From Allobacillus saliphilus (GTDB lineage: Bacteria; Bacillota; Bacilli; Bacillales; Alkalibacillaceae): 64,000 bases of DNA. Positions 1 to 64,000 of the stretch are shown piece by piece. A model generated the notes under the pieces. The model did not search any database, was not told where the DNA came from, and saw only the letters and a list, made by a program, of their open reading frames with translations. The translations under genes and the position numbers were made by a program. Position 1 is the first letter of the stretch; every line of letters begins with the position of its first letter. The DNA lies in NCBI RefSeq assembly GCF_018138385.1, contig NZ_JAGSIE010000012.1, positions 1-64,000 on the forward strand. Direction: 5' to 3'.

Positions 1-235
1 TATATTTATGTAATTAGCGAACGCTTATAAACTATTGTATAAAATGCTTCTATGATTTCTTGAAAAATCATATAGTTCACTACTTTATTTGTCTCACATT
101 TTTAATCCACAACCTAAGACTAAATTACAAATGTTTAATTTTATGGTAAAATTAAGATAATTTGAACTCGCCAATTTCTTTTCAATTTATAAACTAGACA
201 TTTTAGTTAAATGGGGATAAATAAAGGGGGATCTG

Positions 236-499
236 ATGAGTAAAGAAAAAATTAATCAAACGATTAAAGTTGTTTATGGAATTGTAGTTACTATTTTGTT
301 TTTGTTTGCAGCAGATCTCATTCTGGGTAATGAAGGAACCAATGATCGCGTTGGTCTTTTATTAATAATAGTTGCTCTCTTCATAAGTGGTGTGTATGGA
401 CTTTATAAGTCTTTAATAGAGAGAAATAAGAAGGGGGCAATTATAGAACTTTTAATTGTGTTATTGGGTTCTATATTCCTAATTAATATAATCATCTAA
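236..499 (+). CDS. Small membrane protein of unknown function
   Basis: I do not recognise this 87-aa protein. Hydrophobicity shows three probable membrane helices at about residues 11-30, 38-58 and 67-87. A short basic loop (around RNKKG, residues 63-67) lies between helices 2 and 3, and there is no signal peptidase site. The ATG is preceded by a strong AAAGGGGG ribosome site at 224-231. It stands alone: the upstream 235 bases are AT-rich with no gene visible, and a terminator-like hairpin follows at 557-592. No function can be assigned. Confidence 0.75.
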   Translation: MSKEKINQTIKVVYGIVVTILFLFAADLILGNEGTNDRVGLLLIIVALFISGVYGLYKSLIERNKKGAIIELLIVLLGSIFLINIII

Positions 500-556
500 T
501 CAAATCGAGGCCTTTGTAAAACACAAAACTGCCGAGGTGATTTGCCCGTAAATAGA

Positions 557-592
557 AAGAGCGAAGCAACGTTAGCCTTCGTTCTTTTTTTT
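557..592 (+). terminator. Rho-independent terminator
   Basis: A 9-bp stem (558-566 with 577-585, one G-U pair) is followed by a run of eight T. It would end transcription of the small membrane gene upstream. Confidence 0.7.
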
Positions 593-698
593 GTGGATTT
601 TTACTCTTTTCTAATCATTTTCTCATAATTCTATCCGTTCTTTCTCATATTGAACGTTTAAAGTAAGAGTATACCAAGAAACAAAAGGAGGAAGTTAA

Positions 699-1355
699 GT
701 GAAGAAGAAAATATTATTAGGTACAGTAGCCGTCATTGTAACTGCAGGAGGAGCTTTTGGGGTATCTGCATTGAGTGATCAAACCCTTGATAAAAGTTAT
801 GGAAAAGACGGTATCGAAACAGAGGTGGACACTCATATGGAAATAGATACAAATAAATTAGTCGGTGCCCATGAACTAGAAGATATCGTACTTAGCAAAG
901 TTCAAGGAAACATTGAAGAAATTGAACTGGAAGATGAAAATGGCAAGCTTTTATTCAAAGTAGAAATAGAGAGCAAAGAAAATAGAGACGCTGAAGTATA
1001 TGTAGATGCATATACCGGAGAAGTCATCGAAGTTGAATATGACGATCGTGACGACGAACAAGAAACAGAGAAAGAGGATGTTAACGAGTCTGATCAAAAC
1101 GAAAACGAGAAAAACTCAGCTAACCATAAACAAGTAAAGTCATCCGAACAAACATCAACAAATGAAATCATTAGTCGTGAGAAAGCAATTGACATTGCAA
1201 AAGAAGTTCATAACGGAACCGTTCAAGAGGCTGAACTAGATGAAGACGATGGACAACAAATTTTTGAAATTGAGTTTGAAGATGATGAAGAAGAAGTAGA
1301 AGTCGAAATTGATGCTAAGACAGGAAAAGTGTTGAATGTTGAATATGATGATTAA
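699..1355 (+). CDS. Exported acidic protein with two PepSY domains
   Basis: This 218-aa protein has a signal/anchor segment at residues 3-25 and two copies of a PepSY-type fold, at about 55-115 and 155-217. Each copy ends in a similar motif (AYTGEVIEVEYDD and AKTGKVLNVEYDD). The linker of about 40 residues is rich in Asp, Glu, Asn and Lys. PepSY domains are thought to bind or inhibit proteases outside the membrane. The GTG start is set by AAAGGAGG at 684-691. The very high acidic content is typical of exported proteins of salt-tolerant bacilli. It is monocistronic, with a terminator just downstream. The family call is good, but the partner protease is unknown. Confidence 0.85.
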   Translation: MKKKILLGTVAVIVTAGGAFGVSALSDQTLDKSYGKDGIETEVDTHMEIDTNKLVGAHELEDIVLSKVQGNIEEIELEDENGKLLFKVEIESKENRDAEVYVDAYTGEVIEVEYDDRDDEQETEKEDVNESDQNENEKNSANHKQVKSSEQTSTNEIISREKAIDIAKEVHNGTVQEAELDEDDGQQIFEIEFEDDEEEVEVEIDAKTGKVLNVEYDD

Positions 1356-1363
1356 TCGGCATG

Positions 1364-1392
1364 AACAGCCAGGCATTTGCCTGGCTGTTTTT
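1364..1392 (+). terminator. Rho-independent terminator
   Basis: A 12-bp stem (1364-1375 with 1378-1389) with a tiny loop and a T tract follows the PepSY gene. Confidence 0.8.
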
Positions 1393-1443
1393 AAAATATA
1401 TAAGTAGATTATGCTATATTAATAAAAGAGAGTCCTATAAAAG

Positions 1444-1881
1444 GTGGTGCTTATAATTAGCGATAAGGTTATAAAATTTGTGAGAGATTTTCTATGGATG
1501 AATAATAAAAACTTAGATAACATTTCATTGAATAATTTAGAGAAAAAAATGAACGAAAAAGGCTTTGATGATGATTTCATAAAAGAGATTATTCAGGCAT
1601 TTAAGCAAAGGATCGATAAACAAGGTGAAAAACAATTTAAAAATTGGCTTGTAAACCTTCATTTTAATTGTCCTGATGAATTTCAAAATGAAGAAAAGGC
1701 TGTACAAGTCTATGACAAATACTGTTCATGGATAGAAAGTGAAGTAAATAATTTAGAGGATGAAACAAAGTTATCTTGGGAAAGACAAACAGAAGATATC
1801 AAGGAACTAGACGAAAAAGCTAGAAAAACACAATTAGTTATAAGACACAGATTATCTGAAATTGTTTTAGATTTAAATTAG
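1444..1881 (+). CDS. Hypothetical cytoplasmic protein
   Basis: The product is a charged soluble protein of about 140-145 aa, predicted to be mostly helical, with no membrane segment and no motif I recognise. The start is uncertain. Tandem GTG codons at 1444 and 1447 open the longest frame, but they overlap the best ribosome site (AAAGGTGG, 1440-1447). The codon that site would serve is ATT at 1456, a rare start. The gene is monocistronic, with a hairpin terminator at 1912-1936. Confidence 0.6.
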   Translation: MVLIISDKVIKFVRDFLWMNNKNLDNISLNNLEKKMNEKGFDDDFIKEIIQAFKQRIDKQGEKQFKNWLVNLHFNCPDEFQNEEKAVQVYDKYCSWIESEVNNLEDETKLSWERQTEDIKELDEKARKTQLVIRHRLSEIVLDLN

Positions 1882-1911
1882 TCCACTATGAATTTAAAAT
1901 CACACGTATAG

Positions 1912-1936
1912 AAACCTCTTGAAGAGGTTTTTTTTA
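1912..1936 (+). terminator. Rho-independent terminator
   Basis: A 9-bp stem (1912-1920 with 1921-1929) with almost no loop is followed by eight T. Confidence 0.65.
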
Positions 1937-2155
1937 TGCACTTTTATTCTTTTAGTTGTTGTAAAATCTTAGAAAGGTGATTGAAATAATCACTTCTCTA
2001 CGGAATCATTATAAACACTTTTCGCATAAGCGCACACTTCTTAACCTCCATTTTAATAATTCTCCACCCATTTTTCGACAAATATACGATTCTATAAACA
2101 GATACTCAAGCAGATTTCATATATTTTCATAATCTATTAATGAAGGAGGGATTAT

Positions 2156-2845
2156 ATGACTAAATGGATTCAAGACGCTGGTCATGGTGGAAGTGATACT
2201 GGAGCCTTCCATGATGGTATAGCGGAAAAGAATTGGACACTTGAAGCAGCTCTATATGTCAATCAAAGACTGAATGAGTTAGGAGTTTCTAGTACTGTCA
2301 CACGAAAATCAGATCAGGATTTATCAAGGGACAAACGTACCGCTACAGTATCAAAATATGAAAAAGCAATATCTCACCATTTTAACGCTGGTGGAGGATC
2401 TGGAGCAGAATTAATCCACAGCATTTATGCGGATGGGTCTTTCGAAAAAAACCTACGGCAGAAATTTGAAGAAGCAGGGTATCCTTTTAGACGAATTTTC
2501 ACCAAAACGTATCCAGGTAATCGTGAGCGAGACTATTATTATATGAATCGCGAAACCGGTAGTGCCAGAGTAACAATTGTAGAATATGGCTTCTTAGATG
2601 GACCCAACTTGCATAGATTAAAAGACAAGAACTATCGCGAAGGACTTTACGAATGCGTCGTTCAAGCTATCTGTGCAGAAGAAGGCGTTCCTTATAGACA
2701 AGCATCCCAGGAACCCACGGATGAGGGAACAACATTATATCGTGTTGTCACAGGTTCCTTTCATAAAAGGGAGAATGCTGAGAAAAGAATCGAACAGCTC
2801 AAGAAAGCAGGGTACGAAGCATTCATCGATATCCTTCGCAAGTAA
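2156..2845 (+). CDS. N-acetylmuramoyl-L-alanine amidase with SPOR domain
   Basis: This is a 229-aa peptidoglycan amidase of the Amidase_3 (zinc) family. Residues 1-175 form the catalytic domain: DAGHGG near residue 7 supplies the first zinc His, AEKNW near 22 the zinc Glu, the SHHFNAGG region a further His, and VEYGFLDG the catalytic Glu. Residues 190-229 form a SPOR-type repeat that binds glycan (VTGSFHKRENAEKRIEQLKKAGYEAF). It resembles CwlC-type mother-cell lysins and phage endolysins. There is no signal peptide, so release would need a holin or cell lysis, and a holin gene follows 13 bases downstream. AAGGAGGG precedes the ATG. Confidence 0.9.
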   Translation: MTKWIQDAGHGGSDTGAFHDGIAEKNWTLEAALYVNQRLNELGVSSTVTRKSDQDLSRDKRTATVSKYEKAISHHFNAGGGSGAELIHSIYADGSFEKNLRQKFEEAGYPFRRIFTKTYPGNRERDYYYMNRETGSARVTIVEYGFLDGPNLHRLKDKNYREGLYECVVQAICAEEGVPYRQASQEPTDEGTTLYRVVTGSFHKRENAEKRIEQLKKAGYEAFIDILRK

Positions 2846-2858
2846 AGGGGGAATAACA

Positions 2859-3107
2859 TTGGCGATGCTAGATTTTATTATGGAAGAGGCGTATATTTTA
2901 ATTCCCGTATTAATCATCATCGGTCGAATTTTAAAAATATCAACGAATCTCCCATCACGTTTTATCCCAATCACATTACTTGGACTGAGCTTTTTGTTAA
3001 CAGGTGTTATGTTAGGACTATCATTCGAGACATTTATCCAATCAGTCTTGATAGCTGGTGCTGCAGTATTTAGCCATCAACTATTTAAGCAAATGAGAAA
3101 TCGCTAA
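2859..3107 (+). CDS. Holin (Hol44/superfamily V-like)
   Basis: This 82-aa membrane protein has three hydrophobic segments and the layout of phage Hol44-type holins. It has an N-terminal acidic MEEAY segment followed by IPVLIIIGRILK. The C-terminus carries the recognisable block SVLIAGAAVFSHQLFKQ. Holins form membrane holes that let an endolysin reach the wall, and the gene directly upstream encodes such an amidase without a signal peptide. The TTG start at 2859 is preferred because AAAGGGGG (2844-2851) lies 7 bases upstream. The longer open frame overlaps the amidase gene and is not credible. No other phage genes are near. Confidence 0.8.
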   Translation: MAMLDFIMEEAYILIPVLIIIGRILKISTNLPSRFIPITLLGLSFLLTGVMLGLSFETFIQSVLIAGAAVFSHQLFKQMRNR

Positions 3108-3109
3108 TT

Positions 3110-3148
3110 GATGGCTGGCTTCCTTTACAGGTTGCCAGCCATTTTTTA
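3110..3148. terminator. Bidirectional terminator between holin and DUF3021 genes
   Basis: A 9-bp stem (3111-3119 with 3134-3142) is followed by T6 on the plus strand. It reaches the stop codon of the convergent DUF3021 gene. Confidence 0.7.
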
Positions 3149-3553
3149 CGTTCGTTTGATTTGTTCATTCAAATCCTTTTCGACTTTCGAAAAGTAACTT
3201 TGCAAAACAAACCAAAAAACAGCGTAAACAAACACAAAACCACCTAAACCAATCGCTATCGGAATGAGACCAACGGGTACCCAACCAAGAAGGAGAGCAA
3301 GTGGAAGCCAAACGGTCACTGACAAGAAGAAATGAATTATTGTTTGTTTTAATGGGCTCCACCGCTCGTTTTCAAAAATCAACGAAGCAGAACCAAAGTA
3401 AATGCCCATAATCAAAGCACCGAACATTCCTTTCCAGATCTCGAACACATTTGCTTCTGTTTTAGTGAATAAAAGCACAGTGATAAAGATAAAGGTAAAT
3501 AAAGCTGCGAATGCAATTCCACTAATACTTCTTTTGAATGCTTCTGCAATCAT
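3146..3553 (-). CDS. DUF3021 membrane protein, partner of LytTR regulator
   Basis: This 135-aa protein has four predicted membrane helices (about 8-30, 40-60, 74-94, 97-118) and a charged cytoplasmic tail. It matches the DUF3021 family as I know it (ISGIAFAALFTF... start, IYFGSASLIFENERWS in the middle). In related LytTR regulatory systems the membrane protein holds back a co-transcribed LytTR regulator. The ATG overlaps the stop of the LytTR gene by four bases, so translation is coupled. That coupling supports a functional pair. The signal sensed is unknown. Confidence 0.85.
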   Translation of the reverse strand: MIAEAFKRSISGIAFAALFTFIFITVLLFTKTEANVFEIWKGMFGALIMGIYFGSASLIFENERWSPLKQTIIHFFLSVTVWLPLALLLGWVPVGLIPIAIGLGGFVFVYAVFWFVLQSYFSKVEKDLNEQIKRT

Positions 3554-4011
3554 TTCGTACCACCTCCTAGAATAAGCTTTTCTTTTACGTTCATTACGTA
3601 TTTTCGTGACACATACTCCTTGTTACCAGAACGGAAAAAGACACAAAGATTCCCATTAAAGCTTAATTCGAATGAATTTATTTGTTGGAGATTCCCAATG
3701 ACCGACTTAGAGAAGCGAGTGAAATGATAAGTTTCCAACAATTCTTCAACCTCATAAAGCTTCATGTTTATTTCTATTGATTTTTCGTTAGCGACAGCAA
3801 ATACTTTACGGTCATGTGCATAGATAAAGTCGATTTCTTTTGGATGAAGTAATATTGATTTGTCATTTTCAGTACCAATCAATTTACCTGTTGTTTGTTC
3901 CTTTAATTTTTCAACTAATAGCTCCAATTCTTTAGACCACTCCTTTGCATGAATTGTGATGGTCGTTTCATGATGGTTTTCATCTAGATCAATTTTTACT
4001 TTCAACAACAT
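3550..4011 (-). CDS. LytTR-family DNA-binding regulator
   Basis: This is a 153-aa stand-alone LytTR transcription factor. Residues 1-50 form a small alpha/beta segment. Residues 55-150 form the LytTR domain, with typical marks: EIDFIYAHDRKVFAVANE, the LYEVEELL segment, FTRFSKSVIGNLQQI, and a final RKYVMNVKEKL helix. It has no receiver domain, so it is not a classical two-component response regulator. It is translationally coupled to the DUF3021 membrane gene. GGGAGGAGG sits directly before the ATG. Direct TAAGTT repeats upstream at 4082-4097 may be its own binding site. Confidence 0.88.
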   Translation of the reverse strand: MLLKVKIDLDENHHETTITIHAKEWSKELELLVEKLKEQTTGKLIGTENDKSILLHPKEIDFIYAHDRKVFAVANEKSIEINMKLYEVEELLETYHFTRFSKSVIGNLQQINSFELSFNGNLCVFFRSGNKEYVSRKYVMNVKEKLILGGGTK

Positions 4012-4080
4012 ACCTCCTCCCGGTAACTAAAGTGTACTTGATTCAAAAGTTATGTATCGTTAAATTTACATGACAGGTAG

Positions 4081-4100
4081 TTAAGTTGTGATAAGTTACT
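4081..4100 (-). promoter_or_regulatory. Possible LytTR autoregulatory direct repeats
   Basis: TAAGTT occurs at 4082-4087 and again at 4092-4097, exactly one helical turn apart, about 70-90 bp upstream of the LytTR gene. LytTR proteins bind paired direct repeats spaced by whole helical turns, so self-regulation is plausible but inferred. The rest of 4101-4340 is AT-rich. The only other feature I see there is a short coding-like stretch near 4206-4330. Confidence 0.35.
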
Positions 4101-4340
4101 TTACTATGTTCATGAAATGATGTTCAACAATCATTATTTCGATAATTGTTGATTAAAATCCTCTTATAATTCAGCGTAAGTATTGCTGAGTAGCAATTAT
4201 ATGTAACCTGCTAGTGTTTTTATGTTCCAGCTGAGTTCGATACCTATCCATGGGTGTTCTATACGGGACTGAATTTTAAAAATATGTATCTTGTTGAACG
4301 AAAACATGCGACCAAATTAAAAATATATGAGCCAAATCAT

Positions 4341-4372
4341 AAAAATACCACCGAACGTTTTTGTTCGGTGGT
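4341..4372 (-). terminator. Rho-independent terminator
   Basis: A perfect 10-bp stem (4347-4356 with 4363-4372) with a 6-nt loop is followed on the minus strand by ATTTTT. It sits just after the 58-aa minus-strand gene. Confidence 0.8.
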
Positions 4373-4379
4373 GATTACA

Positions 4380-4556
4380 TTATACTTTTTCATATCCATG
4401 ATTTATTAGATTTTCTTCAAATGTTTTGTTTACGACATAAAAGGTATTCTCATATTTCACGACAATCTGTTCATCTGTACAAAATTGTCTTGCTTGTGCG
4501 AGGTCTTCAAACGGTGCAACTTCGATATCGAGATCGTTTATTTGGATATAAGGCAT
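4380..4556 (-). CDS. Small hypothetical protein (58 aa)
   Basis: This short gene encodes 58 aa beginning MPYIQINDLDIEVAPFEDLA and ending NHGYEKV. It is soluble and acidic, with one Cys (residue 26), and I do not recognise a domain. Support comes from AAGGAG 11 bases before the ATG, a strong terminator 8 bases after the stop and an uninterrupted frame. It lies downstream of ligD on the same strand with about 50 bases between them, so it may be co-transcribed with it. Confidence 0.7.
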   Translation of the reverse strand: MPYIQINDLDIEVAPFEDLAQARQFCTDEQIVVKYENTFYVVNKTFEENLINHGYEKV

Positions 4557-4607
4557 TATTAATCACTCCTTATAACAGTAAATACCCTTACCAAAGAAAA
4601 GTATTCC

Positions 4608-6338
4608 TTACGGCTGATAATATCGAAAGGGGCAGCCTTTTTTACGCAGCCGCTCAGCTACGTTGAAAACGGTATAATCATTCGGGTCTAAGTCTTCATT
4701 CACTTCCTCCCAAAACAGGGGTGTTGCGACAGTGGCATTACCTTGTCCACGGGGAGAATAGGGGGCAATAATTGTTTTTCCTTCAGCATGTTGCAGAAAA
4801 TCAATATAAACGCGTTCACCTCTATTTTTTTTCATTCGTTCAATCGTAAATAAGTCCGGGTATTTTTGAACAAGTACTTTAGCTACCGTTTCCATAAATT
4901 CTCTTGTTTCATCATAAGCCCACGTTCCATCTGTAGGAATATGGATTTGTAAACCTTTCCGCCCGGAAGTTTTTGCGATGGAAACCAACTCTTTATAGTC
5001 ACATAGTTCTTTGATCAGTTGAGCGGCTTTTACAGCAACTGGAAACTTGCTTTGATTTGGTGGGTCGATGTCAAATACCATTTCGCGTGGGTTCTCTTCA
5101 TCCAAACGATTAAAAGGGACATGGTATTCTAGTGCAGCATGATTGCCCAACCAAATCAAGCTCCTTAAATCATTGCAAACAAGATGTTCATTTCCTTGGA
5201 AATATTCGGGGGCATAGTCCGGTACGTGTTTTTGATAAAATGATTCTTCATAAATACCGTCCGGAAAACGTATGACCGTTAGTTTTTTATTGTATAAGTG
5301 AGGGAGCATCACTGGTGCCACTTTCCGTAAATGAATTAACAAATCAATTTTTAATGCATTTTTAAACAAAATTTTATCTAAATTTGAGTAGTCAATGTCT
5401 TCAGGTAATTGAGCAAGCTGTTTTTGAATTCTGTCCAATGTGCACTCCTCAGGATTTAAATCAAATCGAAACCGATGAAACATCGGTTCGCGAATTTCTC
5501 CATTGCGTGCATTTAAACAGTTCACTTCAATACAGACGCCTGCAGGTATTTGCCAAGTAGATCGGTTTAGTTTTTGTCCATTTTCTCGGATAAATTGATT
5601 TAACGTTTCTCGATCTTCATCAGGAAAGCCATTCTTGACTTTGCCGAGTGGAACAAGTTCTTCCTCGTTATAAACACTGAGGTCGTAATAATCGTTCTCT
5701 TGATTCCAACCTGTAACGATACCTTGAATCTGTCGCCAGTTTTTAATTTTTAACCATTGCTTTGTGCGGGTGTTTTCTTGATAAGTCGAGTTAACATTTT
5801 TGGCTAATAGACCTTCAGCTTGATGTAAAAACACATCTCCCTTGATACTGGATAAATCTTTGTATTGATCTACCAGCTTTAACTCTTTGATTGGATTCTT
5901 TGCGAATAGATTTTCTAGTTGCTTTCGACGTTCTTGATATGATTTTTTCTTTAAAGACTTACCATTCTGTTTGAGTACATCAAATACGTATAGGCTGGCA
6001 GGCCGTTCTGCCGCTTTTTTGGAAATAGCTGTTTTTGATTTCATCCTGCCGCGTGTTTGCAGTTCTGAGAAGTTGGTGCGTAATTCCGTCACAGGAATCA
6101 CCAATTCACAGTCGAGCATGAAAGGGAGATTATCTTTAAAGGTTGCTTGATTTTCTTCGCAAGCTTGGATGATTTCTGGAAATTGATCATTTAATTTTTT
6201 CCCATTTCTGGACCACAAGGTAACGCCACTTGTTTTCCATTCCAAACCACAACGAAAACCATCATATTTCACTTCATAACGCCATTGATCTCCAATCGGC
6301 GGTTCATCTCGGTATGTAGTTAACATTGGTTTCCACAT
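4608..6338 (-). CDS. ligD: ATP-dependent DNA ligase LigD (ligase plus polymerase)
   Basis: LigD seals and fills double-strand breaks in bacterial end joining together with Ku. The 576-aa protein has the Bacillus domain order. An ATP-dependent ligase domain comes first, with the adenylation motif EVKYDGFR (Lys24). An OB-fold region lies at about 210-310. A primase-like polymerase domain from about 320 carries the metal motif VFDIDPP near residue 421. The 3'-phosphoesterase domain found in Pseudomonas LigD is absent, as expected for bacilli. I start at MWKPML because homologues begin there; the frame is open 16 codons further upstream. ku is divergent, 150 bp away. Confidence 0.93.
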   Translation of the reverse strand: MWKPMLTTYRDEPPIGDQWRYEVKYDGFRCGLEWKTSGVTLWSRNGKKLNDQFPEIIQACEENQATFKDNLPFMLDCELVIPVTELRTNFSELQTRGRMKSKTAISKKAAERPASLYVFDVLKQNGKSLKKKSYQERRKQLENLFAKNPIKELKLVDQYKDLSSIKGDVFLHQAEGLLAKNVNSTYQENTRTKQWLKIKNWRQIQGIVTGWNQENDYYDLSVYNEEELVPLGKVKNGFPDEDRETLNQFIRENGQKLNRSTWQIPAGVCIEVNCLNARNGEIREPMFHRFRFDLNPEECTLDRIQKQLAQLPEDIDYSNLDKILFKNALKIDLLIHLRKVAPVMLPHLYNKKLTVIRFPDGIYEESFYQKHVPDYAPEYFQGNEHLVCNDLRSLIWLGNHAALEYHVPFNRLDEENPREMVFDIDPPNQSKFPVAVKAAQLIKELCDYKELVSIAKTSGRKGLQIHIPTDGTWAYDETREFMETVAKVLVQKYPDLFTIERMKKNRGERVYIDFLQHAEGKTIIAPYSPRGQGNATVATPLFWEEVNEDLDPNDYTVFNVAERLRKKGCPFRYYQP

Positions 6339-6488
6339 GGCTATCACCATCCTCATGTATACGGCGCTCGTACTTATTGATACCACAAGACTGAACTCTT
6401 TACACCTTTATCCAATGAATAAGTTCATAAGATTTCGGGAATATAAAGAGGACCACTACTTTGAATTCGACTAGGAGGGAAGATCCTT

Positions 6489-7382
6489 ATGCATACGATG
6501 TGGAAAGGGTCCATTAGCTTTGGTCTTGTCAATATACCAGTCAAGTTACATTCTGCAACAGAAAATAAAGATATCAAATTACGCCAGCTTCATAAGGAAT
6601 GTAAAACGCCAATACGATATAAAAAAACATGTCCAGAATGTGGTCGAGATGATGTTGAAAATGATGAAATTGTTAAAGGATTTGAATATGCCAAAGGGAA
6701 GTATGTCATTTTAACCGATGAAGAGTTAGAAGAGCTAAAAGAAGAGAATGATGATAAGTCGGTTGAGATTTTGGACTTTGTTCAGTTAGAAGAAATTGAT
6801 CCGATCTATTTTGATCGAAGCTATTATTTGTCTCCGAACTCAGGAGGGGCAAAAGCGTATTCATTATTAAGAAAAGCATTAGAAGATGCAGGGAAAATCG
6901 GAGTGGCCAAAATCACAATCCGTTCAAAAGAACATCTTGCTGTCGTTCGAGTTTACGAAAACACGTTAATTATGGAAACCATCCATTATCCCGATGAAGT
7001 GAGAAATGTCGGAGAAGTACCGAATGTTCCCGAGCAGGAAGATGTAGGGAAGAAAGAGCTCGAGACAGCGAAAATGCTTATTGATCAACTAACAGCAGAG
7101 TTCGATCCGACTCAATATAAAGATGAGTACCGTGAAAACTTGGAGAATTTAATTGAACAGAAAAAGGATGGGGAAGAGGTCACCATCCCGAAAGAACCGA
7201 AAAAGCAGGATAATGTCACTGATTTGATGGATGCACTAGAAAAATCGTTGCAGAAAAATAAGAAAAAATCGACCGGAACAAAGAAAAAGTCAACACAAAA
7301 GAAATCGACCGCCAAGAAGTCATCTGAAAAAAGCACATCTAAGAAAAAGTCATCTGAGAAAAAAGAGAAGAAGACAGGTTAG
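6489..7382 (+). CDS. ku: DNA end-binding protein Ku
   Basis: Ku forms a ring dimer on broken DNA ends and recruits LigD. The 297-aa protein starts MWKGSISFGLVNIPVKL after two residues, the classic bacterial Ku opening. It has the Cys-rich insert CKTPIRYKKTCPECG at about 38-52. The core ends near residue 235. The last 50 residues are a Lys/Ser tail with repeated KKKS-type units, which in other Ku proteins binds DNA and contacts LigD. The ATG follows GGAGGGAAG. ku and ligD share a 150-bp divergent promoter region. In B. subtilis this pair is made in the forespore, but I could not confirm a sigma-G site here. Confidence 0.95.
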   Translation: MHTMWKGSISFGLVNIPVKLHSATENKDIKLRQLHKECKTPIRYKKTCPECGRDDVENDEIVKGFEYAKGKYVILTDEELEELKEENDDKSVEILDFVQLEEIDPIYFDRSYYLSPNSGGAKAYSLLRKALEDAGKIGVAKITIRSKEHLAVVRVYENTLIMETIHYPDEVRNVGEVPNVPEQEDVGKKELETAKMLIDQLTAEFDPTQYKDEYRENLENLIEQKKDGEEVTIPKEPKKQDNVTDLMDALEKSLQKNKKKSTGTKKKSTQKKSTAKKSSEKSTSKKKSSEKKEKKTG

Positions 7383-7384
7383 TA

Positions 7385-7416
7385 AAAAGTCCGTGAGTGG
7401 TCGCTCATGGACTTTT
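7385..7416 (+). terminator. Terminator-like hairpin after ku
   Basis: A 13-bp stem (7385-7397 with 7404-7416) with a 6-nt loop ends in TTTT. It lies three bases after the ku stop codon. Confidence 0.75.
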
Positions 7417-7440
7417 CCTTTATGAAGACGTCAGTTGGTT

Positions 7441-7587
7441 GGGACCATATAATTTTAAATTGGTCCCATATAATTCGATGAAGGGACCATAAAAAAGAGA
7501 GATGGTAACATATATTGCAATCGACGACGTATATAATATTTTTTTGGGCACATATTTATTGATTTTGGGCACATATCACATAATTCA
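7441..7587. repeat. Degenerate tandem array, seven 21-bp units
   Basis: Seven units begin at 7441, 7462, 7483, 7504, 7525, 7546 and 7567, each exactly 21 bp. A rough consensus is GGGaCCATATaATT followed by seven variable bases. Individual units differ at up to half their positions, yet no insertion or deletion breaks the phase. The array fills the gap between the convergent ku and siderophore-binding-protein genes, just before the latter's terminator. It encodes no plausible protein. Confidence 0.75.
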
Positions 7588-7595
7588 TAAAATGA

Positions 7596-7632
7596 AAAAA
7601 AGTACCGGAAAACAAACTCCGGTACTTTTTTT
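7596..7632 (-). terminator. Terminator of siderophore-binding protein gene
   Basis: A perfect 9-bp stem (7601-7609 with 7618-7626) is flanked by A7 and T7 runs. It can stop transcription in both directions between ku and the binding-protein gene. Confidence 0.85.
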
Positions 7633-7639
7633 ATTCAGA

Positions 7640-8620
7640 TTATTCACTTAACAATTTATCTCTTAAATCATCGAGCATCATGTTAGCTGCGATGACGCCG
7701 CCAGCTGTATTCCAAATGGTATCACTGACTTCGTATGCTTTTCCTTCTTGAACGGCTTCTAGGTTTTGCCATAATGGATCTTCTGTCCACTCGTTTTGGA
7801 CTTGTTGGCCATCTTCTGCTTTTTGGTAAGTGAAGTAAAAGATGACGTCCCCATCCATTTCATTGATTCGTTCTTTTGTAACACCTTTTGCCGCAAATTC
7901 ATCTTTTTGTTGAGATTCAGGGCGGTCTAATCCGATTTCTTCCAAGATAATTCCTGAGAAGGAATCTTTATAATAAATACGTACATCTTGTGGCATGAAG
8001 CGTACCATAGAGACTTTTGTATCTAACTTATCGGCTTCTTCTAAATCTGCAGATAGTTTTTCTACTTTACTTTGATAATCGTCAAGTACTTGCTGTCCTT
8101 CGTCTTGCATGCCGACAGCTTCAGCAATCAATTCAAAGTTGATTTTCCAATCGCCACGTAACGTTTCTTCCATTACCGTCGGTGCAATCGCATTAAGGGC
8201 TTCATAATGTTCCTCTTGACGCATTTTATTCGCTAAGATTAAGTCTGGCTCAAGAGCAGCAATTGCTTCTAGATTGATATCACTTTCCGTACCGACGACC
8301 TCGACACCTTCCATATCGTCGCTAATATGTTCATACCAAGGATCGCCAACCCACGATTGGACGGCGCCAGTTGGTGTGATGCCTAAAGAGAGTAAAGCTT
8401 CCGTTCCGTGATTCGTCAATACGACAATTTTCTCAGGATTCTCCTCGATGGTTGCTGTGCCCATCGCATGCTCTACTTCATAAGTATTGCTTGATTCGCT
8501 TTCAGTCTGGTTGTCCTCGTTATCATTGCTACCGTTTTCTTCTGACGAATCATCTCCGCCACAAGCAGCTAGGAATAGTACGAGTAAACCGGTAATCAAA
8601 TAAAATATGCTTTTTTTCAT
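7640..8620 (-). CDS. Ferric-siderophore ABC transporter, substrate-binding lipoprotein
   Basis: This 326-aa lipoprotein captures a ferric siderophore outside the membrane for the divergent permease operon. The signal peptide ends in the lipobox LAAC (Cys20). An Asp/Glu/Ser/Asn-rich linker of about 25 residues follows, then the periplasmic-binding fold (EKIVVLTNHGTEALLSLGI, LEPDLILANK). I start at MKKSIF because GGAGG lies 8 bases upstream; the frame is open 13 codons further but overlaps the Fur box. A perfect-looking Fur site at 8644-8658 lies upstream, so expression should rise in iron starvation. The substrate is not certain; FecB/FhuD-like proteins take citrate or hydroxamates. Confidence 0.9.
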   Translation of the reverse strand: MKKSIFYLITGLLVLFLAACGGDDSSEENGSNDNEDNQTESESSNTYEVEHAMGTATIEENPEKIVVLTNHGTEALLSLGITPTGAVQSWVGDPWYEHISDDMEGVEVVGTESDINLEAIAALEPDLILANKMRQEEHYEALNAIAPTVMEETLRGDWKINFELIAEAVGMQDEGQQVLDDYQSKVEKLSADLEEADKLDTKVSMVRFMPQDVRIYYKDSFSGIILEEIGLDRPESQQKDEFAAKGVTKERINEMDGDVIFYFTYQKAEDGQQVQNEWTEDPLWQNLEAVQEGKAYEVSDTIWNTAGGVIAANMMLDDLRDKLLSE

Positions 8621-8643
8621 TTCTTTTCCTCCATTCACCTTGG

Positions 8644-8658
8644 TGAGAATGATTATCA
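8644..8658. promoter_or_regulatory. Fur box
   Basis: TGAGAATGATTATCA matches the Bacillus 7-1-7 Fur consensus with one mismatch. It lies 23 bp before the binding-protein start codon, in the divergent region shared with the permease operon. Confidence 0.9.
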
Positions 8659-8759
8659 TTTACAATAACAATCGTAATCATTTATAATAAGAGTGTCAAC
8701 AAAATTATTAAATTTTATTTACCTTTTATGTAAAAGCTAATTTATAAGGGTTTTCTGTT

Positions 8760-8788
8760 TTGACACGCTAGGCATGTTCATCTAGACT
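8760..8788 (+). promoter_or_regulatory. Probable sigma-A promoter of permease operon
   Basis: TTGACA (8760-8765), a 17-bp spacer and TAGACT (8783-8788) precede the first permease gene by about 63 bp. The nearest Fur box is about 100 bp upstream, so Fur control of this side is less certain. Confidence 0.55.
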
Positions 8789-8851
8789 AGTGAAAGCTTT
8801 GTGCTATTTTGCCCGTACTACGGAGTTTCAGTGTAGAAAGGTAACATCATT

Positions 8852-9850
8852 ATGATAGAAAAAAATAAAGGGAAATGGATTGGACTAGGATTGGGTTCAA
8901 TTGTTGTGTTGTTTTTTATGTGGGGAAGTGTCATTTGGGGGTTGACTAAAATTGATACGCAAATGGTCATTGATTCCTTTCTCCATTTCGATGGATCCAA
9001 CGAGCATATTATCATCCAAGATACCCGGATTCCTAGGTCACTCATCGCTGCAGCAGTTGGGGCGAGTTTAGCGATCGCCGGAGCAATTATGCAAGGTATT
9101 ACAAATAACCCATTAGCTTCACCGAGTATTTTTGGTGTGAATGCTGGTGCTAGTTTCTTTGTCGTCCTTGGAATTACCGCTTTTGGCATGACATCTCTCA
9201 TGTCTTTTACATGGTTGGCTTTCTTAGGAGCAGCATTAGCGGTGATCATTGTTTATTCATTGGGCACCTTAGGAAAAGATGGCTTGACACCAATAAAAAT
9301 GACATTAGCTGGTGCGGCCATTGCAGCATTATTTTCATCTATGACACAAGGGATGCTTACATTAAATGAGCAATCATTAGATCAGGCATTATTTTGGCTT
9401 GCAGGCTCTGTACAAGGAAGGGATTTGGACATATTAGCGGCGGTTTTTCCATATATACTTATTGGCTTGGTCGTATCCTTACTAATTGGAAAACAAATCA
9501 ACGTCCTTGCAATGGGAGAAGATTTGGCCAAAGGATTAGGACAAAAAACGTGGCTAATAAAAGTATTGGCCGCATTGACAATAGTTCTATTGGCAGGTGG
9601 AGCGGTCGCAGTTGCAGGGCCGATTGGTTTCATTGGTATCGTTATTCCACATGTTGCCAGATGGATGGTAGGCATTGATTATCGGTGGGTTATTCCTTAT
9701 AGTGGCATGTTAGGAGCAGTATTATTATTGATAGCCGATATTGGAGCGAGATATATCATTATGCCAGCAGAAGTTCCAGTAGGTGTCATGACTGCATTCA
9801 TCGGGGTTCCCTTCTTTATTTACATTGCAAGAAGGGGGATTAATGAATGA
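8852..9850 (+). CDS. Iron-siderophore ABC transporter permease (FecCD family), first subunit
   Basis: This 332-aa permease has about nine membrane helices of the FecCD/BtuC family. Hallmarks are the segment DTRIPRSLIAAAVGASLAIAG near residues 57-77, the NPLASPSIFGVNAGA block near 87, and GPIGFIGIVIPHVARWMVG, the coupling region for the ATPase, near 255. It forms a heterodimer with the next gene product. The operon reads permease, permease, ATPase, FhuF-like protein. The ATG overlaps no other gene and follows AAAGG. The stop overlaps the next start by four bases. Confidence 0.93.
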   Translation: MIEKNKGKWIGLGLGSIVVLFFMWGSVIWGLTKIDTQMVIDSFLHFDGSNEHIIIQDTRIPRSLIAAAVGASLAIAGAIMQGITNNPLASPSIFGVNAGASFFVVLGITAFGMTSLMSFTWLAFLGAALAVIIVYSLGTLGKDGLTPIKMTLAGAAIAALFSSMTQGMLTLNEQSLDQALFWLAGSVQGRDLDILAAVFPYILIGLVVSLLIGKQINVLAMGEDLAKGLGQKTWLIKVLAALTIVLLAGGAVAVAGPIGFIGIVIPHVARWMVGIDYRWVIPYSGMLGAVLLLIADIGARYIIMPAEVPVGVMTAFIGVPFFIYIARRGINE

Positions 9851-10899
9851 AGAGATATGTGCCTTTTCGGATCGGAAATATTTCTTTTTTAATGAATTAT
9901 CGATCCATAGCGTATGTGGTTGGGTTAGTTCTTTTAACAATCATATTAATTATTTTAAGCTTAGGCATAGGACAATTAAACGTTGCACCAATAGAAGTAA
10001 TCAGAGCTTTATTTGATTCTAGTACAGATATGAATAACTTAGTCGTGCAATCGTTTCGTATGCCCCGCGTATTAATGGCCTTATTTGCAGGGGCTGGATT
10101 AGCAGTATCAGGAGCGATACTACAAGGTATGATTCGCAATCCGTTAGCCTCTCCGGATATTATCGGGATTACGGGCGGAGCGGCGTTCGCGACAGTCGGA
10201 TTCTTAGCTTTCTTCAGTGATCGAAGCAATACATTGACTGTCAGTATTCAATGGTTACCGCTTGCTTCATTTATAGGAGCTATTGTTACGGGCTTTCTCG
10301 TTTATTTTCTTGCTTGGAAAAATGGCGGAATCAAACCGATGCGGTTAGTTTTGATTGGTATAGGTGTTTCAGCAGCGGTACAAGCATTTACAACAATGAT
10401 TATGATATTAGGGCCGATTTTTACAGCTTCACGCGCAAATATATGGATTACCGGAAGTGTCAATGGAGCTAATTGGAGTGAAGTTTGGACAATTATCCCG
10501 TGGTTCTTTCTATTGATGGCCATCTTGTTTGTTTATGTAAGACGATTAAACGTTCAAGAGCTAGGTGAGGATCTTGCAGCGAATGCAGGCAGTTTAATTC
10601 AACGTGATCGGTTCATGCTGATTACGCTGAGTACCTCGTTAGCAGGTATTGCAGTTGCATTTGCAGGAGGCATCGGGTTTGTTGGCTTAATGGCACCGCA
10701 TATCGCTAGACGGTTAGTAGGTTCTTCCTTTGGTTCACTAATTCCAGTATCCGCTTTAGTCGGTGGATGTATTGTCATCGCTGCGGACTTAATTGCACGG
10801 ACAGCATTCGCACCGCTTGAAGTTCCGGTAGGTGTGCTGACATCTGCCATAGGTGCCCCGTATTTTATTTATTTGTTATACAAAAGTAGAAATCAATAA
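9847..10899 (+). CDS. Iron-siderophore ABC transporter permease (FecCD family), second subunit
   Basis: This second FecCD permease (350 aa) pairs with the product upstream to make the transmembrane channel. It carries the same family marks: SFRMPRVLMALFAGAGLAVSG, IRNPLASPDIIGITGGA, and GGIGFVGLMAPHIARRLVG before the last helices. The start ATGA overlaps the previous stop, giving translational coupling. The ATPase gene follows 36 bp downstream. Confidence 0.93.
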   Translation: MKRYVPFRIGNISFLMNYRSIAYVVGLVLLTIILIILSLGIGQLNVAPIEVIRALFDSSTDMNNLVVQSFRMPRVLMALFAGAGLAVSGAILQGMIRNPLASPDIIGITGGAAFATVGFLAFFSDRSNTLTVSIQWLPLASFIGAIVTGFLVYFLAWKNGGIKPMRLVLIGIGVSAAVQAFTTMIMILGPIFTASRANIWITGSVNGANWSEVWTIIPWFFLLMAILFVYVRRLNVQELGEDLAANAGSLIQRDRFMLITLSTSLAGIAVAFAGGIGFVGLMAPHIARRLVGSSFGSLIPVSALVGGCIVIAADLIARTAFAPLEVPVGVLTSAIGAPYFIYLLYKSRNQ

Positions 10900-10935
10900 A
10901 GGTTCAGAATGATCGACCTGAAAGGAGTGTTTGGA

Positions 10936-11760
10936 ATGGATGCCATTCGTACGAATGCATTGACGCTAGGCTATGGAGAAGAAGACATCATTGAAGAGCT
11001 TGACTTGGTGATTCCAAAAGGAAAAATCACTGTATTCATCGGAGGAAATGGCTCGGGAAAATCGACATTACTTCGTTCGCTCGCACGTTTGCTGAAGCCG
11101 AAAGAAGGTTCGGTTGTCTTAGATGGAGCTGACATCGCCCGAACGCCAACGAAAAAAATTGCCCAGAAGCTATCAATTTTACCTCAATCACCTGTCGCTC
11201 CGGAAGGCTTGACTGTTCTTGAACTTGTTAAACAGGGGAGATATCCGTATCAGAGTTGGTTGAACCAATGGTCTGAGAAAGATGAAAAAGCGGTGCAACG
11301 GGCAATGGAAGTGACCGGAGTAAAAGATTTATCCGAAAGAAAAGTAGATTCACTTTCCGGCGGTCAACGTCAACGGGCTTGGATTGCAATGAACTTGGCG
11401 CAAGATACAGATATTATTTTACTCGATGAACCGACGACTTATTTAGATTTGACCCACCAAATCGATATTTTGGATTTATTAAGTGATTTGAATGAAGAAG
11501 AAAATCGCACAATTGTCATGGTATTGCATGATATTAATCTCGCTTGTCGTTATGCCGACCATATCGTGGCGATCAGTAATAAAACGATTTATCATCAAGG
11601 CGACCCAGACACGATTGTCACACCAGAGTTAGTGGCGAATGTTTTTGGTCTTCGCTGTCAAATCATGAATGACCCACATAGTGGAACGCCAATGTGTATC
11701 CCATTCAGTAGGGGAAGACGGAAAAAGGATGCTAGCCATGCCAGAAAAATGGACGCTTGA
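10936..11760 (+). CDS. Iron-siderophore ABC transporter ATP-binding protein
   Basis: This 274-aa ATPase powers the two permeases upstream. Walker A is GGNGSGKST at residues 36-44, the signature LSGGQRQR lies near 141, and Walker B is IILLDEPT near 162. The switch His is in MVLHDINLA. It resembles FecE/FhuC. I use the ATG at 10936, where AAAGGAG lies 8 bases upstream; nine upstream codons are open but lack a ribosome site. Its last 23 bases overlap the next gene, in another frame. Confidence 0.93.
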
Positions 11761-12547
11761 AGATCAAGAGTTATTTCAAAATCAATTTCGAATTCTATTT
11801 GATTTGAAGGAAACTGATTGTGCGGTTTCATTTCAACAGCTACTTGATGAAGAGTTTTTATCATCCTATTTGCCGGATTTGAAAGAGCAGTTTCAAACGA
11901 ATCAGCTATTGGCTTTAGGCTCACAGTTCATTAAACGTCTTGGGTTTATATTGACTGTTCCGGCTCTATTCTTATTGGCGACTTCTCAAAAGAAACTTAA
12001 TGTACAATTGAAAGATCTATATTTAGTTTCAAAATTTAAAGAAGATCTATGGATGCCACATTTGTATCAAAAAGGTTGGGATGCACCCTCTGTTGAGCAT
12101 AGGTCAGAGCGTGAATCTTATTTGAAGCGAGTTATTCAAGAGATCGCTAAAATTATTTCAGCTGTTCATCGAGTAGCAAAAGTACCAAGGCCTTTATTAT
12201 GGGAAAATGTCGCAGTTTATATTTACTGGCTATATGAGACACGGTTACAAGATGAAAATCTTACGTTGCTCGAGCAAAAAGAAGCATGGAATGATTTTGC
12301 TTACTTGTTACAGCTTGATCCGCAATGCTTTGATGAACGATTTAATCCATTGCATCGTTTTTATACGAATAAAATTGATGTGAAAGGGAATGATCAACCG
12401 ATTCGTATCAGACGAACGTGTTGTTTTAACTATGAAACAAATGCTAAGAAAAAGTATTGCCAAGGCTGTCCGAAAACAGACGTTAATAAGGCTGCCTGTA
12501 TGGTGACGAAGAGACAGGTTTTACCTATAGAAGCGATTAAACAATGA
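11738..12547 (+). CDS. FhuF-like [2Fe-2S] siderophore-iron reductase
   Basis: This 269-aa protein ends in the cluster-binding motif of FhuF-type ferric-siderophore reductases: CCFNYET...YCQGCP, that is C-C-x(10)-C-x(2)-C, near residue 228. FhuF proteins take iron out of an imported siderophore by reducing it at the inner membrane face. The position, last in the siderophore-uptake operon and overlapping the ATPase gene by 23 bases, agrees. I start at MPEKWTL, with AAAAAGGA 8 bases upstream. A close paralogue follows from 12719. The reductase role is inferred from family and context. Confidence 0.85.
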
Positions 12548-12563
12548 TATAGAGAGAGTCACG

Positions 12564-12592
12564 CCACAGTAAATATACTGTGGTATTTTTTT
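12564..12592 (+). terminator. Terminator of siderophore-uptake operon
   Basis: An 8-bp stem (12564-12571 with 12576-12583) and a T-rich tail end the uptake operon before the second FhuF-like gene, which has its own promoter. Confidence 0.75.
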
Positions 12593-12620
12593 GGTGTTTT
12601 TAAGCAATTATATACTTTCG

Positions 12621-12649
12621 TTGAGAATGATTATCATTTCAGCTATAAT
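12621..12649 (+). promoter_or_regulatory. Sigma-A promoter overlapped by Fur box
   Basis: TTGAGA (12621-12626), a 17-bp spacer and TATAAT (12644-12649) form a strong promoter. The Fur box TGAGAATGATTATCA at 12622-12636 covers its -35 and spacer. This is a clean repression arrangement for the gene at 12719. Confidence 0.88.
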
Positions 12650-12718
12650 GAATAGTAGATGCAGTTGTAAAGAATGTTTGAATGCTATGAATAGGTTAAT
12701 TCGAAAAGGATGATTGAT

Positions 12719-13522
12719 ATGGAAATGATGCTAACTAGAAATGAAAAAGATCAGCTACAACAAACATTCCGAATACTATTTCAAAACAACTTAACTGATC
12801 AACCTATGGCAATTCAATCATTATTAGATGAAAACATTTTATATGATTATCTAAAGGAAACGGATGAAATATTACAAACAGATCAGTTATTGGTTGTAGG
12901 GTCGCAACTTATAAAGCGTTTAACAAACACTCTGCTCGTTCCCGCGCTATATACGCTTGCCGTTTTTAATAAAAAAATGGATTTAAGTACCGGCAATCGA
13001 TTTATCATTTCGGCAATGAAAAAACAAAAATGGATGCCGTATTTGTATAGCGAAACAGATAAAGTTACAACAGTGACTAATCGGGTAGACCGAAATGCGT
13101 ATTTGGAAGAAAGCATTCGTGAAATATCCTATTATGTTCAAGCGATCAATAAAGTCGCAAAAGTGCCAACTCCTTTATTGTGGGAGAATGCAGCTGTTTA
13201 TATTTATAAATTGTATGAATCGAAGTTACAAAGTGAAGAATTGAATTTATATGAACAAAAGGAAGCATGGAATGACTTTGCTTATCTTCTTCAGTTGAAG
13301 GGCGATATTTTCCAGACTAGCTTTAATCCATTACAACGGTTTTATACAAATAAAATTGAGGTAGAAGGCAAAGAAGAACCTGTCCGAGTACGTCGGACAT
13401 GCTGCTTTAATTATGAAACGAATAGTGGTAAGTATTGTAAAGGTTGTCCGAAATCGGATGTTAATAAAGAAGCGTGCATGCGAACGAAACGTCATGTCAT
13501 GGCTGTAGAGATGGTTCACTAA
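12719..13522 (+). CDS. FhuF-like [2Fe-2S] protein, second copy
   Basis: This 267-aa paralogue of the gene upstream shares the middle block VAKVPTPLLWENAAVYIYKLYE and the C-terminal CCFNYET...YCKGCP cluster motif. Like its neighbour it should be a siderophore-iron reductase, perhaps for another siderophore. Unlike the first copy it has a private promoter under a Fur box. The ATG at 12719 is chosen because AAAAGGA lies 8 bases before it; an ATG nine bases earlier is too close to the site. A hairpin at 13538-13575 follows. Confidence 0.85.
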   Translation: MEMMLTRNEKDQLQQTFRILFQNNLTDQPMAIQSLLDENILYDYLKETDEILQTDQLLVVGSQLIKRLTNTLLVPALYTLAVFNKKMDLSTGNRFIISAMKKQKWMPYLYSETDKVTTVTNRVDRNAYLEESIREISYYVQAINKVAKVPTPLLWENAAVYIYKLYESKLQSEELNLYEQKEAWNDFAYLLQLKGDIFQTSFNPLQRFYTNKIEVEGKEEPVRVRRTCCFNYETNSGKYCKGCPKSDVNKEACMRTKRHVMAVEMVH

Positions 13523-13537
13523 CCAACTTCGTTTAAT

Positions 13538-13583
13538 CCTCCTATCTGACGGGAAAAGGTTTTATAGATAGGAGGTATTTTTT
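13538..13583 (+). promoter_or_regulatory. Hairpin that is both terminator and mask of the next ribosome site
   Basis: A perfect 10-bp stem joins 13538-13547 with 13566-13575 across an 18-nt loop, followed by a T-rich run. The 3' arm contains GGAGG, the only ribosome site for the ATG at 13584. The structure can therefore end the Fur-controlled transcript and also block translation of the flavin reductase in read-through RNA. Confidence 0.6.
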
Positions 13584-14204
13584 ATGGCTTTAAAATGTGT
13601 ATTTTTAAACACGTCACTTAAAAAAAGTGGTGAACAATCCAATACGGAAGCTTTGTTTGATGAAGCGAAAAGAGTATATGAAAAAGAAGGCGTAGAGGTA
13701 GAAGTGTTACGTTTGGCCGATTACAATGTTCCTGTTGGAATTTCTGATGATTTAGGTGAGGGCGATGAATGGCCTGGAATCCTTCAAAAGATTCTCAATG
13801 CAGATATATTTATCCTTGGTTCACCGGTCTGGTTAGGCGAAAAAAGTAGCTTGGCCAAAAAGGCTTTAGAGCGACTGAATGGAAGCAGTGGACAAACGAA
13901 TGACAAAGGACAAGAAATATTCTATAACCGTGTAGCAGGTGCAGTCGTTACAGGAAATGAAGACGGCGCAAAACATGCTTCACACGATATCATTTATGGA
14001 TTGAGCCATCTAGGATTTACAATCCCACCAAACGTTGATGCCTATTGGGTAGGCGAAGCAGGACCAGGTCCGTCCTATATAAAAGCAGGTACAGACAGCG
14101 ATTTTACTCAAAATGCAATTACTACAATGGCATATAACACGATCCATCTCGCTCGCATGTTGAATGCAAAACCGATTCCAGCAGAAGGAAATGTGACAAA
14201 ATAA
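13584..14204 (+). CDS. NAD(P)H-dependent FMN reductase-like flavoprotein
   Basis: This 206-aa protein has a flavodoxin-like fold of the NADPH-dependent FMN reductase family. It shows the N-terminal FLNTSLKKSGEQSNTEALF phosphate-binding loop at 7-25, and ILGSPVWLGEKSSLAKKALERL near 73-94, which contacts flavin. Such enzymes supply reduced flavin or reduce quinones. It follows two FhuF-like proteins, so help in reductive iron release is possible, though this is inferred from position only. Its ribosome site lies inside a hairpin. Confidence 0.85.
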   Translation: MALKCVFLNTSLKKSGEQSNTEALFDEAKRVYEKEGVEVEVLRLADYNVPVGISDDLGEGDEWPGILQKILNADIFILGSPVWLGEKSSLAKKALERLNGSSGQTNDKGQEIFYNRVAGAVVTGNEDGAKHASHDIIYGLSHLGFTIPPNVDAYWVGEAGPGPSYIKAGTDSDFTQNAITTMAYNTIHLARMLNAKPIPAEGNVTK

Positions 14205-14217
14205 AATGTAACTATAA

Positions 14218-14256
14218 AAGCCCTGGACGAAGGAGTAGTTCTTCGTTCAGGGCTTA
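14218..14256 (+). terminator. Rho-independent terminator
   Basis: A 15-bp stem with one wobble (14218-14232 with 14241-14255) and an 8-nt loop follows the flavin reductase gene. The T tract is weak. Confidence 0.7.
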
Positions 14257-14370
14257 TTGTTGGTGTCGGAATTGAAAAACACTCGAGCCGCTCGACAAAG
14301 CGATGCAACCGCCCGACGAAGCGTTCTAACCGCTCGATAAACGTGTGTAACCGCTCGATGAACGTGTTAC

Positions 14371-14550
14371 TGTACCATTAAAGTAGACACCAAATAAACG
14401 CACAGATAGAAAAATGTTATCATGACTATTTGGAGGTCGAAAAAAATGAAAATCAAAAAGTATCCCTATGAATTAAAGAAGCAGGTTGTCGAATTATTCT
14501 TTGAAGGAGAATCTGTCCCTGAGTTGACGGAAAAGTTTTCAATCAAAAAT
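14371..14550 (+). mobile_element. Left-end remnant of an IS3-family (IS150-like) element
   Basis: The stretch begins TGTACCATTAAAGTAGACAC, which looks like an IS3-family terminal repeat. It continues with a leader, a TGGAGG ribosome site at 14430-14435 and the start of an OrfA. It is cut off at about 14549, where 21-bp repeat sequence resumes. No right end or target duplication is visible. The inference is an insertion followed by deletion. Confidence 0.6.
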
Positions 14551-14565
14551 CGACGAAGCATTTGA
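14446..14565 (+). pseudogene. Truncated transposase OrfA (helix-turn-helix N-terminus)
   Basis: The frame starts MKIKKYPYELKKQVVELFFE and continues GESVPELTEKFSIKN. This is the start of the HTH domain of IS150-type OrfA proteins. Only about 35 codons remain before the frame runs into repeat DNA and stops at 14563-14565. It cannot be functional as a transposase. Confidence 0.65.
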
Positions 14566-14627
14566 ACCACTCGACTATGCAATCTAACCGCTCGATCATC
14601 AGTTAATAAGAAGGAATTAAAGATGGA

Positions 14628-15452
14628 TTATTCAAGTAAAAAATGCTTCATTTCATCGACAATCTCATTCGGTCGTTCATCTGTAATTAAATGACCAGTT
14701 TGATCGTATGCTTTCAAGGTTGCATTCGGTAAATCTCCAGCTAGCTTTTTTCCTATTCGAAGAGGGGTGATTTTATCATTCTTTCCCCACAACAATAATA
14801 TAGGATGTTTAATCGAACTGAGCTTTTCTGAAAACAGATCGCCTTCTCGCTGTCTAATCAGACGGATTAACGATCGATAGAAATCTCTTTTCAAGAAGGG
14901 TTTTTCATAAACACGAATCATTTCTTGATTGATCAGCGATTGGTCATATAAAACATTTTGTAATGTTTTTTCAACACCTACTCGTTTAAAGTAACGCATT
15001 AAAAATAGTGAGAAAAAAGGTAGATAAGAAGCTGCCACATATTTTTGTGCAGGTTTCATTAAATAGCCTGAACTATTCAGCAAGATCAACTTGTCTACTC
15101 GGTCGGGGAAATTTCTCGCAGTATACAAAGCAACCTGCCCACCCATGGAGTGACCTGCGATGGAAACTTTATTTAATTGAAAGTGATCCATTAGATCATT
15201 GACCATTTGTGCATAACCTTCAAATGAATAATCAAAAGAAGTAGATTTTTCACTGTTCCCAAATCCAGGTAAATCGAAGGCTACTATTGAAAAATCTTCA
15301 GCTAGTAACGGTATCACTCGGTTAAATGTATATGTAGAGGCAAGAAAGCCGTGAATTAAGAATAATGGTGGTCGGTCATTTAGTGTGTGTTCACAATAAA
15401 TCTTCGTATTATTAATTTCAATCGTTTCTTTTGTCAGTTGAACATCTACCAT
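14628..15452 (-). CDS. Alpha/beta-fold hydrolase
   Basis: This 274-aa alpha/beta hydrolase has the oxyanion motif HGF (residues 34-36) and the nucleophile elbow GHSMGG (Ser102). An acid follows in LLWGKNDKITP near 222, and the His is in QTGHLI near 253. A small cap domain (about 130-200) is present. Substrate cannot be read from sequence; relatives include esterases, C-C hydrolases and MenH-like enzymes. GGAGG lies 7 bases before the ATG. It is a single gene with no clear terminator of its own; the 21-bp repeat array lies downstream. Confidence 0.85.
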   Translation of the reverse strand: MVDVQLTKETIEINNTKIYCEHTLNDRPPLFLIHGFLASTYTFNRVIPLLAEDFSIVAFDLPGFGNSEKSTSFDYSFEGYAQMVNDLMDHFQLNKVSIAGHSMGGQVALYTARNFPDRVDKLILLNSSGYLMKPAQKYVAASYLPFFSLFLMRYFKRVGVEKTLQNVLYDQSLINQEMIRVYEKPFLKRDFYRSLIRLIRQREGDLFSEKLSSIKHPILLLWGKNDKITPLRIGKKLAGDLPNATLKAYDQTGHLITDERPNEIVDEMKHFLLE

Positions 15453-15510
15453 TCATAATCCTCCAATCCCCATACAAACGAGGTTCCCCAAACTGATTAA
15501 AAATATGCAA

Positions 15511-15546
15511 CAAAAAACCGCCAAGCACTATGTTCACTTGAACGGC
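15511..15546 (-). terminator. Probable terminator
   Basis: An imperfect stem (15517-15525 with 15537-15545) is followed on the minus strand by TTTTTTG, after the carbonic-anhydrase-like gene. Confidence 0.5.
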
Positions 15547-15552
15547 ATTTAA

Positions 15553-15933
15553 TTAATCAACTACGACTTCCACTTCAAAGTCTGCATTTACAAAAAGTCC
15601 GATGATTTCCATTTCATAATCCAATTCTCTAAAAGTTTGTACGTTCGTTTTAATCTTTTCTTTTTTAGTAGAATCTTCAAGTGAATAGCCTGCACAGTCA
15701 TGGTGACCAACAATGGCGAGAACTTTAGAGCCATGATTATGATATGAAATATCCACTTTATCCATAATTCTTTTTCTGTCTTCATCGGAACCATAGAGGA
15801 GTGTTTTATTCGGACCTGCTTCTGTGATCATGTCAACATAGGTAGCATTGTATTTTTCTTTCATCCATTTAATGACCGGCTCTTGTACACGGCCATCCAT
15901 ACAATTAATTGCTGTTACGAATTGGTTTGACAT
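15553..15933 (-). CDS. Carbonic-anhydrase-like zinc protein
   Basis: This 126-aa protein has motifs resembling beta-carbonic anhydrases: INCMDGR at 9-15 (a zinc Cys followed by the Asp/Arg pair) and VGHHDCAG at 75-82 (zinc His and Cys). It is shorter than usual (about 180-220 aa) and lacks the N-terminal arm. It may be a minimal carbonic anhydrase or a zinc protein of other function. Two adjacent ATG codons (15936, 15933) follow GGGAGGAG; the second has better spacing. Confidence 0.65.
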   Translation of the reverse strand: MSNQFVTAINCMDGRVQEPVIKWMKEKYNATYVDMITEAGPNKTLLYGSDEDRKRIMDKVDISYHNHGSKVLAIVGHHDCAGYSLEDSTKKEKIKTNVQTFRELDYEMEIIGLFVNADFEVEVVVD

Positions 15934-16033
15934 CATAACTCCTCCCAAAAACTCTCTTTTCACACTAATTATAGTTTATTCGAAGAAAGTGTGAATTGAA
16001 AGTAATATCTAAAAAATGAGACAATTGAACAAT

Positions 16034-16231
16034 TTACTCTTTAGCCTTCATTTGTTTGATTAAATATATTACTCTTCTCAAATAGATAATAACTAGGATC
16101 GATATACCAATCAAAAACAATAGAGCTGAAACAATCCAAAATTCAGTTAAATAGTGAGGTGCTGCTACGGCAATAGCTGCCAATAATAGGCCGCCAATTA
16201 TTAGAAAAGTAAGTATTCTGGCGATCATCAT
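16034..16231 (-). CDS. Small membrane protein (65 aa)
   Basis: Two membrane helices (about residues 4-26 and 30-50) and a short basic tail (RRVIYLIKQMKAKE) make up this 65-aa protein. I know no named family. GGAGG stands before tandem ATG codons. It lies alone between the carbonic-anhydrase-like gene and the tRNA. Confidence 0.65.
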   Translation of the reverse strand: MMIARILTFLIIGGLLLAAIAVAAPHYLTEFWIVSALLFLIGISILVIIYLRRVIYLIKQMKAKE

Positions 16232-16311
16232 AAAACCTCCAAAAAAAGATTGACAAGTTCAGTATAAAACATTATATTAGTAATTGTCGACAAAAGATTT
16301 ATTTATCAAAT

Positions 16312-16384
16312 GACTCCGTAGCTCAGCTGGGAGAGCGCCACCTTGACAGGGTGGAGGTCGTTGGTTCGAGCCCAATCGGAGTCA
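16312..16384 (+). tRNA. tRNA-Val (anticodon GAC)
   Basis: The 73-nt cloverleaf has a 7-bp acceptor stem (16312-16318 with 16377-16383) and discriminator A16384. The anticodon stem 16338-16342 with 16350-16354 holds anticodon GAC at 16345-16347, which reads GUC/GUU valine codons. A T loop TTCGAGC is present. CCA is not encoded. It is a single tRNA, outside any cluster. Confidence 0.93.
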
Positions 16385-16447
16385 TAGGGTGCCAAACCCA
16401 ATGAATCGCAATGTATAGAATTGAATTCATAATTGCGGTAGATAACA

Positions 16448-16480
16448 AACCTTCTTGGACATAGTCTAAGGAGGTTTTTT
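16448..16480 (+). terminator. Terminator after tRNA-Val
   Basis: A 12-bp stem with two wobbles (16448-16459 with 16465-16476), a 5-nt loop and T6 follow the tRNA by 64 bases. The next 200 bases (16481-16680) contain nothing I can identify. Confidence 0.8.
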
Positions 16481-16686
16481 ATATTAATTAAGAATTTATT
16501 ATCATGAAGCGATACTATAAAAGCAAGCGAATCAATTAACGTAAGTTGTAGAGTATTTGAATTTTAATGATTGATTGAACCAACAAACTCCCGTAACACT
16601 TTGAAAATACATCAAGTAAGAAAAAAATATTTAACTACTAATTGAAATTGGATAAGCTCGATAAGAATGTAAACTTGTTTCATGTA

Positions 16687-17082
16687 TTACCCTTCAACAA
16701 GTGCATCATATACAAGCACTTCATCATTATACTCTACCAAAATGATGAATGGGGCATCACCTTTCTCGTATTGATCATCGGTTGTATATAATTTAGTACC
16801 TTTTGGTAGTTTGCTTGCGTATAAATTCCTAAACCACCACTTATTTGTTGAACGTTTTTTAATTTCCCCGATAAATTCACCATGTTCAATATTATATTTA
16901 GATGAAATATCTTCTTGCTTATTCTTTACGTATATCAGATTATCTAGTTTGATGATATCTGCATCAGGATTATCATCTAAAATTTCTCTAGCAGTGGGAT
17001 TACCGAAACCGAGATTGACATATATGAAATATCCAATTAAACAAAGTGTAACGATGCTGATTAAGAAGATTATTTTCTTCAT
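16687..17082 (-). CDS. Membrane-anchored hypothetical protein
   Basis: This 131-aa protein has an N-terminal hydrophobic segment (about 3-24), either an uncleaved anchor or a signal peptide. The outside domain has many Asp, Lys and Tyr residues (TNKWWFRNLYASKLPKGTKLY in the middle) and looks like a small beta-rich exported domain. I recognise no family. The ribosome site (GGAAAGG) is rather far from the ATG. It appears monocistronic. Confidence 0.6.
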   Translation of the reverse strand: MKKIIFLISIVTLCLIGYFIYVNLGFGNPTAREILDDNPDADIIKLDNLIYVKNKQEDISSKYNIEHGEFIGEIKKRSTNKWWFRNLYASKLPKGTKLYTTDDQYEKGDAPFIILVEYNDEVLVYDALVEG

Positions 17083-17305
17083 AAACTATTCACTACCTTT
17101 CCAAGGATTTTTGACCTGTCACAAATTATTTTAATCTTACCTTTCGACTCTCTCAACCCGTATCTATACTTCAAATTTGCGAAATCCAACCGATATTATC
17201 CATAGTAGAAACATACTAAGGACGTATTATTGTCAAATAATTGTCCAAATAACTGTTTAGTAAACTTAGAATACTCCGATATAATTATAGGACTAAGGTA
17301 TCAAC

Positions 17306-17343
17306 TCCGATCGAATTATTCTATCAATGAAGATCGGATTTTA
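17306..17343 (+). promoter_or_regulatory. 5' leader hairpin before chemoreceptor gene
   Basis: A 7-bp stem (17306-17312 with 17332-17338) followed by TTTTATATATA lies 50 bp before the chemoreceptor start. A -10-like TATAAT (17280-17285) is just upstream, so this could be a leader terminator. The same region contains CCGATAT, the core of a motility sigma-D -10, but without a convincing -35. Confidence 0.35.
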
Positions 17344-17391
17344 TATATACATAGCTTTTAATCAACCAATTCATCAATCGGGGGAGAGTAC

Positions 17392-18684
17392 ATGAAAAAG
17401 AAATACCGGTTTGGACTTCGTAAAAAATTAATGTTTTTTACAACTGCTTTAGCAATTATTACATATTCAATGAGCGCTTTGTTCCTTTATGTAGTCTATG
17501 ATTACGTTACTCAATATTGGGCAGTTTCCATGGAAATATTTACGACGTTAACTTTATTGGCAGGGGTTATTTGGTCAGGAATTCTTGCTTTCTTTGCTGC
17601 TCGATTCATTACAAAGCCACTTGAAAAATTGGAACATGCAGCCTCAGAAGCTGCCAATGGACAACTAAACCAAGAAATTGATATTCATTCGTCAGATGAT
17701 GAGATTAGAGCATTGGGGCAGGCCTTTGATCAGATGCTGACAAATCTAAGAGATACCGTCACGAATATTGATACACATTTTGACCATACGAATGATACGG
17801 TTATTAAGATGAAATCTATTTCACAAGAATTGGCGACTTATTCTAATACGATTCGTTCAGCTACTGATGAAATTGCCAGTGGATCTGAAAGTTCAGCAGA
17901 AGCAATCCAACAAACAGTGGAATCGGTTGAGCGGATTACTAATCTTGCAGAAAATGTTCAAGAGAAAGCTTCTACATCAAGAAACAAGTCTCGTTCGATG
18001 TTAAATACCCTGCAAAATGGTAAATTGGTCGTTAATCAATTAGTTGACGGCATTCAGCAATTAACGGAGAATCAAGAGCTGTCCTTAACGGATGTCAATC
18101 GATTAAAAGATAATACGAAGCAAGTAGAAACGATCATTACGATGGTTGGCGATATTGCTGAACAAACGAACTTACTTGCACTGAATGCGTCGATTGAAGC
18201 GGCAAGAGCAGGGGAACACGGTAAAGGGTTTGCCGTTGTTGCTGAAGAAATCCGTAAGCTCGCAGATCAAAGTGCTGAAGCTGTTAAAAACATCTCAAAA
18301 TTAATTGCAGCGATTCAAAAAGATGTTAGTAATGTCGTTGTCCGAATTAATGAAAATGTAGAGACAGCAAGAGCTGAATCTGAAAATGGTGTTAAAACAA
18401 ATCGAGCGATTGAAGAAGTTGCCGATTCTGTCGAAGAAATCGCAACAGAGATTGACGCCATTTCTGAATTAGTTAATGAACAGTTGGAGGCCATCCAATC
18501 AACAGCAGCACAATCACAAGAGGTTGCTGCAGTCGCAGAGGAAACATCAGCTGGAACGGAAGAAGTCAATGCCTCGATTCAAGAGCAAGCCAGCACTATT
18601 GAAAATGTGAATCATTTTGCAAATGAATTGGAGAACCAAGCTCAAAGCTTAAATAAACAGATTCAACGATTTCGGTTAAAATAG
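17392..18684 (+). CDS. Methyl-accepting chemotaxis protein with minimal external loop
   Basis: This 430-aa receptor signals to CheA. Membrane helices lie at about 13-36 and 49-70, with only about a dozen residues between them. The usual 100-250-residue ligand domain is therefore missing. A HAMP domain follows (about 70-125, [24 protein letters not shown]). The coiled-coil signalling domain contains the conserved hairpin tip [21 protein letters not shown] near 262. With no outside sensor it probably responds to membrane state, a partner protein or an internal signal. The ATG follows GGGGGAGAG. Confidence 0.9.
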
Positions 18685-18730
18685 GTATGCTAAAAGTAAA
18701 TTAATAATCTAAATGCTAATATAATCAAAA

Positions 18731-18768
18731 AATGACCACCAAATCTGTATGATTGGTGGTCATTCTTT
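18731..18768. terminator. Bidirectional terminator
   Basis: An 11-bp stem (18731-18741 with 18753-18763) sits between the convergent chemoreceptor and CAP-domain genes, with A and T runs on both sides. Confidence 0.8.
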
Positions 18769-18772
18769 ACTA

Positions 18773-19654
18773 TTATTTTCCGATAAACTGTTGTGTCCAG
18801 TGATTACCTTGTTCTACATAACCAACGCCGATGTGCGTGAAGTTGCCATTTAAAATGTTGGCACGGTGATCTTCACTGTTCATCCAAGCATTGACGACTT
18901 GCTGTGGCGTACGCTGTCCTTTAGCGATATTTTCACCAGCTGTACGATAGTCAACACCAAATTGTTTCATCATGTCAAATGGTGAACCGTACGTTGGGCT
19001 ATTGTGTGAAAAATAATTATTTGTCGCCATATCACGAGATTTTTCACGAGCAACTTTGCTCAATTCTGTATCGATTTTCAATGGTTGCAAACCATGTTTA
19101 CTTCTCTCTTCATTCGTCAATTGAACGACTTGTTGTTCAAACTCATTCAATTCATTAGTTGTTTGTTCAGGTTGCTCTTGTTTTTGCTCCGTCACTTCTT
19201 CTTTAACTGGTGTTTCTTCGACTTGTTGTTCTTTCTCAACCTCTTTTTCAGGTGCTTTCTCTTGCTCTTTTTCTGGAGCTTTTTCAATTTCCTTCTCTTG
19301 TTCTTTTTCTACTTCTTTTTTAGGTTGCTCTTTTTTAGGCTGCTCAGGTGCAGGCTGTTTTTCTGACTTTGGCTCATTAGCTTTATTGTCAGATGGCTTT
19401 TGTTCTTTTTGATCTTGTTGATTTACGTCTTTCTGATCTTGGTTGCTTTGCCATTTATATGGGCTAAAGATTTTTTTCCACCAGTCATTACCTGAGAAAT
19501 AGTCTGACCAACCGTTAAAAGAATAGAAGACTTTATATGAGAAATTCTGTTGTACTTGTGTTTGATCGGACGTCGCTGCTGATGCAGAAGATGCAAACAC
19601 TCCGCCAAACAGAATAGTTAAAGCAATCGCTAGAATACTAATTTTTTTCTTCAT
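18773..19654 (-). CDS. Secreted CAP/SCP-domain protein (YkwD-like)
   Basis: This 293-aa exported protein has a signal peptide cut after about residue 26 (SSASAA). A short aromatic segment (about 40-70) follows, then a low-complexity linker of Lys, Glu, Pro and Gln (about 75-160), and a CAP domain to the end. The CAP fold shows LTNEERSKHGLQPL, YFSHNSPTYGSPF, the cavity residues AGENIAKG, and HRANILNGNFTHIGVGY. CAP proteins are exported and mostly of unknown activity; in bacilli YkwD-like members are linked to the envelope and spores. A paralogue lies at 34438. The next 370 bases upstream hold only its leader. Confidence 0.88.
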   Translation of the reverse strand: MKKKISILAIALTILFGGVFASSASAATSDQTQVQQNFSYKVFYSFNGWSDYFSGNDWWKKIFSPYKWQSNQDQKDVNQQDQKEQKPSDNKANEPKSEKQPAPEQPKKEQPKKEVEKEQEKEIEKAPEKEQEKAPEKEVEKEQQVEETPVKEEVTEQKQEQPEQTTNELNEFEQQVVQLTNEERSKHGLQPLKIDTELSKVAREKSRDMATNNYFSHNSPTYGSPFDMMKQFGVDYRTAGENIAKGQRTPQQVVNAWMNSEDHRANILNGNFTHIGVGYVEQGNHWTQQFIGK

Positions 19655-19679
19655 GTGTGCTTTACACTCCTTTGGGTTG

Positions 19680-20030
19680 TTTTTTGTTGCAACATCATCA
19701 TAGCATGCGTTTTTCTGTCATATTTGTGGCACAAATTACCTGTTTAATAGGCAATTCTGTGGAAAAGTGCATAACCTTTATGTAGCAAGGAGTTGACAAA
19801 CTGGTGAGATTTTCTTGATTGGTTAATAGAAGTACAGCAGGAAACTTTTACATAGATTTATATGTTGACAGATTTTAAAAAACGTCTTTTGTTACAAAAA
19901 CAGCCTAAATGTAATGAAAATGTTACTTGATTTCATCGTTGAATTTAAGGAGAAGGGCATCTCATTCAAAGTGGGTTGATAGAAAGGGATGCTGTAGATT
20001 CCAGTCTTCAACAGTTATGTAATTAAACAA
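19680..20030. other. Intergenic stretch without identifiable gene
   Basis: This AT-rich region holds the promoter side of the CAP-domain gene on the minus strand. I see TTGACA-like hexamers near 19793 and 19864 on the plus strand but no matching gene, no repeat and no conserved RNA. Confidence 0.4.
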
Positions 20031-20031
20031 C

Positions 20032-20058
20032 AAAAAAGCACCGACCGGAGTCAGTGCT
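20032..20058 (-). terminator. Rho-independent terminator
   Basis: A 9-bp stem with one wobble (20037-20045 with 20050-20058) and a 4-nt loop is followed by TTTTTT on the minus strand. It ends the DUF1189-like gene. Confidence 0.8.
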
Positions 20059-20073
20059 ACAATTAAATATATT

Positions 20074-20559
20074 TTATTCTTTCATCCTTGGAAATACTAA
20101 AATCATTTTCGTGATCAAGAAAAAGTAAATGAGAAGAGGCAGTAAATTAATCCAGACCGTCTCAATTTGAAAAATACGAAATATGAGGTAAATAATCATA
20201 GGAATTGTTAAGGCGAACGCAGTCATTTTCCACAATTGTTGATAGGCTAGTTTTCTATGTAAAAAGTTACGTATGATGACGGCGATTCCGGACAAAACCG
20301 ATAAACCAATTACGACGAACAGAAAAATCGTTGCTGGATAAAGGATGATCAGCTGAATAAAATACAACTCTCTTGGCATTCCAAAATAGTCCACTTCCTT
20401 ATATGATGTGAACGCATGGAAAATATCAGGGAGTACTAAAATAAAAGTGAAAATCAACGCATAAACCATAGTATCTCTCATACTAACTCGGTTTAAACGA
20501 AATAGTGCTGCTTTATTTGGTAATTGAATACTATTTTTAACATTTGTTAAGAAATTCAC
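20074..20559 (-). CDS. DUF1189-like membrane protein
   Basis: This 161-aa protein has four or five membrane helices (about 28-50, 68-100, 112-132, 136-156). The short N-terminal segment SIQLPNKAALFRLNRVSMRDTM resembles the opening of the DUF1189 family. Function is unknown. It lies 20 bases downstream of the ferredoxin gene on the same strand and is likely co-transcribed with it. Confidence 0.65.
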   Translation of the reverse strand: MNFLTNVKNSIQLPNKAALFRLNRVSMRDTMVYALIFTFILVLPDIFHAFTSYKEVDYFGMPRELYFIQLIILYPATIFLFVVIGLSVLSGIAVIIRNFLHRKLAYQQLWKMTAFALTIPMIIYLIFRIFQIETVWINLLPLLIYFFLITKMILVFPRMKE

Positions 20560-20579
20560 GGCTGTTCCTCCGGCAATCT

Positions 20580-20819
20580 TTAGCTGCGTTTAAAAAATTC
20601 TTCTGCTGCTTTCAGGTATTTTTCTTCATCAGGCATCATATCAAAATCCTCAACAATTGCACTGACCGGGCATACAGATAGACATGCACCACAATTGATA
20701 CAGATTTCAGGATCGATATAATATTGATCTGGACCTTTTTCTATACAATCGACAGGACAAACCTCTACACATTCACCTGCCATTTCATCTTGGCAAGGCG
20801 CAGTAATAACAAAAGCCAT
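20580..20819 (-). CDS. Ferredoxin, 4Fe-4S type
   Basis: This 79-aa ferredoxin carries two Cys groups: C-x(3)-CPVDC at 17-25 and CINCGACLSVCP at 40-51. The second is a full 4Fe-4S motif. The first has irregular spacing, as in seven-iron (3Fe-4S/4Fe-4S) ferredoxins. It transfers electrons in the cytoplasm to enzymes not identifiable from the context. A DUF1189-like gene follows it on the same strand. Confidence 0.9.
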   Translation of the reverse strand: MAFVITAPCQDEMAGECVEVCPVDCIEKGPDQYYIDPEICINCGACLSVCPVSAIVEDFDMMPDEEKYLKAAEEFFKRS

Positions 20820-20976
20820 TATCTATTCCTCCAATGTTGACTACTCAAAAATGTTCTTCATTCATTATAATGAAAATTGTTCAATTACAAAAGCTTTCCG
20901 TTTCAAATTAATTATGATTAATCTCACTAGGGAAGGGAAATAAGTAAAAAAGAGCTACGAAAAAAGGGGTATGTTA

Positions 20977-21531
20977 ATGAACATCTATACAGTTGGTCAC
21001 TCTGTTCATAGCCAAGATTTTTTTCTGAAGATGTTGTTCTATGCTAATATTGATTTCGTTGCAGATGTTCGAGCCTTCCCAGGTAGTCGAAAGTTCCCTC
21101 ATTTTAAAAAAGAACGAATGGAACAATGGCTACCAGAATCATCAATTGCCTATCAACACTTTTCCCTTCTTGGGGGAAGACGAACGAAATCGAGGTCTTT
21201 TCAAGAAGAATTGAATGAGGGGTGGAACAACCAATCCTTTCACAACTATGCGGACTATACATTAACCGAAGATTTTTTAGAAGGAGTTAACGAACTTCAA
21301 CATGTAGCAAAAAAACACAACCTTGTTTATTTTTGTTCAGAACGACATCCATCACGATGTCACCGCTTACTAATCAGTAACTGGCTTCAAGTGAATGGGT
21401 GGAATGTGTTTCATATCATTGACAATTCCAAAAGCGAAATCGAACTTGTTGAGCATGAATTAGGGCGCTGGGGAGCAATGCCAATCATCGAAGCAGACGG
21501 TTCTGTTGTTTATCCAAAGCTCAACTCATAA
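20977..21531 (+). CDS. DUF488 family protein
   Basis: This 184-aa protein belongs to DUF488. Typical marks are IYTVGHS at the start, DVRAFPGSRKFPHF near 32-45, the LLGGRR segment near 66, and the Cys-rich block VYFCSERHPSRCHR near 116. The biochemical role of the family is unresolved. ATG 20977 is preferred because AAAGGGG ends 7 bases before it; an ATG six bases upstream is too close. A terminator lies just downstream. Confidence 0.88.
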   Translation: MNIYTVGHSVHSQDFFLKMLFYANIDFVADVRAFPGSRKFPHFKKERMEQWLPESSIAYQHFSLLGGRRTKSRSFQEELNEGWNNQSFHNYADYTLTEDFLEGVNELQHVAKKHNLVYFCSERHPSRCHRLLISNWLQVNGWNVFHIIDNSKSEIELVEHELGRWGAMPIIEADGSVVYPKLNS

Positions 21532-21564
21532 AAATGCCCACCTTCACTGTGAAGGTGGGCATTT
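21532..21564. terminator. Bidirectional terminator
   Basis: A perfect 15-bp stem (21532-21546 with 21550-21564) with a 3-nt loop lies between the convergent DUF488 and CBS-domain genes. Confidence 0.9.
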
Positions 21565-21573
21565 AAATGTTAT

Positions 21574-21993
21574 TTATTTTTCTTCTTTAATTGCGCTCTG
21601 TACTTCGTCAACGATATCTTTCGTCTGTTGATTTCTAGCTAAGTCACCTGTTGACACAACACCTTTTAACTCATCATTTTCAACGACGAATAAGCGTTTT
21701 ACTTGATGACTCTCCATTTGTTGAACGCCTTCATGAACATCTGTATCAGGTGAAGCACTAATGACCTTGCTTGTCATAATTTCACTAACTTCCGTATTAT
21801 CTGGATTCTTTCCTTCAGCCAAACCGCGAGTGACGATATCACGATCGGTTACAACACCTTTAAGTTTATTACCTTCCAATACGGGAAGATCTCCGATATC
21901 ATTATTTTTCATTTCTTTTGCTGTCGCCGTAAGGTTATCTGTTGCATCTGCAGCAATTACGGTATCTGTCATCACTTCTTTAAGCATTGGCAT
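21574..21993 (-). CDS. Protein with two CBS domains
   Basis: This 139-aa protein consists of two CBS domains (about 7-62 and 72-130), which usually bind adenosine nucleotides such as AMP, ATP or c-di-AMP. Marks include DIGDLPVLEGNKLKGVVTDRDIV and VKRLFVVENDELKGVVSTGDLA. It ends in a Lys/Glu tail. It is probably a nucleotide-sensing regulator acting on a partner. The start MPMLKEV is set by AAGGAGG 8 bases upstream; 21 more codons are open upstream but lack a ribosome site. Confidence 0.88.
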   Translation of the reverse strand: MPMLKEVMTDTVIAADATDNLTATAKEMKNNDIGDLPVLEGNKLKGVVTDRDIVTRGLAEGKNPDNTEVSEIMTSKVISASPDTDVHEGVQQMESHQVKRLFVVENDELKGVVSTGDLARNQQTKDIVDEVQSAIKEEK

Positions 21994-22224
21994 GTGGAAA
22001 ACCTCCTTAGGTGAAATTTTTATGCCTCTAAACTTTCGGGCTTGTTCATCCCACACTAATATTATTTCCTGAAAAAGTCGTATTAAAACTAGTTAATTTG
22101 TACAGTATGTGACTATAATTAAAAATTCATAAACCCTTCAAATACTTCATTAAACGACCGACGATGGATATGTTAAATTAAACATAGGAACATAGATCAC
22201 TGAAATCAATGGAGGGAAAAGCAA

Positions 22225-22653
22225 ATGAACATAAAACGTTTCATCGTATTGACCTTATTAGTTCTTGTATTAGCTGCTTGTTCAAGTAATGATAAGGAAG
22301 AGGAAAAAGAACACGCTAATCATTCAAATGAATCAGATGAATTAACAGCATTGGAAGTAGAAGTAGATATTCCGGAGCAAGTTGAAGTAGGGGAAACGGT
22401 TGAGCTGAAAGCATTGGTTACTTATGGAGAAGAGGATGTAACTGATGCAGAAGAGATGAACTTCGAGTACTGGAAAAAAGGAAATAAAGATAATAGTGAG
22501 ACCGTCGAAACAACGAATAATGGAGACGGTAGCTATACGGTAGAAGTTACGTTTGAAGAAAAAGGCGTATATGAGATGTTTGCACATACGACTGCAAAGG
22601 GTCAACATAATATGCCACAAGCATCGATTACTGTTGGGGATGTCGAAGAATAA
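22225..22653 (+). CDS. YtkA-like lipoprotein
   Basis: This 142-aa lipoprotein has a signal peptide ending in LAAC (Cys19) and an acidic linker. Its beta-sandwich domain is of the YtkA/FixH-like type (VEVDIPEQVEVGETVELKALVTYGEEDV, then YTVEVTFEEKGVYEMFAHTTAKGQH). YtkA-like proteins are often near copper or cytochrome oxidase genes; no such genes adjoin it here. It is monocistronic with its own terminator. Confidence 0.78.
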   Translation: MNIKRFIVLTLLVLVLAACSSNDKEEEKEHANHSNESDELTALEVEVDIPEQVEVGETVELKALVTYGEEDVTDAEEMNFEYWKKGNKDNSETVETTNNGDGSYTVEVTFEEKGVYEMFAHTTAKGQHNMPQASITVGDVEE

Positions 22654-22669
22654 TAACAGGTGGATTTTA

Positions 22670-22704
22670 AGCAATCTTCAAAACAATTGAAGATTGCTTT
22701 TTTA
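22670..22704 (+). terminator. Rho-independent terminator
   Basis: A perfect 11-bp stem (22670-22680 with 22688-22698) and a T6-rich tail follow the YtkA-like gene. Confidence 0.88.
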
Positions 22705-22819
22705 TTAGAAAGTTAGTTTATTGTAATCTTTCGTGTTATTGAAATTAAAAACGATTATGAATACTATATATGAATCTATATAATGAAATTAATGATAAAT
22801 AGGAAAGAAGGATTTCATA

Positions 22820-23503
22820 ATGGTATGTTTCCCTGAATTTTTTAAGCAATTCCCTGTTTTTTCTGATTTAACAAACAGTGAATTAAATGAAGTGGCCGAG
22901 ATTTCTAACCACCGGATTTTCCCGAAAGGCACAAATATTTTTATTGAGGGGGAAGAAAGGAAAGCTGTTTATTTTATTTTGTCTGGATTAGTAAAAGTAT
23001 ATAAAGTAAATGAAAAAGGACAAGAGCAAGTCATTTCTTTCTTACATTCAGATGAAATGTTTCCTCATGTAGGTTTTTTTGATGAAACACCCTATCCGGC
23101 AACGGCAGTCACGATTAACCAGGTTGATTTGCTCTCTATCCCCATTGAAGAATTTGAAATATTAATGCTTCGTAAACCAGAGATTTCAATAAAAGTGATG
23201 CGAGTGATGGGGAAAAAATTGTTAGAAATGCAGAACCGGATACAGTCGATTACTACTCAAAGTGTTTTTTCACGCATCATCAGCACATTGTTGAGATTTT
23301 CAAAGGAATTGGGTGAGCAACAAGAAGACGGAACAATCATAATACGTATGCCAATGACCAATACGGATCTCGCTAGTTTAATTGGTGTGACGCGAGAATC
23401 GGTCAATCGTACATTGAACCGATTAAAAAAAGAGGGGATTGTTACTCATAATCGTAAGGAAATTAGCATTTTGGATGAAAAGAAACTGATTGATTATACA
23501 TAA
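22820..23503 (+). CDS. Crp/Fnr family transcriptional regulator
   Basis: This 227-aa regulator has a cyclic-nucleotide-binding-like beta barrel (about 8-125, GTNIFIEGEERKAVYFILSGLVKVYK) and a long dimer helix (about 115-150). The C-terminal winged helix-turn-helix has the recognition segment TNTDLASLIGVTRESVNRTLNRLKKEG (about 177-203). It has one Cys (residue 3), so it cannot hold an Fnr 4Fe-4S cluster. It also lacks the full cAMP-binding set. The signal is unknown. Neighbours give no clear target. Confidence 0.88.
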   Translation: MVCFPEFFKQFPVFSDLTNSELNEVAEISNHRIFPKGTNIFIEGEERKAVYFILSGLVKVYKVNEKGQEQVISFLHSDEMFPHVGFFDETPYPATAVTINQVDLLSIPIEEFEILMLRKPEISIKVMRVMGKKLLEMQNRIQSITTQSVFSRIISTLLRFSKELGEQQEDGTIIIRMPMTNTDLASLIGVTRESVNRTLNRLKKEGIVTHNRKEISILDEKKLIDYT

Positions 23504-23574
23504 AATGTTTTATGGCGTTGAGGTAGTAGTAGAGTGAAAGGTCTATAAGAGACTATCAAATATAACGCATAAAA

Positions 23575-23619
23575 ACAAAAATCGAACGGCTATCCATCAG
23601 ATAGTCGTTCGGTTCTTTT
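23575..23619. terminator. Bidirectional terminator
   Basis: An interrupted 11-bp stem (23583-23593 with 23601-23611) with an A-rich left flank and a TTCTTTT right flank separates the convergent regulator and DUF1445 genes. Confidence 0.75.
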
Positions 23620-23628
23620 ATTAATTAT

Positions 23629-24426
23629 TTATTTAAATGAATTGCGATTCTCTAAAAATTCTTTATTTGTAATATCAGTAACAAACATATGGCCTGGTGA
23701 GTGGGTGATCATAAATGGGACTTTGCTTTTTACTGCAGCCATTTGAGGCGTCACCCCACAAGCCCAAAAGACAGGTTCTTCATCGTCTTCTATTTTGACC
23801 GTATCTCCGAAGTCAGGCCGTTCAATTGCTTCGATTCCAATTTGATTTGGGTCACCGATATGAATAGGCGCCCCATGCATGTTTGGATAGTTTGCTGTAA
23901 TTTGACGAGCTTTTTCAATCAAATTCCTTTTAATTGGTCGCATCGAGACGACGAGAGGTCCATGGAATTTTCCAGCTGGTGTTGTCGGAATAGATGTCGT
24001 ATACATGGCGACATTCTTTCCTTCTTTAATATGTCTTAACGAAATTCCAGCATCAAGCAATGTTTTTTCAAATGTAAAGCTACAGCCGATTAAAAAGGTC
24101 ACCAAGTCACTTTTCCAAAGAGATTCAATAGAGCTTAGTTCTCGATCGACTTTCCCATCATGATAAATTCGGTATCTCGGCACATCTGTCCGAACATCTG
24201 AACCATTCGCCAAGTTCGACTCTACTTCACCTGGTTCTAAGACATCGATGATCGGGCATGATTTTGGATTCCGGTAAGCAAATAGAAAAAAATCAAAAGC
24301 GTATTCTATTGGTAAAATAACAACATTTGCTTGAACAAAATCTTCACAATGTCCGGAAGTTGTTTGATCAAATTCACCATTTCGAATTTTTTCTCTTAAT
24401 AATTTCGGATAATCTCTCACGACCAA
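23629..24426 (-). CDS. DUF1445 / D-glutamate cyclase-like putative hydro-lyase
   Basis: This 265-aa protein belongs to the YcsI/DUF1445 family, annotated as a putative hydro-lyase; a related domain in mitochondria is D-glutamate cyclase. Conserved blocks seen are GHCEDFVQANVVILP, DVRTDVPRYRIYHDG, FLIGCSFTFEKTLLDAGI, and the C-terminal FWACGVTPQMA followed by MITHSPGHMFVTD. A TTG start at 24426 is used, 6 bases after GGGGGC. It is a single gene. Confidence 0.88.
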   Translation of the reverse strand: MVVRDYPKLLREKIRNGEFDQTTSGHCEDFVQANVVILPIEYAFDFFLFAYRNPKSCPIIDVLEPGEVESNLANGSDVRTDVPRYRIYHDGKVDRELSSIESLWKSDLVTFLIGCSFTFEKTLLDAGISLRHIKEGKNVAMYTTSIPTTPAGKFHGPLVVSMRPIKRNLIEKARQITANYPNMHGAPIHIGDPNQIGIEAIERPDFGDTVKIEDDEEPVFWACGVTPQMAAVKSKVPFMITHSPGHMFVTDITNKEFLENRNSFK

Positions 24427-24487
24427 AACGCCCCCATTTAAATGATAATGATAGCGTATCTTTAAAAATATAGTTAGTCAATCACGG

Positions 24488-25165
24488 TTAATTGTCATAA
24501 GTTTGTATGTTGAAACCTCCAGTTGGATGCCATTCAGCAAAATAAACATTGTCTACCTCAATCTCTTTCTCTTTTAGTTGCTCAAGCAACCATTCCTTCG
24601 TTTGACCGGCAGCTTCCAGGTCCCGTTCACTAATGTCTCCTTCTTCGATAAGTAAATAACTCGGATGATTTTGTTCAAAATCGTCCAGTATTTCATCTTT
24701 ATCTACTTGGTCATATCTCGCTTTTGGAATGACACTGACTAAACCACTTGTTTCTAATATGGCATATTGTACCTGTTCTATAGAGAAAATACCTTGCATG
24801 CGTAAAAGCGTGCGAAGTTGTTCTGTTTCTAACTTCGCTTTCTCTACATTTTTAATATTTAACTTTCCATCCTTAATGAGTGTGATAGCACGACCTTTAA
24901 CAATAGGACGTAATTTATCGTATTTAACGAGTAAAGTTTCAATTGCCCAAATTAAAAAAGCCCATAGTGCAAGTGCAAAAATAATATGATAAAATTTAGC
25001 TTGGTCTTCGTAAATTGATTCTTCGATGATTCCACCTAATATTAGTGCATACACAAAGTCTAAAGGTGTTACTTGGGAAAGCTCTTTTCTACCAAGCAAT
25101 CGGGTTATAATGACGATACCGACCAAGCCGATAATTAATGATACGGCAATTGTTTGAAACATCAT
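24488..25165 (-). CDS. DUF421 (YetF-like) membrane protein
   Basis: This 225-aa protein has three N-terminal membrane helices (about 3-22, 34-52, 58-77). The cytoplasmic YetF/YcaP-type domain carries the motif GRKELSQVTPLDFVYALILGGIIEESIY near 25-52. Later segments VKGRAITLIKDGKLN and LRTLLRMQGI are characteristic. The family has unknown function; some members are linked to spores or membrane stress. The ATG at 25165 follows AAGGAGG. Confidence 0.85.
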   Translation of the reverse strand: MMFQTIAVSLIIGLVGIVIITRLLGRKELSQVTPLDFVYALILGGIIEESIYEDQAKFYHIIFALALWAFLIWAIETLLVKYDKLRPIVKGRAITLIKDGKLNIKNVEKAKLETEQLRTLLRMQGIFSIEQVQYAILETSGLVSVIPKARYDQVDKDEILDDFEQNHPSYLLIEEGDISERDLEAAGQTKEWLLEQLKEKEIEVDNVYFAEWHPTGGFNIQTYDN

Positions 25166-25300
25166 TGACTTATCCTCCTTTTCTCTAGTCGCATTAACAG
25201 TACCCGAGTAAGCGACCAAGCAAACATTAAAAGCAATTTGTAGCGATTTTAGATGAATTGCAGCTGCTTTAAAATAAATAGGAATAGGAAGGAGTCAACC

Positions 25301-25792
25301 ATGAAGGTCATTGTCATCGGTGACACGCACATGCCTAAAAAAGCAGAAGGACTGCCAAAACGACTTGTTTCTAAATTGAACCAAGCAGACCTAATTATAC
25401 ATACAGGAGATTGGTCATCACTTGATGTTTACGAAGAATTGAGTCGGTTTGCTGAAGTAAAAGGAGTCAGGGGCAATGTTGATGACGCTGAAATAGTAGA
25501 GCGCTTTCCTCAGAAATTACTTCTGACTGTAAAAGGCTTTCGTATAGGTGTAATCCATGGAGATGGTACAACGGGAACGACAGAAAAGAGAGCTTTAAAT
25601 GCATTTAAAGATGACGATGTAGACGTTGTGTTATTCGGTCACTCGCACATACCGTATCTTCGTTATCATCAAAAAACATTATTGATTAACCCGGGTTCAC
25701 CAACGGACAAACGAAGAGTTCCTGTAAATTCTTTTGTTGTTTTAACGATAGAAGAGACGATTGAACCATCATTTAAATTCTTTCATTCTTAA
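25301..25792 (+). CDS. YfcE/MJ0936-type metallophosphoesterase
   Basis: This 163-aa calcineurin-like phosphoesterase binds two metals through GDTHMP (7-12), HTGDWSS near 38, GNVDD near 62, HGDG near 86 and GHSHIP near 113. Relatives hydrolyse phosphodiesters with broad specificity. The start is the ATG at 25301, six bases after GGAAGGAG; 16 open codons upstream are not used. The AbgT transporter gene follows after 94 bases and may be in the same transcript. Confidence 0.88.
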   Translation: MKVIVIGDTHMPKKAEGLPKRLVSKLNQADLIIHTGDWSSLDVYEELSRFAEVKGVRGNVDDAEIVERFPQKLLLTVKGFRIGVIHGDGTTGTTEKRALNAFKDDDVDVVLFGHSHIPYLRYHQKTLLINPGSPTDKRRVPVNSFVVLTIEETIEPSFKFFHS

Positions 25793-25886
25793 TCAAATAA
25801 TGGAAATAGTTTTTACTTTTCACTTCCAAAAGTCTGTATTACAATCAATCACAAGGTCTGAATCAAAAAAAGAGAGGAGTAGACCA

Positions 25887-27416
25887 ATGCAACAAGAGAA
25901 ACGAAAAGGCTTTTTTCAACGTTTTTTAGATCGCATTGAAAAAACGGGGAATAAGCTACCACATCCAATTACACTTTTTGGGATCTTAGCCCTTATTGTC
26001 ATTATTCTTTCTGCTGTTGTCTCAAGCCTAGGAATTAGCGTCGAGCATCCTGGTAAAGAAGGAGAAATGGTAGAAGTCACCAACTTATTAAGTAAAGAAG
26101 GAGTCCGCTACTTATTTGACAGTATGGTGGACAACTTCATCGGATTTGCTCCATTAGGTGTAGTCCTTGCGACAATGCTTGGAATTGGTCTCGCTGAGCG
26201 CACAGGGTTGATTAGTGTGTTGCTTCGTGGATTTGTCATGGCGATTCCAAATTCATTGATTACAGCAGGTTTAGTGTTTGCAGGTATTATGTCTAGTGTC
26301 GCAGTAGATGCTGGGTATGTCGTATTACCTCCATTAGGTGCGGTTATATTTGCTGCGCTCGGTCGTCACCCATTAGCAGGTATTAGTGCGGCTTTCGCAG
26401 GTGTATCAGCAGGTTTCAGTGCCAACTTAACCTTGTCATCACTCGATGCTTTGCTCAGTGAATTGACTACATCAGCAGCAAGTATTATCGATCCTGCTTA
26501 CGCGGAACAAATGAACATTGCCATGAACTGGTGGTTTATCATTGCATCTGCATTCTTCCTGACCATTGTAGGTGCATGGGTAACTGAAAAAATCGTTGAA
26601 CCTCGATTAGGTAAATATGACGGTGGATATCAAGGCGAAATCGAAAAGCTTACAGCGACGGAGAAGAAAGGAATAAAATGGGCGGGTCTATCTGTTTTAA
26701 TAACAGCTATCTTATTAGCTTTGCTCGTTGCATTCCCGAATGCTCCTCTTCGTGCAGATGACGGCGGTATTATTGACTCGCCATTTATGAGCTCTTTAGT
26801 ACCAGTTATTTTAATATTATTTTTCGTACCTGGACTATTCTATGGTATTGCAACGAAATCGATTAAAAGTGACAAAGATGTTGCTGACCAATTGACGGAT
26901 ACGATGGCGACAATGGGTATGTTTATCGTATTGGCATTCACGGCTGGTCAATTCGTTGCATACTTCAGTGAGTCCAACATGGGACTTGTTTTAGGGGTAT
27001 ACGGAGCTGAATTTTTAGATACGATTAACTTAAGTGGTATCCCACTGATTATCACCTTTGTGATTATCGTTGGTTTTCTTAACTTATTCATCGGAAGTGC
27101 GACAGCTAAATGGGCTATGATTGCACCAATTTTCGTTCCGATGATGATGCAATTGGGTTATTCACCAGAATTGACCCAAATGGCCTATCGTATTGCCGAT
27201 TCGACTACAAATATTATCACGCCATTAATGACATACTTTGCGTTAATTATCGCATTTGCACAGAAATATGATAAGAAAATGGGTATTGGTACATTAATCT
27301 CAGTCATGCTACCTTACTCTATCGCTTTCTTAATTTCTTGGACAATCATGTTAATTGTTTGGATGTTATTAGGAATTGATTTAGGACCAGGCGCACCAAT
27401 TATATATAATCCATAG
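25887..27416 (+). CDS. AbgT-family transporter
   Basis: This 509-aa membrane protein of the AbgT family has about twelve helices. Recognisable blocks are LPHPITLFGILALIVIILSAV near 21, the first re-entrant hairpin region VDAGYVVLPPLGAVIFAALGRHPLAGI near 145-172, and the second repeat with SATAKWAMIAPIFVPMMMQLGYSPE near 410. Family members import p-aminobenzoyl-glutamate or export sulfonamides. No folate gene is nearby, so substrate is open. ATG 25887 is chosen because of AGAGAGGAG upstream. A terminator follows. Confidence 0.9.
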   Translation: MQQEKRKGFFQRFLDRIEKTGNKLPHPITLFGILALIVIILSAVVSSLGISVEHPGKEGEMVEVTNLLSKEGVRYLFDSMVDNFIGFAPLGVVLATMLGIGLAERTGLISVLLRGFVMAIPNSLITAGLVFAGIMSSVAVDAGYVVLPPLGAVIFAALGRHPLAGISAAFAGVSAGFSANLTLSSLDALLSELTTSAASIIDPAYAEQMNIAMNWWFIIASAFFLTIVGAWVTEKIVEPRLGKYDGGYQGEIEKLTATEKKGIKWAGLSVLITAILLALLVAFPNAPLRADDGGIIDSPFMSSLVPVILILFFVPGLFYGIATKSIKSDKDVADQLTDTMATMGMFIVLAFTAGQFVAYFSESNMGLVLGVYGAEFLDTINLSGIPLIITFVIIVGFLNLFIGSATAKWAMIAPIFVPMMMQLGYSPELTQMAYRIADSTTNIITPLMTYFALIIAFAQKYDKKMGIGTLISVMLPYSIAFLISWTIMLIVWMLLGIDLGPGAPIIYNP

Positions 27417-27425
27417 ATTTTATGA

Positions 27426-27458
27426 AGAGAGACCTCATATATCATGGGGTCTCTTTTA
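27426..27458 (+). terminator. Rho-independent terminator
   Basis: An 11-bp stem with one mismatch (27428-27438 with 27444-27454) and a T-rich tail follow the AbgT gene. Confidence 0.8.
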
Positions 27459-27614
27459 TTTGGTTTCATTCGATCAAAACAGTGTTCATTCAACGCGTAA
27501 TTAGAATAAAAAGTATTTTTCTATAAAAAATTTTACAAAATCTTATATAGCTGATTTTTAGAAGATATGATATATTTGTAAAATAGTTGATTCAATTACA
27601 TAGGGGGAACGACG

Positions 27615-28115
27615 ATGAGAAAGTCTATGATTTCAATCATCACACTCGTCTTATTAGCCGTTATTTTGGTTGCTTGCTCAGATGATGCGGAAGAGTCTCA
27701 AAATGAAAACGATGATGGTTGGAGTGAAAGTCCTGTTTTTGAAGTAGGAGAGTATGAGGTAATCGGAAAAGAAGAGCGTTTAGCTATTGATCACATTCCT
27801 TTTGTTGCAGGAGAAAATGAACAATATGTCATGTACTTCTGGGGCGAACAGGAAGAATTAATGAATGGTCCCGTAAAAATAGAAGCATTCCATGAAGATG
27901 ATGAGGAAAAAAAGAAAGCCATCGTTGACTTGGCCGGAACTGAGAACGAAGAAAAAATATGGGAAGCAACTGCACCGCAAATTGGTAAGGAGCAAGCTCA
28001 CTTACCTTTAGTGTTGTCATTACCGACTGAAGGTGTTTGGCGTTTAGATGTTTATCTGGGCGATGAAATGTTTGATCATATTTATGTGAAGGTTCAAGCG
28101 AGTGAGGAAGCTTAA
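27615..28115 (+). CDS. Exported lipoprotein, possibly DUF4871
   Basis: This 166-aa lipoprotein has a signal peptide and lipobox VACS (Cys21), an acidic linker and a beta-rich domain. That domain has patches AGENEQYVMYFWGEQEELM and GVWRLDVYLGDEMFDHIYVKV. The pattern resembles DUF4871 lipoproteins of bacilli, but I am not certain. The ATG follows AGGGGGAACG. It is monocistronic. Confidence 0.65.
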   Translation: MRKSMISIITLVLLAVILVACSDDAEESQNENDDGWSESPVFEVGEYEVIGKEERLAIDHIPFVAGENEQYVMYFWGEQEELMNGPVKIEAFHEDDEEKKKAIVDLAGTENEEKIWEATAPQIGKEQAHLPLVLSLPTEGVWRLDVYLGDEMFDHIYVKVQASEEA

Positions 28116-28120
28116 TTGAT

Positions 28121-28149
28121 AACCACGGCCATTTAGGTTGTGGTTTTTC
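28121..28149 (+). terminator. Rho-independent terminator
   Basis: A short stem (28121-28126 with 28140-28145) followed by T5 lies between the lipoprotein and GIY-YIG genes. Confidence 0.55.
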
Positions 28150-28165
28150 TTTGGGGTGAGTTTAG

Positions 28166-28471
28166 ATGAAAAATGATGGGGAGTTTTTTGTTTACATGCT
28201 TCGTTGTAAAGACGGATCTCTATATACGGGTTATACCGTTGACTTGCAAAATAGGTTGAAATTACACCAAGTCGGTAAAGCTTCTAAATATACTCGCTCA
28301 AGGGGACCTGTTGAATTAGTTTATTTAGAACAGCTTGCCACAAAGAGTGAGGCAATGAAAAAAGAAGCTAATGTGAAAAAACTGAAAAAGAATGAAAAAG
28401 AAGACTTGATTGCTTCATTAACGAATCAGCTTGTGAATGAAAAAGGAAGATTTACCACTCTTAAAGATTGA
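28166..28471 (+). CDS. GIY-YIG domain protein (YazA/UPF0213-like)
   Basis: This 101-aa protein is a single GIY-YIG nuclease domain. FFVYMLRCKDGSLYTGYTVDLQNRL at 7-31 carries the paired Tyr motif and catalytic Arg, and YLEQLATKSEAMKKEANVKKLKK supplies the Glu. Small stand-alone members such as YazA have unknown cellular role. The AGCS transporter gene starts 97 bases downstream with its own ribosome site. Confidence 0.88.
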   Translation: MKNDGEFFVYMLRCKDGSLYTGYTVDLQNRLKLHQVGKASKYTRSRGPVELVYLEQLATKSEAMKKEANVKKLKKNEKEDLIASLTNQLVNEKGRFTTLKD

Positions 28472-28568
28472 TCGGATGAAAATAGTTACTTATCAACTAA
28501 AATTATCGGTTTGTCCGTGTATGAAGTGGGGAACTGGTTACAGAATATGCTTGAAAGGAGAATATCAC

Positions 28569-30005
28569 TTGAATGCAGTAGAAGACGTACTTAATGATAT
28601 TATTGGTTTTGGAAACACAATTTTTTGGGATTATATTTTAATCTACTTACTTATAGGTGCGGGTCTTTATTTCACCCTAGGAACTAAATTTGTTCAGTTC
28701 CGCTTATTTGGCAATATGTTTAAGGTTATTACGGAGGAGGCCGTTGAACAAAGTGGACGGCGGGGAATTAACGCTTTCCAAGCTTTCAGTATCACGATCG
28801 CTTCCAGGGTCGGGACAGGTAACCTGGCAGGTGTTGCACTTGCGGTTGCCATCGGTGGTCCAGGGGCTGTTTTTTGGATGTGGATGGTTGCGTTAGTCGG
28901 AATGGCAACAGCATTCATTGAAAGTACACTGGCACAAGCATATAAAATTCCTGATAAAGACGGATTTCGTGGAGGGCCAGCTTATTATATGCAAATGGCT
29001 CTTGGTCAGAGATGGATGGGTGTATTATTTTCCATCTTAATCATTATCACTTTCGGATTAATCTTTAACTCAGTACAAGCGAATACAATTTCGCAAGCTG
29101 TTGATCAAGCCTTTAACATTGATCCAATGTGGACAGGATTCGTTCTCGTTGCGTTAGCTGGTATAGTTATTTTCGGAGGAATAAAACGGATTGCAACCGT
29201 TGCAGGGGCAATTGTTCCGTTCATGGCATTTATTTATATACTGGTTGCCCTATACGTAGTGATCACGAACATAACAGAAGTACCTGCCGTATTCTCACTA
29301 ATTTTTAAAGATGCATTTGGATTAGAGCAAGCCTTTGGTGGTGGTGCCGGAGCTGCAATCATGTATGGAATTCGTAGAGGTCTATTCTCTAACGAAGCAG
29401 GTATGGGTAGTGCACCAAACGCAGCGGCAACAGTTGGTGTCAGCCATCCTGCAAAGCAAGGTTTAGTTCAATCTTTAGCTGTATTTTTCGATACAATTGT
29501 TATTTGTAGTTTTACGGCATTTATCGTTATCCTTTACGATAATTTCTATGGCGCTTCAGAAGATGGTATTCAATTGACACAGGTAGCACTTGATGCTCAT
29601 ATCGGGGCATTCGGTTCCATTTTCTTGGCAATCATCATCTTTTTCTTTGCCTTCAGTTCATTAGTTGGGAACTACTATTATGGTGAAACGAATATCGCAT
29701 TTCTTAAAAACAATCCGATCATGTTAAATATTTATCGTGTCATCGTTTTAGGAATGATCATGTTTGGTTCCTTGGCTTCTGTACAAATCGTATGGAATAT
29801 GGCTGACTTGTTTATGGCGTTAATGGCAGTTGTTAACTTAATCGCTATTTTATTATTGGGAAGAGTTGCTTTCCGAATCTTACAAGATTATGTTGATCAG
29901 AAGAAAGAAGGAATCGATCCACAATTCCACTACTCTCGTATCAAAGGATTAAAGAATGTAGAGTGGTGGGGAATGCAAGATGAAAAAAATCAACCTCCAA
30001 AATAG
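28569..30005 (+). CDS. Sodium:alanine symporter family (AGCS) amino-acid carrier
   Basis: This 478-aa transporter moves alanine or glycine with Na+. It has about eleven helices and the AGCS signatures ASRVGTGNLAGVALAVAIGGPGA near 80 and YGIRRGLFSNEAGMGSAPNAAAT near 265. It starts at TTG 28569, eight bases after AAAGGAG; the frame is open further upstream but without a ribosome site. The stop is directly followed by a striking array of terminator-like hairpins, 30044-30328. Confidence 0.92.
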   Translation: MNAVEDVLNDIIGFGNTIFWDYILIYLLIGAGLYFTLGTKFVQFRLFGNMFKVITEEAVEQSGRRGINAFQAFSITIASRVGTGNLAGVALAVAIGGPGAVFWMWMVALVGMATAFIESTLAQAYKIPDKDGFRGGPAYYMQMALGQRWMGVLFSILIIITFGLIFNSVQANTISQAVDQAFNIDPMWTGFVLVALAGIVIFGGIKRIATVAGAIVPFMAFIYILVALYVVITNITEVPAVFSLIFKDAFGLEQAFGGGAGAAIMYGIRRGLFSNEAGMGSAPNAAATVGVSHPAKQGLVQSLAVFFDTIVICSFTAFIVILYDNFYGASEDGIQLTQVALDAHIGAFGSIFLAIIIFFFAFSSLVGNYYYGETNIAFLKNNPIMLNIYRVIVLGMIMFGSLASVQIVWNMADLFMALMAVVNLIAILLLGRVAFRILQDYVDQKKEGIDPQFHYSRIKGLKNVEWWGMQDEKNQPPK

Positions 30006-30043
30006 GTCTCAACGCCGTTTTCGGCAATTGAGCAATCCATTAG

Positions 30044-30328
30044 GTCATCGAGAACAAATCTCGATGACCTTTTCATTTCCTGGGCAGCCCATTCGGTCGT
30101 CGAGAGTGTGTCTCGATGACTTTTTGAACATTCAAGCATCACATTTTGTCGTCGAGAATGTGTCTCGATGACCTTTTCACCACCCAAGCAGTGCATTTTG
30201 TCTTTGAGAACGCATCTCGATGACCTTTTCACCATCCAAGCAGTGCATTTTGTCGTTGAGAACGCATCTCGAAGACCTTTTCACCATCCAAGCAGTACAT
30301 TTTGTCGTCGAGAATGTATCTCGATGAC
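30044..30328. repeat. Six-unit 52-bp tandem array of terminator-like hairpins
   Basis: Units begin at 30044, 30096, 30148, 30200, 30252 and 30304, an exact 52-bp period. Each begins with a 25-nt hairpin (10-bp arms; first one GTCATCGAGA / TCTCGATGAC, extended to 11 bp) followed by CTTTT or similar. The other 27 bp (about CTTTTCACCATCCAAGCAGT plus seven bases) are also conserved between units, so this is not a CRISPR. The first unit would be a perfect terminator for the AGCS gene. A weak seventh copy may overlap the end of that gene. Confidence 0.85.
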
Positions 30329-30422
30329 ATTTTCGTCAAAGAAAGTTAACGGTAACTCCTTTATCTTAAAAATGATAGATCGAATTTAATGACACATATA
30401 TCGGTTCCATTCAAAGTTTACA

Positions 30423-30460
30423 TTAAAAAATCAGCCGAGCTTTATGCAGTTCGGCTGATT
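30423..30460 (-). terminator. Terminator of HxlR-family gene
   Basis: A perfect 10-bp stem (30429-30438 with 30451-30460) is followed by TTTTTT on the minus strand. Confidence 0.88.
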
Positions 30461-30469
30461 AGTTTAATT

Positions 30470-30775
30470 TTACAACCATTCTTCTGCCCACTCTTGTGTA
30501 CAACGAATGACTGGTTCCATTGCTTTTCCTTTATCTGTTAACGTATATTCGACACGTACAGGTGTTTCGTCATAAACTTTACGCTGAACGATTCCTTCTT
30601 TTTCTAGTTCTTTCAAGCGTTCAGACAATACTCTACCACTTATGCCAATCGAGGATTCGAATTCGCAAAAGCGTTTTGGGCTCTCAAGGAGTTGATAAAT
30701 GATTAATGTAACCCAACGTTTCCCCATCAATGTTAATGCTTTTTCAACTTTATCGCATACGGCTGAATCTGCCAT
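30470..30775 (-). CDS. HxlR-family (YodB-like) redox/stress repressor
   Basis: This 101-aa winged-helix regulator of the HxlR family carries the typical WVTLIIYQLLESPKRFCEFE, ISGRVLSERLKELEKEGIVQR and PVRVEYTLTDKG segments. A Cys near the N-terminus (residue 7, SAVCDKVEKAL) sits where YodB and CatR sense quinones and disulfide stress, suggesting thiol-based sensing. The start MADSAV follows AGAGGTGA; 24 upstream codons are not used. It is divergent from a YceI-type gene, 134 bp away, which is its likely target. Confidence 0.87.
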   Translation of the reverse strand: MADSAVCDKVEKALTLMGKRWVTLIIYQLLESPKRFCEFESSIGISGRVLSERLKELEKEGIVQRKVYDETPVRVEYTLTDKGKAMEPVIRCTQEWAEEWL

Positions 30776-30789
30776 GAAAATCACCTCTT

Positions 30790-30885
30790 TTTTATAGTAT
30801 ACAAAATATAAGTAAAAAAATAAACTAAACAAACTTACTTGACGCAAGTGTATATCTAAAGTATACTAACTTACATAAAGTAATT
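30790..30885. promoter_or_regulatory. Divergent regulatory region, YceI promoter and candidate repressor sites
   Basis: TTGACG (30839-30844), a 17-bp spacer and TATACT (30862-30867) form the YceI-side promoter. The octamer-like AGTATAC occurs near the promoter of both genes (30797-30803 and 30860-30866). An ACTT-N5-AAGT palindrome overlaps the -35 (30837-30849). These are candidate operators for the HxlR protein, by inference. Confidence 0.55.
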
Positions 30886-30909
30886 AAATAATTTTTAGGA
30901 GGAATAAAT

Positions 30910-31437
30910 ATGTCAAACATTTTATTAGATCAACCGCATAGTTCCATTAACTTTCAGGTGAAACACATGATGGTATCAAAAGCGAAAGGTGAATTCAGAG
31001 ACTTCGATATTCAAGTTGATGGTGATATTAACGACTTAGAAAATATAAGTATTGAAGCAGTCATTCAAACAGATTCAATTGATACGAGTCAGGCTGATCG
31101 TGATGCACATTTAAAATCAGAAGATTTCTTTGATGCAGAAACTTATCCGACGATTAAATTTGTAAGTAAATCCATGAAAAAAGTAAGTGGAGATACGTAC
31201 GAGCTAACTGGTGATGTGACAATGAAAGGTGTTACAAACGAAGAAACTTTCACTGTAAACTTCAACGGTCAAGGAAAAGAACCAATGCAAGGTAATACAA
31301 TTGCTGGTTTCGATTTCACTGGTACGATCAACCGTGAAGCTTATGGCTTGAGCTGGAACGCAGCACTTGAAACAGGTGGCGTACTAGTTGGTAAAGATGT
31401 TAAAGTAAATGGCGAAATTGAGTTAATCATCAAATAA
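30910..31437 (+). CDS. YceI family protein
   Basis: This 175-aa protein has the YceI lipocalin-like barrel, which binds polyisoprenoid or similar lipophilic molecules. Typical segments are SSINFQVKHMMVSKAKGEF near 12, DAHLKSEDFFDAETYPTIKF near 62, and the final GKDVKVNGEIELI. It has no signal peptide, so it is cytoplasmic here, unlike E. coli YceI. Its promoter faces an HxlR-type regulator, suggesting induction by electrophile or quinone stress. AGGAGG precedes the ATG. Confidence 0.9.
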   Translation: MSNILLDQPHSSINFQVKHMMVSKAKGEFRDFDIQVDGDINDLENISIEAVIQTDSIDTSQADRDAHLKSEDFFDAETYPTIKFVSKSMKKVSGDTYELTGDVTMKGVTNEETFTVNFNGQGKEPMQGNTIAGFDFTGTINREAYGLSWNAALETGGVLVGKDVKVNGEIELIIK

Positions 31438-31450
31438 ACGAAGATAAAAC

Positions 31451-31494
31451 AAATCCCAGATTGAGAAAAGTTATTTTCCAATCTGGGTTTTTTT
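31451..31494. terminator. Bidirectional terminator
   Basis: A 9-bp stem (31455-31463 with 31479-31487) followed by T7 lies between YceI and the convergent phosphodiesterase gene. Confidence 0.8.
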
Positions 31495-31524
31495 ATATGT
31501 CATTCTTTTCATTCAATCAAAGAG

Positions 31525-32454
31525 CTAACGTAATCCCTTTTCTTCCAATATCTCAATTAATAAATCCGGCCGGTCTGTGATGATTCCATCTACACCTGCA
31601 TCAACCATTTGCCTCATCGTTAATTCATCATTAATCGTCCAATAATGAATATCCATTCCAAGTCTTCTAGCTCCATCCATCATTTCTTTTGTAAAGAAAT
31701 TGAAGTATTTATTTGCTCGTGGAAGTTGGATTACATCACCTGTTGGTTGAAATAGGTTACGTAAAAAGAATTTATGTGCAATCGTAAAGTTAAATACTAC
31801 TTCTCGGCCAGTTCCAAGAGCTACCTGCCCTTTAGCTAAGGCATCAAACCGATTAATGATCTTTTGATTGAACGACGAAACCATCACTTGATCATGCATT
31901 TCATATTCTTCAATAATAGCCCAAAGCTTTTCAACAATTTCTTGGTGAACTTCAGCAGGGTTTGTATGTTTGACCTCAAGCATATAATTCATCTCCGGAT
32001 AGCGTTCAAATACTTCGCGAAGCGTCGGTTTGTAAACACCGATCCCTTTGAATGCATACTCTCCCTCTGTATTTTGAAAATGATAACCAGCATCTAACGC
32101 TAAAAATTCTTCTAATGTATAATCTGCAACATATCCTGTGCCATCTGTCGTTCTGTCAACTGTAGGATCATGAGCGAGAACGATTTCACCATCTTTTGTG
32201 ATGTGCAAGTCGACTTCAATCATATCGACACCCATTTCAGAAGACATTTTAATAGCGGTCATCGTATTGCCAGGAGCGATTTGATCACCTGCTCTGTGAG
32301 CAATAACCATTGGCCCTCCACGTTCATCATTTTTAAAAAAAGGATGCTGATCAATCGGTTTTACGGGTAAATAATTTAATGCAATAAAAACGACTACAAC
32401 ACCCAATAGTATGAGCGAAAATTTATTTAATCTGATTTTCGTCTGCTGTTTCAT
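31525..32454 (-). CDS. Membrane-anchored glycerophosphodiester phosphodiesterase
   Basis: This 309-aa enzyme splits glycerophosphodiesters to glycerol-3-phosphate and alcohol. An N-terminal anchor (about 9-28) is followed by the GDPD barrel, with IAHRAGD near 50, MIEVDLHITKDGEIVLAHDPTVDRTTDG near 75-102 (metal Glu/Asp and catalytic His) and MLEVKH near 150. The C-terminal VDGIITDRPD block is typical. It acts outside the membrane. The ATG at 32454 follows AAAGGTGG by 8 bases. It is a single gene. Confidence 0.9.
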   Translation of the reverse strand: MKQQTKIRLNKFSLILLGVVVVFIALNYLPVKPIDQHPFFKNDERGGPMVIAHRAGDQIAPGNTMTAIKMSSEMGVDMIEVDLHITKDGEIVLAHDPTVDRTTDGTGYVADYTLEEFLALDAGYHFQNTEGEYAFKGIGVYKPTLREVFERYPEMNYMLEVKHTNPAEVHQEIVEKLWAIIEEYEMHDQVMVSSFNQKIINRFDALAKGQVALGTGREVVFNFTIAHKFFLRNLFQPTGDVIQLPRANKYFNFFTKEMMDGARRLGMDIHYWTINDELTMRQMVDAGVDGIITDRPDLLIEILEEKGLR

Positions 32455-32659
32455 CGTCAGTTCCACCTTTAGGTAATCAAAAAACTATACTTTATCCATA
32501 CCTTTTAATGAAGGTCATATAACATCAAGATGATAACTTGTGAAATTGTTAACGTTTTGAAATAAAAGTTGTAGAAATATCTCTATAAAGAATTCTTTGC
32601 TGTTCTCGTGTAAATTATATCAGTTTTCTTTATAATAGAAATTAGAGGAGGTTATTGTT

Positions 32660-34036
32660 ATGCAGAATGAAGTAATTGAATATTTAAAGAAACATCGTGA
32701 AAAGCATTTAAGTGAACTGAAGGATTTTTTATCTATTCAAAGTATAAGTGCGTTGTCATCTCATAATGAAGATGTCAAAAAGGCAGCAGAATGGGTGAAG
32801 AAAGAATTAGGAAACATCGGCTTTGCTCACGCTGAAATTATGTCTACTGATGGCCATCCGGTTGTTTATGGTGAGTACATAAGCGATGTGAACGCTCCAA
32901 CCGTACTTGTATATGGACATTATGATGTTCAACCTGTCGACCCTGTAGAATTATGGGATTCAGAACCATTTGACGCGACTATTCGTGATGATAAAATTTA
33001 TGCCCGCGGTGCTACAGATGACAAAGGACAAGTATTCATGCATTTAAAGGTCATGGAAGCGATCTTGAAAACATCTGATAAAGCCCCTGTGAACTTCAAG
33101 GTACTGATTGAAGGAGAAGAAGAAGTCGGCAGTCCGAACTTACCGAAATTTGCCCAAGAGAAAAAGGATCTGCTCGAAGCGGATTTAATTGTCGTATCTG
33201 ATTCCGCACTCGTGGAAAGAGGTAAACCGACGATTACGTATGGCTTAAGAGGTCTAGCAGGTATTCAAATCGATGTGACAGGTGCGAAAAGTGACTTGCA
33301 CTCAGGTGAATACGGTGGAGGCGTCGTCAATCCAATTCATGCACTTGTAAAAATTGTCGACAGCTTCCGAGATGAAAAAAATCGAATCCAAGTCGAAGGT
33401 TTCTATGACCGAGTTCCAGAATTATCTCAGGAAGAACGGGATGCACTTGCGTCTGTTCCATTTGATGAAGAAAAATTGAAAAATGAATTGAATGTTCCTG
33501 AGTTAGATGGTGAAGAAGGTTATAGCTATGTCGAGCGGACTTCTGTTCGACCGACACTTGAGGTAAACGGGATTTATGGTGGTTTCCAAGGTGAAGGCAT
33601 CAAAACCGTTTTGCCGAATAAAGCTACCGCAAAAGTTACCTGTCGTCTAGTCCCTGACCAAGATCCAGATGAGATTGTCGAGTTATTGGCTAATCACGTA
33701 GAAAAACATACACCGAATGGAGTTCATGTAGACATTAAACCATTCGATAAAGGAAAGCCGTATGTCACACCATTTGATCATCCGGTTATCAAAATGGCAG
33801 CAGAAGCTTATGAGAAAGTGTATCAAGCTGAAACGGCTTATATTCGAGGTGGCGGTTCAATTCCAATCGTAGCTGAGTTAGATGAAATTTTAAACGTACC
33901 CGTTGTGTTAATGGGCTTCGGCTTACCAGATGAGAACTTACATGCTCCAAATGAGCATTTAAACCTTGAGAATTTCGATAAAGGTATGGAGACATTGGCC
34001 CATTATTATTATATGTTAAACGATTATAAAGGTTAA
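32660..34036 (+). CDS. M20-family dipeptidase
   Basis: This 458-aa zinc peptidase belongs to the M20 family of carnosinase-like dipeptidases. Metal ligands are seen in VYGHYDVQP near 94 and ARGATDDKGQ near 115, the catalytic Glu in EGEEEVGS near 152 and the metal Asp in DSALVERGKP. The dimerisation domain is at about 200-350, and HAPNEHLNLENF near 437 holds the last His. It cuts dipeptides or removes acyl groups from amino acids. AGAGGAGG precedes the ATG. A terminator and the 52-bp repeat array follow. Confidence 0.9.
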   Translation: MQNEVIEYLKKHREKHLSELKDFLSIQSISALSSHNEDVKKAAEWVKKELGNIGFAHAEIMSTDGHPVVYGEYISDVNAPTVLVYGHYDVQPVDPVELWDSEPFDATIRDDKIYARGATDDKGQVFMHLKVMEAILKTSDKAPVNFKVLIEGEEEVGSPNLPKFAQEKKDLLEADLIVVSDSALVERGKPTITYGLRGLAGIQIDVTGAKSDLHSGEYGGGVVNPIHALVKIVDSFRDEKNRIQVEGFYDRVPELSQEERDALASVPFDEEKLKNELNVPELDGEEGYSYVERTSVRPTLEVNGIYGGFQGEGIKTVLPNKATAKVTCRLVPDQDPDEIVELLANHVEKHTPNGVHVDIKPFDKGKPYVTPFDHPVIKMAAEAYEKVYQAETAYIRGGGSIPIVAELDEILNVPVVLMGFGLPDENLHAPNEHLNLENFDKGMETLAHYYYMLNDYKG

Positions 34037-34052
34037 TATTTAGCTCTAATGA

Positions 34053-34088
34053 AAACCGTGCGGCAAATTTGATGCTGTGCGGTTTTTT
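34053..34088 (+). terminator. Rho-independent terminator
   Basis: An 11-bp stem containing three wobble pairs (34055-34065 with 34073-34083) and T6 follow the M20 peptidase gene. Confidence 0.7.
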
Positions 34089-34134
34089 AATTTTTGAGAA
34101 GAGCGAGTAACTAAAAGTAAGCTCTAAGTATGCC

Positions 34135-34342
34135 TATACCCCCGAGCGGGCAGAAAATAAAGCTAAAAAGTCTTATAGGAGCGCTCTATACCCCCGAACG
34201 ACCAAAAAATAAAGCTGAAAAGTCTTATAGGAGCACTCTATACCCCCGAGCGGGCAGAAAATAAAGCTAAAAAGTCCTATAGGAGCGTCCTATACTCCCG
34301 AGTGACCAGAAAAATAAACTGAACAGTCTTATACATGCAATC
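34135..34342. repeat. Four-unit 52-bp degenerate tandem array
   Basis: Units start at 34135, 34187, 34239 and 34291, an exact 52-bp period. The conserved parts are TATACCCCCGAGCGGGCAGA, AATAAAGCTAAAAAGTC and TATAGGAGCGCTC. The junction TATAGGAGCGCTCTATA is a near-perfect palindrome. A faint fifth copy begins at 34343. It lies between the M20 peptidase and the second CAP-domain gene (tandem orientation). I see no coding potential or promoter match in it. Confidence 0.8.
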
Positions 34343-34437
34343 TGGCCCCTGTGCTAATGATATGTCTTCAATAATTCAGAGGCATATTTTTTTTGCGGTC
34401 ACAAAAACTAACGACATCTGAAGGAGGGAGTATATTA

Positions 34438-35148
34438 GTGAAAAAGGTAACAGTAATTTTGTTCGCAATTATTCTTTTTTGTGTCGGTTGTGGACAAGAA
34501 GAGGAAAGTATTGATTTTAAATTTGAACCAGATCCGGTTAGCTTTGGAGGAAATGGTGACGAAGTAAGACCACGACAAAATCGGTGGGCGAATGATGGCG
34601 ATTCAAACTCGATTCAAAATCCTGAATATTCGATAGGAACGAAGAAACGCGAACGTACGAACGGAAGGAACCGACGTGGATTTGAATCAGAAACCGATCC
34701 GCGTCCAGGTATTGGTTCACCTGAAAAGCGAGACGGAGATTCCATTAAAACGCAATCACAGCTAGATGATTTGCTGGAAGAAGTTGTTGAGTTAACGAAC
34801 CGTGAAAGAGAAGTAAATGGATTACCGACTTTGAAAATCGACCCCGAATTACAAGATGTTGCCCAAGAGAAGTCTGCTGATATGGCTGATCTAAATTATT
34901 TTAGTCATGAATCGCCGACCTATGGTTCACCTTTTGATATGTTAAATGAATTTGGGATTGATTACGAAGTGGCAGCTGAAAATATTGCAGCGGGATTTTT
35001 TGATCCTGAAGATGTCGTGAATGGTTGGATGAAAAGTGAAGGCCATCGAGAAAATATCTTAAATCAAAATGTTACCCACATAGGGGTCGGCTTTGAAGAG
35101 GGTGGAGAAATGGGGACTTATTGGACGCAATTGTTCATTGCGAAATAA
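34438..35148 (+). CDS. CAP/SCP-domain protein, probable lipoprotein
   Basis: This 236-aa protein is a paralogue of the CAP protein at 18773. An N-terminal signal peptide ends in CVGC (a slightly unusual lipobox). A charged Asn/Arg-rich linker (about 25-105) follows, then the CAP domain with LTNREREVNGLPTL, YFSHESPTYGSPF, AAENIAAGF and HRENILNQNVTHIGVGF. The GTG at 34438 is chosen because AGGAGGGAG lies 7 bases upstream; the longer frame has no ribosome site. Confidence 0.87.
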   Translation: MKKVTVILFAIILFCVGCGQEEESIDFKFEPDPVSFGGNGDEVRPRQNRWANDGDSNSIQNPEYSIGTKKRERTNGRNRRGFESETDPRPGIGSPEKRDGDSIKTQSQLDDLLEEVVELTNREREVNGLPTLKIDPELQDVAQEKSADMADLNYFSHESPTYGSPFDMLNEFGIDYEVAAENIAAGFFDPEDVVNGWMKSEGHRENILNQNVTHIGVGFEEGGEMGTYWTQLFIAK

Positions 35149-35189
35149 GTAAGAAGCTCTTCACATTATAATAGTATTAATTTTCCGAA

Positions 35190-35219
35190 TTGACTGTTAA
35201 TGATTCTCTTTTATATAAT
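35190..35219 (+). promoter_or_regulatory. Sigma-A promoter of PucR-type regulator
   Basis: TTGACT (35190-35195), an 18-bp spacer and TATAAT (35214-35219) lie 37 bp before the regulator start. Confidence 0.7.
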
Positions 35220-35255
35220 GAAGAATAGAAGAGGAATCAAAAGTGGGTGAGGAAA

Positions 35256-36974
35256 ATGGGACTCAGGCTGGAAGAATTAATGAATATTCCTTCTTTACAG
35301 GATGTTCACGTCATAACGGGTGAATCTTTATTGGAAACTAAAAAGGTGGAATGGGTTTCCATTGTTGAGTTGCCGGTTCAGAACTTTATTCGTAAGCATG
35401 AACTCGTTCTATCGGCGGCCACCAATTTTAATCAAGATCCTAATTCGAGTTATCAATTTGTAAGCGATATCATTCAATCTGGTGCGACGGCTCTTGCAAT
35501 TGCAACTGACAATAGGATAGAAACCATACCCCAAAGAATCATTGACTTGGCTAATGAGAATCATTTCATCCTTTTGTTATTGAACTGGAAGACCAATTTT
35601 TCCGACATTGTACAGGAATCACTGCAAGCCATTAATGAAAATAATGAAAAACGGAGAAAAAAGACAGAGCATCTACGCATTCGATTGATGGATCAAGTAC
35701 TGAATAACAGCTCGTTAGAAACATTAATGGAAATATTATATAAAGAAATCAATATTCCTGTCGCGATCAGTGATGAGGAGAAACAAATTCGAGCGAATTA
35801 TGATTTCGATCAAGAGATTATCGATGCCATTAATCAGTTTAATGATCTTCCGGTTCATTTGATGGAATCACCAGTAGTACCATCAAGTGACCACCCATTG
35901 TATCAGCATATTAATCAATATGTAGTAGGAGATCAAACGTGTTATGAATTGACAATCTTTTCGAACCATAAAAAACAAGGGTATTTATTATTTATGCCTG
36001 ATAGTCCGGATGAGTTGGATTGGTTTGTCATGCATGCGTTAGAGCATGGGCTTACAGCTTGTGCGTTATATTTTTTAACGGAAAATGCAATTGAAATGAC
36101 AGAGATTCGATTGAAAGATAATTTTGTTATGCAGCTGGCCAAAGACATCGAACATATTGATGCAAAAGTTTTATCAAAAGGAAGCCTGCTCGGATACGAT
36201 TTATCCTTACAATACGCTTGTATTGTAGGCGATTTTACGACAGATCATTACCCAGAAACTTTACGATATGAAGAGAAAGACCAACCAGGACACTCTTCTT
36301 TGCATAGTTTGAACTACTATATACAAAAAGAAATAACGTATGCAGAACAGCAATTAAATCGACGAACGATGTCATCATTTGAAGAAGGAGAAGTCGTTAT
36401 CTTCTTGGAAATCGATGAAGAAGGTCACCAAAAGACCATCAGTCACTTTCTTGATATGATTGAACGACGCTTACATGACCAGCTGGCGGGCATTACTTTC
36501 GCTTGGGGTATAGGCATTCATAATCAAGGGTTGCAATCTTTTTTCAAAAGCTATCAAGAAGCAAGAACAGCACTTGATCTTCATGTAGAACAATCGACCT
36601 TTGGTGGTAGAACGTTTTTTGAAGAAACGAAGTTAAACCGGTTGTTATTAAGTATAGAAGGAACGGATGCATTAATAACAATCGTCAATGACACTATACG
36701 GCCACTGTTAGACTATGATCGTAAAAAGAAATCAGATTTGATTCACACGTTCATGACATACCAAACATTTAAAGGAAACGTTAGTCAAACGGCTAGGGCA
36801 TTGTTTTTACATCGCCAAACATTGTTGTATCGATTAAAAAGAATTGAAAGTTTGACGGGATTGACACTCGTTGATTCTGATGATTCATTTTTATTGGAAA
36901 TGAGTATCCGATTATGGCAGCTAAAAAATGGTGAATGGAATGAAACAGAGGTAAGAAGCTCAACTGACATTTAA
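35256..36974 (+). CDS. PucR-family transcriptional regulator
   Basis: This regulator of about 572 aa has the PucR N-terminal domain (about 5-125, LEELMNIPSLQDVHVITGESL). A central GGDEF-like region (about 290-440) follows, and a C-terminal helix-turn-helix of the HTH_30 type (TFKGNVSQTARALFLHRQTLLYRLKRIESLTG near 520). PucR proteins switch on catabolic operons when the substrate is present. It is followed in the same direction by the ectoine-hydrolase-like and PLP-enzyme genes, its likely targets. Start could be ATG 35256 or GTG 35247; the first has the closer match to family N-termini. Confidence 0.88.
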   Translation: MGLRLEELMNIPSLQDVHVITGESLLETKKVEWVSIVELPVQNFIRKHELVLSAATNFNQDPNSSYQFVSDIIQSGATALAIATDNRIETIPQRIIDLANENHFILLLLNWKTNFSDIVQESLQAINENNEKRRKKTEHLRIRLMDQVLNNSSLETLMEILYKEINIPVAISDEEKQIRANYDFDQEIIDAINQFNDLPVHLMESPVVPSSDHPLYQHINQYVVGDQTCYELTIFSNHKKQGYLLFMPDSPDELDWFVMHALEHGLTACALYFLTENAIEMTEIRLKDNFVMQLAKDIEHIDAKVLSKGSLLGYDLSLQYACIVGDFTTDHYPETLRYEEKDQPGHSSLHSLNYYIQKEITYAEQQLNRRTMSSFEEGEVVIFLEIDEEGHQKTISHFLDMIERRLHDQLAGITFAWGIGIHNQGLQSFFKSYQEARTALDLHVEQSTFGGRTFFEETKLNRLLLSIEGTDALITIVNDTIRPLLDYDRKKKSDLIHTFMTYQTFKGNVSQTARALFLHRQTLLYRLKRIESLTGLTLVDSDDSFLLEMSIRLWQLKNGEWNETEVRSSTDI

Positions 36975-36990
36975 TATGAAAAGGATTGAT

Positions 36991-37028
36991 CCCGTATGAA
37001 AGAACTTGAATTTCATACGGGTTTTTTT
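36991..37028 (+). terminator. Rho-independent terminator
   Basis: A perfect 11-bp stem (36991-37001 with 37011-37021) and T7 end the PucR-type gene. The catabolic genes downstream therefore need their own promoter. Confidence 0.9.
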
Positions 37029-37164
37029 AATGAACATCATTCTACATAGCAAGTAAGCAAAGTGTATAAGTACATGATTCAAAACTTCATACAGATTGTA
37101 CGTTACCAAAATGACCTTACCGGTAATACAATAGAGTAAGAGAAATTATTTAAAAATTCTAATT

Positions 37165-37178
37165 ATAAAGCGCTTTCA
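37165..37178. promoter_or_regulatory. cre box (CcpA site)
   Basis: ATAAAGCGCTTTCA matches 12 of 14 positions of the Bacillus cre consensus TGWAANCGNTNWCA and has a perfect AAAGCGCTTT core. It lies 22 bp before the start of the ectoine-hydrolase-like gene, so carbon catabolite repression is expected. A TACAAT -10 candidate is at 37127-37132. Confidence 0.75.
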
Positions 37179-37199
37179 TTAAGAAGGGAGGAATACCCC

Positions 37200-38411
37200 T
37201 TGTTGACTTTCGAAGTTGGAGAATACCTTAAACGACTGAAGAAAACAAAACAGCGAATGGAGAAAGACGGTGTGGATGTTTTGCTGGTGACAGATCCAGC
37301 AAATATGAATTATTTAACAGGTTATGACGCATGGTCCTTTTATGTGCATCAAATGTTGATTGTTATCATCGATAAACCACAACCAATATGGATTGGTCGG
37401 TATATGGATGCGAATGGGGCGAAACGTACGACCTGGATGCATGATGAAAATATTGTTTCTTATCCGGATTATTTTGTGAATTCGCATCAATTTCACCCAA
37501 TGGAATACATTGCAAAGCTTTTAACTGAGCTAAAGCAAGAAAAACGGGTGATTGGCGTAGAAATGGATCAGTACTATTTTTCAGCAAAATCATATACGAC
37601 GTTGCTTGAACACTTACCAAATGGGACATTTAAAGACTGTACCTCTCTCGTTAATTGGGTTCGCATCATTAAATCTGATCAAGAGATTGAATTTATGCGA
37701 AGAGCGGGAATGCTGGCAGAGCAAGCTATGCAAGCAGGAATTAATGCAATCCACACAGGATCAAGAGAGTGTGACGCAGCAGCATCTATTTACTATGAAC
37801 TGATTAAAGGTAAAGAAGAGTTTGGTGGAGATTATCCATCAATCGTCCCGATGCTACCGACAGGTGACAAAACTTCAGCACCTCACTTAACGTGGTGTGA
37901 TGATCATTTCGAAGAAGGAAATGCCGTTATTATTGAACTCGCAGGTTGTTATAAGCGCTACCATGCACCATTAGCACGTACGGTGTTTCTCGGTAATCCA
38001 ACTGATCGGTTAAAGAAATTGGATGAGATTGTACAGGAAGGCATTGAGAATGTACTTCAAAAAGTGAAACCGGGCATCTATCTTGAAGAACTTGAGGAAG
38101 CTTGGGTGGAGTCAACACGGAAATATGGGATTGAAAAAGAATCACGTCTAGGTTATTCAATAGGATTAAATTACCCGCCAGATTGGGGCGAACATACAGC
38201 AAGCATACGCAAAAATGATCGCACAGTTTTGGAGCCGAATATGACATTTCATTTTATTCCAGGCTTATGGTTTGACCAAGATGGGATAGAGACGAGCGAA
38301 TCCTTCCGTGTGACTGAGGACGGAGTGGAATTACTGACGAATTTCGAACGTGGACTGATTCAAAAAATACCGTTCCATTTTCCAGATGATACAAAAGGAA
38401 TTATTAGTTAA
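37200..38411 (+). CDS. doeA: Ectoine hydrolase (DoeA/EutD-like, M24 fold)
   Basis: This 403-aa M24-fold protein is a strong look-alike of DoeA/EutD, which opens the ectoine ring to N-acetyl-diaminobutyrate. DoeA-like blocks are NYLTGYDAWSFYVHQ (39-53), IGRYMDANGAKRTTW (near 65), YYFSAKSY, FGGDYPSIVPMLPTG, HLTWCDDHF and YKRYHAPLARTVFLG. The blocks GLNYPPDWGEHTASIR and TFHFIPGLW follow later. The two Asp metal ligands of M24 peptidases are replaced (IEL with Glu246, and APLART), as expected for a non-peptidase. TTG 37200 follows GGAGG by 8 bases. The assignment is from recalled family pattern. Confidence 0.85.
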   Translation: MLTFEVGEYLKRLKKTKQRMEKDGVDVLLVTDPANMNYLTGYDAWSFYVHQMLIVIIDKPQPIWIGRYMDANGAKRTTWMHDENIVSYPDYFVNSHQFHPMEYIAKLLTELKQEKRVIGVEMDQYYFSAKSYTTLLEHLPNGTFKDCTSLVNWVRIIKSDQEIEFMRRAGMLAEQAMQAGINAIHTGSRECDAAASIYYELIKGKEEFGGDYPSIVPMLPTGDKTSAPHLTWCDDHFEEGNAVIIELAGCYKRYHAPLARTVFLGNPTDRLKKLDEIVQEGIENVLQKVKPGIYLEELEEAWVESTRKYGIEKESRLGYSIGLNYPPDWGEHTASIRKNDRTVLEPNMTFHFIPGLWFDQDGIETSESFRVTEDGVELLTNFERGLIQKIPFHFPDDTKGIIS

Positions 38412-38451
38412 GGTAGCAATGAATATAGATAATTATTAAGGAGGAGATTAT

Positions 38452-39657
38452 ATGACAACATTCAAACCAGGAACAAAGGCCTCGTGGTCAGGGGAAAAGG
38501 ACCAATTAGCCTTTGGGGCAACACAAGTACCCGTCGTGAATAGTGTTTCTTTCGGATACGATGATATGAATGAGTGGTATGAGATTGCAACTGGTCAACG
38601 AGAGGGCCATATTTATGGACGGAACACAAATCCTACTAATCAAGCTTTTGAAGATAAACTGAAAGATTTAGAAAATGCTGAAGCGGCAACAGCTTTTGCC
38701 TCTGGGATGGCAGCGATTTCTAATACGTTATATACATTTTTACGTCCAGGAGATCGCGTCGTTACCATCAAAGATACGTATGGTGGAACGAATAAAATTT
38801 TCACAGAATTTCTACCGAACATGGGTGTAGATATTACGTTCTGTGAGACCGCAAACCATGAAGAAATGGAAGCGGAAATCGCACAAGGTTGTGACCTAGT
38901 TTATTTAGAGTCGCCGACAAATCCAACACTGAAGATTATCGATATCGAACGGATGGCGAAAGCAGGACATGAAGTTGATGCGTTGGTCGTAGTGGATGGG
39001 ACATTCGCTTCACCAATTAATCAAAACCCATTAGAACTCGGTGCAGATATCGTTCTGCATAGTGCAACGAAATATTTAGGGGGACACTCCGATGCAATGG
39101 GTGGAGTGGTCGCAGGCAGCAAAGAATTAGTCGATCAGATTTACCATTACCGTGAAATTAATGGGGCAACAATAAACCCTCATGCTGCTTATTTGTTACT
39201 GCGTGGCATGAAAACGTTAGAATTACGAATTCGCCAACAAAATGAAAACGCAATGAAAGTCGCTCAGTATTTAAAAACTTCCGAATGGGTAACCGATGTA
39301 TTTTATCCTGGATTAGAAGATCATGTCGGCCATGAGATCGCGAAAAAACAGATGAAAGGCTTTGGAGGAATGCTTAGCTTTAACGTCCGTGGTGGCGTTG
39401 AAACAATGAATCAACTGTTACCGAAATTAAAATTAGCGAAGCGGGCAGCGAGTCTCGGGTGTGTACAGACAATTATCGGACCTCCGCGGGTAACGAGCCA
39501 TGTTGAGTGTACACCAGAGGAGCGTGCTGCAATGGGAATTCCTGAAGGGTTAATCAGGTATTCAGCGGGAATTGAAGACCCAGATGATTTAATCGCTGAT
39601 TTAGAGCAAGCTTTTGAATCCTTACCAAAGGAGATTTTAACAGCAGAAGTAAATTAA
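38452..39657 (+). CDS. Cystathionine gamma-synthase-family PLP enzyme
   Basis: This 401-aa fold-type I PLP enzyme belongs to the Cys/Met metabolism family. The PLP Lys207 is in LHSATKYLGGHSD, with GRNTNPTNQAFEDKL near 54, ASGMAAISNT near 84 and YLESPTNPTLKIID near 150. Family members add, remove or swap groups at the gamma or beta carbon (cystathionine synthase or lyase, methionine gamma-lyase). It lies 40 bases after the ectoine-hydrolase gene behind AAGGAGGAG, so the two form an operon. Its place in an ectoine cluster suggests action on a diaminobutyrate derivative, but this is inference; no sulfur gene is near. Confidence 0.88.
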   Translation: MTTFKPGTKASWSGEKDQLAFGATQVPVVNSVSFGYDDMNEWYEIATGQREGHIYGRNTNPTNQAFEDKLKDLENAEAATAFASGMAAISNTLYTFLRPGDRVVTIKDTYGGTNKIFTEFLPNMGVDITFCETANHEEMEAEIAQGCDLVYLESPTNPTLKIIDIERMAKAGHEVDALVVVDGTFASPINQNPLELGADIVLHSATKYLGGHSDAMGGVVAGSKELVDQIYHYREINGATINPHAAYLLLRGMKTLELRIRQQNENAMKVAQYLKTSEWVTDVFYPGLEDHVGHEIAKKQMKGFGGMLSFNVRGGVETMNQLLPKLKLAKRAASLGCVQTIIGPPRVTSHVECTPEERAAMGIPEGLIRYSAGIEDPDDLIADLEQAFESLPKEILTAEVN

Positions 39658-39681
39658 ATCGGTAGGTAGTCATGAACACTT

Positions 39682-39730
39682 AAAAAGCAGTTCAGATTAG
39701 GCCATTCCTAATTGAACTGCTTATTTATAT
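39682..39730. terminator. Bidirectional terminator
   Basis: A stem of about 16 bp with one bulge (39685-39701 with 39707-39722) and a 5-nt loop lies between the PLP-enzyme operon and the convergent DCC gene. Confidence 0.85.
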
Positions 39731-39750
39731 TGGTATACAGAAAAAGTTAC

Positions 39751-40152
39751 CTATGTTTCGTTTAATAAGAATTTGCGACGATTATCAGGCGTAGGGACCA
39801 TACAAGAGTCTTGAGTTCCAAACCACTGATATCGATTACGGGCAATATAGTTATATACTGGATCGCGAAGTGTATGAGGTAAAATAATTAGTGGATGGAA
39901 ATACTTCCAAGGAGATGGAAGATGTCTTGCAATTCGGAGAGCCGCTGTTGATTTTGTATAAATTTTACCTGATTCGATAAGAATTATGCTACTAACACCA
40001 TTCGTTTTTAATTGGTTCATTACTTTTCTGCCTAGATCACTTTGTAATGAAGCAAAGCGAAATTGATCTTTTGAATCCCGTTTAATTAAAAATCGAACCG
40101 CATCATTACATAAATTACATACACCATCAAATAAAATTATGGATTTTTCCAT
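39751..40152 (-). CDS. DCC-family thiol-disulfide oxidoreductase-like protein (DUF393)
   Basis: This 133-aa protein of the DCC/DUF393 family is named for its DGVCNLC motif (8-14), with the paired Cys of a thioredoxin-like site. FRFASLQSDLGRKVM and the later IARNRYQWFG segments fit. Redox role is predicted, not shown. The ATG at 40152 is preferred; the longer frame overlaps the upstream gene. It follows a broken zinc-ribbon gene and a 47-aa gene on the same strand. Confidence 0.85.
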   Translation of the reverse strand: MEKSIILFDGVCNLCNDAVRFLIKRDSKDQFRFASLQSDLGRKVMNQLKTNGVSSIILIESGKIYTKSTAALRIARHLPSPWKYFHPLIILPHTLRDPVYNYIARNRYQWFGTQDSCMVPTPDNRRKFLLNET

Positions 40153-40169
40153 AATCAACTCACTCCGTC

Positions 40170-40469
40170 CTACCATAATGGCTCTTCATGATTAGTAAGT
40201 TCAAATAAAAAAGGAATCAGTAAATAATAGCCAATGAGTAAAATGACAAGAATACCGATGGAAATAGCCATTGAAACATCAAAAAAGTTAAGTACTAAAA
40301 CAAAGAGATTGCTTAACATTGCAATAAACATTCCTTTTCTTCTGCTCCTAGCAGTATAATAATTTGTCTCACCACAGTTTGGACATCGTTTTCCTACCCC
40401 TGTACTGGAAGCCATCCCTAAAGCTTCTTAATAGGTGTATTCATAGCTACAATGTTTACATTGAAACAT
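40170..40469 (-). pseudogene. Zinc-ribbon membrane protein gene broken by in-frame TAA
   Basis: From a well-placed ATG at 40469 (GGGAG eight bases upstream) the frame reads MFQCKHCSYEYTY, then TAA at 40430-40428. It continues in the same frame EALGMASSTGVGKRCPNCGETNYYTARS and two membrane helices to 40170. Read through, it gives a complete C-x2-C ... C-x2-C zinc ribbon with a membrane tail, about 99 codons. The stop splits the zinc site. A downstream ATG at 40415 lacks a proper ribosome site and would yield only half a ribbon. Confidence 0.7.
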
Positions 40470-40481
40470 TCTATTCGCTCC

Positions 40482-40625
40482 CTATTTGAATAGTTTCCTC
40501 AGTAATTTTCCAGATCCTTTACCAGCAACACGCCTCCCGACACGTCGGCCTACACGTCCCTTTCTAACGGCGTCTACATCATTCCAAATACGAAGGAACT
40601 TGTAAATTTTCGATTTTAAAGACAT
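40482..40625 (-). CDS. Small highly basic protein (47 aa)
   Basis: This 47-aa protein is rich in Arg and Lys (RKGRVGRRVGRRVAGKGSGK at residues 21-40) with a helical N-terminus. Conserved short proteins of this kind occur in bacilli without known function; nucleic-acid or membrane binding is possible. GGAGATGG lies before the ATG. It is 12 bases upstream of the broken zinc-ribbon gene and likely co-transcribed. Confidence 0.7.
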   Translation of the reverse strand: MSLKSKIYKFLRIWNDVDAVRKGRVGRRVGRRVAGKGSGKLLRKLFK

Positions 40626-40760
40626 ACGCCCATCTCCTTTATATAGTCATCAAAGCGTACTCAAGTTTCCATTTATCATGAATAACAACATTCTACATAT
40701 CTTAAGTATACATCTTTTGTTGAATTTTCCCAAGAGCATGACGCGGTTGGTCAGACTACC

Positions 40761-40789
40761 TTGAAGTTATACGGATGGTCGGTTATAAT
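40761..40789 (+). promoter_or_regulatory. Sigma-A promoter of thiT
   Basis: TTGAAG (40761-40766), a 17-bp spacer and TATAAT (40784-40789) lie about 30 bp before the TPP riboswitch. Confidence 0.8.
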
Positions 40790-40814
40790 GAAGGTGACAA
40801 AAAAAGTGAATCGA

Positions 40815-40972
40815 CAAGACCACAGGGGGAGCCATTGGTATGGCTGAGACTGAGTGTGATGCTCTAAACCCTTTGAACCTGTTAGTTAGCACTAGCGTAG
40901 GGATGTGGCTTCAATGGTGCAATGCTGGGTGACCCATTAATGAAGCCTCCCTAGGATTGCTTTTTTTGTTGT
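40815..40972 (+). ncRNA. TPP riboswitch (THI element) with expression platform
   Basis: The thi-box core is clear: ACAGGGGGAGCC (40822-40833), GGCTGAGACTGAG (40842-40854), ACCCTTTGAACCTG (40868-40881) and the closing GTAGGGA (40897-40903). A GC-rich segment ending in a T7 run at 40964-40970 can act as the terminator when thiamine pyrophosphate binds. It controls the thiamine transporter gene 33 bp downstream. Confidence 0.95.
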
Positions 40973-41004
40973 CTTGAAAGAGATACAGAAGGGGAGGAAT
41001 TATT

Positions 41005-41574
41005 ATGAATCATAAAACATTGATGTTAGTGGAAATAGCGATATTAACAACGTTAGCTTTTCTGCTCGACACCATACCAGGGTTGCAATTTACCATTTGG
41101 CCACAAGGTGGTTCGGTATCATTTGCGATGATTCCAGTTTTTATCATTGCGTTCCGTTGGGGATTAAAAGCAGGACTTGCCTCTGGGTTGCTTTTCGGAG
41201 TCTTGGATCTAGTATTTGGAGGTGTCGTAGTCCACTGGCTACAAGGATTACTGGATTACATTATTGCGTTCGTTGGACTTGGTGCGGCTGGAATATTTGC
41301 AAGTGGCATTAAAAGCGGCTTGCAAAATGATGATAAAACTAAAGTGTCCATGCTTATAATCTTTGGGACATTCATAGGCATGGCTATCCGTTTCGTTGCT
41401 CACTATTTAGCAGGGGTAATTTTCTTTGCTCATTTTGCACCGGAAGGTCAACCTGTATGGATTTATTCATTAGTGTATAACTCGACTTATTTGATTCCCG
41501 GTTTTATTTTATCTGCAGCAATTATTATTATGCTAGTCATTTCCAGACCTCAACTCGTTGTACGTAATAGCTAA
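41005..41574 (+). CDS. thiT: Thiamine ECF transporter S component ThiT
   Basis: This 189-aa membrane protein has six helices and binds thiamine for the shared ECF module. Family marks are FAMIPVFIIAFRWGLKAGLASGLLFGVLDL near 35-65, IKSGLQ, and HYLAGVIFF near 133. It resembles B. subtilis YuaJ/ThiT in length and is under a TPP riboswitch, which confirms the ligand class. A terminator follows at 41579. Confidence 0.95.
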   Translation: MNHKTLMLVEIAILTTLAFLLDTIPGLQFTIWPQGGSVSFAMIPVFIIAFRWGLKAGLASGLLFGVLDLVFGGVVVHWLQGLLDYIIAFVGLGAAGIFASGIKSGLQNDDKTKVSMLIIFGTFIGMAIRFVAHYLAGVIFFAHFAPEGQPVWIYSLVYNSTYLIPGFILSAAIIIMLVISRPQLVVRNS

Positions 41575-41578
41575 TATA

Positions 41579-41608
41579 AAAAATCCCTTTCCCAGCAAAG
41601 GGATTTTT
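41579..41608 (+). terminator. Rho-independent terminator
   Basis: A stem of about 10 bp around the CCCAGC loop (41579-41608) with a T6 tail follows thiT. Confidence 0.85.
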
Positions 41609-41734
41609 TAGTTAAAGCTTTTGAATCATTAAAAGATTGGTAGGAACGTTCAGTGGAAGATTCAGATTATTTGTTTCGTCATAAGTGTACTCGTATAATT
41701 AAGAGTAGAAGTCAAAATAATGGAGGTACACATC

Positions 41735-42211
41735 GTGAGTACAGTGTATGATATTTCCGTTGAAAAAATGAACGGGGAAACAGCTACCCTAGGTAACTAT
41801 GCCAATCAAGTAATGTTAATCGTTAACACAGCAAGTAAATGTGGTTTTACGAATCAATTTGAAGGGTTGCAAAAGTTATACGAAACTTATCACGACCAAG
41901 GTTTCGTCGTGCTTGGTTTTCCGAGTGATCAATTTATGAATCAAGAATTCGATAACTCTGATGAAATCCTGGATTTTTGCCAGACGAATTATGGTGTATC
42001 GTTTCCAATGCATAAAAAGACAGATGTGAAAGGTAAAGAGCAACATCCGTTATTTCAATATTTAACAGGCGAGAAGAAGGGGATGCTTGGCGGTGAAATT
42101 AAATGGAATTTTACGAAGTTCTTGGTTGATCGAGAAGGAAAGGTCGTTGAAAGATACTCACCCCAAACAAAGCCAGAAAAAATCGAAGCAGACATAAAAA
42201 AATACCTTTAA
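41735..42211 (+). CDS. Glutathione peroxidase family thiol peroxidase (BsaA-like)
   Basis: This 158-aa peroxidase reduces hydroperoxides, probably with thioredoxin in bacilli. The active-site Cys36 is in [16 protein letters not shown], and Gln and Trp of the catalytic triad are in [10 protein letters not shown] and [10 protein letters not shown]. It uses Cys, not selenocysteine. The GTG at 41735 is preferred because GGAGGT is 7 bases upstream; the ATG at 41720 overlaps that site. It is monocistronic. Confidence 0.92.
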
Positions 42212-42260
42212 AGCGAAAGCGATTCAGCGTATAAAAGATTTAAGATCTATGAAGTTTTAC

Positions 42261-42314
42261 TAACGTCAAACCCCAGTTGGATGTGATACTGAATCCAACT
42301 GGGGTTTGACGTTA
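42261..42314. terminator. 22-bp perfect inverted repeat between convergent genes
   Basis: Arms 42261-42282 and 42293-42314 are perfectly complementary around a 10-nt loop. No T run follows on either strand, so it is not a classic intrinsic terminator, although its place between convergent genes suggests an end-of-transcript role. Confidence 0.6.
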
Positions 42315-42341
42315 TACACTGTATCCGTATTTCTAATGTAC

Positions 42342-42995
42342 TTAAAAATTCTTGTTAATGTTTTTATCTTTAAGAAATAGTGACTTCTCCGAAAAAGATA
42401 ACGTAAAGTGACCACGTTCAATAGATAACTCATTTTTCATTTCATTTAATAATTCTTCTAATGCTTCTTCATCGTTATCCTTTTCACCTCTTGAGAGTGT
42501 GAGACGAATAACGACCCCTGTATCTTGTCCCTTTAATGAAGGGATATCGTCATGGGATATATTCAGTTGGTCGCCTATGTCCTTCGGATATGTCAACCAC
42601 AATTCTTTAATAACATTCTGCCCAAATTTGTCTTTCAAACGAGGCATTAAGAATTCTTCTAATTCGTCTTCCCATACTTCAGCCACGTAACTATCTGTAT
42701 ATTCACCCGTTTTTCGATGAGGGTAAACTAAGAATTGGAAATCAGGATTGTTGACCGGCTGAACAATCGCTGCATAAGAGAATTGCTCATAGATAGAAGC
42801 ATTGTCATACATGACTTCAACGATTTCCATCTCATCTGTAAAATGTTTATCTAAATAGTCGGCAGCTTTTACTTTAACTTCCTCTGTTCGCTCAGGATCT
42901 TTTTGTAATCCAAAATAAGTAGCCGTTACGATTACGATGATTAATCCTAGCAAAAAGATACCGAATACTAAAAAGACCTTATTTTTATTACTCAA
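42342..42995 (-). CDS. Membrane-anchored hypothetical protein
   Basis: This 217-aa protein has one N-terminal membrane helix (about 7-29) and an external alpha/beta domain with many Glu, Asp and Lys residues. No family is recognised. A TTG start at 42995 is used, with GAGGTGA at suitable distance. It is a single gene, convergent with the peroxidase. Confidence 0.6.
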   Translation of the reverse strand: MSNKNKVFLVFGIFLLGLIIVIVTATYFGLQKDPERTEEVKVKAADYLDKHFTDEMEIVEVMYDNASIYEQFSYAAIVQPVNNPDFQFLVYPHRKTGEYTDSYVAEVWEDELEEFLMPRLKDKFGQNVIKELWLTYPKDIGDQLNISHDDIPSLKGQDTGVVIRLTLSRGEKDNDEEALEELLNEMKNELSIERGHFTLSFSEKSLFLKDKNINKNF

Positions 42996-43158
42996 ATCAT
43001 CACCTCAGTTTTTTATGAGAGCAACGTGTCTCTTCCTTTATCTATTATATAGAGGGGGAGAGGGTGAGTAAATGCTATTCATGAAAAGTACAAAAATTTG
43101 TTAATTAGATAGAATTTTTGTAATATTATATCTATATAGAGTTGAAGGGGGAAAGTCG

Positions 43159-45558
43159 ATGAAAGAAGCAATTCAATTGGATCCAGTGTATCCGAAGAAA
43201 AAGATGAATAAGTGGTTAAAATGGACGCTCATCGTCTTGGCGATTCTAGCTGTCGTCATTATAAGTTTATTGATTTACGTAAACGCTTACATCAACCGGT
43301 CGCTTGCACAGACAGAAGGGACAGTAACTTTGAATGGTTTAGAAGAGGAAGTGACGGTTGTGTATGATGAAGTGGGCGTCCCACATATTCAAGCGGCAAA
43401 TGATTTAGATTTATTTTATGCTCAAGGCTACATAACAGCACAAGACCGAATTTTTCAGATGGAATTATCGAGAAGACAAGCATCTGGACAATTAAGCGAA
43501 GTGATCGGAGAAAGTATGCTTGAACAAGATAAGTATTTTCGTACATTAGGCTTACGGAGAGCTGCAGAAAAATCGTTAGAAATATATGACGAGGAATCTC
43601 TTAATGTATTACAAGCTTATGCAGATGGTGTAAACGCATATATTAAGCAGATGGAAACGACAAATTCCATGCCAGTTGAATTTAAACTCGCAGGATTGAG
43701 TGAAATGAAAGAATGGACACCATTGGATTCACTGACAATCGGAAAGTTTATGGCCTTCGATTTAGGTGGGCATTGGGAACGGCAGGCGTTTAATTATTAT
43801 TTAATGAATCATTTCGATGAAGAAGTTGCCTATGAATTATTCCCGGCTTATCCAGAAAACGGCCCAACAAACATCATGGAAGAAGAATATGTCGATGTAA
43901 CTGCCAGTCTCTCTAAAGCAGTTATCCCAGATGAGTTTAATGGGAGTAATAATTGGGCAGTGAGTGGTGAAAAGACTAAATCTGGTTCGCCAATTCTATC
44001 AGATGATCCGCACTTAGGATTGTCGACACCTTCGATTTGGTATCAGAGTCATTTAGAGTCACCTAACTATAATGTATCCGGTGTAATATTTGCTGGTGTA
44101 CCTGGTATCATTTTAGGACATAACGACCAAGTTGCATGGGGAGTTACGAATGTCGGTCCTGATGTACAGCAATTATATTTGGAACGAAGACACGAAGACG
44201 ATCCGACAAAATTTGAGTATGACGGTGAGTGGTATGAAGCCGACATCATTACGGAAACCATTCACGTGGATGGTCAAGAATCAATTGACTATGAAGTGAT
44301 TGAAACGATTCACGGACCGGTCATATCTGAATTTGCCAATGGCGTTGGTGAAGTTGAAGGAGATACTGTTTTATCGGTTGATTGGACAGCTTTAGACGCT
44401 ACAACAGAATTAAAAGCTTTATTAGAGTTCAATCGGGCTACAAATTGGGAGGAGTTTGAGGAAGCATTGGAAGGATTCCACGCACCAGCCCAAAACTTTA
44501 TGTTTGCTTCCAAGGATGGAACGATTGCTTATAAGGCAAATGGTAAAATACCAATCTATGAAAACCCGGATGACGCCCTATTACCGATGAAGGGTTGGGA
44601 TAGTCAGTATACATTAGATGAATTCATTCCATATGATGAACTACCAACACTAGTGAATCCGGATAAAAACTTTATTGCAACAGCAAACAATAAAGTCATT
44701 GATGACTCTTATCCATATCACATTAGCCATGTATGGGCCCAACCTTATCGTTATTCAAGGATTGAGGAGTATTTATCATCAAAAGATGATTTGACTGCAG
44801 AAGACATGATGGAGCTGCAAATGGATGAGAAAAATAAACAAGCAGAATTATTCGTGCCAATATTTATGGATGTTCTAGGCAACCAAGCGGATTCGCAAGC
44901 GGAAGAGCAGGCGATTAAACTATTAGCCGAGTGGGATTTTGAAGATCACAAAGAGGAAGCTGCACCACTGATTTTCCATACGATGTTGAGACAAATTGAG
45001 GAGAATTTATATGGCGAGGAATTGCCTGAAGAAGTCCTGTCGATGTTCAAAGGAATGGGTCAAACAACGGACCAATTGATTCTTCGCTCTTATGAAGGTG
45101 AAGAAATGCATTGGATTGAGCAAAATGGAGGATTAGATCAATTGCTCTCCAAATCATTCAGTGAAACCGTTCAACTTCTTACAGATGAATACGGTGAAAG
45201 CCTGAATGAGTGGAAGTGGGGAGATTATCACCAAATCTATTTTGCACACAATCTATCCGGCATCTCTTTTTTAGAACGATTTTTCAATCCTGATCCACCT
45301 CAGCCACTTGGTGGAAGTGGTGTCACTGTGATGGCAGCCAGAAGCAAAGAAGATGGAATTGTTAACCATGGAGCTGGTTGGCGATTTGTCAACGACCTAG
45401 CTGATCCAAATTCAGGCTATCATATTGTAGGTCCTGGTCAATCCGAACATTATCGCAGTGAATTCTATCAGAATCAATTAGATGATTGGATCGAGGGGAA
45501 TTATCATGAGACACGGATCGATAATTACTCAGGTAAACCACTTACCCTGCAGCCTTAA
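43159..45558 (+). CDS. Penicillin acylase family Ntn-hydrolase
   Basis: This 799-aa precursor is anchored by a helix at about 17-40. The alpha chain spans about 60-250. The self-cleavage point is before Ser263 in FNGSNNWAVSGEKT, which becomes the N-terminal nucleophile of the beta chain. LSDDPHLGLSTPSIWYQSHLE follows as usual, and the end has the conserved PLGGSGVTVMAA and GPGQSEHYRSEFYQNQLDDW. Substrates in this family include penicillins, N-acyl-homoserine lactones and other acyl amides; sequence alone does not decide. AGGGGGAAAG precedes the ATG. A strong terminator follows. Confidence 0.92.
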   Translation: MKEAIQLDPVYPKKKMNKWLKWTLIVLAILAVVIISLLIYVNAYINRSLAQTEGTVTLNGLEEEVTVVYDEVGVPHIQAANDLDLFYAQGYITAQDRIFQMELSRRQASGQLSEVIGESMLEQDKYFRTLGLRRAAEKSLEIYDEESLNVLQAYADGVNAYIKQMETTNSMPVEFKLAGLSEMKEWTPLDSLTIGKFMAFDLGGHWERQAFNYYLMNHFDEEVAYELFPAYPENGPTNIMEEEYVDVTASLSKAVIPDEFNGSNNWAVSGEKTKSGSPILSDDPHLGLSTPSIWYQSHLESPNYNVSGVIFAGVPGIILGHNDQVAWGVTNVGPDVQQLYLERRHEDDPTKFEYDGEWYEADIITETIHVDGQESIDYEVIETIHGPVISEFANGVGEVEGDTVLSVDWTALDATTELKALLEFNRATNWEEFEEALEGFHAPAQNFMFASKDGTIAYKANGKIPIYENPDDALLPMKGWDSQYTLDEFIPYDELPTLVNPDKNFIATANNKVIDDSYPYHISHVWAQPYRYSRIEEYLSSKDDLTAEDMMELQMDEKNKQAELFVPIFMDVLGNQADSQAEEQAIKLLAEWDFEDHKEEAAPLIFHTMLRQIEENLYGEELPEEVLSMFKGMGQTTDQLILRSYEGEEMHWIEQNGGLDQLLSKSFSETVQLLTDEYGESLNEWKWGDYHQIYFAHNLSGISFLERFFNPDPPQPLGGSGVTVMAARSKEDGIVNHGAGWRFVNDLADPNSGYHIVGPGQSEHYRSEFYQNQLDDWIEGNYHETRIDNYSGKPLTLQP

Positions 45559-45631
45559 CTAAAAAATAGACAAATAGTAAAAAAAGTGACCACAGCAAAC
45601 AAATTGTTATGTAGGGTCGCTATTCATAAGG

Positions 45632-45674
45632 AAAACCCGAACGATTTATTTACATTTCAATCGTTCGGGTTTTA
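45632..45674. terminator. Bidirectional terminator
   Basis: A perfect 13-bp stem (45632-45644 with 45661-45673) separates the convergent acylase and chemoreceptor genes. Confidence 0.9.
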
Positions 45675-45722
45675 TTTTTTTACAAACTTGCATCTCAAAT
45701 CTCTATGAATAGATTTTTTCTA

Positions 45723-47195
45723 TCAAGCTCGTTGATTCAATTCATGCAACGCTTGAGTTGTTCGCTCAATCTCTCCATGTAACTCTTCGTTCTGGTTCGC
45801 TTGGTTTTGAACAGTAGCACTGATTTCTTCAACGGAAGCAGTCGATTGTTCTACAGTTGATGAGAAGTCATTCATAGAATCCTCTATGAGTCTTGCATGC
45901 TCATTCACTTCATCGGCTAGTTGTTTGAAGTTTCTCATTTGGTTCATTAATGTATTGGCATTTACCGAAAACGAACCGAATAACTCACTGTTCTCCGTAA
46001 TTGATTCAATATGTTCTTTCATTTGCTTGTCAATAAGATGGATTTGCCGATCGGTTGTTTCATTGGAATCTTTCATACTTGTTAAGTTATTCGAGATTTG
46101 TTTCGCCGTTTGCTCTGTGTGGTCTGCTAGCTTACGAATTTCTTCTGCAACGACAGCAAATCCTCTCCCATGCTCACCTGCACGAGCTGCTTCAATCGAT
46201 GCATTTAATGAAAGCAGGCTAGTTTGCTCAGTAATGTCTTGAATGGACTGAATAAAAGATACAGATGAATCTACTTTTTCACTTAATTCACTGAATGCAG
46301 ACTTCATTTCTTGGACATTCGTTTGGAAGGTTCTCATCTCATCAACGAGTTCATCTGACTCGATCTTTCCTTTTTCAGCATTCGCTCTCGTTGTTTCAGT
46401 ATCTGACTCTATCCGATTTAAATCACTGACCATCTTTTCCAATAACATCGATGTTGTGCCGATGGACTGGTGAATATCAGAGATCGTTCCTGCTTGAGTT
46501 TCCGTACCTGATGCAATTTCTTGTATAGCTCGGTTCATCTCATTTAAGGAATCTTTTTGTGTGTTCGATTGCCATTCAATTCCGTCCATGCTTTGTTGGA
46601 TTTTTTTCGTTTGTTGCTCGATGAATTGATTCTGTTTTTGTTCCTTCTGAATTGCTTCTTCATTATTTTTTTGAAGTTCATCCATTATTTTTTGGTTTCG
46701 TGATGTAATGACAAGTTGTAACAATAGAACAACACTTGTCAATGTGAAAATTAACAACGACGTTGCATAGTCAAATAAAAACGATTCTCCATGGATATAG
46801 ATAAATGTGATGAATAATCCAATACTAATGGTGAACCCATATAAAAAAATGGGTAAAGATAGATAGAAAGAACTTGTAATTAATAAAAAATAAATTAATG
46901 CAGCTGTTTGTCCAGAAGTTGTCGCAACGATTAAGATTGTTCCAATAATCAAAGCGATCCCGGAAATAAGTATGTAGGGAACAGTATTTGATAGTTTTCT
47001 GAAATACACAAGTGTAGTAACTAATAATAAGGTAATTAAGCTTCCAATTAAAATGGTTAAAATAACAAATTTCGTCTGTCCGATCAAATAAGTCACGCTC
47101 GTGCCAAGTACCATAATAACAAATAAAAAAATAATGGATAATCGGTTCTTCAAGTGAAGCGTATTTGTAATAATCATTTGAGCCGTATTTTCCAT
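45723..47195 (-). CDS. Methyl-accepting chemotaxis protein with six-helix membrane domain
   Basis: This 490-aa receptor starts with about six membrane helices (20-160) in place of a ligand-binding domain. It has no HAMP domain. A coiled coil from about 170 leads to the signalling domain with [31 protein letters not shown] near 320. The polytopic sensor probably reads membrane state, energy or a small molecule in the bilayer. It lacks nearby che genes. It is divergent from the HD-domain gene. Confidence 0.9.
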
Positions 47196-47383
47196 TTTTT
47201 CACCTCCGAAAAACAGTTTTTACTATGTTTATCGGTTATTTTTGATAATTAAATAGGATTTTTTTAAAATTTTTCACGATATTTTAATAATAGTAAATAA
47301 TTTTTGAAGTTTATACATTTTAGGAATCGCCCGAGTCATTAAATTATGGTATATTAATGGTTAAAATCAGGAGGGGATGTACA

Positions 47384-47914
47384 ATGGGCTATGTTACATT
47401 AGTCGAGATATTTAAACACCCAATCACCCAGAAATATTTGAGACGATCAGGCGTTCATCATGCTGTAAACGTTACCGAAATTGCTTACCGCCTTGCAAGT
47501 GAACGAAAAGAAAACCTCGAACTTGCTACAAAAGCAGCGTTACTACATGATATGGGACATTTTGAATGGTACAGAGAAGGAAAGTGGGATTATGATGAAT
47601 ATCGGAGACACGATATCCACGCTATTAAAGGTGCCGAACGAGCACATAAGCTATTAATTCGTTTAGGAGAAAACAGAGTGAAGGCTAAAGAAATTGCCAT
47701 TGCCATTTTGCTGCATACAGACTCTTATTTGCCGTTTTCTGTAAAAGAGTTTCGTACACCATTACAACAAATCATTTATGAAGCGGATGAGTTGGACGAA
47801 CTACCAAAAGGTGGGCATCATTATTTGCAAATGGAAAATGTAGAAGCGATTGAACGATTAACATCGATTGATCAAAAAATCCAGGAAGCAAGCGACAATT
47901 TACAATCCAATTAA
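47384..47914 (+). CDS. HD-domain phosphohydrolase
   Basis: This 176-aa protein is a metal-dependent HD hydrolase. His in GVHHAVNV near 22, the HD pair in LLHDMGHF near 55 and the distal His/Asp in ILLHTDSY near 116 form the metal site. HDIHAIKGAERA matches the family. Substrates of such proteins are nucleotides or similar phosphates. ATG 47384 follows GGAGGGG; nine upstream codons are not used. Confidence 0.87.
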   Translation: MGYVTLVEIFKHPITQKYLRRSGVHHAVNVTEIAYRLASERKENLELATKAALLHDMGHFEWYREGKWDYDEYRRHDIHAIKGAERAHKLLIRLGENRVKAKEIAIAILLHTDSYLPFSVKEFRTPLQQIIYEADELDELPKGGHHYLQMENVEAIERLTSIDQKIQEASDNLQSN

Positions 47915-47978
47915 TAAGGGCTTTTCTATTCGCTAGCTATCTTATATAATGAGGTTAATTTAAGGAAAGGAAGATTGT

Positions 47979-48404
47979 ATGAAAACATTCAAATTAATCT
48001 CCCTTACAACATTAGAAAAACTAGGCGATGAGCTGCAAAATAAAGAAATCGAGTTTTACGATGGTTTAATTATCGATCGTGAAATTGATCGGAATCGTTG
48101 GCTTGTGGAAAGTTTCATGCCTAAAACGTATGAAGACTTTTTCAGAAATAAGCTGGATAAAGACCGAGAGATGGTTTTCCAAGTGCGAATTACAAAGACA
48201 GAAAATCCAAAAGCAACACTTGTCGGAAAAGTTGAAACGATTGAGGAAGTTGATGATAGCATCAGTGTAGTCATCATTGGCAATATGGTCAATCGTGAAC
48301 GTGAATTAGTAGAACAAACATTACAAGATTTAATCGAAGCCGGCTATCAAGGTGAACAGTTATTGATTAAATTCAAGGAAAAAAATCAAGAGAGCATACT
48401 TTAA
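47979..48404 (+). CDS. YwpF-like protein
   Basis: This 141-aa protein matches YwpF as I recall it (MKTFKLISL start, DGLIIDREIDRNRWLVESF near 28-46). No function is known for the family. It lies 64 bases after the HD gene and has its own AAGGAAAGGAAG site. A terminator at 48405 follows. Confidence 0.75.
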   Translation: MKTFKLISLTTLEKLGDELQNKEIEFYDGLIIDREIDRNRWLVESFMPKTYEDFFRNKLDKDREMVFQVRITKTENPKATLVGKVETIEEVDDSISVVIIGNMVNRERELVEQTLQDLIEAGYQGEQLLIKFKEKNQESIL

Positions 48405-48441
48405 CCCCTAATCTGAAATCAAAAGTTCAGTTAGGGTTTTC
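48405..48441 (+). terminator. Rho-independent terminator
   Basis: A stem of 11-12 bp (48406-48417 with 48426-48436) and a TTTTCC tail follow the YwpF-like gene. Confidence 0.75.
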
Positions 48442-48572
48442 CTATTTTTTAATAACAAGCACCTATTCACTTTCAATAGGCCGCTTGAAGTCAGTGTAAA
48501 ATGGAGCCCTTGAAGCTTATCAAAACATAAAAATATAAGGGTTTATGCCGCCGCTGCAAAGGAGAACGTACT

Positions 48573-49937
48573 ATGAATCCAACTATTCAAAAAAAGCCAT
48601 TATTGGACAGATTATCAGTTGTTCAACTGATTTCAATTTATTATTTTGCTGCCGTATCTGTTACCGTATTTCTACTTTCATTGCCGATTGCGCAAAAAGA
48701 AGGTGTAGACTTAAGTTTTATGGATGTCATATTTACTGCGACTAGTGCAGTAAGTGTAACCGGTTTGACAGTTGTATCTACGGCTGATTCATTTTCGGTC
48801 TTCGGCATTTTTACCATTGCGCTGGCTCTTCAAACTGGCGGTTTGGGTGTCATGGCTTTAGGAACATTAATTTGGCTTGTTCTTGGTAAAAAGATCGGTT
48901 TTAAAGAACGGCGCCTTATTATGACAGATCAAAATACAAAGTCTATTTCTGGTATCGTGCGCTTAGTTAAAGAAATGTTCTTTGTCATTTTGGGTATCGA
49001 ATTCATTGGGTTCCTAATTCTCGGCACATATTTCATGACATATTATGATTCGATATGGGAAGCTTTTTATCACGGTTTCTTTACGGCAGTGAGTGCGACT
49101 ACCAATGGTGGTTTTGATATCACTGGAGCATCGCTCATCCCGTATCAAAATGATTATTTCATTCAGTTCATCGTTATGCTTTTAATTATTTCCGGAGCGA
49201 TCGGATTTCCTGTATTAATAGAAGTGAAAGAGTACTTACAAGTATCAAAGCAAGAGCGTACAATGAAACGTTTCTCATTATTTACTAAGTTAACTTCATT
49301 GACATACTTTGTTTTGCTCTGTTTCTCTTTTATAGTCGTATTACTTTTGGAATTCAATCATTTCTTTGCAGATAAGAGCTGGCATGAAACAATCTTTTAT
49401 GCATTATTTCAATCGACAACGGCTAGAAGTGCTGGCTTAACGACAATGGATATTAATGAATTCACTGAACAAACACAATTATTTTTATCCTCTATGATGT
49501 TTATTGGTGCCTCACCAAGTAGTGTTGGTGGGGGAATACGCACGACTACCTTTGCTTTGGTCATTATTTTTATCCTTCAATTTGCCAGAGGCCGGTTTAG
49601 AGTGAAAGTTTTTGGAAGAGAAATTGAAGAAGAAGACTTATTCAAAGCTGTTGTCGTCACATTCTTAGCATTGATTATGACATTTATTGTCGTGACAATC
49701 GTACGAGTGATTGAGCCATTTCCATTGATTAGTATTATTTTTGAAGTCACATCGGCATTTGGAACAACCGGTCTTTCAATGGGAATTACGCCTGATTTGA
49801 CGAATGTCAGTAAAATATTATTAATCACATTGATGTTCATCGGAAGAATTGGTATTTTAACCTTTCTCTTTTCACTTAATCGTGATCGCCAAGAATCAAC
49901 ATACCGTTATCCGAAAGAGAAAATTAATATTGGATAA
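48573..49937 (+). CDS. Ktr/Trk-type potassium transporter membrane subunit
   Basis: This 454-aa TrkH/KtrB-family channel subunit has four pore repeats with selectivity-filter glycines: SAVSVTGLTVV near 66, SATTNGGFD near 180, ARSAGLTTMD near 290 and SAFGTTGLSMG near 396. It moves K+ (often with Na+) and needs a soluble RCK partner (KtrA/KtrC), which is not next to it here. That layout resembles B. subtilis KtrD, whose partner is unlinked. A K+ system fits osmotic adaptation. AAGGAGAACG precedes the ATG. Confidence 0.92.
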   Translation: MNPTIQKKPLLDRLSVVQLISIYYFAAVSVTVFLLSLPIAQKEGVDLSFMDVIFTATSAVSVTGLTVVSTADSFSVFGIFTIALALQTGGLGVMALGTLIWLVLGKKIGFKERRLIMTDQNTKSISGIVRLVKEMFFVILGIEFIGFLILGTYFMTYYDSIWEAFYHGFFTAVSATTNGGFDITGASLIPYQNDYFIQFIVMLLIISGAIGFPVLIEVKEYLQVSKQERTMKRFSLFTKLTSLTYFVLLCFSFIVVLLLEFNHFFADKSWHETIFYALFQSTTARSAGLTTMDINEFTEQTQLFLSSMMFIGASPSSVGGGIRTTTFALVIIFILQFARGRFRVKVFGREIEEEDLFKAVVVTFLALIMTFIVVTIVRVIEPFPLISIIFEVTSAFGTTGLSMGITPDLTNVSKILLITLMFIGRIGILTFLFSLNRDRQESTYRYPKEKINIG

Positions 49938-49988
49938 TGGAATGGCATGGGATTTACTAGCTCTAAATTTCCAGATATCAATAAATAC

Positions 49989-50029
49989 AAAAAAACGCCA
50001 ATCGTTTCAGAGAACGATTGGCGTTTTTC
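49989..50029. terminator. Bidirectional terminator
   Basis: A perfect 16-bp stem (49991-50006 with 50013-50028) with a 6-nt loop lies between the potassium transporter gene and the convergent YjcZ-type gene. Confidence 0.92.
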
Positions 50030-50054
50030 GTATTTATAATCTTTGTTCGTTCAA

Positions 50055-50204
50055 TTAGCAATAGAATGCGGCACCAACAATGATTAGCAATATAAATAAA
50101 ACGACGATTAACGCGAAATTGTTATATCCGCAACCATAGTTGTTACCTCCATAACCAGGACTTACAAAGTTGTTTTGGCCTCCGCAGTGGTTGTATCCTC
50201 CCAT
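50055..50204 (-). CDS. YjcZ-family sporulation-associated small membrane protein
   Basis: This 49-aa peptide has a Gly/Asn/Tyr/Cys-rich head ([20 protein letters not shown]) followed by one membrane helix ([20 protein letters not shown]). That is exactly the YjcZ layout of short proteins seen in spore-forming bacilli. GGAGGTGATGTA precedes the ATG. A sporulation sigma-factor promoter is likely but was not identified. Confidence 0.85.
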
Positions 50205-50303
50205 ATTACATCACCTCCATGTCATTCATCACTATATACCTATGTTTCGATGGAATGACAGGGAAGGGGCATCTACCTAGTTTCAAACAAATTTTTAAAA
50301 AAA

Positions 50304-51515
50304 TTATTTATCTGATGCATTTTCGTCTTCTTTGCTATGTTCTGTCTTTGATAGCAGTTCCCTTTTTAAGTCAAGTATTTTCAGTTGATCGTTTTCATAT
50401 CCAATAATAAAGTTTGTGCGATAATGATGAGTTTCTTGGACTTCTTCTTTTTGTAAGATTTGGTGATCAGATAGAACGGTCACAGAAGCACTTTTGTCCT
50501 TGTTAATTTCAATTTCAATGTCTGACCGTTTAATGTCACCTGATACGACGTAGAGTTCACGGAACTCCGGATATGAATACTCGACTTGTTCTTCGCTTCC
50601 CAATAACGAATAAGCCGTAAAGTAATCACGTAAATTCAATGTCTCATAAAAATAATCAATGAGATATTGAACGTCGTTTAATAATTGGTCATCGGTTACA
50701 TTCATAAAACCGTTAGGATCTCCATCGTAATTTAACTCTTCATTACTTGCGGTATCTGACCACATTAACAAACGATCATATACTTGAGAGATAGGAATAC
50801 TGAAGCCCATATCTCCTTCTGTCGTGGCAGCTGAGTTTACGGCAATAACAGTACCTGTTTTTCTATGGATTAATGGCCCACCGCTATTTCCTGTAGAGAT
50901 ATCTGCAGTAATCTGATACAAATTGTTATATTCATAATTAGAACCATCAACAGTGAAGCTTCTATTTTTTCCTGAAATTGTACCAATCGTGACAGTATTT
51001 TGAAACCCATGCGGGCTACCGATGGCAATAATATCATCACCCGTATTTGGTGTTAATCGTATGTCTATTTCTAATCCGCCGTTGTTTGCTAATTGAGGTA
51101 CACGGATTAAGGCGATATCATTACGTTCACCAATTCCGATAATGGCACCAACATAGTTTTGAGCATCAGAGGTTTTTACATATACTTCTGAAGCATTTTG
51201 AACAACGTGCGCATTGGTCACAACATCGCCTTTATCGTTGTAAACGAAGCCGGACCCGATATTTTTACCATAAGGACCGGTCGTCTCAATCTGGACGACA
51301 TGCTTTTCGGCATCGTGGATAATGGTTTGTAAATCCTTTGTTTTATCTGTTTCATCTTCATCTTCATCTTTTTTAACGGTTCCTACTAAATCAGAAGAGA
51401 CACCAATGGCTTGCTCTTGCCATTGGTTATAATAGACGTAATAAAGAGACAGTCCAGTGATAAGTAAAAGGAGGGTAAAGAAGACTGGTAGAATTATTTT
51501 TTTTGCTCGGTACAT
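50304..51515 (-). CDS. Membrane-anchored trypsin-like serine protease
   Basis: This 403-aa protein has an N-terminal anchor (about 7-28), an acidic linker and an HtrA-like chymotrypsin-fold domain with the triad His103 (TNAHVV), Asp133 (RNDIALI) and Ser211 (TGNSGGP). There is no PDZ domain. Residues 260-390 form a different alpha/beta domain with an NTF2-like look. It therefore differs from housekeeping HtrA/YkdA. It lies 14 bases after the zinc-ribbon gene on the same strand and is probably co-expressed. The ATG at 51515 follows GGGAAGTG. Confidence 0.88.
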   Translation of the reverse strand: MYRAKKIILPVFFTLLLLITGLSLYYVYYNQWQEQAIGVSSDLVGTVKKDEDEDETDKTKDLQTIIHDAEKHVVQIETTGPYGKNIGSGFVYNDKGDVVTNAHVVQNASEVYVKTSDAQNYVGAIIGIGERNDIALIRVPQLANNGGLEIDIRLTPNTGDDIIAIGSPHGFQNTVTIGTISGKNRSFTVDGSNYEYNNLYQITADISTGNSGGPLIHRKTGTVIAVNSAATTEGDMGFSIPISQVYDRLLMWSDTASNEELNYDGDPNGFMNVTDDQLLNDVQYLIDYFYETLNLRDYFTAYSLLGSEEQVEYSYPEFRELYVVSGDIKRSDIEIEINKDKSASVTVLSDHQILQKEEVQETHHYRTNFIIGYENDQLKILDLKRELLSKTEHSKEDENASDK

Positions 51516-51529
51516 CAAATCACTTCCCT

Positions 51530-52681
51530 TTATTCGTCATCAAGGAACCATGAAATTTGGTTAATCTCAATGGATACTTTGTCAGGCATTTCATAATGAA
51601 TATATTCAAATTTACCCGTCTCATTTGGATAGAGTGTTTCTGGATATAAAAATGTTTCGTTTTCAGTTAATAATTCATCTTCTTCATCATATAACGAGTA
51701 ATTCACAGTAACTGACTGAATGGGTACTGTTGCTACACTTTTAATTTCTCCTTTAACAACGATATCACCATATTCATCGGGCTTCGCTGTTACTTTCACA
51801 ACTTCCACAGCATTGTTTTTGTTATGATCCTGTTCAAGCTCATATTGACTTAAAGCTTGTTCAATTCGTTTTTGCTGTTCTGTTTCAAACGCTACTTTTT
51901 GTTTTTCGATGGTTGATTTCAAGTTTTTTAAACGCTCACTTTCAGGTAGATACCTTAACCCCTCTTCCACAATGTTAAGGGCTGTTGTGAATTGATTGTC
52001 TTGAAGATTTTCACTTGCTCGGGAAAACGTATCATTGATAAATCGGTCTTCCATTGCTTGAACTAACTCTTCTGATTTCTCGGCATTTATGGAATGGATT
52101 TGCCATAATAAGATTTTTAATTCTTCAAAAGATGGACTTTCACTGAATTGTTGTTCAATTTGTGCAATCTGAACTTCATTTCTTTTTGAAATAATACGAT
52201 CCAGTAGTCGTTGCGTCACTTCACCTTTATAAGATTCCAATTGATCTTCTGCTTCTTGTGCAAGCTGTAGGCCTTCATGGAATTTTTGTTCTTCAATCAA
52301 TTTGTCAATGGATTGGATTTTAGACTCTACTGTGAGAGCTACTTCCATAAATTCCTTAGCAGTTTTAGCAGCTTGGAAATTTGATTTTAATGACACGGCT
52401 TCTTCAAATGCTTCCAAAGCTTGTGTATAATGACCTTCTTCTGCATGCTGTATCCCTGATTCGAAAGCATTTATTGTTTCACTATTTTGGTGCTCTAAAT
52501 AGAAGTGCATAATAATTCCGCCAGCTAAAATAATGGATAACATAATAATTGGTAATAACCACCAGCGGTTAAAACCCTCATCTGGAATCCGTTCATCTAA
52601 GTCGGGTATTTCAGCACCACAGACGAGACAGAATCGTTCATTTTTTTCAGTTTGAGTGCCGCATTGTGTACAATATTTCAT
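51530..52681 (-). CDS. Zinc-ribbon membrane protein with helical repeat region
   Basis: This 383-aa protein starts with a zinc ribbon (CTQCG at 4-8, CLVCG at 18-22). A membrane helix follows (about 43-63), then a long helical, TPR-like or coiled-coil part (about 70-270, with AEEGHYTQALEAFEEAVSLK). A final beta-sandwich-like domain (about 285-383) is predicted to lie outside. It is the first gene of an operon with the serine protease, so it may sense or present a substrate to it. Function is unknown. GGTGATTG precedes the ATG. Confidence 0.75.
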   Translation of the reverse strand: MKYCTQCGTQTEKNERFCLVCGAEIPDLDERIPDEGFNRWWLLPIIMLSIILAGGIIMHFYLEHQNSETINAFESGIQHAEEGHYTQALEAFEEAVSLKSNFQAAKTAKEFMEVALTVESKIQSIDKLIEEQKFHEGLQLAQEAEDQLESYKGEVTQRLLDRIISKRNEVQIAQIEQQFSESPSFEELKILLWQIHSINAEKSEELVQAMEDRFINDTFSRASENLQDNQFTTALNIVEEGLRYLPESERLKNLKSTIEKQKVAFETEQQKRIEQALSQYELEQDHNKNNAVEVVKVTAKPDEYGDIVVKGEIKSVATVPIQSVTVNYSLYDEEDELLTENETFLYPETLYPNETGKFEYIHYEMPDKVSIEINQISWFLDDE

Positions 52682-52873
52682 TCAATCACCTGTCGCTCGC
52701 CTTTCATTAGTCTATTAACTCTATTTTAGCATAATTTCTTGTGAAAAAATGGTGAAGTTCATGGCTAAATGGTAAAACTTTTTATATGAATATTTCCATA
52801 GAAGCTTTGTTTTTTGGTATGATATAATGTATAGAGATTTTTGTTAGTAGCAACCTTAGGAGGTGCAACGAAA

Positions 52874-52957
52874 GTGGAAGTTGTATTAGGTATTGTCATG
52901 ATGGCTGTTCTTGTTACGTTTATTGGTAACTGTCTATTTGATAACGCAAGCCAATAG
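52874..52957 (+). CDS. 27-aa single-helix membrane peptide
   Basis: A GTG start lies nine bases after AGGAGGT. It opens a 27-aa reading frame that is nearly all one membrane helix (VLGIVMMAVLVTFIGNCLF) with an acidic start and a polar tail. It is followed by a strong terminator (52999-53036). A TATAAT at 52823-52828 is a likely -10. It heads the cluster of tiny genes that follows. Function is unknown. Confidence 0.6.
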   Translation: MEVVLGIVMMAVLVTFIGNCLFDNASQ

Positions 52958-52998
52958 TCATCACTTAAGGAACTACTCCTTTATATTAGACGTAAAGA

Positions 52999-53036
52999 AA
53001 GTGTGAAATGTTTCAATACATTTCACACTTTTTTTC
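52999..53036 (+). terminator. Rho-independent terminator
   Basis: An 11-bp stem with an 8-nt loop (53000-53029) and T7 follow the 27-aa gene, upstream of the DUF1659 gene. Confidence 0.85.
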
Positions 53037-53076
53037 TGTTCTTAACGATTATAAGGTTGAAAGGAGGGAGCAGCCA

Positions 53077-53295
53077 ATGGCGAGCGAATTAAAGTTAGAT
53101 ACACAACTTCAGTTATTGTTTGAAACAGGGATTGACCATGAGGGTGAGGTCATTATCAAACGTAAAAATTTCAACCAAGTGAATACGGAAGTGGATGCGA
53201 CAGCACTTTATACTGTAGCGAATTCTTTAGCTAACTTGCAAAAGCACCCACTTCACCAGATTGTTCGAAACAACTCATATAATATTCAAAATTAA
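53077..53295 (+). CDS. DUF1659 family protein
   Basis: This 72-aa small soluble protein starts MASELKLDTQLQLLFETGID and ends in the typical VANSLANLQKHPLHQIVRNNSY, matching DUF1659. The start is fixed by AAAGGAGGGAG six bases upstream. It forms a pair with the next DUF2922 gene, as is usual in bacilli. No activity is known. Confidence 0.85.
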   Translation: MASELKLDTQLQLLFETGIDHEGEVIIKRKNFNQVNTEVDATALYTVANSLANLQKHPLHQIVRNNSYNIQN

Positions 53296-53327
53296 TGTAG
53301 CAGACTATAAATAAGGAGGTGTCAAGA

Positions 53328-53543
53328 ATGAAACGAATTGAATTAAAATTTCGTAATGAAGCAGGTCGGTTATCAACCGTTTCACTAGACGATCCTAAGG
53401 AGCCTGTAGATCCAGTTGCCGTTAAACAAGCGATGCAGGATATTATCGATCAAAATGTATTTACATCAAGCGGCGGCTCATATGTCAGTATGGATAGTGC
53501 TCAAGTCGTCGACCGTACAGTCGAAGAAATTTCTCTTGATTAA
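53328..53543 (+). CDS. DUF2922 family protein
   Basis: This 71-aa protein carries the DUF2922 pattern (KRIELKFRNEAGRLSTVSLDDPKEPVDP, then VKQAMQDIIDQNVFTSSGG). AAGGAGGTG lies before the ATG at 53328. It is co-directional with the DUF1659 and YvrJ genes. Function is unknown. Confidence 0.87.
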   Translation: MKRIELKFRNEAGRLSTVSLDDPKEPVDPVAVKQAMQDIIDQNVFTSSGGSYVSMDSAQVVDRTVEEISLD

Positions 53544-53548
53544 TTAAA

Positions 53549-53587
53549 AGGCGGTTGGATAGAGGATGACTCTATTCAGCCGTTTTT
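53549..53587 (+). terminator. Imperfect hairpin with T run
   Basis: A stem of about 13 bp with a mismatch (53551-53564 with 53570-53583) and T5 lies between the DUF2922 and YvrJ genes. It may lower read-through into the latter. Confidence 0.65.
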
Positions 53588-53630
53588 CATTAGCTTCTAA
53601 TCTGGAGTGAAAGGGAAGGGAGGAATAGGC

Positions 53631-53777
53631 ATGGAGCAATGGGTTACATGGATTCCGGAGGTCGGTTTTCCGATTTTAGTTACGTTTTATTTATTACACC
53701 GAATTGATCAACGATTGAAGGAATTAAATGAATCATTACTTCAGTTACCGATGAACCTTGGTATGTATAAAAGGTAA
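53631..53777 (+). CDS. YvrJ family small membrane protein
   Basis: This 48-aa protein opens MEQWVTWIPEVGFPILVTFY, followed by LLHRIDQRLKELNESLLQLP, the YvrJ pattern of one membrane helix and a short amphipathic tail. AAGGGAGGAATAGGC precedes the ATG. YvrJ genes commonly sit next to DUF1659/DUF2922 genes. Function is unknown. Confidence 0.85.
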   Translation: MEQWVTWIPEVGFPILVTFYLLHRIDQRLKELNESLLQLPMNLGMYKR

Positions 53778-53825
53778 TAGTGATTTAATTAGTAAGCAGG
53801 TAGTTACGTTCGTTAGTGATGTAAT

Positions 53826-53878
53826 AAACCTCGGTTAATGGACGATTCTTATAAGCGTCCACCAACCGAGGTTATTGT
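53826..53878. terminator. Bidirectional terminator
   Basis: A two-part stem (53827-53836 with 53863-53872, and 53840-53844 with 53856-53860) separates the YvrJ and signal peptidase genes. Confidence 0.8.
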
Positions 53879-53895
53879 TAGGTTGTATTCATTTT

Positions 53896-54405
53896 TTATC
53901 GAGTCATTGAAATATGGTCGAAAGGAAAGATAATAAATTCGGAACGGCCGATAATATCATCGGCATCAATTAAACCTAATCCGTTTCGGCTATCTTTACT
54001 GATCGATCGATTATCTCCCATCACAAAATATTTTCCTTCAGGTACTTCCACAGGGCCAAATGCTTCTGTTTCATGTTGTAAAGATTCAGAGAGATAATCT
54101 TCTTCGTAAGCTTTCCCATTTATGAAAAGTGTGTCGTTTTTATACTCAACAGTGTCATTTGGTTTCCCAATAACACGTTTGACGTAATTTTTAGTTTCAC
54201 GCGAGATAATGACAATTTCACCGCGATCTGGCTCATTTACAAAGTAAACAATTTTATTGAAAATAACTCTTTCACCGTCTTCCAATGTTGGATCCATGCT
54301 CGCACCTTCAACAATGGATGTCGCAAACACAAAAGTACGAAGGAAAAAAGCAATAATCAAAGCAATAATAATTGCTTTACCCCATTCTAATATCTCTTTT
54401 TTCAA
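53896..54405 (-). CDS. Type I signal peptidase (SipS-like)
   Basis: This 169-aa membrane peptidase removes signal peptides. One helix (about 9-28) is followed by the catalytic Ser36 (GASMDPTLE) and Lys76 (YVKRVIGKPND), then the FVMGDNRSISKDSR box. Its length fits the short Bacillus SipS/SipT type rather than E. coli LepB. It is a single gene. Confidence 0.95.
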   Translation of the reverse strand: MKKEILEWGKAIIIALIIAFFLRTFVFATSIVEGASMDPTLEDGERVIFNKIVYFVNEPDRGEIVIISRETKNYVKRVIGKPNDTVEYKNDTLFINGKAYEEDYLSESLQHETEAFGPVEVPEGKYFVMGDNRSISKDSRNGLGLIDADDIIGRSEFIIFPFDHISMTR

Positions 54406-54780
54406 TTTTAGTTCTTCCTTTCCGCTCTGATCCTTCTATATAAGGAAGTTCGTTTTAATCTGTATATTTAATAGTTTACCATATCTATGTGTAAATCTCT
54501 TAAATCATCGTTTTGTATACCCCAATACATAAATCTTAAACGGATCATCCAATTCTTTATTAAAAATTTTTGTTTGGACTTAAATATATAAGGGTATTAT
54601 TACCTTAACTTCTTTATCGATTTAAACGAATACACTCTATAATCAGGTGAAGAAAGATAGAAGTAACCTTCTTTAGACTGCCTCTTGTCAATTATAATTA
54701 CGTAGAGTTTTTCACTTCCTAATCAAACTTCTAGAATGTATAATAAGAACATATGTTTCTTTTTCGCGGAGGTGAAAAAT
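54406..54780. other. AT-rich intergenic region with candidate promoter
   Basis: No protein gene is visible. TATAAT at 54739-54744 lies 37 bp before the 20-aa reading frame and could be its -10. The rest holds the signal peptidase promoter region on the minus strand. I see no repeat or known RNA. Confidence 0.4.
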
Positions 54781-54843
54781 ATGTCGAGAAAGTTATTAAG
54801 TGAAAGCATGGTCAAAAGGTTGCTTTTCCGTTCGTTATTATAA
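54781..54843 (+). CDS. Possible 20-aa leader peptide upstream of spo0E-like gene
   Basis: The frame MSRKLLSESMVKRLLFRSLL is short and basic. It has a near-ideal ribosome site (GGAGGTGA, seven bases spacing). It lies 107 bp before the Spo0E-type gene in the same direction and could regulate it. No homologue is known to me, so it may also be a chance frame. Confidence 0.4.
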   Translation: MSRKLLSESMVKRLLFRSLL

Positions 54844-54950
54844 TATAGTATTACTGTTTATGTTTTATGAGCTCAAGCCAGCGAGCAACGTAACCCTAAA
54901 GTTTTAGAGAAAATAGACAAAGAATTCCTCAGGATGGTGATCTGTAACAA

Positions 54951-55124
54951 ATGAGAGATAAAATTAACCAACTCGAAAAAGAGATTGAAAAACTTCGAGA
55001 AGAAATGATTGAACAAGCAACAGAAAAAGGAAGACTTAGTGATGAATCAATCCAAGCCTCCCAACAGCTTGATCAACTAATAAATGAATACATCGAGCTT
55101 CAGCAAAGAATGAAAAAACAGTAG
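54951..55124 (+). CDS. Spo0E-family aspartyl-phosphate phosphatase
   Basis: This 57-aa helical hairpin of the Spo0E/YnzD family removes phosphate from Spo0A~P and so delays sporulation. The hallmark S-x-x-L-D motif is present in SQQLDQLINEY (residues 36-46), preceded by LSDESIQA. The ribosome site is weak (GGTGAT at a long distance). The stop codon TAG touches the stop of the convergent patA gene with no base between. Confidence 0.85.
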   Translation: MRDKINQLEKEIEKLREEMIEQATEKGRLSDESIQASQQLDQLINEYIELQQRMKKQ

Positions 55125-56273
55125 TTATTGACTCAGAAACTCTTCAAGTCGATTTAATCCCTCTTCTAATATGTCCATATCATAAGCATATGAAAGCCTA
55201 ATGTAACCTTCTCCATACTTTGAAAATGCACTTCCTGGAACAAATGCTAACTTTGCTTCATCTACTAACCTCATAGCAAATTCAAAACTGTTTTCATCTG
55301 TAGGTATCTTGACAAACATATAAAAAGCTCCATCTGGAGCAACCGCCTCTAGTTTCATATGATCAAGTCGCTTTAGAACATAGTTGCGTCTAGCTTTGTA
55401 AGCATCTTTCATCACATTCGGATCTGTTTTTCCTTTTGTCAATGCTTCCAACGCAGCATACTGACTGATCGAAGTCGCGCATGAAACATTGTATTGATGA
55501 ACCTTCAAAGCGTGCTGCTGAATTTCTTTCGGTGCAAGAAGATATCCAAGTCGAAACCCTGTCATTGAATGTGATTTCGATAGGCCTTGTACGATGAGCG
55601 TTTGATTACGAACAGAGTCAAAGACCCCAATAGAAGTGTGTTTTTGTTCATAGGTTAATTCACTATAAATTTCATCAGCTAAAATGAAAATCTCTTTTCC
55701 ACCGATTAAATCGGCAATATCCCTAAGTTCTTCTTTGGTTAAAGTAACACCAGTTGGATTCGATGGATAGGAAAGAATAACACATTTTGTTCTACTGGTT
55801 AGTTGTTTCTTTAAAAGGTCTGCCGTTAACTTGAATCCATTGGAGCGTGTGTCGATATATTTAGGTGTCGCTCCAGCCATGCGAATTAATGGTTCATAGC
55901 CTGGATATACAGGTCCTGGTAAAATGACCTCGTCACCTGGTGAAAGAATTGTCCGTAAGGCGATATCTAATGCTTGGGATGCACCAACTGTAACGATGAC
56001 TTCATCTTCAGGTCGATAAGATAATTGGTAGTTCGAGTAGACGAAATGACTAATTGCTTCTCTTAACTCTAACAAACCTGCATTTGGTGTATATTGTGTA
56101 TGATTATTGTCTAACGCTTGTTTAGCTGCTTCTTTAATATGATTTGGCGTTTGAAAATCCGGTTGCCCAATCGTTAAAGATAAGATATCTTTTCGATCAC
56201 CAACCAGATTGAAAAATTTACGAATTCCTGAAATTTCAATTCCTCTTACAGTATCATTAAGTAAATGCTCCAT
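55125..56273 (-). CDS. patA: N-acetyl-LL-diaminopimelate aminotransferase PatA-like
   Basis: This 382-aa fold-type I aminotransferase converts N-acetyl-2-amino-6-oxopimelate with glutamate to N-acetyl-LL-diaminopimelate in lysine and cell-wall synthesis. PLP Lys lies in GLSKSHSMTGFRLGY near 230, with IGQPDFQTPNHIKEAA near 35 and SYPSNPTGVTLT near 160. The dapH and ykuR genes of the same acetyl branch lie 3.7-5.6 kb away, which supports PatA over generic aminotransferases. I start at MEHLLND; 34 open codons upstream lack support. It ends back-to-back with the Spo0E gene. Confidence 0.85.
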   Translation of the reverse strand: MEHLLNDTVRGIEISGIRKFFNLVGDRKDILSLTIGQPDFQTPNHIKEAAKQALDNNHTQYTPNAGLLELREAISHFVYSNYQLSYRPEDEVIVTVGASQALDIALRTILSPGDEVILPGPVYPGYEPLIRMAGATPKYIDTRSNGFKLTADLLKKQLTSRTKCVILSYPSNPTGVTLTKEELRDIADLIGGKEIFILADEIYSELTYEQKHTSIGVFDSVRNQTLIVQGLSKSHSMTGFRLGYLLAPKEIQQHALKVHQYNVSCATSISQYAALEALTKGKTDPNVMKDAYKARRNYVLKRLDHMKLEAVAPDGAFYMFVKIPTDENSFEFAMRLVDEAKLAFVPGSAFSKYGEGYIRLSYAYDMDILEEGLNRLEEFLSQ

Positions 56274-56351
56274 TGGTATATCATTCCTTTTGTCTATATT
56301 CATTGATTGAATTGTCATTTTATTGCCCATAATGTTGATGGGGTGAGAAAA

Positions 56352-56690
56352 ATGTTTTTGAAAGAGATGTATCAAATCATTACAGAAAATTATCTCGTTG
56401 TATTGTTATTATTAGTTATTACGACTTTTAGTTATCTAGGAGTCAACCGATTTATTCGCTTTTGTTTAAAGCGTTACGGGACGAAGACATTGAGCTTTAT
56501 GTTCACAACGCTCATATTGCTATTTTGGGTATTCAGTGATTTCAGTTTTTTGTCCACGCAATTAACAAGTGCGAACGAAAGGTATCACTTTTTATTAAAC
56601 GTTTTAATTTCATTAATGTTATTCGGTCTTTTATTGATTGCTACTATTACTGTTAAAAGTTTATCACAGATGAAGAAAAACAAGAATTAA
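56352..56690 (+). CDS. Small membrane protein of unknown function
   Basis: This 112-aa protein has three membrane helices (about 12-30, 47-67, 79-99) and a basic tail ending KKNKN. No family is recognised. The ATG at 56352 follows GGGGTGAG; 15 upstream codons are ignored. It is divergent from patA and convergent with the Sco gene. Confidence 0.65.
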   Translation: MFLKEMYQIITENYLVVLLLLVITTFSYLGVNRFIRFCLKRYGTKTLSFMFTTLILLFWVFSDFSFLSTQLTSANERYHFLLNVLISLMLFGLLLIATITVKSLSQMKKNKN

Positions 56691-56705
56691 ATATAAGTGA
56701 AGAAA

Positions 56706-56733
56706 AAAACGAGCTGTGAAGAGCTCGTTTTTA
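56706..56733. terminator. Bidirectional terminator
   Basis: A stem of 10-12 bp (centred on 56720) flanked by A5 and T5 lies between the small membrane gene and the Sco gene. Confidence 0.85.
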
Positions 56734-57333
56734 ATCTTTCTTATAATATTTTACATAGTCTGTGATCTGACTAAACTCTTCTTGGTCAGTACCTGAGAAC
56801 ATATTTAGAACAGTTCCTTCAGGAGAAACAAGGAAAAAAGATATTCCGTGGTTTACCTGATCATAACCATCTACTTTTGCAACAAGTGTCTTAAATGAAT
56901 TTGCCGCAAAGCTTTCGATTTCTTTTTGATCAAACCCGGTTAAGAAGTCCCAATTGCTAAAATCTGCACCAAATTTATTGCCATATTCTTTTAAATCTTC
57001 TGGGTCGTCATTCGCTGGGTCGACGGTAAATGATACAAATCGAAGGTCAATATCTTCCTCTTTCGCCTCAGATTGTACTTTTGCCATATTTGCAGTCATC
57101 GGAGGACAGACCGTTTCACAGTTAGTGAAGATAAAGGTAGCTAGCCAGTAATTGCCTTTAAGGTCTTCAAGGCTGACAGTCTCTCCATCTTGATTTGTAT
57201 ATTCGAAGTTCTCTACTTCTGTTTCAAGTTGAGGGTCTGGAGTATATTTTCCTGACTCATCTTCTCCACACGCTGAAAGTATCATTATCGACATAATAGC
57301 GAGTAATCCAATTAAAATTTTATTGAAATTCAT
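56731..57333 (-). CDS. SCO1/SenC copper chaperone lipoprotein
   Basis: This 200-aa lipoprotein delivers copper to the CuA centre of cytochrome c oxidase. It has lipobox LSAC (Cys22) and a thioredoxin-like fold with the copper site CETVC (Cys72, Cys76) and the distal His in DQVNHGISFF near 160. It matches BsSco (YpmQ) in length. No oxidase genes are in the window. Confidence 0.93.
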   Translation of the reverse strand: MNFNKILIGLLAIMSIMILSACGEDESGKYTPDPQLETEVENFEYTNQDGETVSLEDLKGNYWLATFIFTNCETVCPPMTANMAKVQSEAKEEDIDLRFVSFTVDPANDDPEDLKEYGNKFGADFSNWDFLTGFDQKEIESFAANSFKTLVAKVDGYDQVNHGISFFLVSPEGTVLNMFSGTDQEEFSQITDYVKYYKKD

Positions 57334-57447
57334 TACGTGCCACTCCAGTACTTTGCTTTATTTACTCTCATTCTAACACCTTATAAGAATTTTAAAGGGT
57401 TCAAACTTGAAGAAATTTCAACAAATCATAGAAAACTGGGATATAAA

Positions 57448-58305
57448 TCACTTTTTTCTCAATGTATATAGGTTAATCTCTGGGCGGCATAGAAAACGAA
57501 AGGGAAGGCGAGTTGTCCCTAACCCTTTTGAAACAAATAACTGTAAAGGTCTTTGACCGAGCGTAAAGCTTCCTTCTACATATTTCTCTCCCAAAATAGG
57601 TGTAATAATATAGCCGATGATCGGCAACTGAATCTGACCACCGTGACTGTGCCCTGATAGTTGAACGTCAAATGGATAATTTTTCGTCGTGTCTGCAAAA
57701 TCCGGTTCATGTGAAAGAAGGATATTGAAGTGGTCTTGCTCTGATTCATCAATTAATTGGGTAATCTCAGGATTTCCGAGTAAAACATCGTCCAATCCAG
57801 ATAGATTGATGTGATCGCCATCTTTTTGAATTTTCGTCGTCTCGTTTTTTAACAGTTGAAAACCTGCAGAAGACATCACTTGAGCAATCTTTTCAGTTCC
57901 ATATCCACCGTGGTCATGGTTCCCGTATATCCAGTAATTCCCATAACGTGATTGGATTTTACTTAATTTATCCTTTATTTGTGCGTATTGTTGATTTGTA
58001 ATTGTGGATGGATCATCTATTAAATCACCGGTAAATAGGATAAGGTCCGGATCTAATTCACCGACTGTTTGAATTAAATCATCCAGTTCCTTTAATCCAT
58101 AATTGAATCCGATATGTGTATCACTTAATTGCAAAAGCGTAAAACCGTCAAAGGAAGCAGGGATTCTTTCTGATTCGATATCGTTTCGAACAATTTTTAC
58201 CCAACGAGGTTCAATTTCATGTGCATAGTAATAACCACCGTAACCTGCTCCAGCCAAACCAATTGTTCCTAGTAAAGAGCGTTTTAGAAATGTTCTCCGA
58301 TTCAT
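57448..58305 (-). CDS. ykuE: Tat-exported metallophosphoesterase (YkuE-like)
   Basis: This 285-aa enzyme has a twin-arginine signal (NRRTFLKRSLLGTIGLAGAG) and a calcineurin-like fold: SDTHIG near 61, FTGDLIDD near 90, YGNHDHGGYG near 127, LSHEPDF near 195 and SGHSHGGQ near 216. B. subtilis YkuE is a Tat-exported wall-bound phosphoesterase. It lies next to fadH, as in B. subtilis, though here divergent. A second motif of note is LGTTRLPFRFLCRPEINLY near the end. Confidence 0.9.
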   Translation of the reverse strand: MNRRTFLKRSLLGTIGLAGAGYGGYYYAHEIEPRWVKIVRNDIESERIPASFDGFTLLQLSDTHIGFNYGLKELDDLIQTVGELDPDLILFTGDLIDDPSTITNQQYAQIKDKLSKIQSRYGNYWIYGNHDHGGYGTEKIAQVMSSAGFQLLKNETTKIQKDGDHINLSGLDDVLLGNPEITQLIDESEQDHFNILLSHEPDFADTTKNYPFDVQLSGHSHGGQIQLPIIGYIITPILGEKYVEGSFTLGQRPLQLFVSKGLGTTRLPFRFLCRPEINLYTLRKK

Positions 58306-58450
58306 AAGCGGTTAATCACCTTTCTGTTCAATTAGTTGCATTATAGCATGGAGATTAATTGTTTGTAACTGAATACAAATGAACGAATATTCATTTTTAT
58401 GAAGGAATTTTATACTCTTTCTCGAATGTATTCGGAAGGGAGGGAAAAAA

Positions 58451-59215
58451 ATGAAAAATAAAGTTGTTATTGTTACAGGTGGCTCAAGTGGAATGGGTAA
58501 GTATATGGCTAAAAAATTCCATGAAGAAGGAGCTAAAGTCGTAATTACAGGTAGAAATGAAGAGAAGTTAAATGATGCAAAAAAAGAAATCGCTTCAGAT
58601 GATTCAAATTTATTGTCCGTAGCTATGGATGTCAGAAACCCTGAAGATGTTGAAAGAATGGTGCAGGTCGCGGATGAGACATTTGGACGTATCGATTTCT
58701 TAGTAAATAATGCTGCAGGGAACTTTATTGTCCCGTTTGAAAAATTAACACCGAATGGATGGAAATCTGTTATTGATATCGTATTGAATGGAACGTTTAA
58801 CTGCTCTTCCATCGTCGGAAAGTATTGGATTGAGAAGGGGATACAAGGCTGTATTACAAATATGGTCGCCACTTATGCATGGAATGCCGGGGCATATGTT
58901 GCTCACTCTGCTGCCGCGAAAGCTGGTGTACTTTCGTTGACACGTACTTTGGCGGTTGAATGGGGTAGAAAATACGGTATTCGAGTTAATGCAATTGCAC
59001 CGGGACCGATTGATCGCACTGGTGGCTCTGAAAAGTTATGGTTATCTGAAGAAGCAGCAAAACGAACGCTTCAATCTGTTCCATTGCAGCGACTAGGTGA
59101 GCCAGAGGAGATTGCCGAGTTGGCGTATTTCATGTTCTCTGACAAAGCGACGTATTTAAATGGAGAAGTGATTACATTGGACGGCGGACAATGGTTAAAT
59201 GATTATCCGTTCTAA
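58451..59215 (+). CDS. fadH: 2,4-dienoyl-CoA reductase-like short-chain dehydrogenase
   Basis: This 254-aa SDR enzyme resembles B. subtilis FadH (YkuF), which reduces 2,4-dienoyl-CoA during unsaturated fatty-acid breakdown. The NADP(H) site is TGGSSGMG (9-16), followed by NNAAGNF near 87. In the active site the usual Tyr-x3-Lys is replaced by AHSAAAKAG, as in dienoyl-CoA reductases. PGPIDRTGG near 183 is typical for this group. GGGAGGG precedes the ATG. Neighbours repeat the B. subtilis ykuE-ykuF order. Confidence 0.9.
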   Translation: MKNKVVIVTGGSSGMGKYMAKKFHEEGAKVVITGRNEEKLNDAKKEIASDDSNLLSVAMDVRNPEDVERMVQVADETFGRIDFLVNNAAGNFIVPFEKLTPNGWKSVIDIVLNGTFNCSSIVGKYWIEKGIQGCITNMVATYAWNAGAYVAHSAAAKAGVLSLTRTLAVEWGRKYGIRVNAIAPGPIDRTGGSEKLWLSEEAAKRTLQSVPLQRLGEPEEIAELAYFMFSDKATYLNGEVITLDGGQWLNDYPF

Positions 59216-59274
59216 ATAAAATCCATGACGAATGCCAATGGATTAGTTTGCGACTAATCAGTCGTAGGTTGTCG

Positions 59275-59308
59275 GGCGTCTAGACATATGTGCTAGGCGT
59301 CTTTATCC
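59275..59308 (+). terminator. Probable terminator after fadH
   Basis: A 9-bp stem with two wobble pairs (59275-59283 with 59293-59301) and a TTTATCCTTT tail lies 60 bp after fadH. The rest of the 290-bp gap holds small hairpins only and the darB promoter side. Confidence 0.55.
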
Positions 59309-59508
59309 TTTCGTCAGGAGGGTCGCGATATGAAGCCAGACGGTTAGATGACTCTATATGCAGTTTTGATCTCTTATTGAATTAAGGCTGCCTCGAAATT
59401 TACATAGCCGAATAATGCTTTCATTACTCATTCGATTTAGTTTGTGATAAAATTATGATTGACTGGAGAAAGAGATTACCACTTCCATTAAGGTTAGGGG
59501 GAAACTAA

Positions 59509-59955
59509 ATGCTTAATGTGACAGAATTTGATCTCACACAAAAATTAGTGAATGAATACATGATCGATTCTGATAAAGTGGCTCACGTCCAATTAAACAA
59601 TCCATTGAAACATGCGTTGCTCGTACTTACTAAAACTGGATATAACGCAGTACCAGTTTTAGATTACGACGGGACATTTAAAGGTTTGATCAGCAAATCG
59701 CATATTATCGAGAGAATGTTCGGTTTAGATCAAATCGAAGTTGACTTGCTTGATGAGAAAACAGTAAAAGATGTAATGGATTATAATATAAAAACGTTAC
59801 AATTGGATGATACACTTGAAAAAGCATTACATTTATTAATTGATCATAATTTTGTTTGTGTCGTAAATCATTCCAACACAATGGAAGGCATCTTAACCAG
59901 AAGGCAGCTATTAAAGCAAATAAGGAATCAATTCTACCAGCAAAAAACAATCTAG
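59509..59955 (+). CDS. darB: CBS-domain c-di-AMP-binding protein DarB (YkuL)
   Basis: This 148-aa protein has two CBS domains (about 10-68 and 82-140). Sequence and place beside dapH match B. subtilis YkuL/DarB, which binds c-di-AMP and, when free of it, stimulates RelA and pyruvate carboxylase. Blocks seen are [22 protein letters not shown] and [25 protein letters not shown]. It links potassium (c-di-AMP) to the stringent response. GGGGGAAAC precedes the ATG. Confidence 0.85.
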
Positions 59956-59984
59956 AGATCAGAATAGTATTGGAGGAATTTGAA

Positions 59985-60704
59985 GTGGACATGATGGACG
60001 CTAATCAAATTATTGATTTTATTTCAAATGCAAAAAAATCGACACCTGTAAAGGTATATGTAAAAGGCAGTAAGCTGGATGCTATTGAGTATCCTGATAA
60101 CGTAAAAGACTTTATTCAAGGTGACACCGGCGTTTTATTCGGTGAGTGGAAGGATATCGAAAAGATCATTGAAGATAATCAAAATATCTTCGACGATTAT
60201 GTAATTGAAAATGATCGTCGTAATTCAGCAATTCCTTTATTGGATTTGAAAGGAATTAACGCAAGAATCGAGCCGGGCGCACTTATTCGTGACCAAGTTG
60301 AAATTGGTGACGGTGTTGTCATCATGATGGGCGCGTCAATTAACATTGGTGCCGCTATTGGTGAAGGAACGATGATCGATATGAACGCCGTGCTTGGTGG
60401 CAGAGCAACTGTCGGTAAAGACTGTCATATCGGAGCTGGAACTGTGTTGGCTGGTGTCATTGAGCCACCATCCGCAAAACCAGTGATCGTAGAAGATGGC
60501 GTCGTCATCGGTGCAAACGTAGTCGTATTGGAAGGTGTTACTGTCGGTAAAGGTGCCGTAGTCGCAGCTGGTGCGATTGTAACAGAAGATGTACCACCAA
60601 AAACTGTTGTGGCTGGTACACCTGCAAAAGTAATCAAAGAGATTGATGACCAAACAAAATCCAAAACAGAAATCAAAAAAGAATTGAGAAAGTTAGATAA
60701 CTAA
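59985..60704 (+). CDS. dapH: Tetrahydrodipicolinate N-acetyltransferase DapH
   Basis: This 239-aa acetyltransferase transfers acetyl from acetyl-CoA to tetrahydrodipicolinate, the first step of the acetyl branch of the lysine/DAP pathway. The N-terminal domain (1-85) is followed by a left-handed beta helix of hexapeptide repeats ([22 protein letters not shown] ... [16 protein letters not shown]) and the PPSAKPV loop. GTG at 59985 is preferred (GGAGG eight bases upstream) and gives MDMMDAN, like the B. subtilis N-terminus. ykuR follows after 88 bases. Confidence 0.93.
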
Positions 60705-60792
60705 CTTACATCTAAGCGGGACTTCGATTTTTTCGATAGCCCGCTTATTTGCATATGTATATCGATTTTTCATTGGAAAGGTTTGAAAAAGA

Positions 60793-61905
60793 GTGGAGAG
60801 AGATTGGATACAAGTACGAAGAGATTTACATCAAATACCAGAAATCGGTTATCAAGAATATAAAACACAGGCTTATTTGCAATCAATGATTGATCGCTTG
60901 CCCCAAGAACATCTTCATGTCGAAAAGTGGAAAACAGGATTATTCGTTTTAGTAAAAGGAATAGAGGGAAATCGTATAATCGGATACCGCGCCGATATCG
61001 ACGGACTTCCAATCAAAGAAGAGACTGGATATGATTTTGCGTCGAACCATGAAGGATATATGCATGCATGTGGACATGATGTTCATATGACAGTTGCTCT
61101 CGGTGCGTTAACAGAAGTGGTTGAAAATCGATTAAAAGATGACGTCTTATTCATTTTCCAACCAGCTGAAGAAGGCCCAGGAGGTGCAGAGCCGATGCAG
61201 ACGAGTGATTTTTTTCAACATCACCGTCCAGACGTCATCTTTGCACTTCATATAGATCCTTCTTTGCCGGTAGGTACAGTGGCCACGAAGCCAGGAATCC
61301 TTTTTGGGAATACTAGCGAACTATTTATCGATTTTTATGGAAAAGGTGGTCACGCTGCATATCCACATCAAACTTCTGATATGTTGATGGCAGCAAGTGC
61401 CTTTAATATGCAACTTCAGCAGTTGGTAGCACGCGTTACTGACCCACTTAGTGAAGCGGTCGTCACGCTTGGTAAGATGGTAGCCGGAACCGCTGGAAAT
61501 ATTATTGCAGAATATGCAAGAATAGAAGGGACCATGAGAACATTGGACCCGAAAGTGATACCACTTTTAAGAGAACACATCCAGTCGTTGTTGGCAGGGA
61601 TTGAAGAACGTTATCATTGTCGTACTGCTGTAGATTTTGGGGCTAGCTACTATATGGTTGATAATGACTCCGCCTCTGTAAAACGTTTCAAGGCTGCAGT
61701 TGAAAATACTTCTGTACACTACCAAGAAGCACCAATCTCAATGGCTGGGGAAGACTTCGGATATTTTCTTAAAAATATTCCAGGGTTTATGTTTTGGTTG
61801 GGAGTCGAATCACCATATGGACTTCATCATAGTAAACTTCAACCGAGGGAAGAAGCAATACAAGTCGGTATTGAAGCGGTTACCGCTACATTGGAAAAAT
61901 TATAA
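60793..61905 (+). CDS. ykuR: N-acetyl-diaminopimelate deacetylase (YkuR-like, M20)
   Basis: This 370-aa M20D amidohydrolase removes the acetyl group to give LL-diaminopimelate. Metal-site motifs are MHACGHDVHMT near 90, EEGPGGAEPM near 126, and HIDPSLPVGTV near 152. SMAGEDFGYFL near 316 is near the end. The GTG start is the only in-frame option (stop TGA nine bases upstream) and aligns with family N-termini (QVRRDLHQIPE). The ribosome site GGAAAGG is at a rather long distance. It completes a DapH-PatA-YkuR set in this window. Confidence 0.92.
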   Translation: MERDWIQVRRDLHQIPEIGYQEYKTQAYLQSMIDRLPQEHLHVEKWKTGLFVLVKGIEGNRIIGYRADIDGLPIKEETGYDFASNHEGYMHACGHDVHMTVALGALTEVVENRLKDDVLFIFQPAEEGPGGAEPMQTSDFFQHHRPDVIFALHIDPSLPVGTVATKPGILFGNTSELFIDFYGKGGHAAYPHQTSDMLMAASAFNMQLQQLVARVTDPLSEAVVTLGKMVAGTAGNIIAEYARIEGTMRTLDPKVIPLLREHIQSLLAGIEERYHCRTAVDFGASYYMVDNDSASVKRFKAAVENTSVHYQEAPISMAGEDFGYFLKNIPGFMFWLGVESPYGLHHSKLQPREEAIQVGIEAVTATLEKL

Positions 61906-61923
61906 CGGGAGAGATTTCAAAAC

Positions 61924-62295
61924 ATGGATCATATGTTTAAAAAAATTGATCATGTTCAGTTGACTGCACCAACAGGCTCTGAATATGAAGCAAGAGAATT
62001 TTACGCTGGCCTTCTCGGGATGGAAGAAGTGAAGAAGCCAGAATCATTAGAAGTAAACGGGGGCGTGTGGTTCCGATTTGGTGACTTTGAGCTTCATATC
62101 GGCATCGAAGAACCTTATACGCCAGCTAAAAAAGCGCATCCCGCTTTTGAGGTTGACGAGCTTGATGAATTCATCGCTTTATTAGAAGATCATAAAGTCA
62201 ATTACACAGTAGATAATCAATTGCCAAATGCTAAGAGAATCTATCTAAACGATCCGTTCGGCAATCGATTAGAAGTTTTGGAATGGGAAGAGTAA
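61924..62295 (+). CDS. VOC-superfamily (glyoxalase-like) protein
   Basis: This 123-aa single VOC protein has paired beta-alpha-beta3 modules. Metal ligands are likely His9-11 (IDHVQL), FELHIGIEE near 60 and the Glu of RLEVLEWEE at the end. Such proteins are lyases, dioxygenases or antibiotic-binding proteins; a precise function cannot be told. It lies 18 bases after ykuR and is likely co-transcribed. A very strong terminator follows. Confidence 0.85.
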   Translation: MDHMFKKIDHVQLTAPTGSEYEAREFYAGLLGMEEVKKPESLEVNGGVWFRFGDFELHIGIEEPYTPAKKAHPAFEVDELDEFIALLEDHKVNYTVDNQLPNAKRIYLNDPFGNRLEVLEWEE

Positions 62296-62305
62296 TAATA
62301 CAAAC

Positions 62306-62353
62306 AAAAACCCTTTGCAAGTCCGTTGAAAAGGACTTGCAAAGGGTTTTTTA
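62306..62353. terminator. Bidirectional terminator
   Basis: A perfect 19-bp stem (62306-62324 with 62333-62351) with an 8-nt loop ends both the dapH-ykuR-VOC transcript and the convergent MscS gene. Confidence 0.92.
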
Positions 62354-62412
62354 AAGCTTGTAAAACAAAGGCTATATGACTTAAAAAAGTTAGAAAGTAT
62401 CTAATTCATTTA

Positions 62413-63234
62413 CTATGATTTTGGAACATTAACCTGATGAGGGTAAGGAATTTCAATGTTGTTCTCATCCAAGGCTTCCTTGATTCGTTTTCGTAGCTCT
62501 CTCTCTATGCCAAATTGTTCGTTTTTCTCTGTTTGTGCGATGACACGTAATGTGACTTGCGAGTCGTCGAGAGATTGTACACCAACGACATCAGGACCTT
62601 CTTTAATTAAAGGGTTTCCGCTCATTTCATCACAAACTTTTTGAAGAACTTGTGTAACATGGTCGATATTTTCTTCATATGCAATCCCAAAATCCACTAA
62701 AGCTCGCATATTTCCGCGTGTGTGATTATTAACATTTTGTATATAGCGATTTGGGATGTAGTTTAGTGTTCCGTCAAAACTCCTAATTTGAGTTGTCCGA
62801 AGACCTAACTCTTCAACGATTCCATTTTCTCCACCAGCTGTAACGTAATCATCCACATCGATCTGCTTTTCAATCAAAATGAAAAATCCTGTCACGATAT
62901 CACTGACTAATCCTTGAGCACCAAATCCGATAGCTAATCCAATAATCCCTGCACCAGCTAAAAGAGGTGCAATAGGTATATTAAAGATTGGTAACAACAT
63001 AACGACAAACAAGAAAATCAATACATAGCTATACACGTTGAGAAGTAAGTTGCTCAATGTTTTCTTTCTACCTTCACTTAGCTTTTGTTTGGTGGCTACT
63101 TGATTCATTAAGCCAGTGATCAATTTCTTGCCAAGTGGTTTAATGATTAAAAATAAAATAATTAATAACAAAGCCCTACCAGAAATTGTTAAAGCAGAGC
63201 TTAAAAGTGAGCTCCAATCAAAATCAAAATTCAT
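62413..63234 (-). CDS. MscS-family mechanosensitive channel (YkuT-like)
   Basis: This 273-aa small-conductance channel has three membrane helices (about 15-35, 60-82, 87-112). The pore helix is glycine/alanine-rich (LLAGAGIIGLAIGFGAQGLVSDIVTGFFI, 92-120). The cytoplasmic vestibule has the typical VEELGLRTTQIRSFDGTLNYIPN near 140. It releases solutes on sudden osmotic drop. The position by ykuR resembles B. subtilis ykuT. Confidence 0.92.
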   Translation of the reverse strand: MNFDFDWSSLLSSALTISGRALLLIILFLIIKPLGKKLITGLMNQVATKQKLSEGRKKTLSNLLLNVYSYVLIFLFVVMLLPIFNIPIAPLLAGAGIIGLAIGFGAQGLVSDIVTGFFILIEKQIDVDDYVTAGGENGIVEELGLRTTQIRSFDGTLNYIPNRYIQNVNNHTRGNMRALVDFGIAYEENIDHVTQVLQKVCDEMSGNPLIKEGPDVVGVQSLDDSQVTLRVIAQTEKNEQFGIERELRKRIKEALDENNIEIPYPHQVNVPKS

Positions 63235-63472
63235 TCAAATAACCCCTTTAATCAACTAATTTTCTTAAGTGTAAATTGTTCTTTTATTATATGTATTAAA
63301 CAAAAAACACTTAACATCACAAATATATACCCTAACACTTATTTCTTCAAACGAACTAATTAATAAACTAATTTGAAAGAAAATAATAATTTTTTTGACA
63401 AAAGGGTAGAAATTTATTTCGGAACCCGATATATTAATAAGGCAAAGGTATTTATAGAAGTGAGGGATCAGC

Positions 63473-64000
63473 ATGGAAGTTTTCAAGAAATTGAAACAGT
63501 TTTATTGGCCTTATCGGTGGTATTTTATTTTTTCTATTATTTCACTTGTCTTTGTAGCAGGCATTACCGTCATTTATCCAATTGTGTTACAAATCACGAT
63601 TGACGATGTCGTAGCAAAAGAACGTTTTTATCTAGTGCCATACATTGCTTTAATTTTTGTTGGCTTAATGATTGTGAAATCAATTGCAACTTATTTCAAT
63701 CAATATTTAGGGGATTTGTTCGGTATTTCATCCGTATACGCTGTACGTGATGAGATGTATAAAAAATTACAACGACTATCTTTTAAGTACTATGACAATG
63801 CGAAAACAGGAGATCTCATGTCGAGATTGACAGCAGATGTTGAAGGGTTTCGTTTTTTCTTGTCATTTGGGTTCTCTGAATTATTAAGGATTTTTTTATT
63901 AATCACGGTCAGTTTAGGTGTGATGTTCTTTTACTCTGTACCGCTCGCTTTAGTTACGATGGCGGCTATGCCATTTCTTGGAATCATCGTGTATAAATTC
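63473..64000 (+). CDS. ABC exporter, N-terminal part (cut by window end)
   Basis: The first 176 codons of an ABC transporter with a fused transmembrane domain are visible. Helices lie near 15-38, 53-75, 128-148 and 155-175. The intracellular coupling segment KLQRLSFKYYDNAKTGDLMSRLTADVEGFR is typical for MsbA/YknU/YfiB-type half exporters. The ATP-binding domain lies beyond the window. ATG 63473 follows GAGGGATC. The substrate cannot be judged. Confidence 0.88.
   Translation, partial: MEVFKKLKQFYWPYRWYFIFSIISLVFVAGITVIYPIVLQITIDDVVAKERFYLVPYIALIFVGLMIVKSIATYFNQYLGDLFGISSVYAVRDEMYKKLQRLSFKYYDNAKTGDLMSRLTADVEGFRFFLSFGFSELLRIFLLITVSLGVMFFYSVPLALVTMAAMPFLGIIVYKF

Follow-up and report, generated by a model that had tools for sequence, protein, structure and literature searches.

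The alsT–hxlR Locus and Its Array

The window analysed here is the whole 64,000-nt stretch of the Allobacillus saliphilus contig. On its plus strand it carries an alsT-like Na+/alanine symporter gene at 28566–30005 (start at 28437 in the ORF listing), identified by a match to Na_Ala_symp (PF01235, E 9.6e-165), which confirms what the initial, sequence-only reading had proposed for the gene ahead of the array. The nearest named relatives of this one protein are from Alkalibacillus (73%), Filobacillus (72%) and Gracilibacillus (70%), and the host, judged on that single protein, is placed in the Bacillus group of Firmicutes. Convergent with alsT is a gene for an HxlR-type HTH regulator (hxlR, 30470–30775, minus strand; PF01638, E 1.1e-29), which has an ordinary hairpin terminator at 30429–30460, with the T-run TTTTTAAT on the minus strand.

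Between the alsT stop codon and hxlR lies a non-coding array of six dyad (hairpin) units at 30044–30334, with its T-tract strand on the plus strand, found both by TRF (period 52, 5.6 copies, 82% matches, 1% indels) and by a covariance model. The hairpin-to-hairpin steps of the covariance-model matches are 52, 52, 52, 52 and 52 exactly, as expected from the six hairpins at 52-bp steps described earlier. The first hairpin (U1, 30042–30070) was also found by a terminator scan; it has a perfect 12-bp stem followed by TTTC (TTTTC with the last paired T) and a stability of −19.0 kcal/mol. All hairpins lie on the plus strand. Those of U2 (30096–30120, −16.7 kcal/mol), U3 (30148–30172, −14.5 kcal/mol) and U6 (30304–30328, −16.1 kcal/mol) each contain one G.T wobble, and U4 (30200–30224, −8.8 kcal/mol) and U5 (30252–30276, −8.4 kcal/mol) each have a decayed arm, with a T.T mismatch and a T.G wobble in U4, and a G.A mismatch and a T.G wobble in U5. 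The wobbles and the decay of some copies that had been pointed out are therefore present, but the compensatory changes are not: no pair is fully compensated inside the alsT array, and two-sided stem changes are seen between arrays. Similarly, the CTTTT said to be in each unit follows five of the six hairpins, U6 having ATTTT instead. A decayed seventh half-unit, consisting of a 3' arm (TCTCAAC) and spacer, was recognized by eye at about 30005–30043 (plus strand), where it abuts the alsT stop codon; it is in the array register and has the length of the matching part of a unit.

When a 343-nt stretch spanning the array was folded as RNA, z-scores of −7.8 (plus strand) and −6.0 (minus strand) were obtained and none of 100 shuffles folded as well, so folding goes far beyond chance on either strand. 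A search of Rfam (E ≤ 1) with positions 29900–34500 gave no match besides a trpB motif at 34008–34094, which was rejected as a chance match because its 29.8 bits compare with a gathering score of 59.

A second 52-bp array of the window, a variant with a TATAG stem, lies 4 kb from the first at 34134–34333 (minus strand; TRF and model), between an M20 peptidase gene, which has its own terminator, and a CAP-domain gene. Its orthologue in a sibling species (G001) is near 115131–115384 of contig C56 (in L152), and this species also has two TCGAGA-type units ahead of the terminator of the peptidase gene.

A Dispersed Family of 52-bp Arrays

The palindrome TCGAGAN{3,7}TCTCGA occurs at 43 sites in the A. 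saliphilus genome and the reversed control at none. A first covariance model, built from 42 units of arrays in this genome, matched at least 111 units there and at least 48 in G001 (E ≤ 0.01) among the candidates scored, which were the best 150 of 745 and of 669, respectively. Matches were found in 5 of 40 genomes in all, the three beyond these two species having 1, 5 and 2. A second covariance model revealed further arrays in A. saliphilus and G001, and gave matches in two of three genomes. After removal of overlaps, the stretches fetched contained 176 units in 41 arrays, 28 of which are from the A. saliphilus genome.

The oriented consensus common to the units is CATTYGGG-TATCGAGA-N5-TCTCGATGAC-ATTTTC. 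Throughout the modelled family, each unit contains a single AGA-N5-TCT dyad, whose outer stem varies while the flanks are conserved. Within the inner stem, pair 14 is A-T in all 176 units, pair 15 is G-C in 166 and pair 16 is A-T in 145, while in the outer stem pair 12 is CG in 64 units, AT in 60, TG in 34, CA in 11 and TA in 3, and pair 13 is GC in 114 and TA in 60. Nearly all steps between units are 52, the exceptions being 51 (L038, L059 and L060), 49 (L045), 45 (L043) and 104, the last representing a missed unit; the consensus periods of the listed arrays of the two sibling species are also near 52. Between sibling species arrays are gained and lost, and they are found in either orientation to genes.

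Subirana and Messeguer (2021, PMC8161180) describe 52-nt (51–53) tandem repeats of Bacillus with constant length and variable sequence. The features seen here correspond closely: several arrays per genome, constant unit size, variable sequence and common short signals, in a host of the Bacillus group, and in the alsT array a non-coding position and 5.6 copies, thus at least four repeats. The alsT array almost certainly belongs to this dispersed class of Bacillaceae repeats. The initial reading had known of no described system, a statement that does not hold given the published class, although in the sections of that source consulted the repeats do not appear as terminators.

At L042, a Mutator-family transposase gene (PF00872) occupies 1317–3240 between two array halves; the sibling species has in their place one 52-bp array that runs without interruption (L051, 8415–8725). 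Contigs C9, C13, C24, C27, C28, C29, C32, C33, C37, C77, C78, C79 and C80 of the A. saliphilus genome end inside a 52-bp array or no more than a few hundred bases from one. The assembly seems to have been broken by the arrays, so their number and length are likely to be underestimated.

Arrays of similar kind were seen in other hosts. In G019, which belongs to another genus of the host's family, there are at least 21 arrays (L224–L246) of period 51–52, some of them 96–97% homogeneous, with the related dyad GTCATTGAGA-N5-YCTCGATGAC. In Cerasibacillus terrae, a 51-bp array of 3.8 copies (L078, 6756–6951) has, by eye, hairpin-like arms and T-runs and precedes a gene resembling a cation efflux protein; it was ruled out as an alsT terminator because an ordinary terminator comes before it. 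Planococcaceae-type loci near alsT (L081, L082, L083 and L149) carry arrays of about 21 bp, or two helical turns, and repeats of this size are the other constant-length class named in PMC8161180. The alkalitelluris consensus had no match in the three other genomes searched with it.

Constraint on Sequence and Unit Length

Adjacent units (122 pairs) differ least in the stem (0.098 substitutions per site) and flanks (0.152), and most in the spacer (0.277) and loop (0.321). Self-alignment of 47 arrays at lag 52 gave 1620 substitutions (16.3%) and 26 lag changes, or 62 substitutions per change. As a control, orthologous intergenic DNA of the window and G001, BLAST-aligned and from the single 64-kb region, had 1413 substituted positions among its 7762 aligned columns, together with 136 gaps of ≤4 nt, or 10.4 substitutions per gap of this size. 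Per substitution, indels are about six-fold rarer in the arrays than in the orthologous intergenic DNA (odds ratio 6.0, p 7.5e-22). In simulations with eight substitutions per indel, TRF found 394 of 400 arrays and the method measured a ratio of 9.4; since such arrays are still found and their ratio is correctly measured, detection bias is not the cause of the depletion, and unit length is constrained. The ratios of two other hosts, each given without an intergenic control of its own, are 58.7 in G019 (411 substitutions and 7 lag changes in 21 arrays) and 28.7 in Metabacillus indicus (861 substitutions and 30 lag changes in 24 of 25 arrays, with 14 of the 30 changes falling in one array).

With B-DNA at about 10.4 bp per turn, a 52-bp unit spans five turns, and half-sites that are 11 bp apart are separated by one helical turn. 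Selection acts on both the dyad and the length of the unit, as would be expected of phased protein sites on DNA more than of serial terminators. The units may work mainly as DNA, each being a binding site with two half-sites, 11 bp apart, for a putative protein. A repeat of 52 bp, or five turns, would then align the bound proteins on one helix face, and a possible example of such a role is local nucleoid organization. Helically phased dyad sites with a function at the DNA level, and with a binding protein that is predicted from the sequence pattern, are a reading we favour only tentatively.

The same arrays could be a neutral or selfish satellite, produced by slippage or unequal exchange at a hairpin-forming unit, copied around the genome and used as a terminator at alsT by chance. 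Gain and loss between sibling species and the variable unit numbers would follow naturally, as would the distribution of arrays between genes. By type of gap, 45 arrays comprise 12 convergent, 17 codirectional, 4 divergent and 12 contig-end cases, and control gaps comprise 32 convergent, 102 codirectional and 57 divergent (a few orthologous pairs are counted twice, and the gene calls were made in the present analysis). Convergent over divergent gaps are enriched for arrays (12:4 vs 32:57, p 0.005), which is expected of a satellite if promoters are spared. The T-tract strand also forms the slightly more stable single-stranded DNA hairpin in 28 of the 41 arrays (the other strand in 10), and this could drive strand-biased expansion. 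However, neutral copying ought not to favour substitutions over indels, and it is by substitution that the loop and spacer diverge, with indels depleted about six-fold and the stem and flanks conserved. A neutral origin of the whole pattern is thus rather unlikely.

Orientation Relative to Replication and Genes

Within the host's genus, 40 of 51 arrays have their T-tracts on the C-rich strand, a count that leaves out seven arrays whose orientation is unclear and another whose skew is flat. When contig-end halves and orthologues are removed, the figure is 33 of 44 (p 0.0013). The halves at contig ends were joined by eye from their unit sequences, L027 and L033 also by a separate comparison. The polarity prediction was fixed ahead of reading a test set of 14 arrays; 8 of 37 arrays in the first set and 3 of 14 in the test set (two-sided p 0.057) had their T-tracts on the G-rich strand, and the alsT array of the window is among these 11 exceptions. 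Hairpin strength did not differ between the polarity classes. Of the 20 orientable arrays of M. indicus (25 in total), 18 have the published consensus on the G-rich strand, but in G019, the third genus, the query strand is G-rich in only 9 of 20 (21 arrays). The replication bias is therefore lineage-specific, and polarity as a general property was dropped. It would have favoured a chromosome-level role for the DNA, and its failure in the third genus is counted against that role.

Strand use also bears on whether the arrays act as RNA, that is, as a structured 3' UTR, a small RNA or a protein sponge made from transcribed arrays. RNA-seq shows that 52-nt arrays are transcribed in B. coagulans (PMC8625621), and the strong folding and the two-sided stem changes between arrays are in keeping with an RNA element. 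Among arm mispairs at pairs 9–16 of the T-tract strand, G.T exceeds A.C (63 vs 34, array counts). This lean is a hint that the strand pairs with itself as single-stranded RNA or DNA, and it counts against the DNA reading, but it comes largely from pair 9, where G29 is retained whatever its partner: without this pair the counts are 40 and 31, and the direction is reversed at pairs 7 and 16. The orientable codirectional arrays of M. indicus are all sense to their genes (13/13), as would suit an RNA role. There is no sense bias in the codirectional gaps of the host's own genus: the T-tract strand is the sense strand in 5 and the antisense strand in 8, and inclusion of the later test set brings these counts to 8 and 11, so the G.T lean falls on a strand that is more often antisense than sense there. 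In the minimum-energy fold of the whole alsT array stretch, several units pair with one another and not internally, and an RNA would not require a fixed period of 52 nt. Taken together, an RNA element is distinctly unlikely.

A Probable Terminator Role at alsT, and the Wider Family

In G001, the gap between alsT and hxlR contains an ordinary intrinsic terminator and the array is absent. The set of alsT loci numbers 17, including that of the window; five of the others gave no score, and of the 11 that were scored, nine have a terminator shortly 3' of the stop codon, two of these loci appearing to be the same sequence. No separate terminator was found in the window between the alsT stop codon and the array. 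U1, which starts 36 nt past this stop codon, has the makings of an intrinsic terminator, with a stable, G+C-containing stem and a T-run directly next to it, 3' of a gene, and in median hairpin stability the array (−14.9) ranks first among the 41, its best hairpin tying with that of L035. The terminators of G001 and of the other loci, the absence of a native one here, the position and stability of U1 and the top-ranking median hairpin all point to a local exchange of terminator for array. At this locus the array probably serves as the terminator, and U1 probably ends the transcript. Under the phased-site reading, the T-tract strand would happen to face the stop codon, the native terminator would have been lost, and units 1–3, mostly unit 1, would now end the transcript. 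The L035 array of the same genome also stands where G001 has an ordinary terminator; by eye, its first full unit is preceded by a hairpin in the array register that has a loop of 17 nt and a T-run.

Units 1, 2, 3 and 6 are similar to intrinsic (Rho-independent) terminators in having a stem of 10–12 bp and then four or five T, but the arrays are unlike them in being tandem at a fixed period, the family is mostly too weak, and its orientation is not tied to genes. The initial reading saw in the array one intrinsic terminator copied six times and kept for near-absolute termination. The part concerning termination is likely to be right for alsT, where the array is sense to the gene, has T-tracts and the family's most stable median hairpin, and stands in place of the native terminator that is present in G001. 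As an account of what the array is, it fails: the 52-bp dyad family to which the array belongs has dozens of members, and these lie in either orientation, antisense and divergent positions included. A strict terminator scan (at least five T in eight) passed only U1 and U6 of the six alsT units, U4 and U5 being weak and decayed. Most units of the family have a weak stem or a short T-tract: 31 of 176 have at least five T in the 8-nt tail, and hairpin stability has a median of only −6.0 kcal/mol. A native terminator was detected by scanning for 8 of 19 genes that face a sense array and for 17 of 24 that face an antisense array (p 0.071), compared with 95 of 153 controls and with 5 of 10 genes facing arrays of unclear orientation, which were left out of the test. 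That sense arrays lack native terminators is a trend, and it weakens to 9 of 19 (p 0.21) when the long-loop hairpin of L035, missed by the scan, is counted. Termination also needs no exact spacing, and a device of serial terminators is very unlikely. The account we put forward overall, without holding it to be established, is that phased, DNA-level dyad arrays may have been co-opted locally as the terminator of alsT.

Relation to Known Repeats and Significance

REP/BIME elements with RAYT transposases are dispersed intergenic palindromes that are sometimes clustered. The 52-bp family is likewise dispersed, intergenic and palindromic, but its units are arranged head to tail, in one direction and at a fixed period. 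The Y1/RAYT transposase family (PF01797) had no match in the A. saliphilus genome and one in G001, and a RAYT/IS200 transposase was rejected as the driver of the arrays since the host's own genome has no match. A CRISPR array was ruled out because neighbouring units diverge by only 27.7% in their spacer columns.

The closest known relatives are the 52-nt repeats of PMC8161180, which resemble the present family in their constant 52-nt unit, in the many short arrays, differing in sequence, that a genome carries, in short signals that also occur reversed within units, and in partial conservation between strains. An inverted repeat was found in 20 of the 27 consensuses in its Table 1 (60 shuffles, p ≤ 0.05 each, uncorrected), and two consensuses from B. 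thermoamylovorans have nearly the same dyad as here; one consensus of this species contains GACGAGA-N5-TCTCGTC, with TTTT four bases on. The same source reports no known function and names nucleoid stabilization and small RNAs as options; an earlier survey by these authors appeared in 2019 (PMC6749651). Compared with the sections of PMC8161180 consulted, the new elements are the dyad per unit relative to shuffles, the conservation profile, the depletion of indels, the empty site occupied by a terminator, and the orientation tests. Among the titles and abstracts searched, none dealt with terminator use or the orientation of 52-nt repeats; the matches included general papers on palindromic and stem-loop repeat families, such as PMC2267715, PMC3733652 and PMC12306157.

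A broader proposal is that 52-nt satellites in general are dyads of two half-sites placed five turns apart, selected for length and aligned by a putative protein on one face of the DNA, oriented in a fixed way relative to replication in some lineages and able to replace terminators; in this full form it is doubtful. Many Bacillaceae are rich in 52-nt repeats, for which the literature consulted gives no function. The depletion of indels, the conserved dyad and flanks and the free spacer make a role testable, by asking which protein binds the dyad and what effect a half-turn change in the spacer would have. The alsT locus, as a natural exchange of a terminator for an array, would be useful for measuring the effect of an array on transcription.
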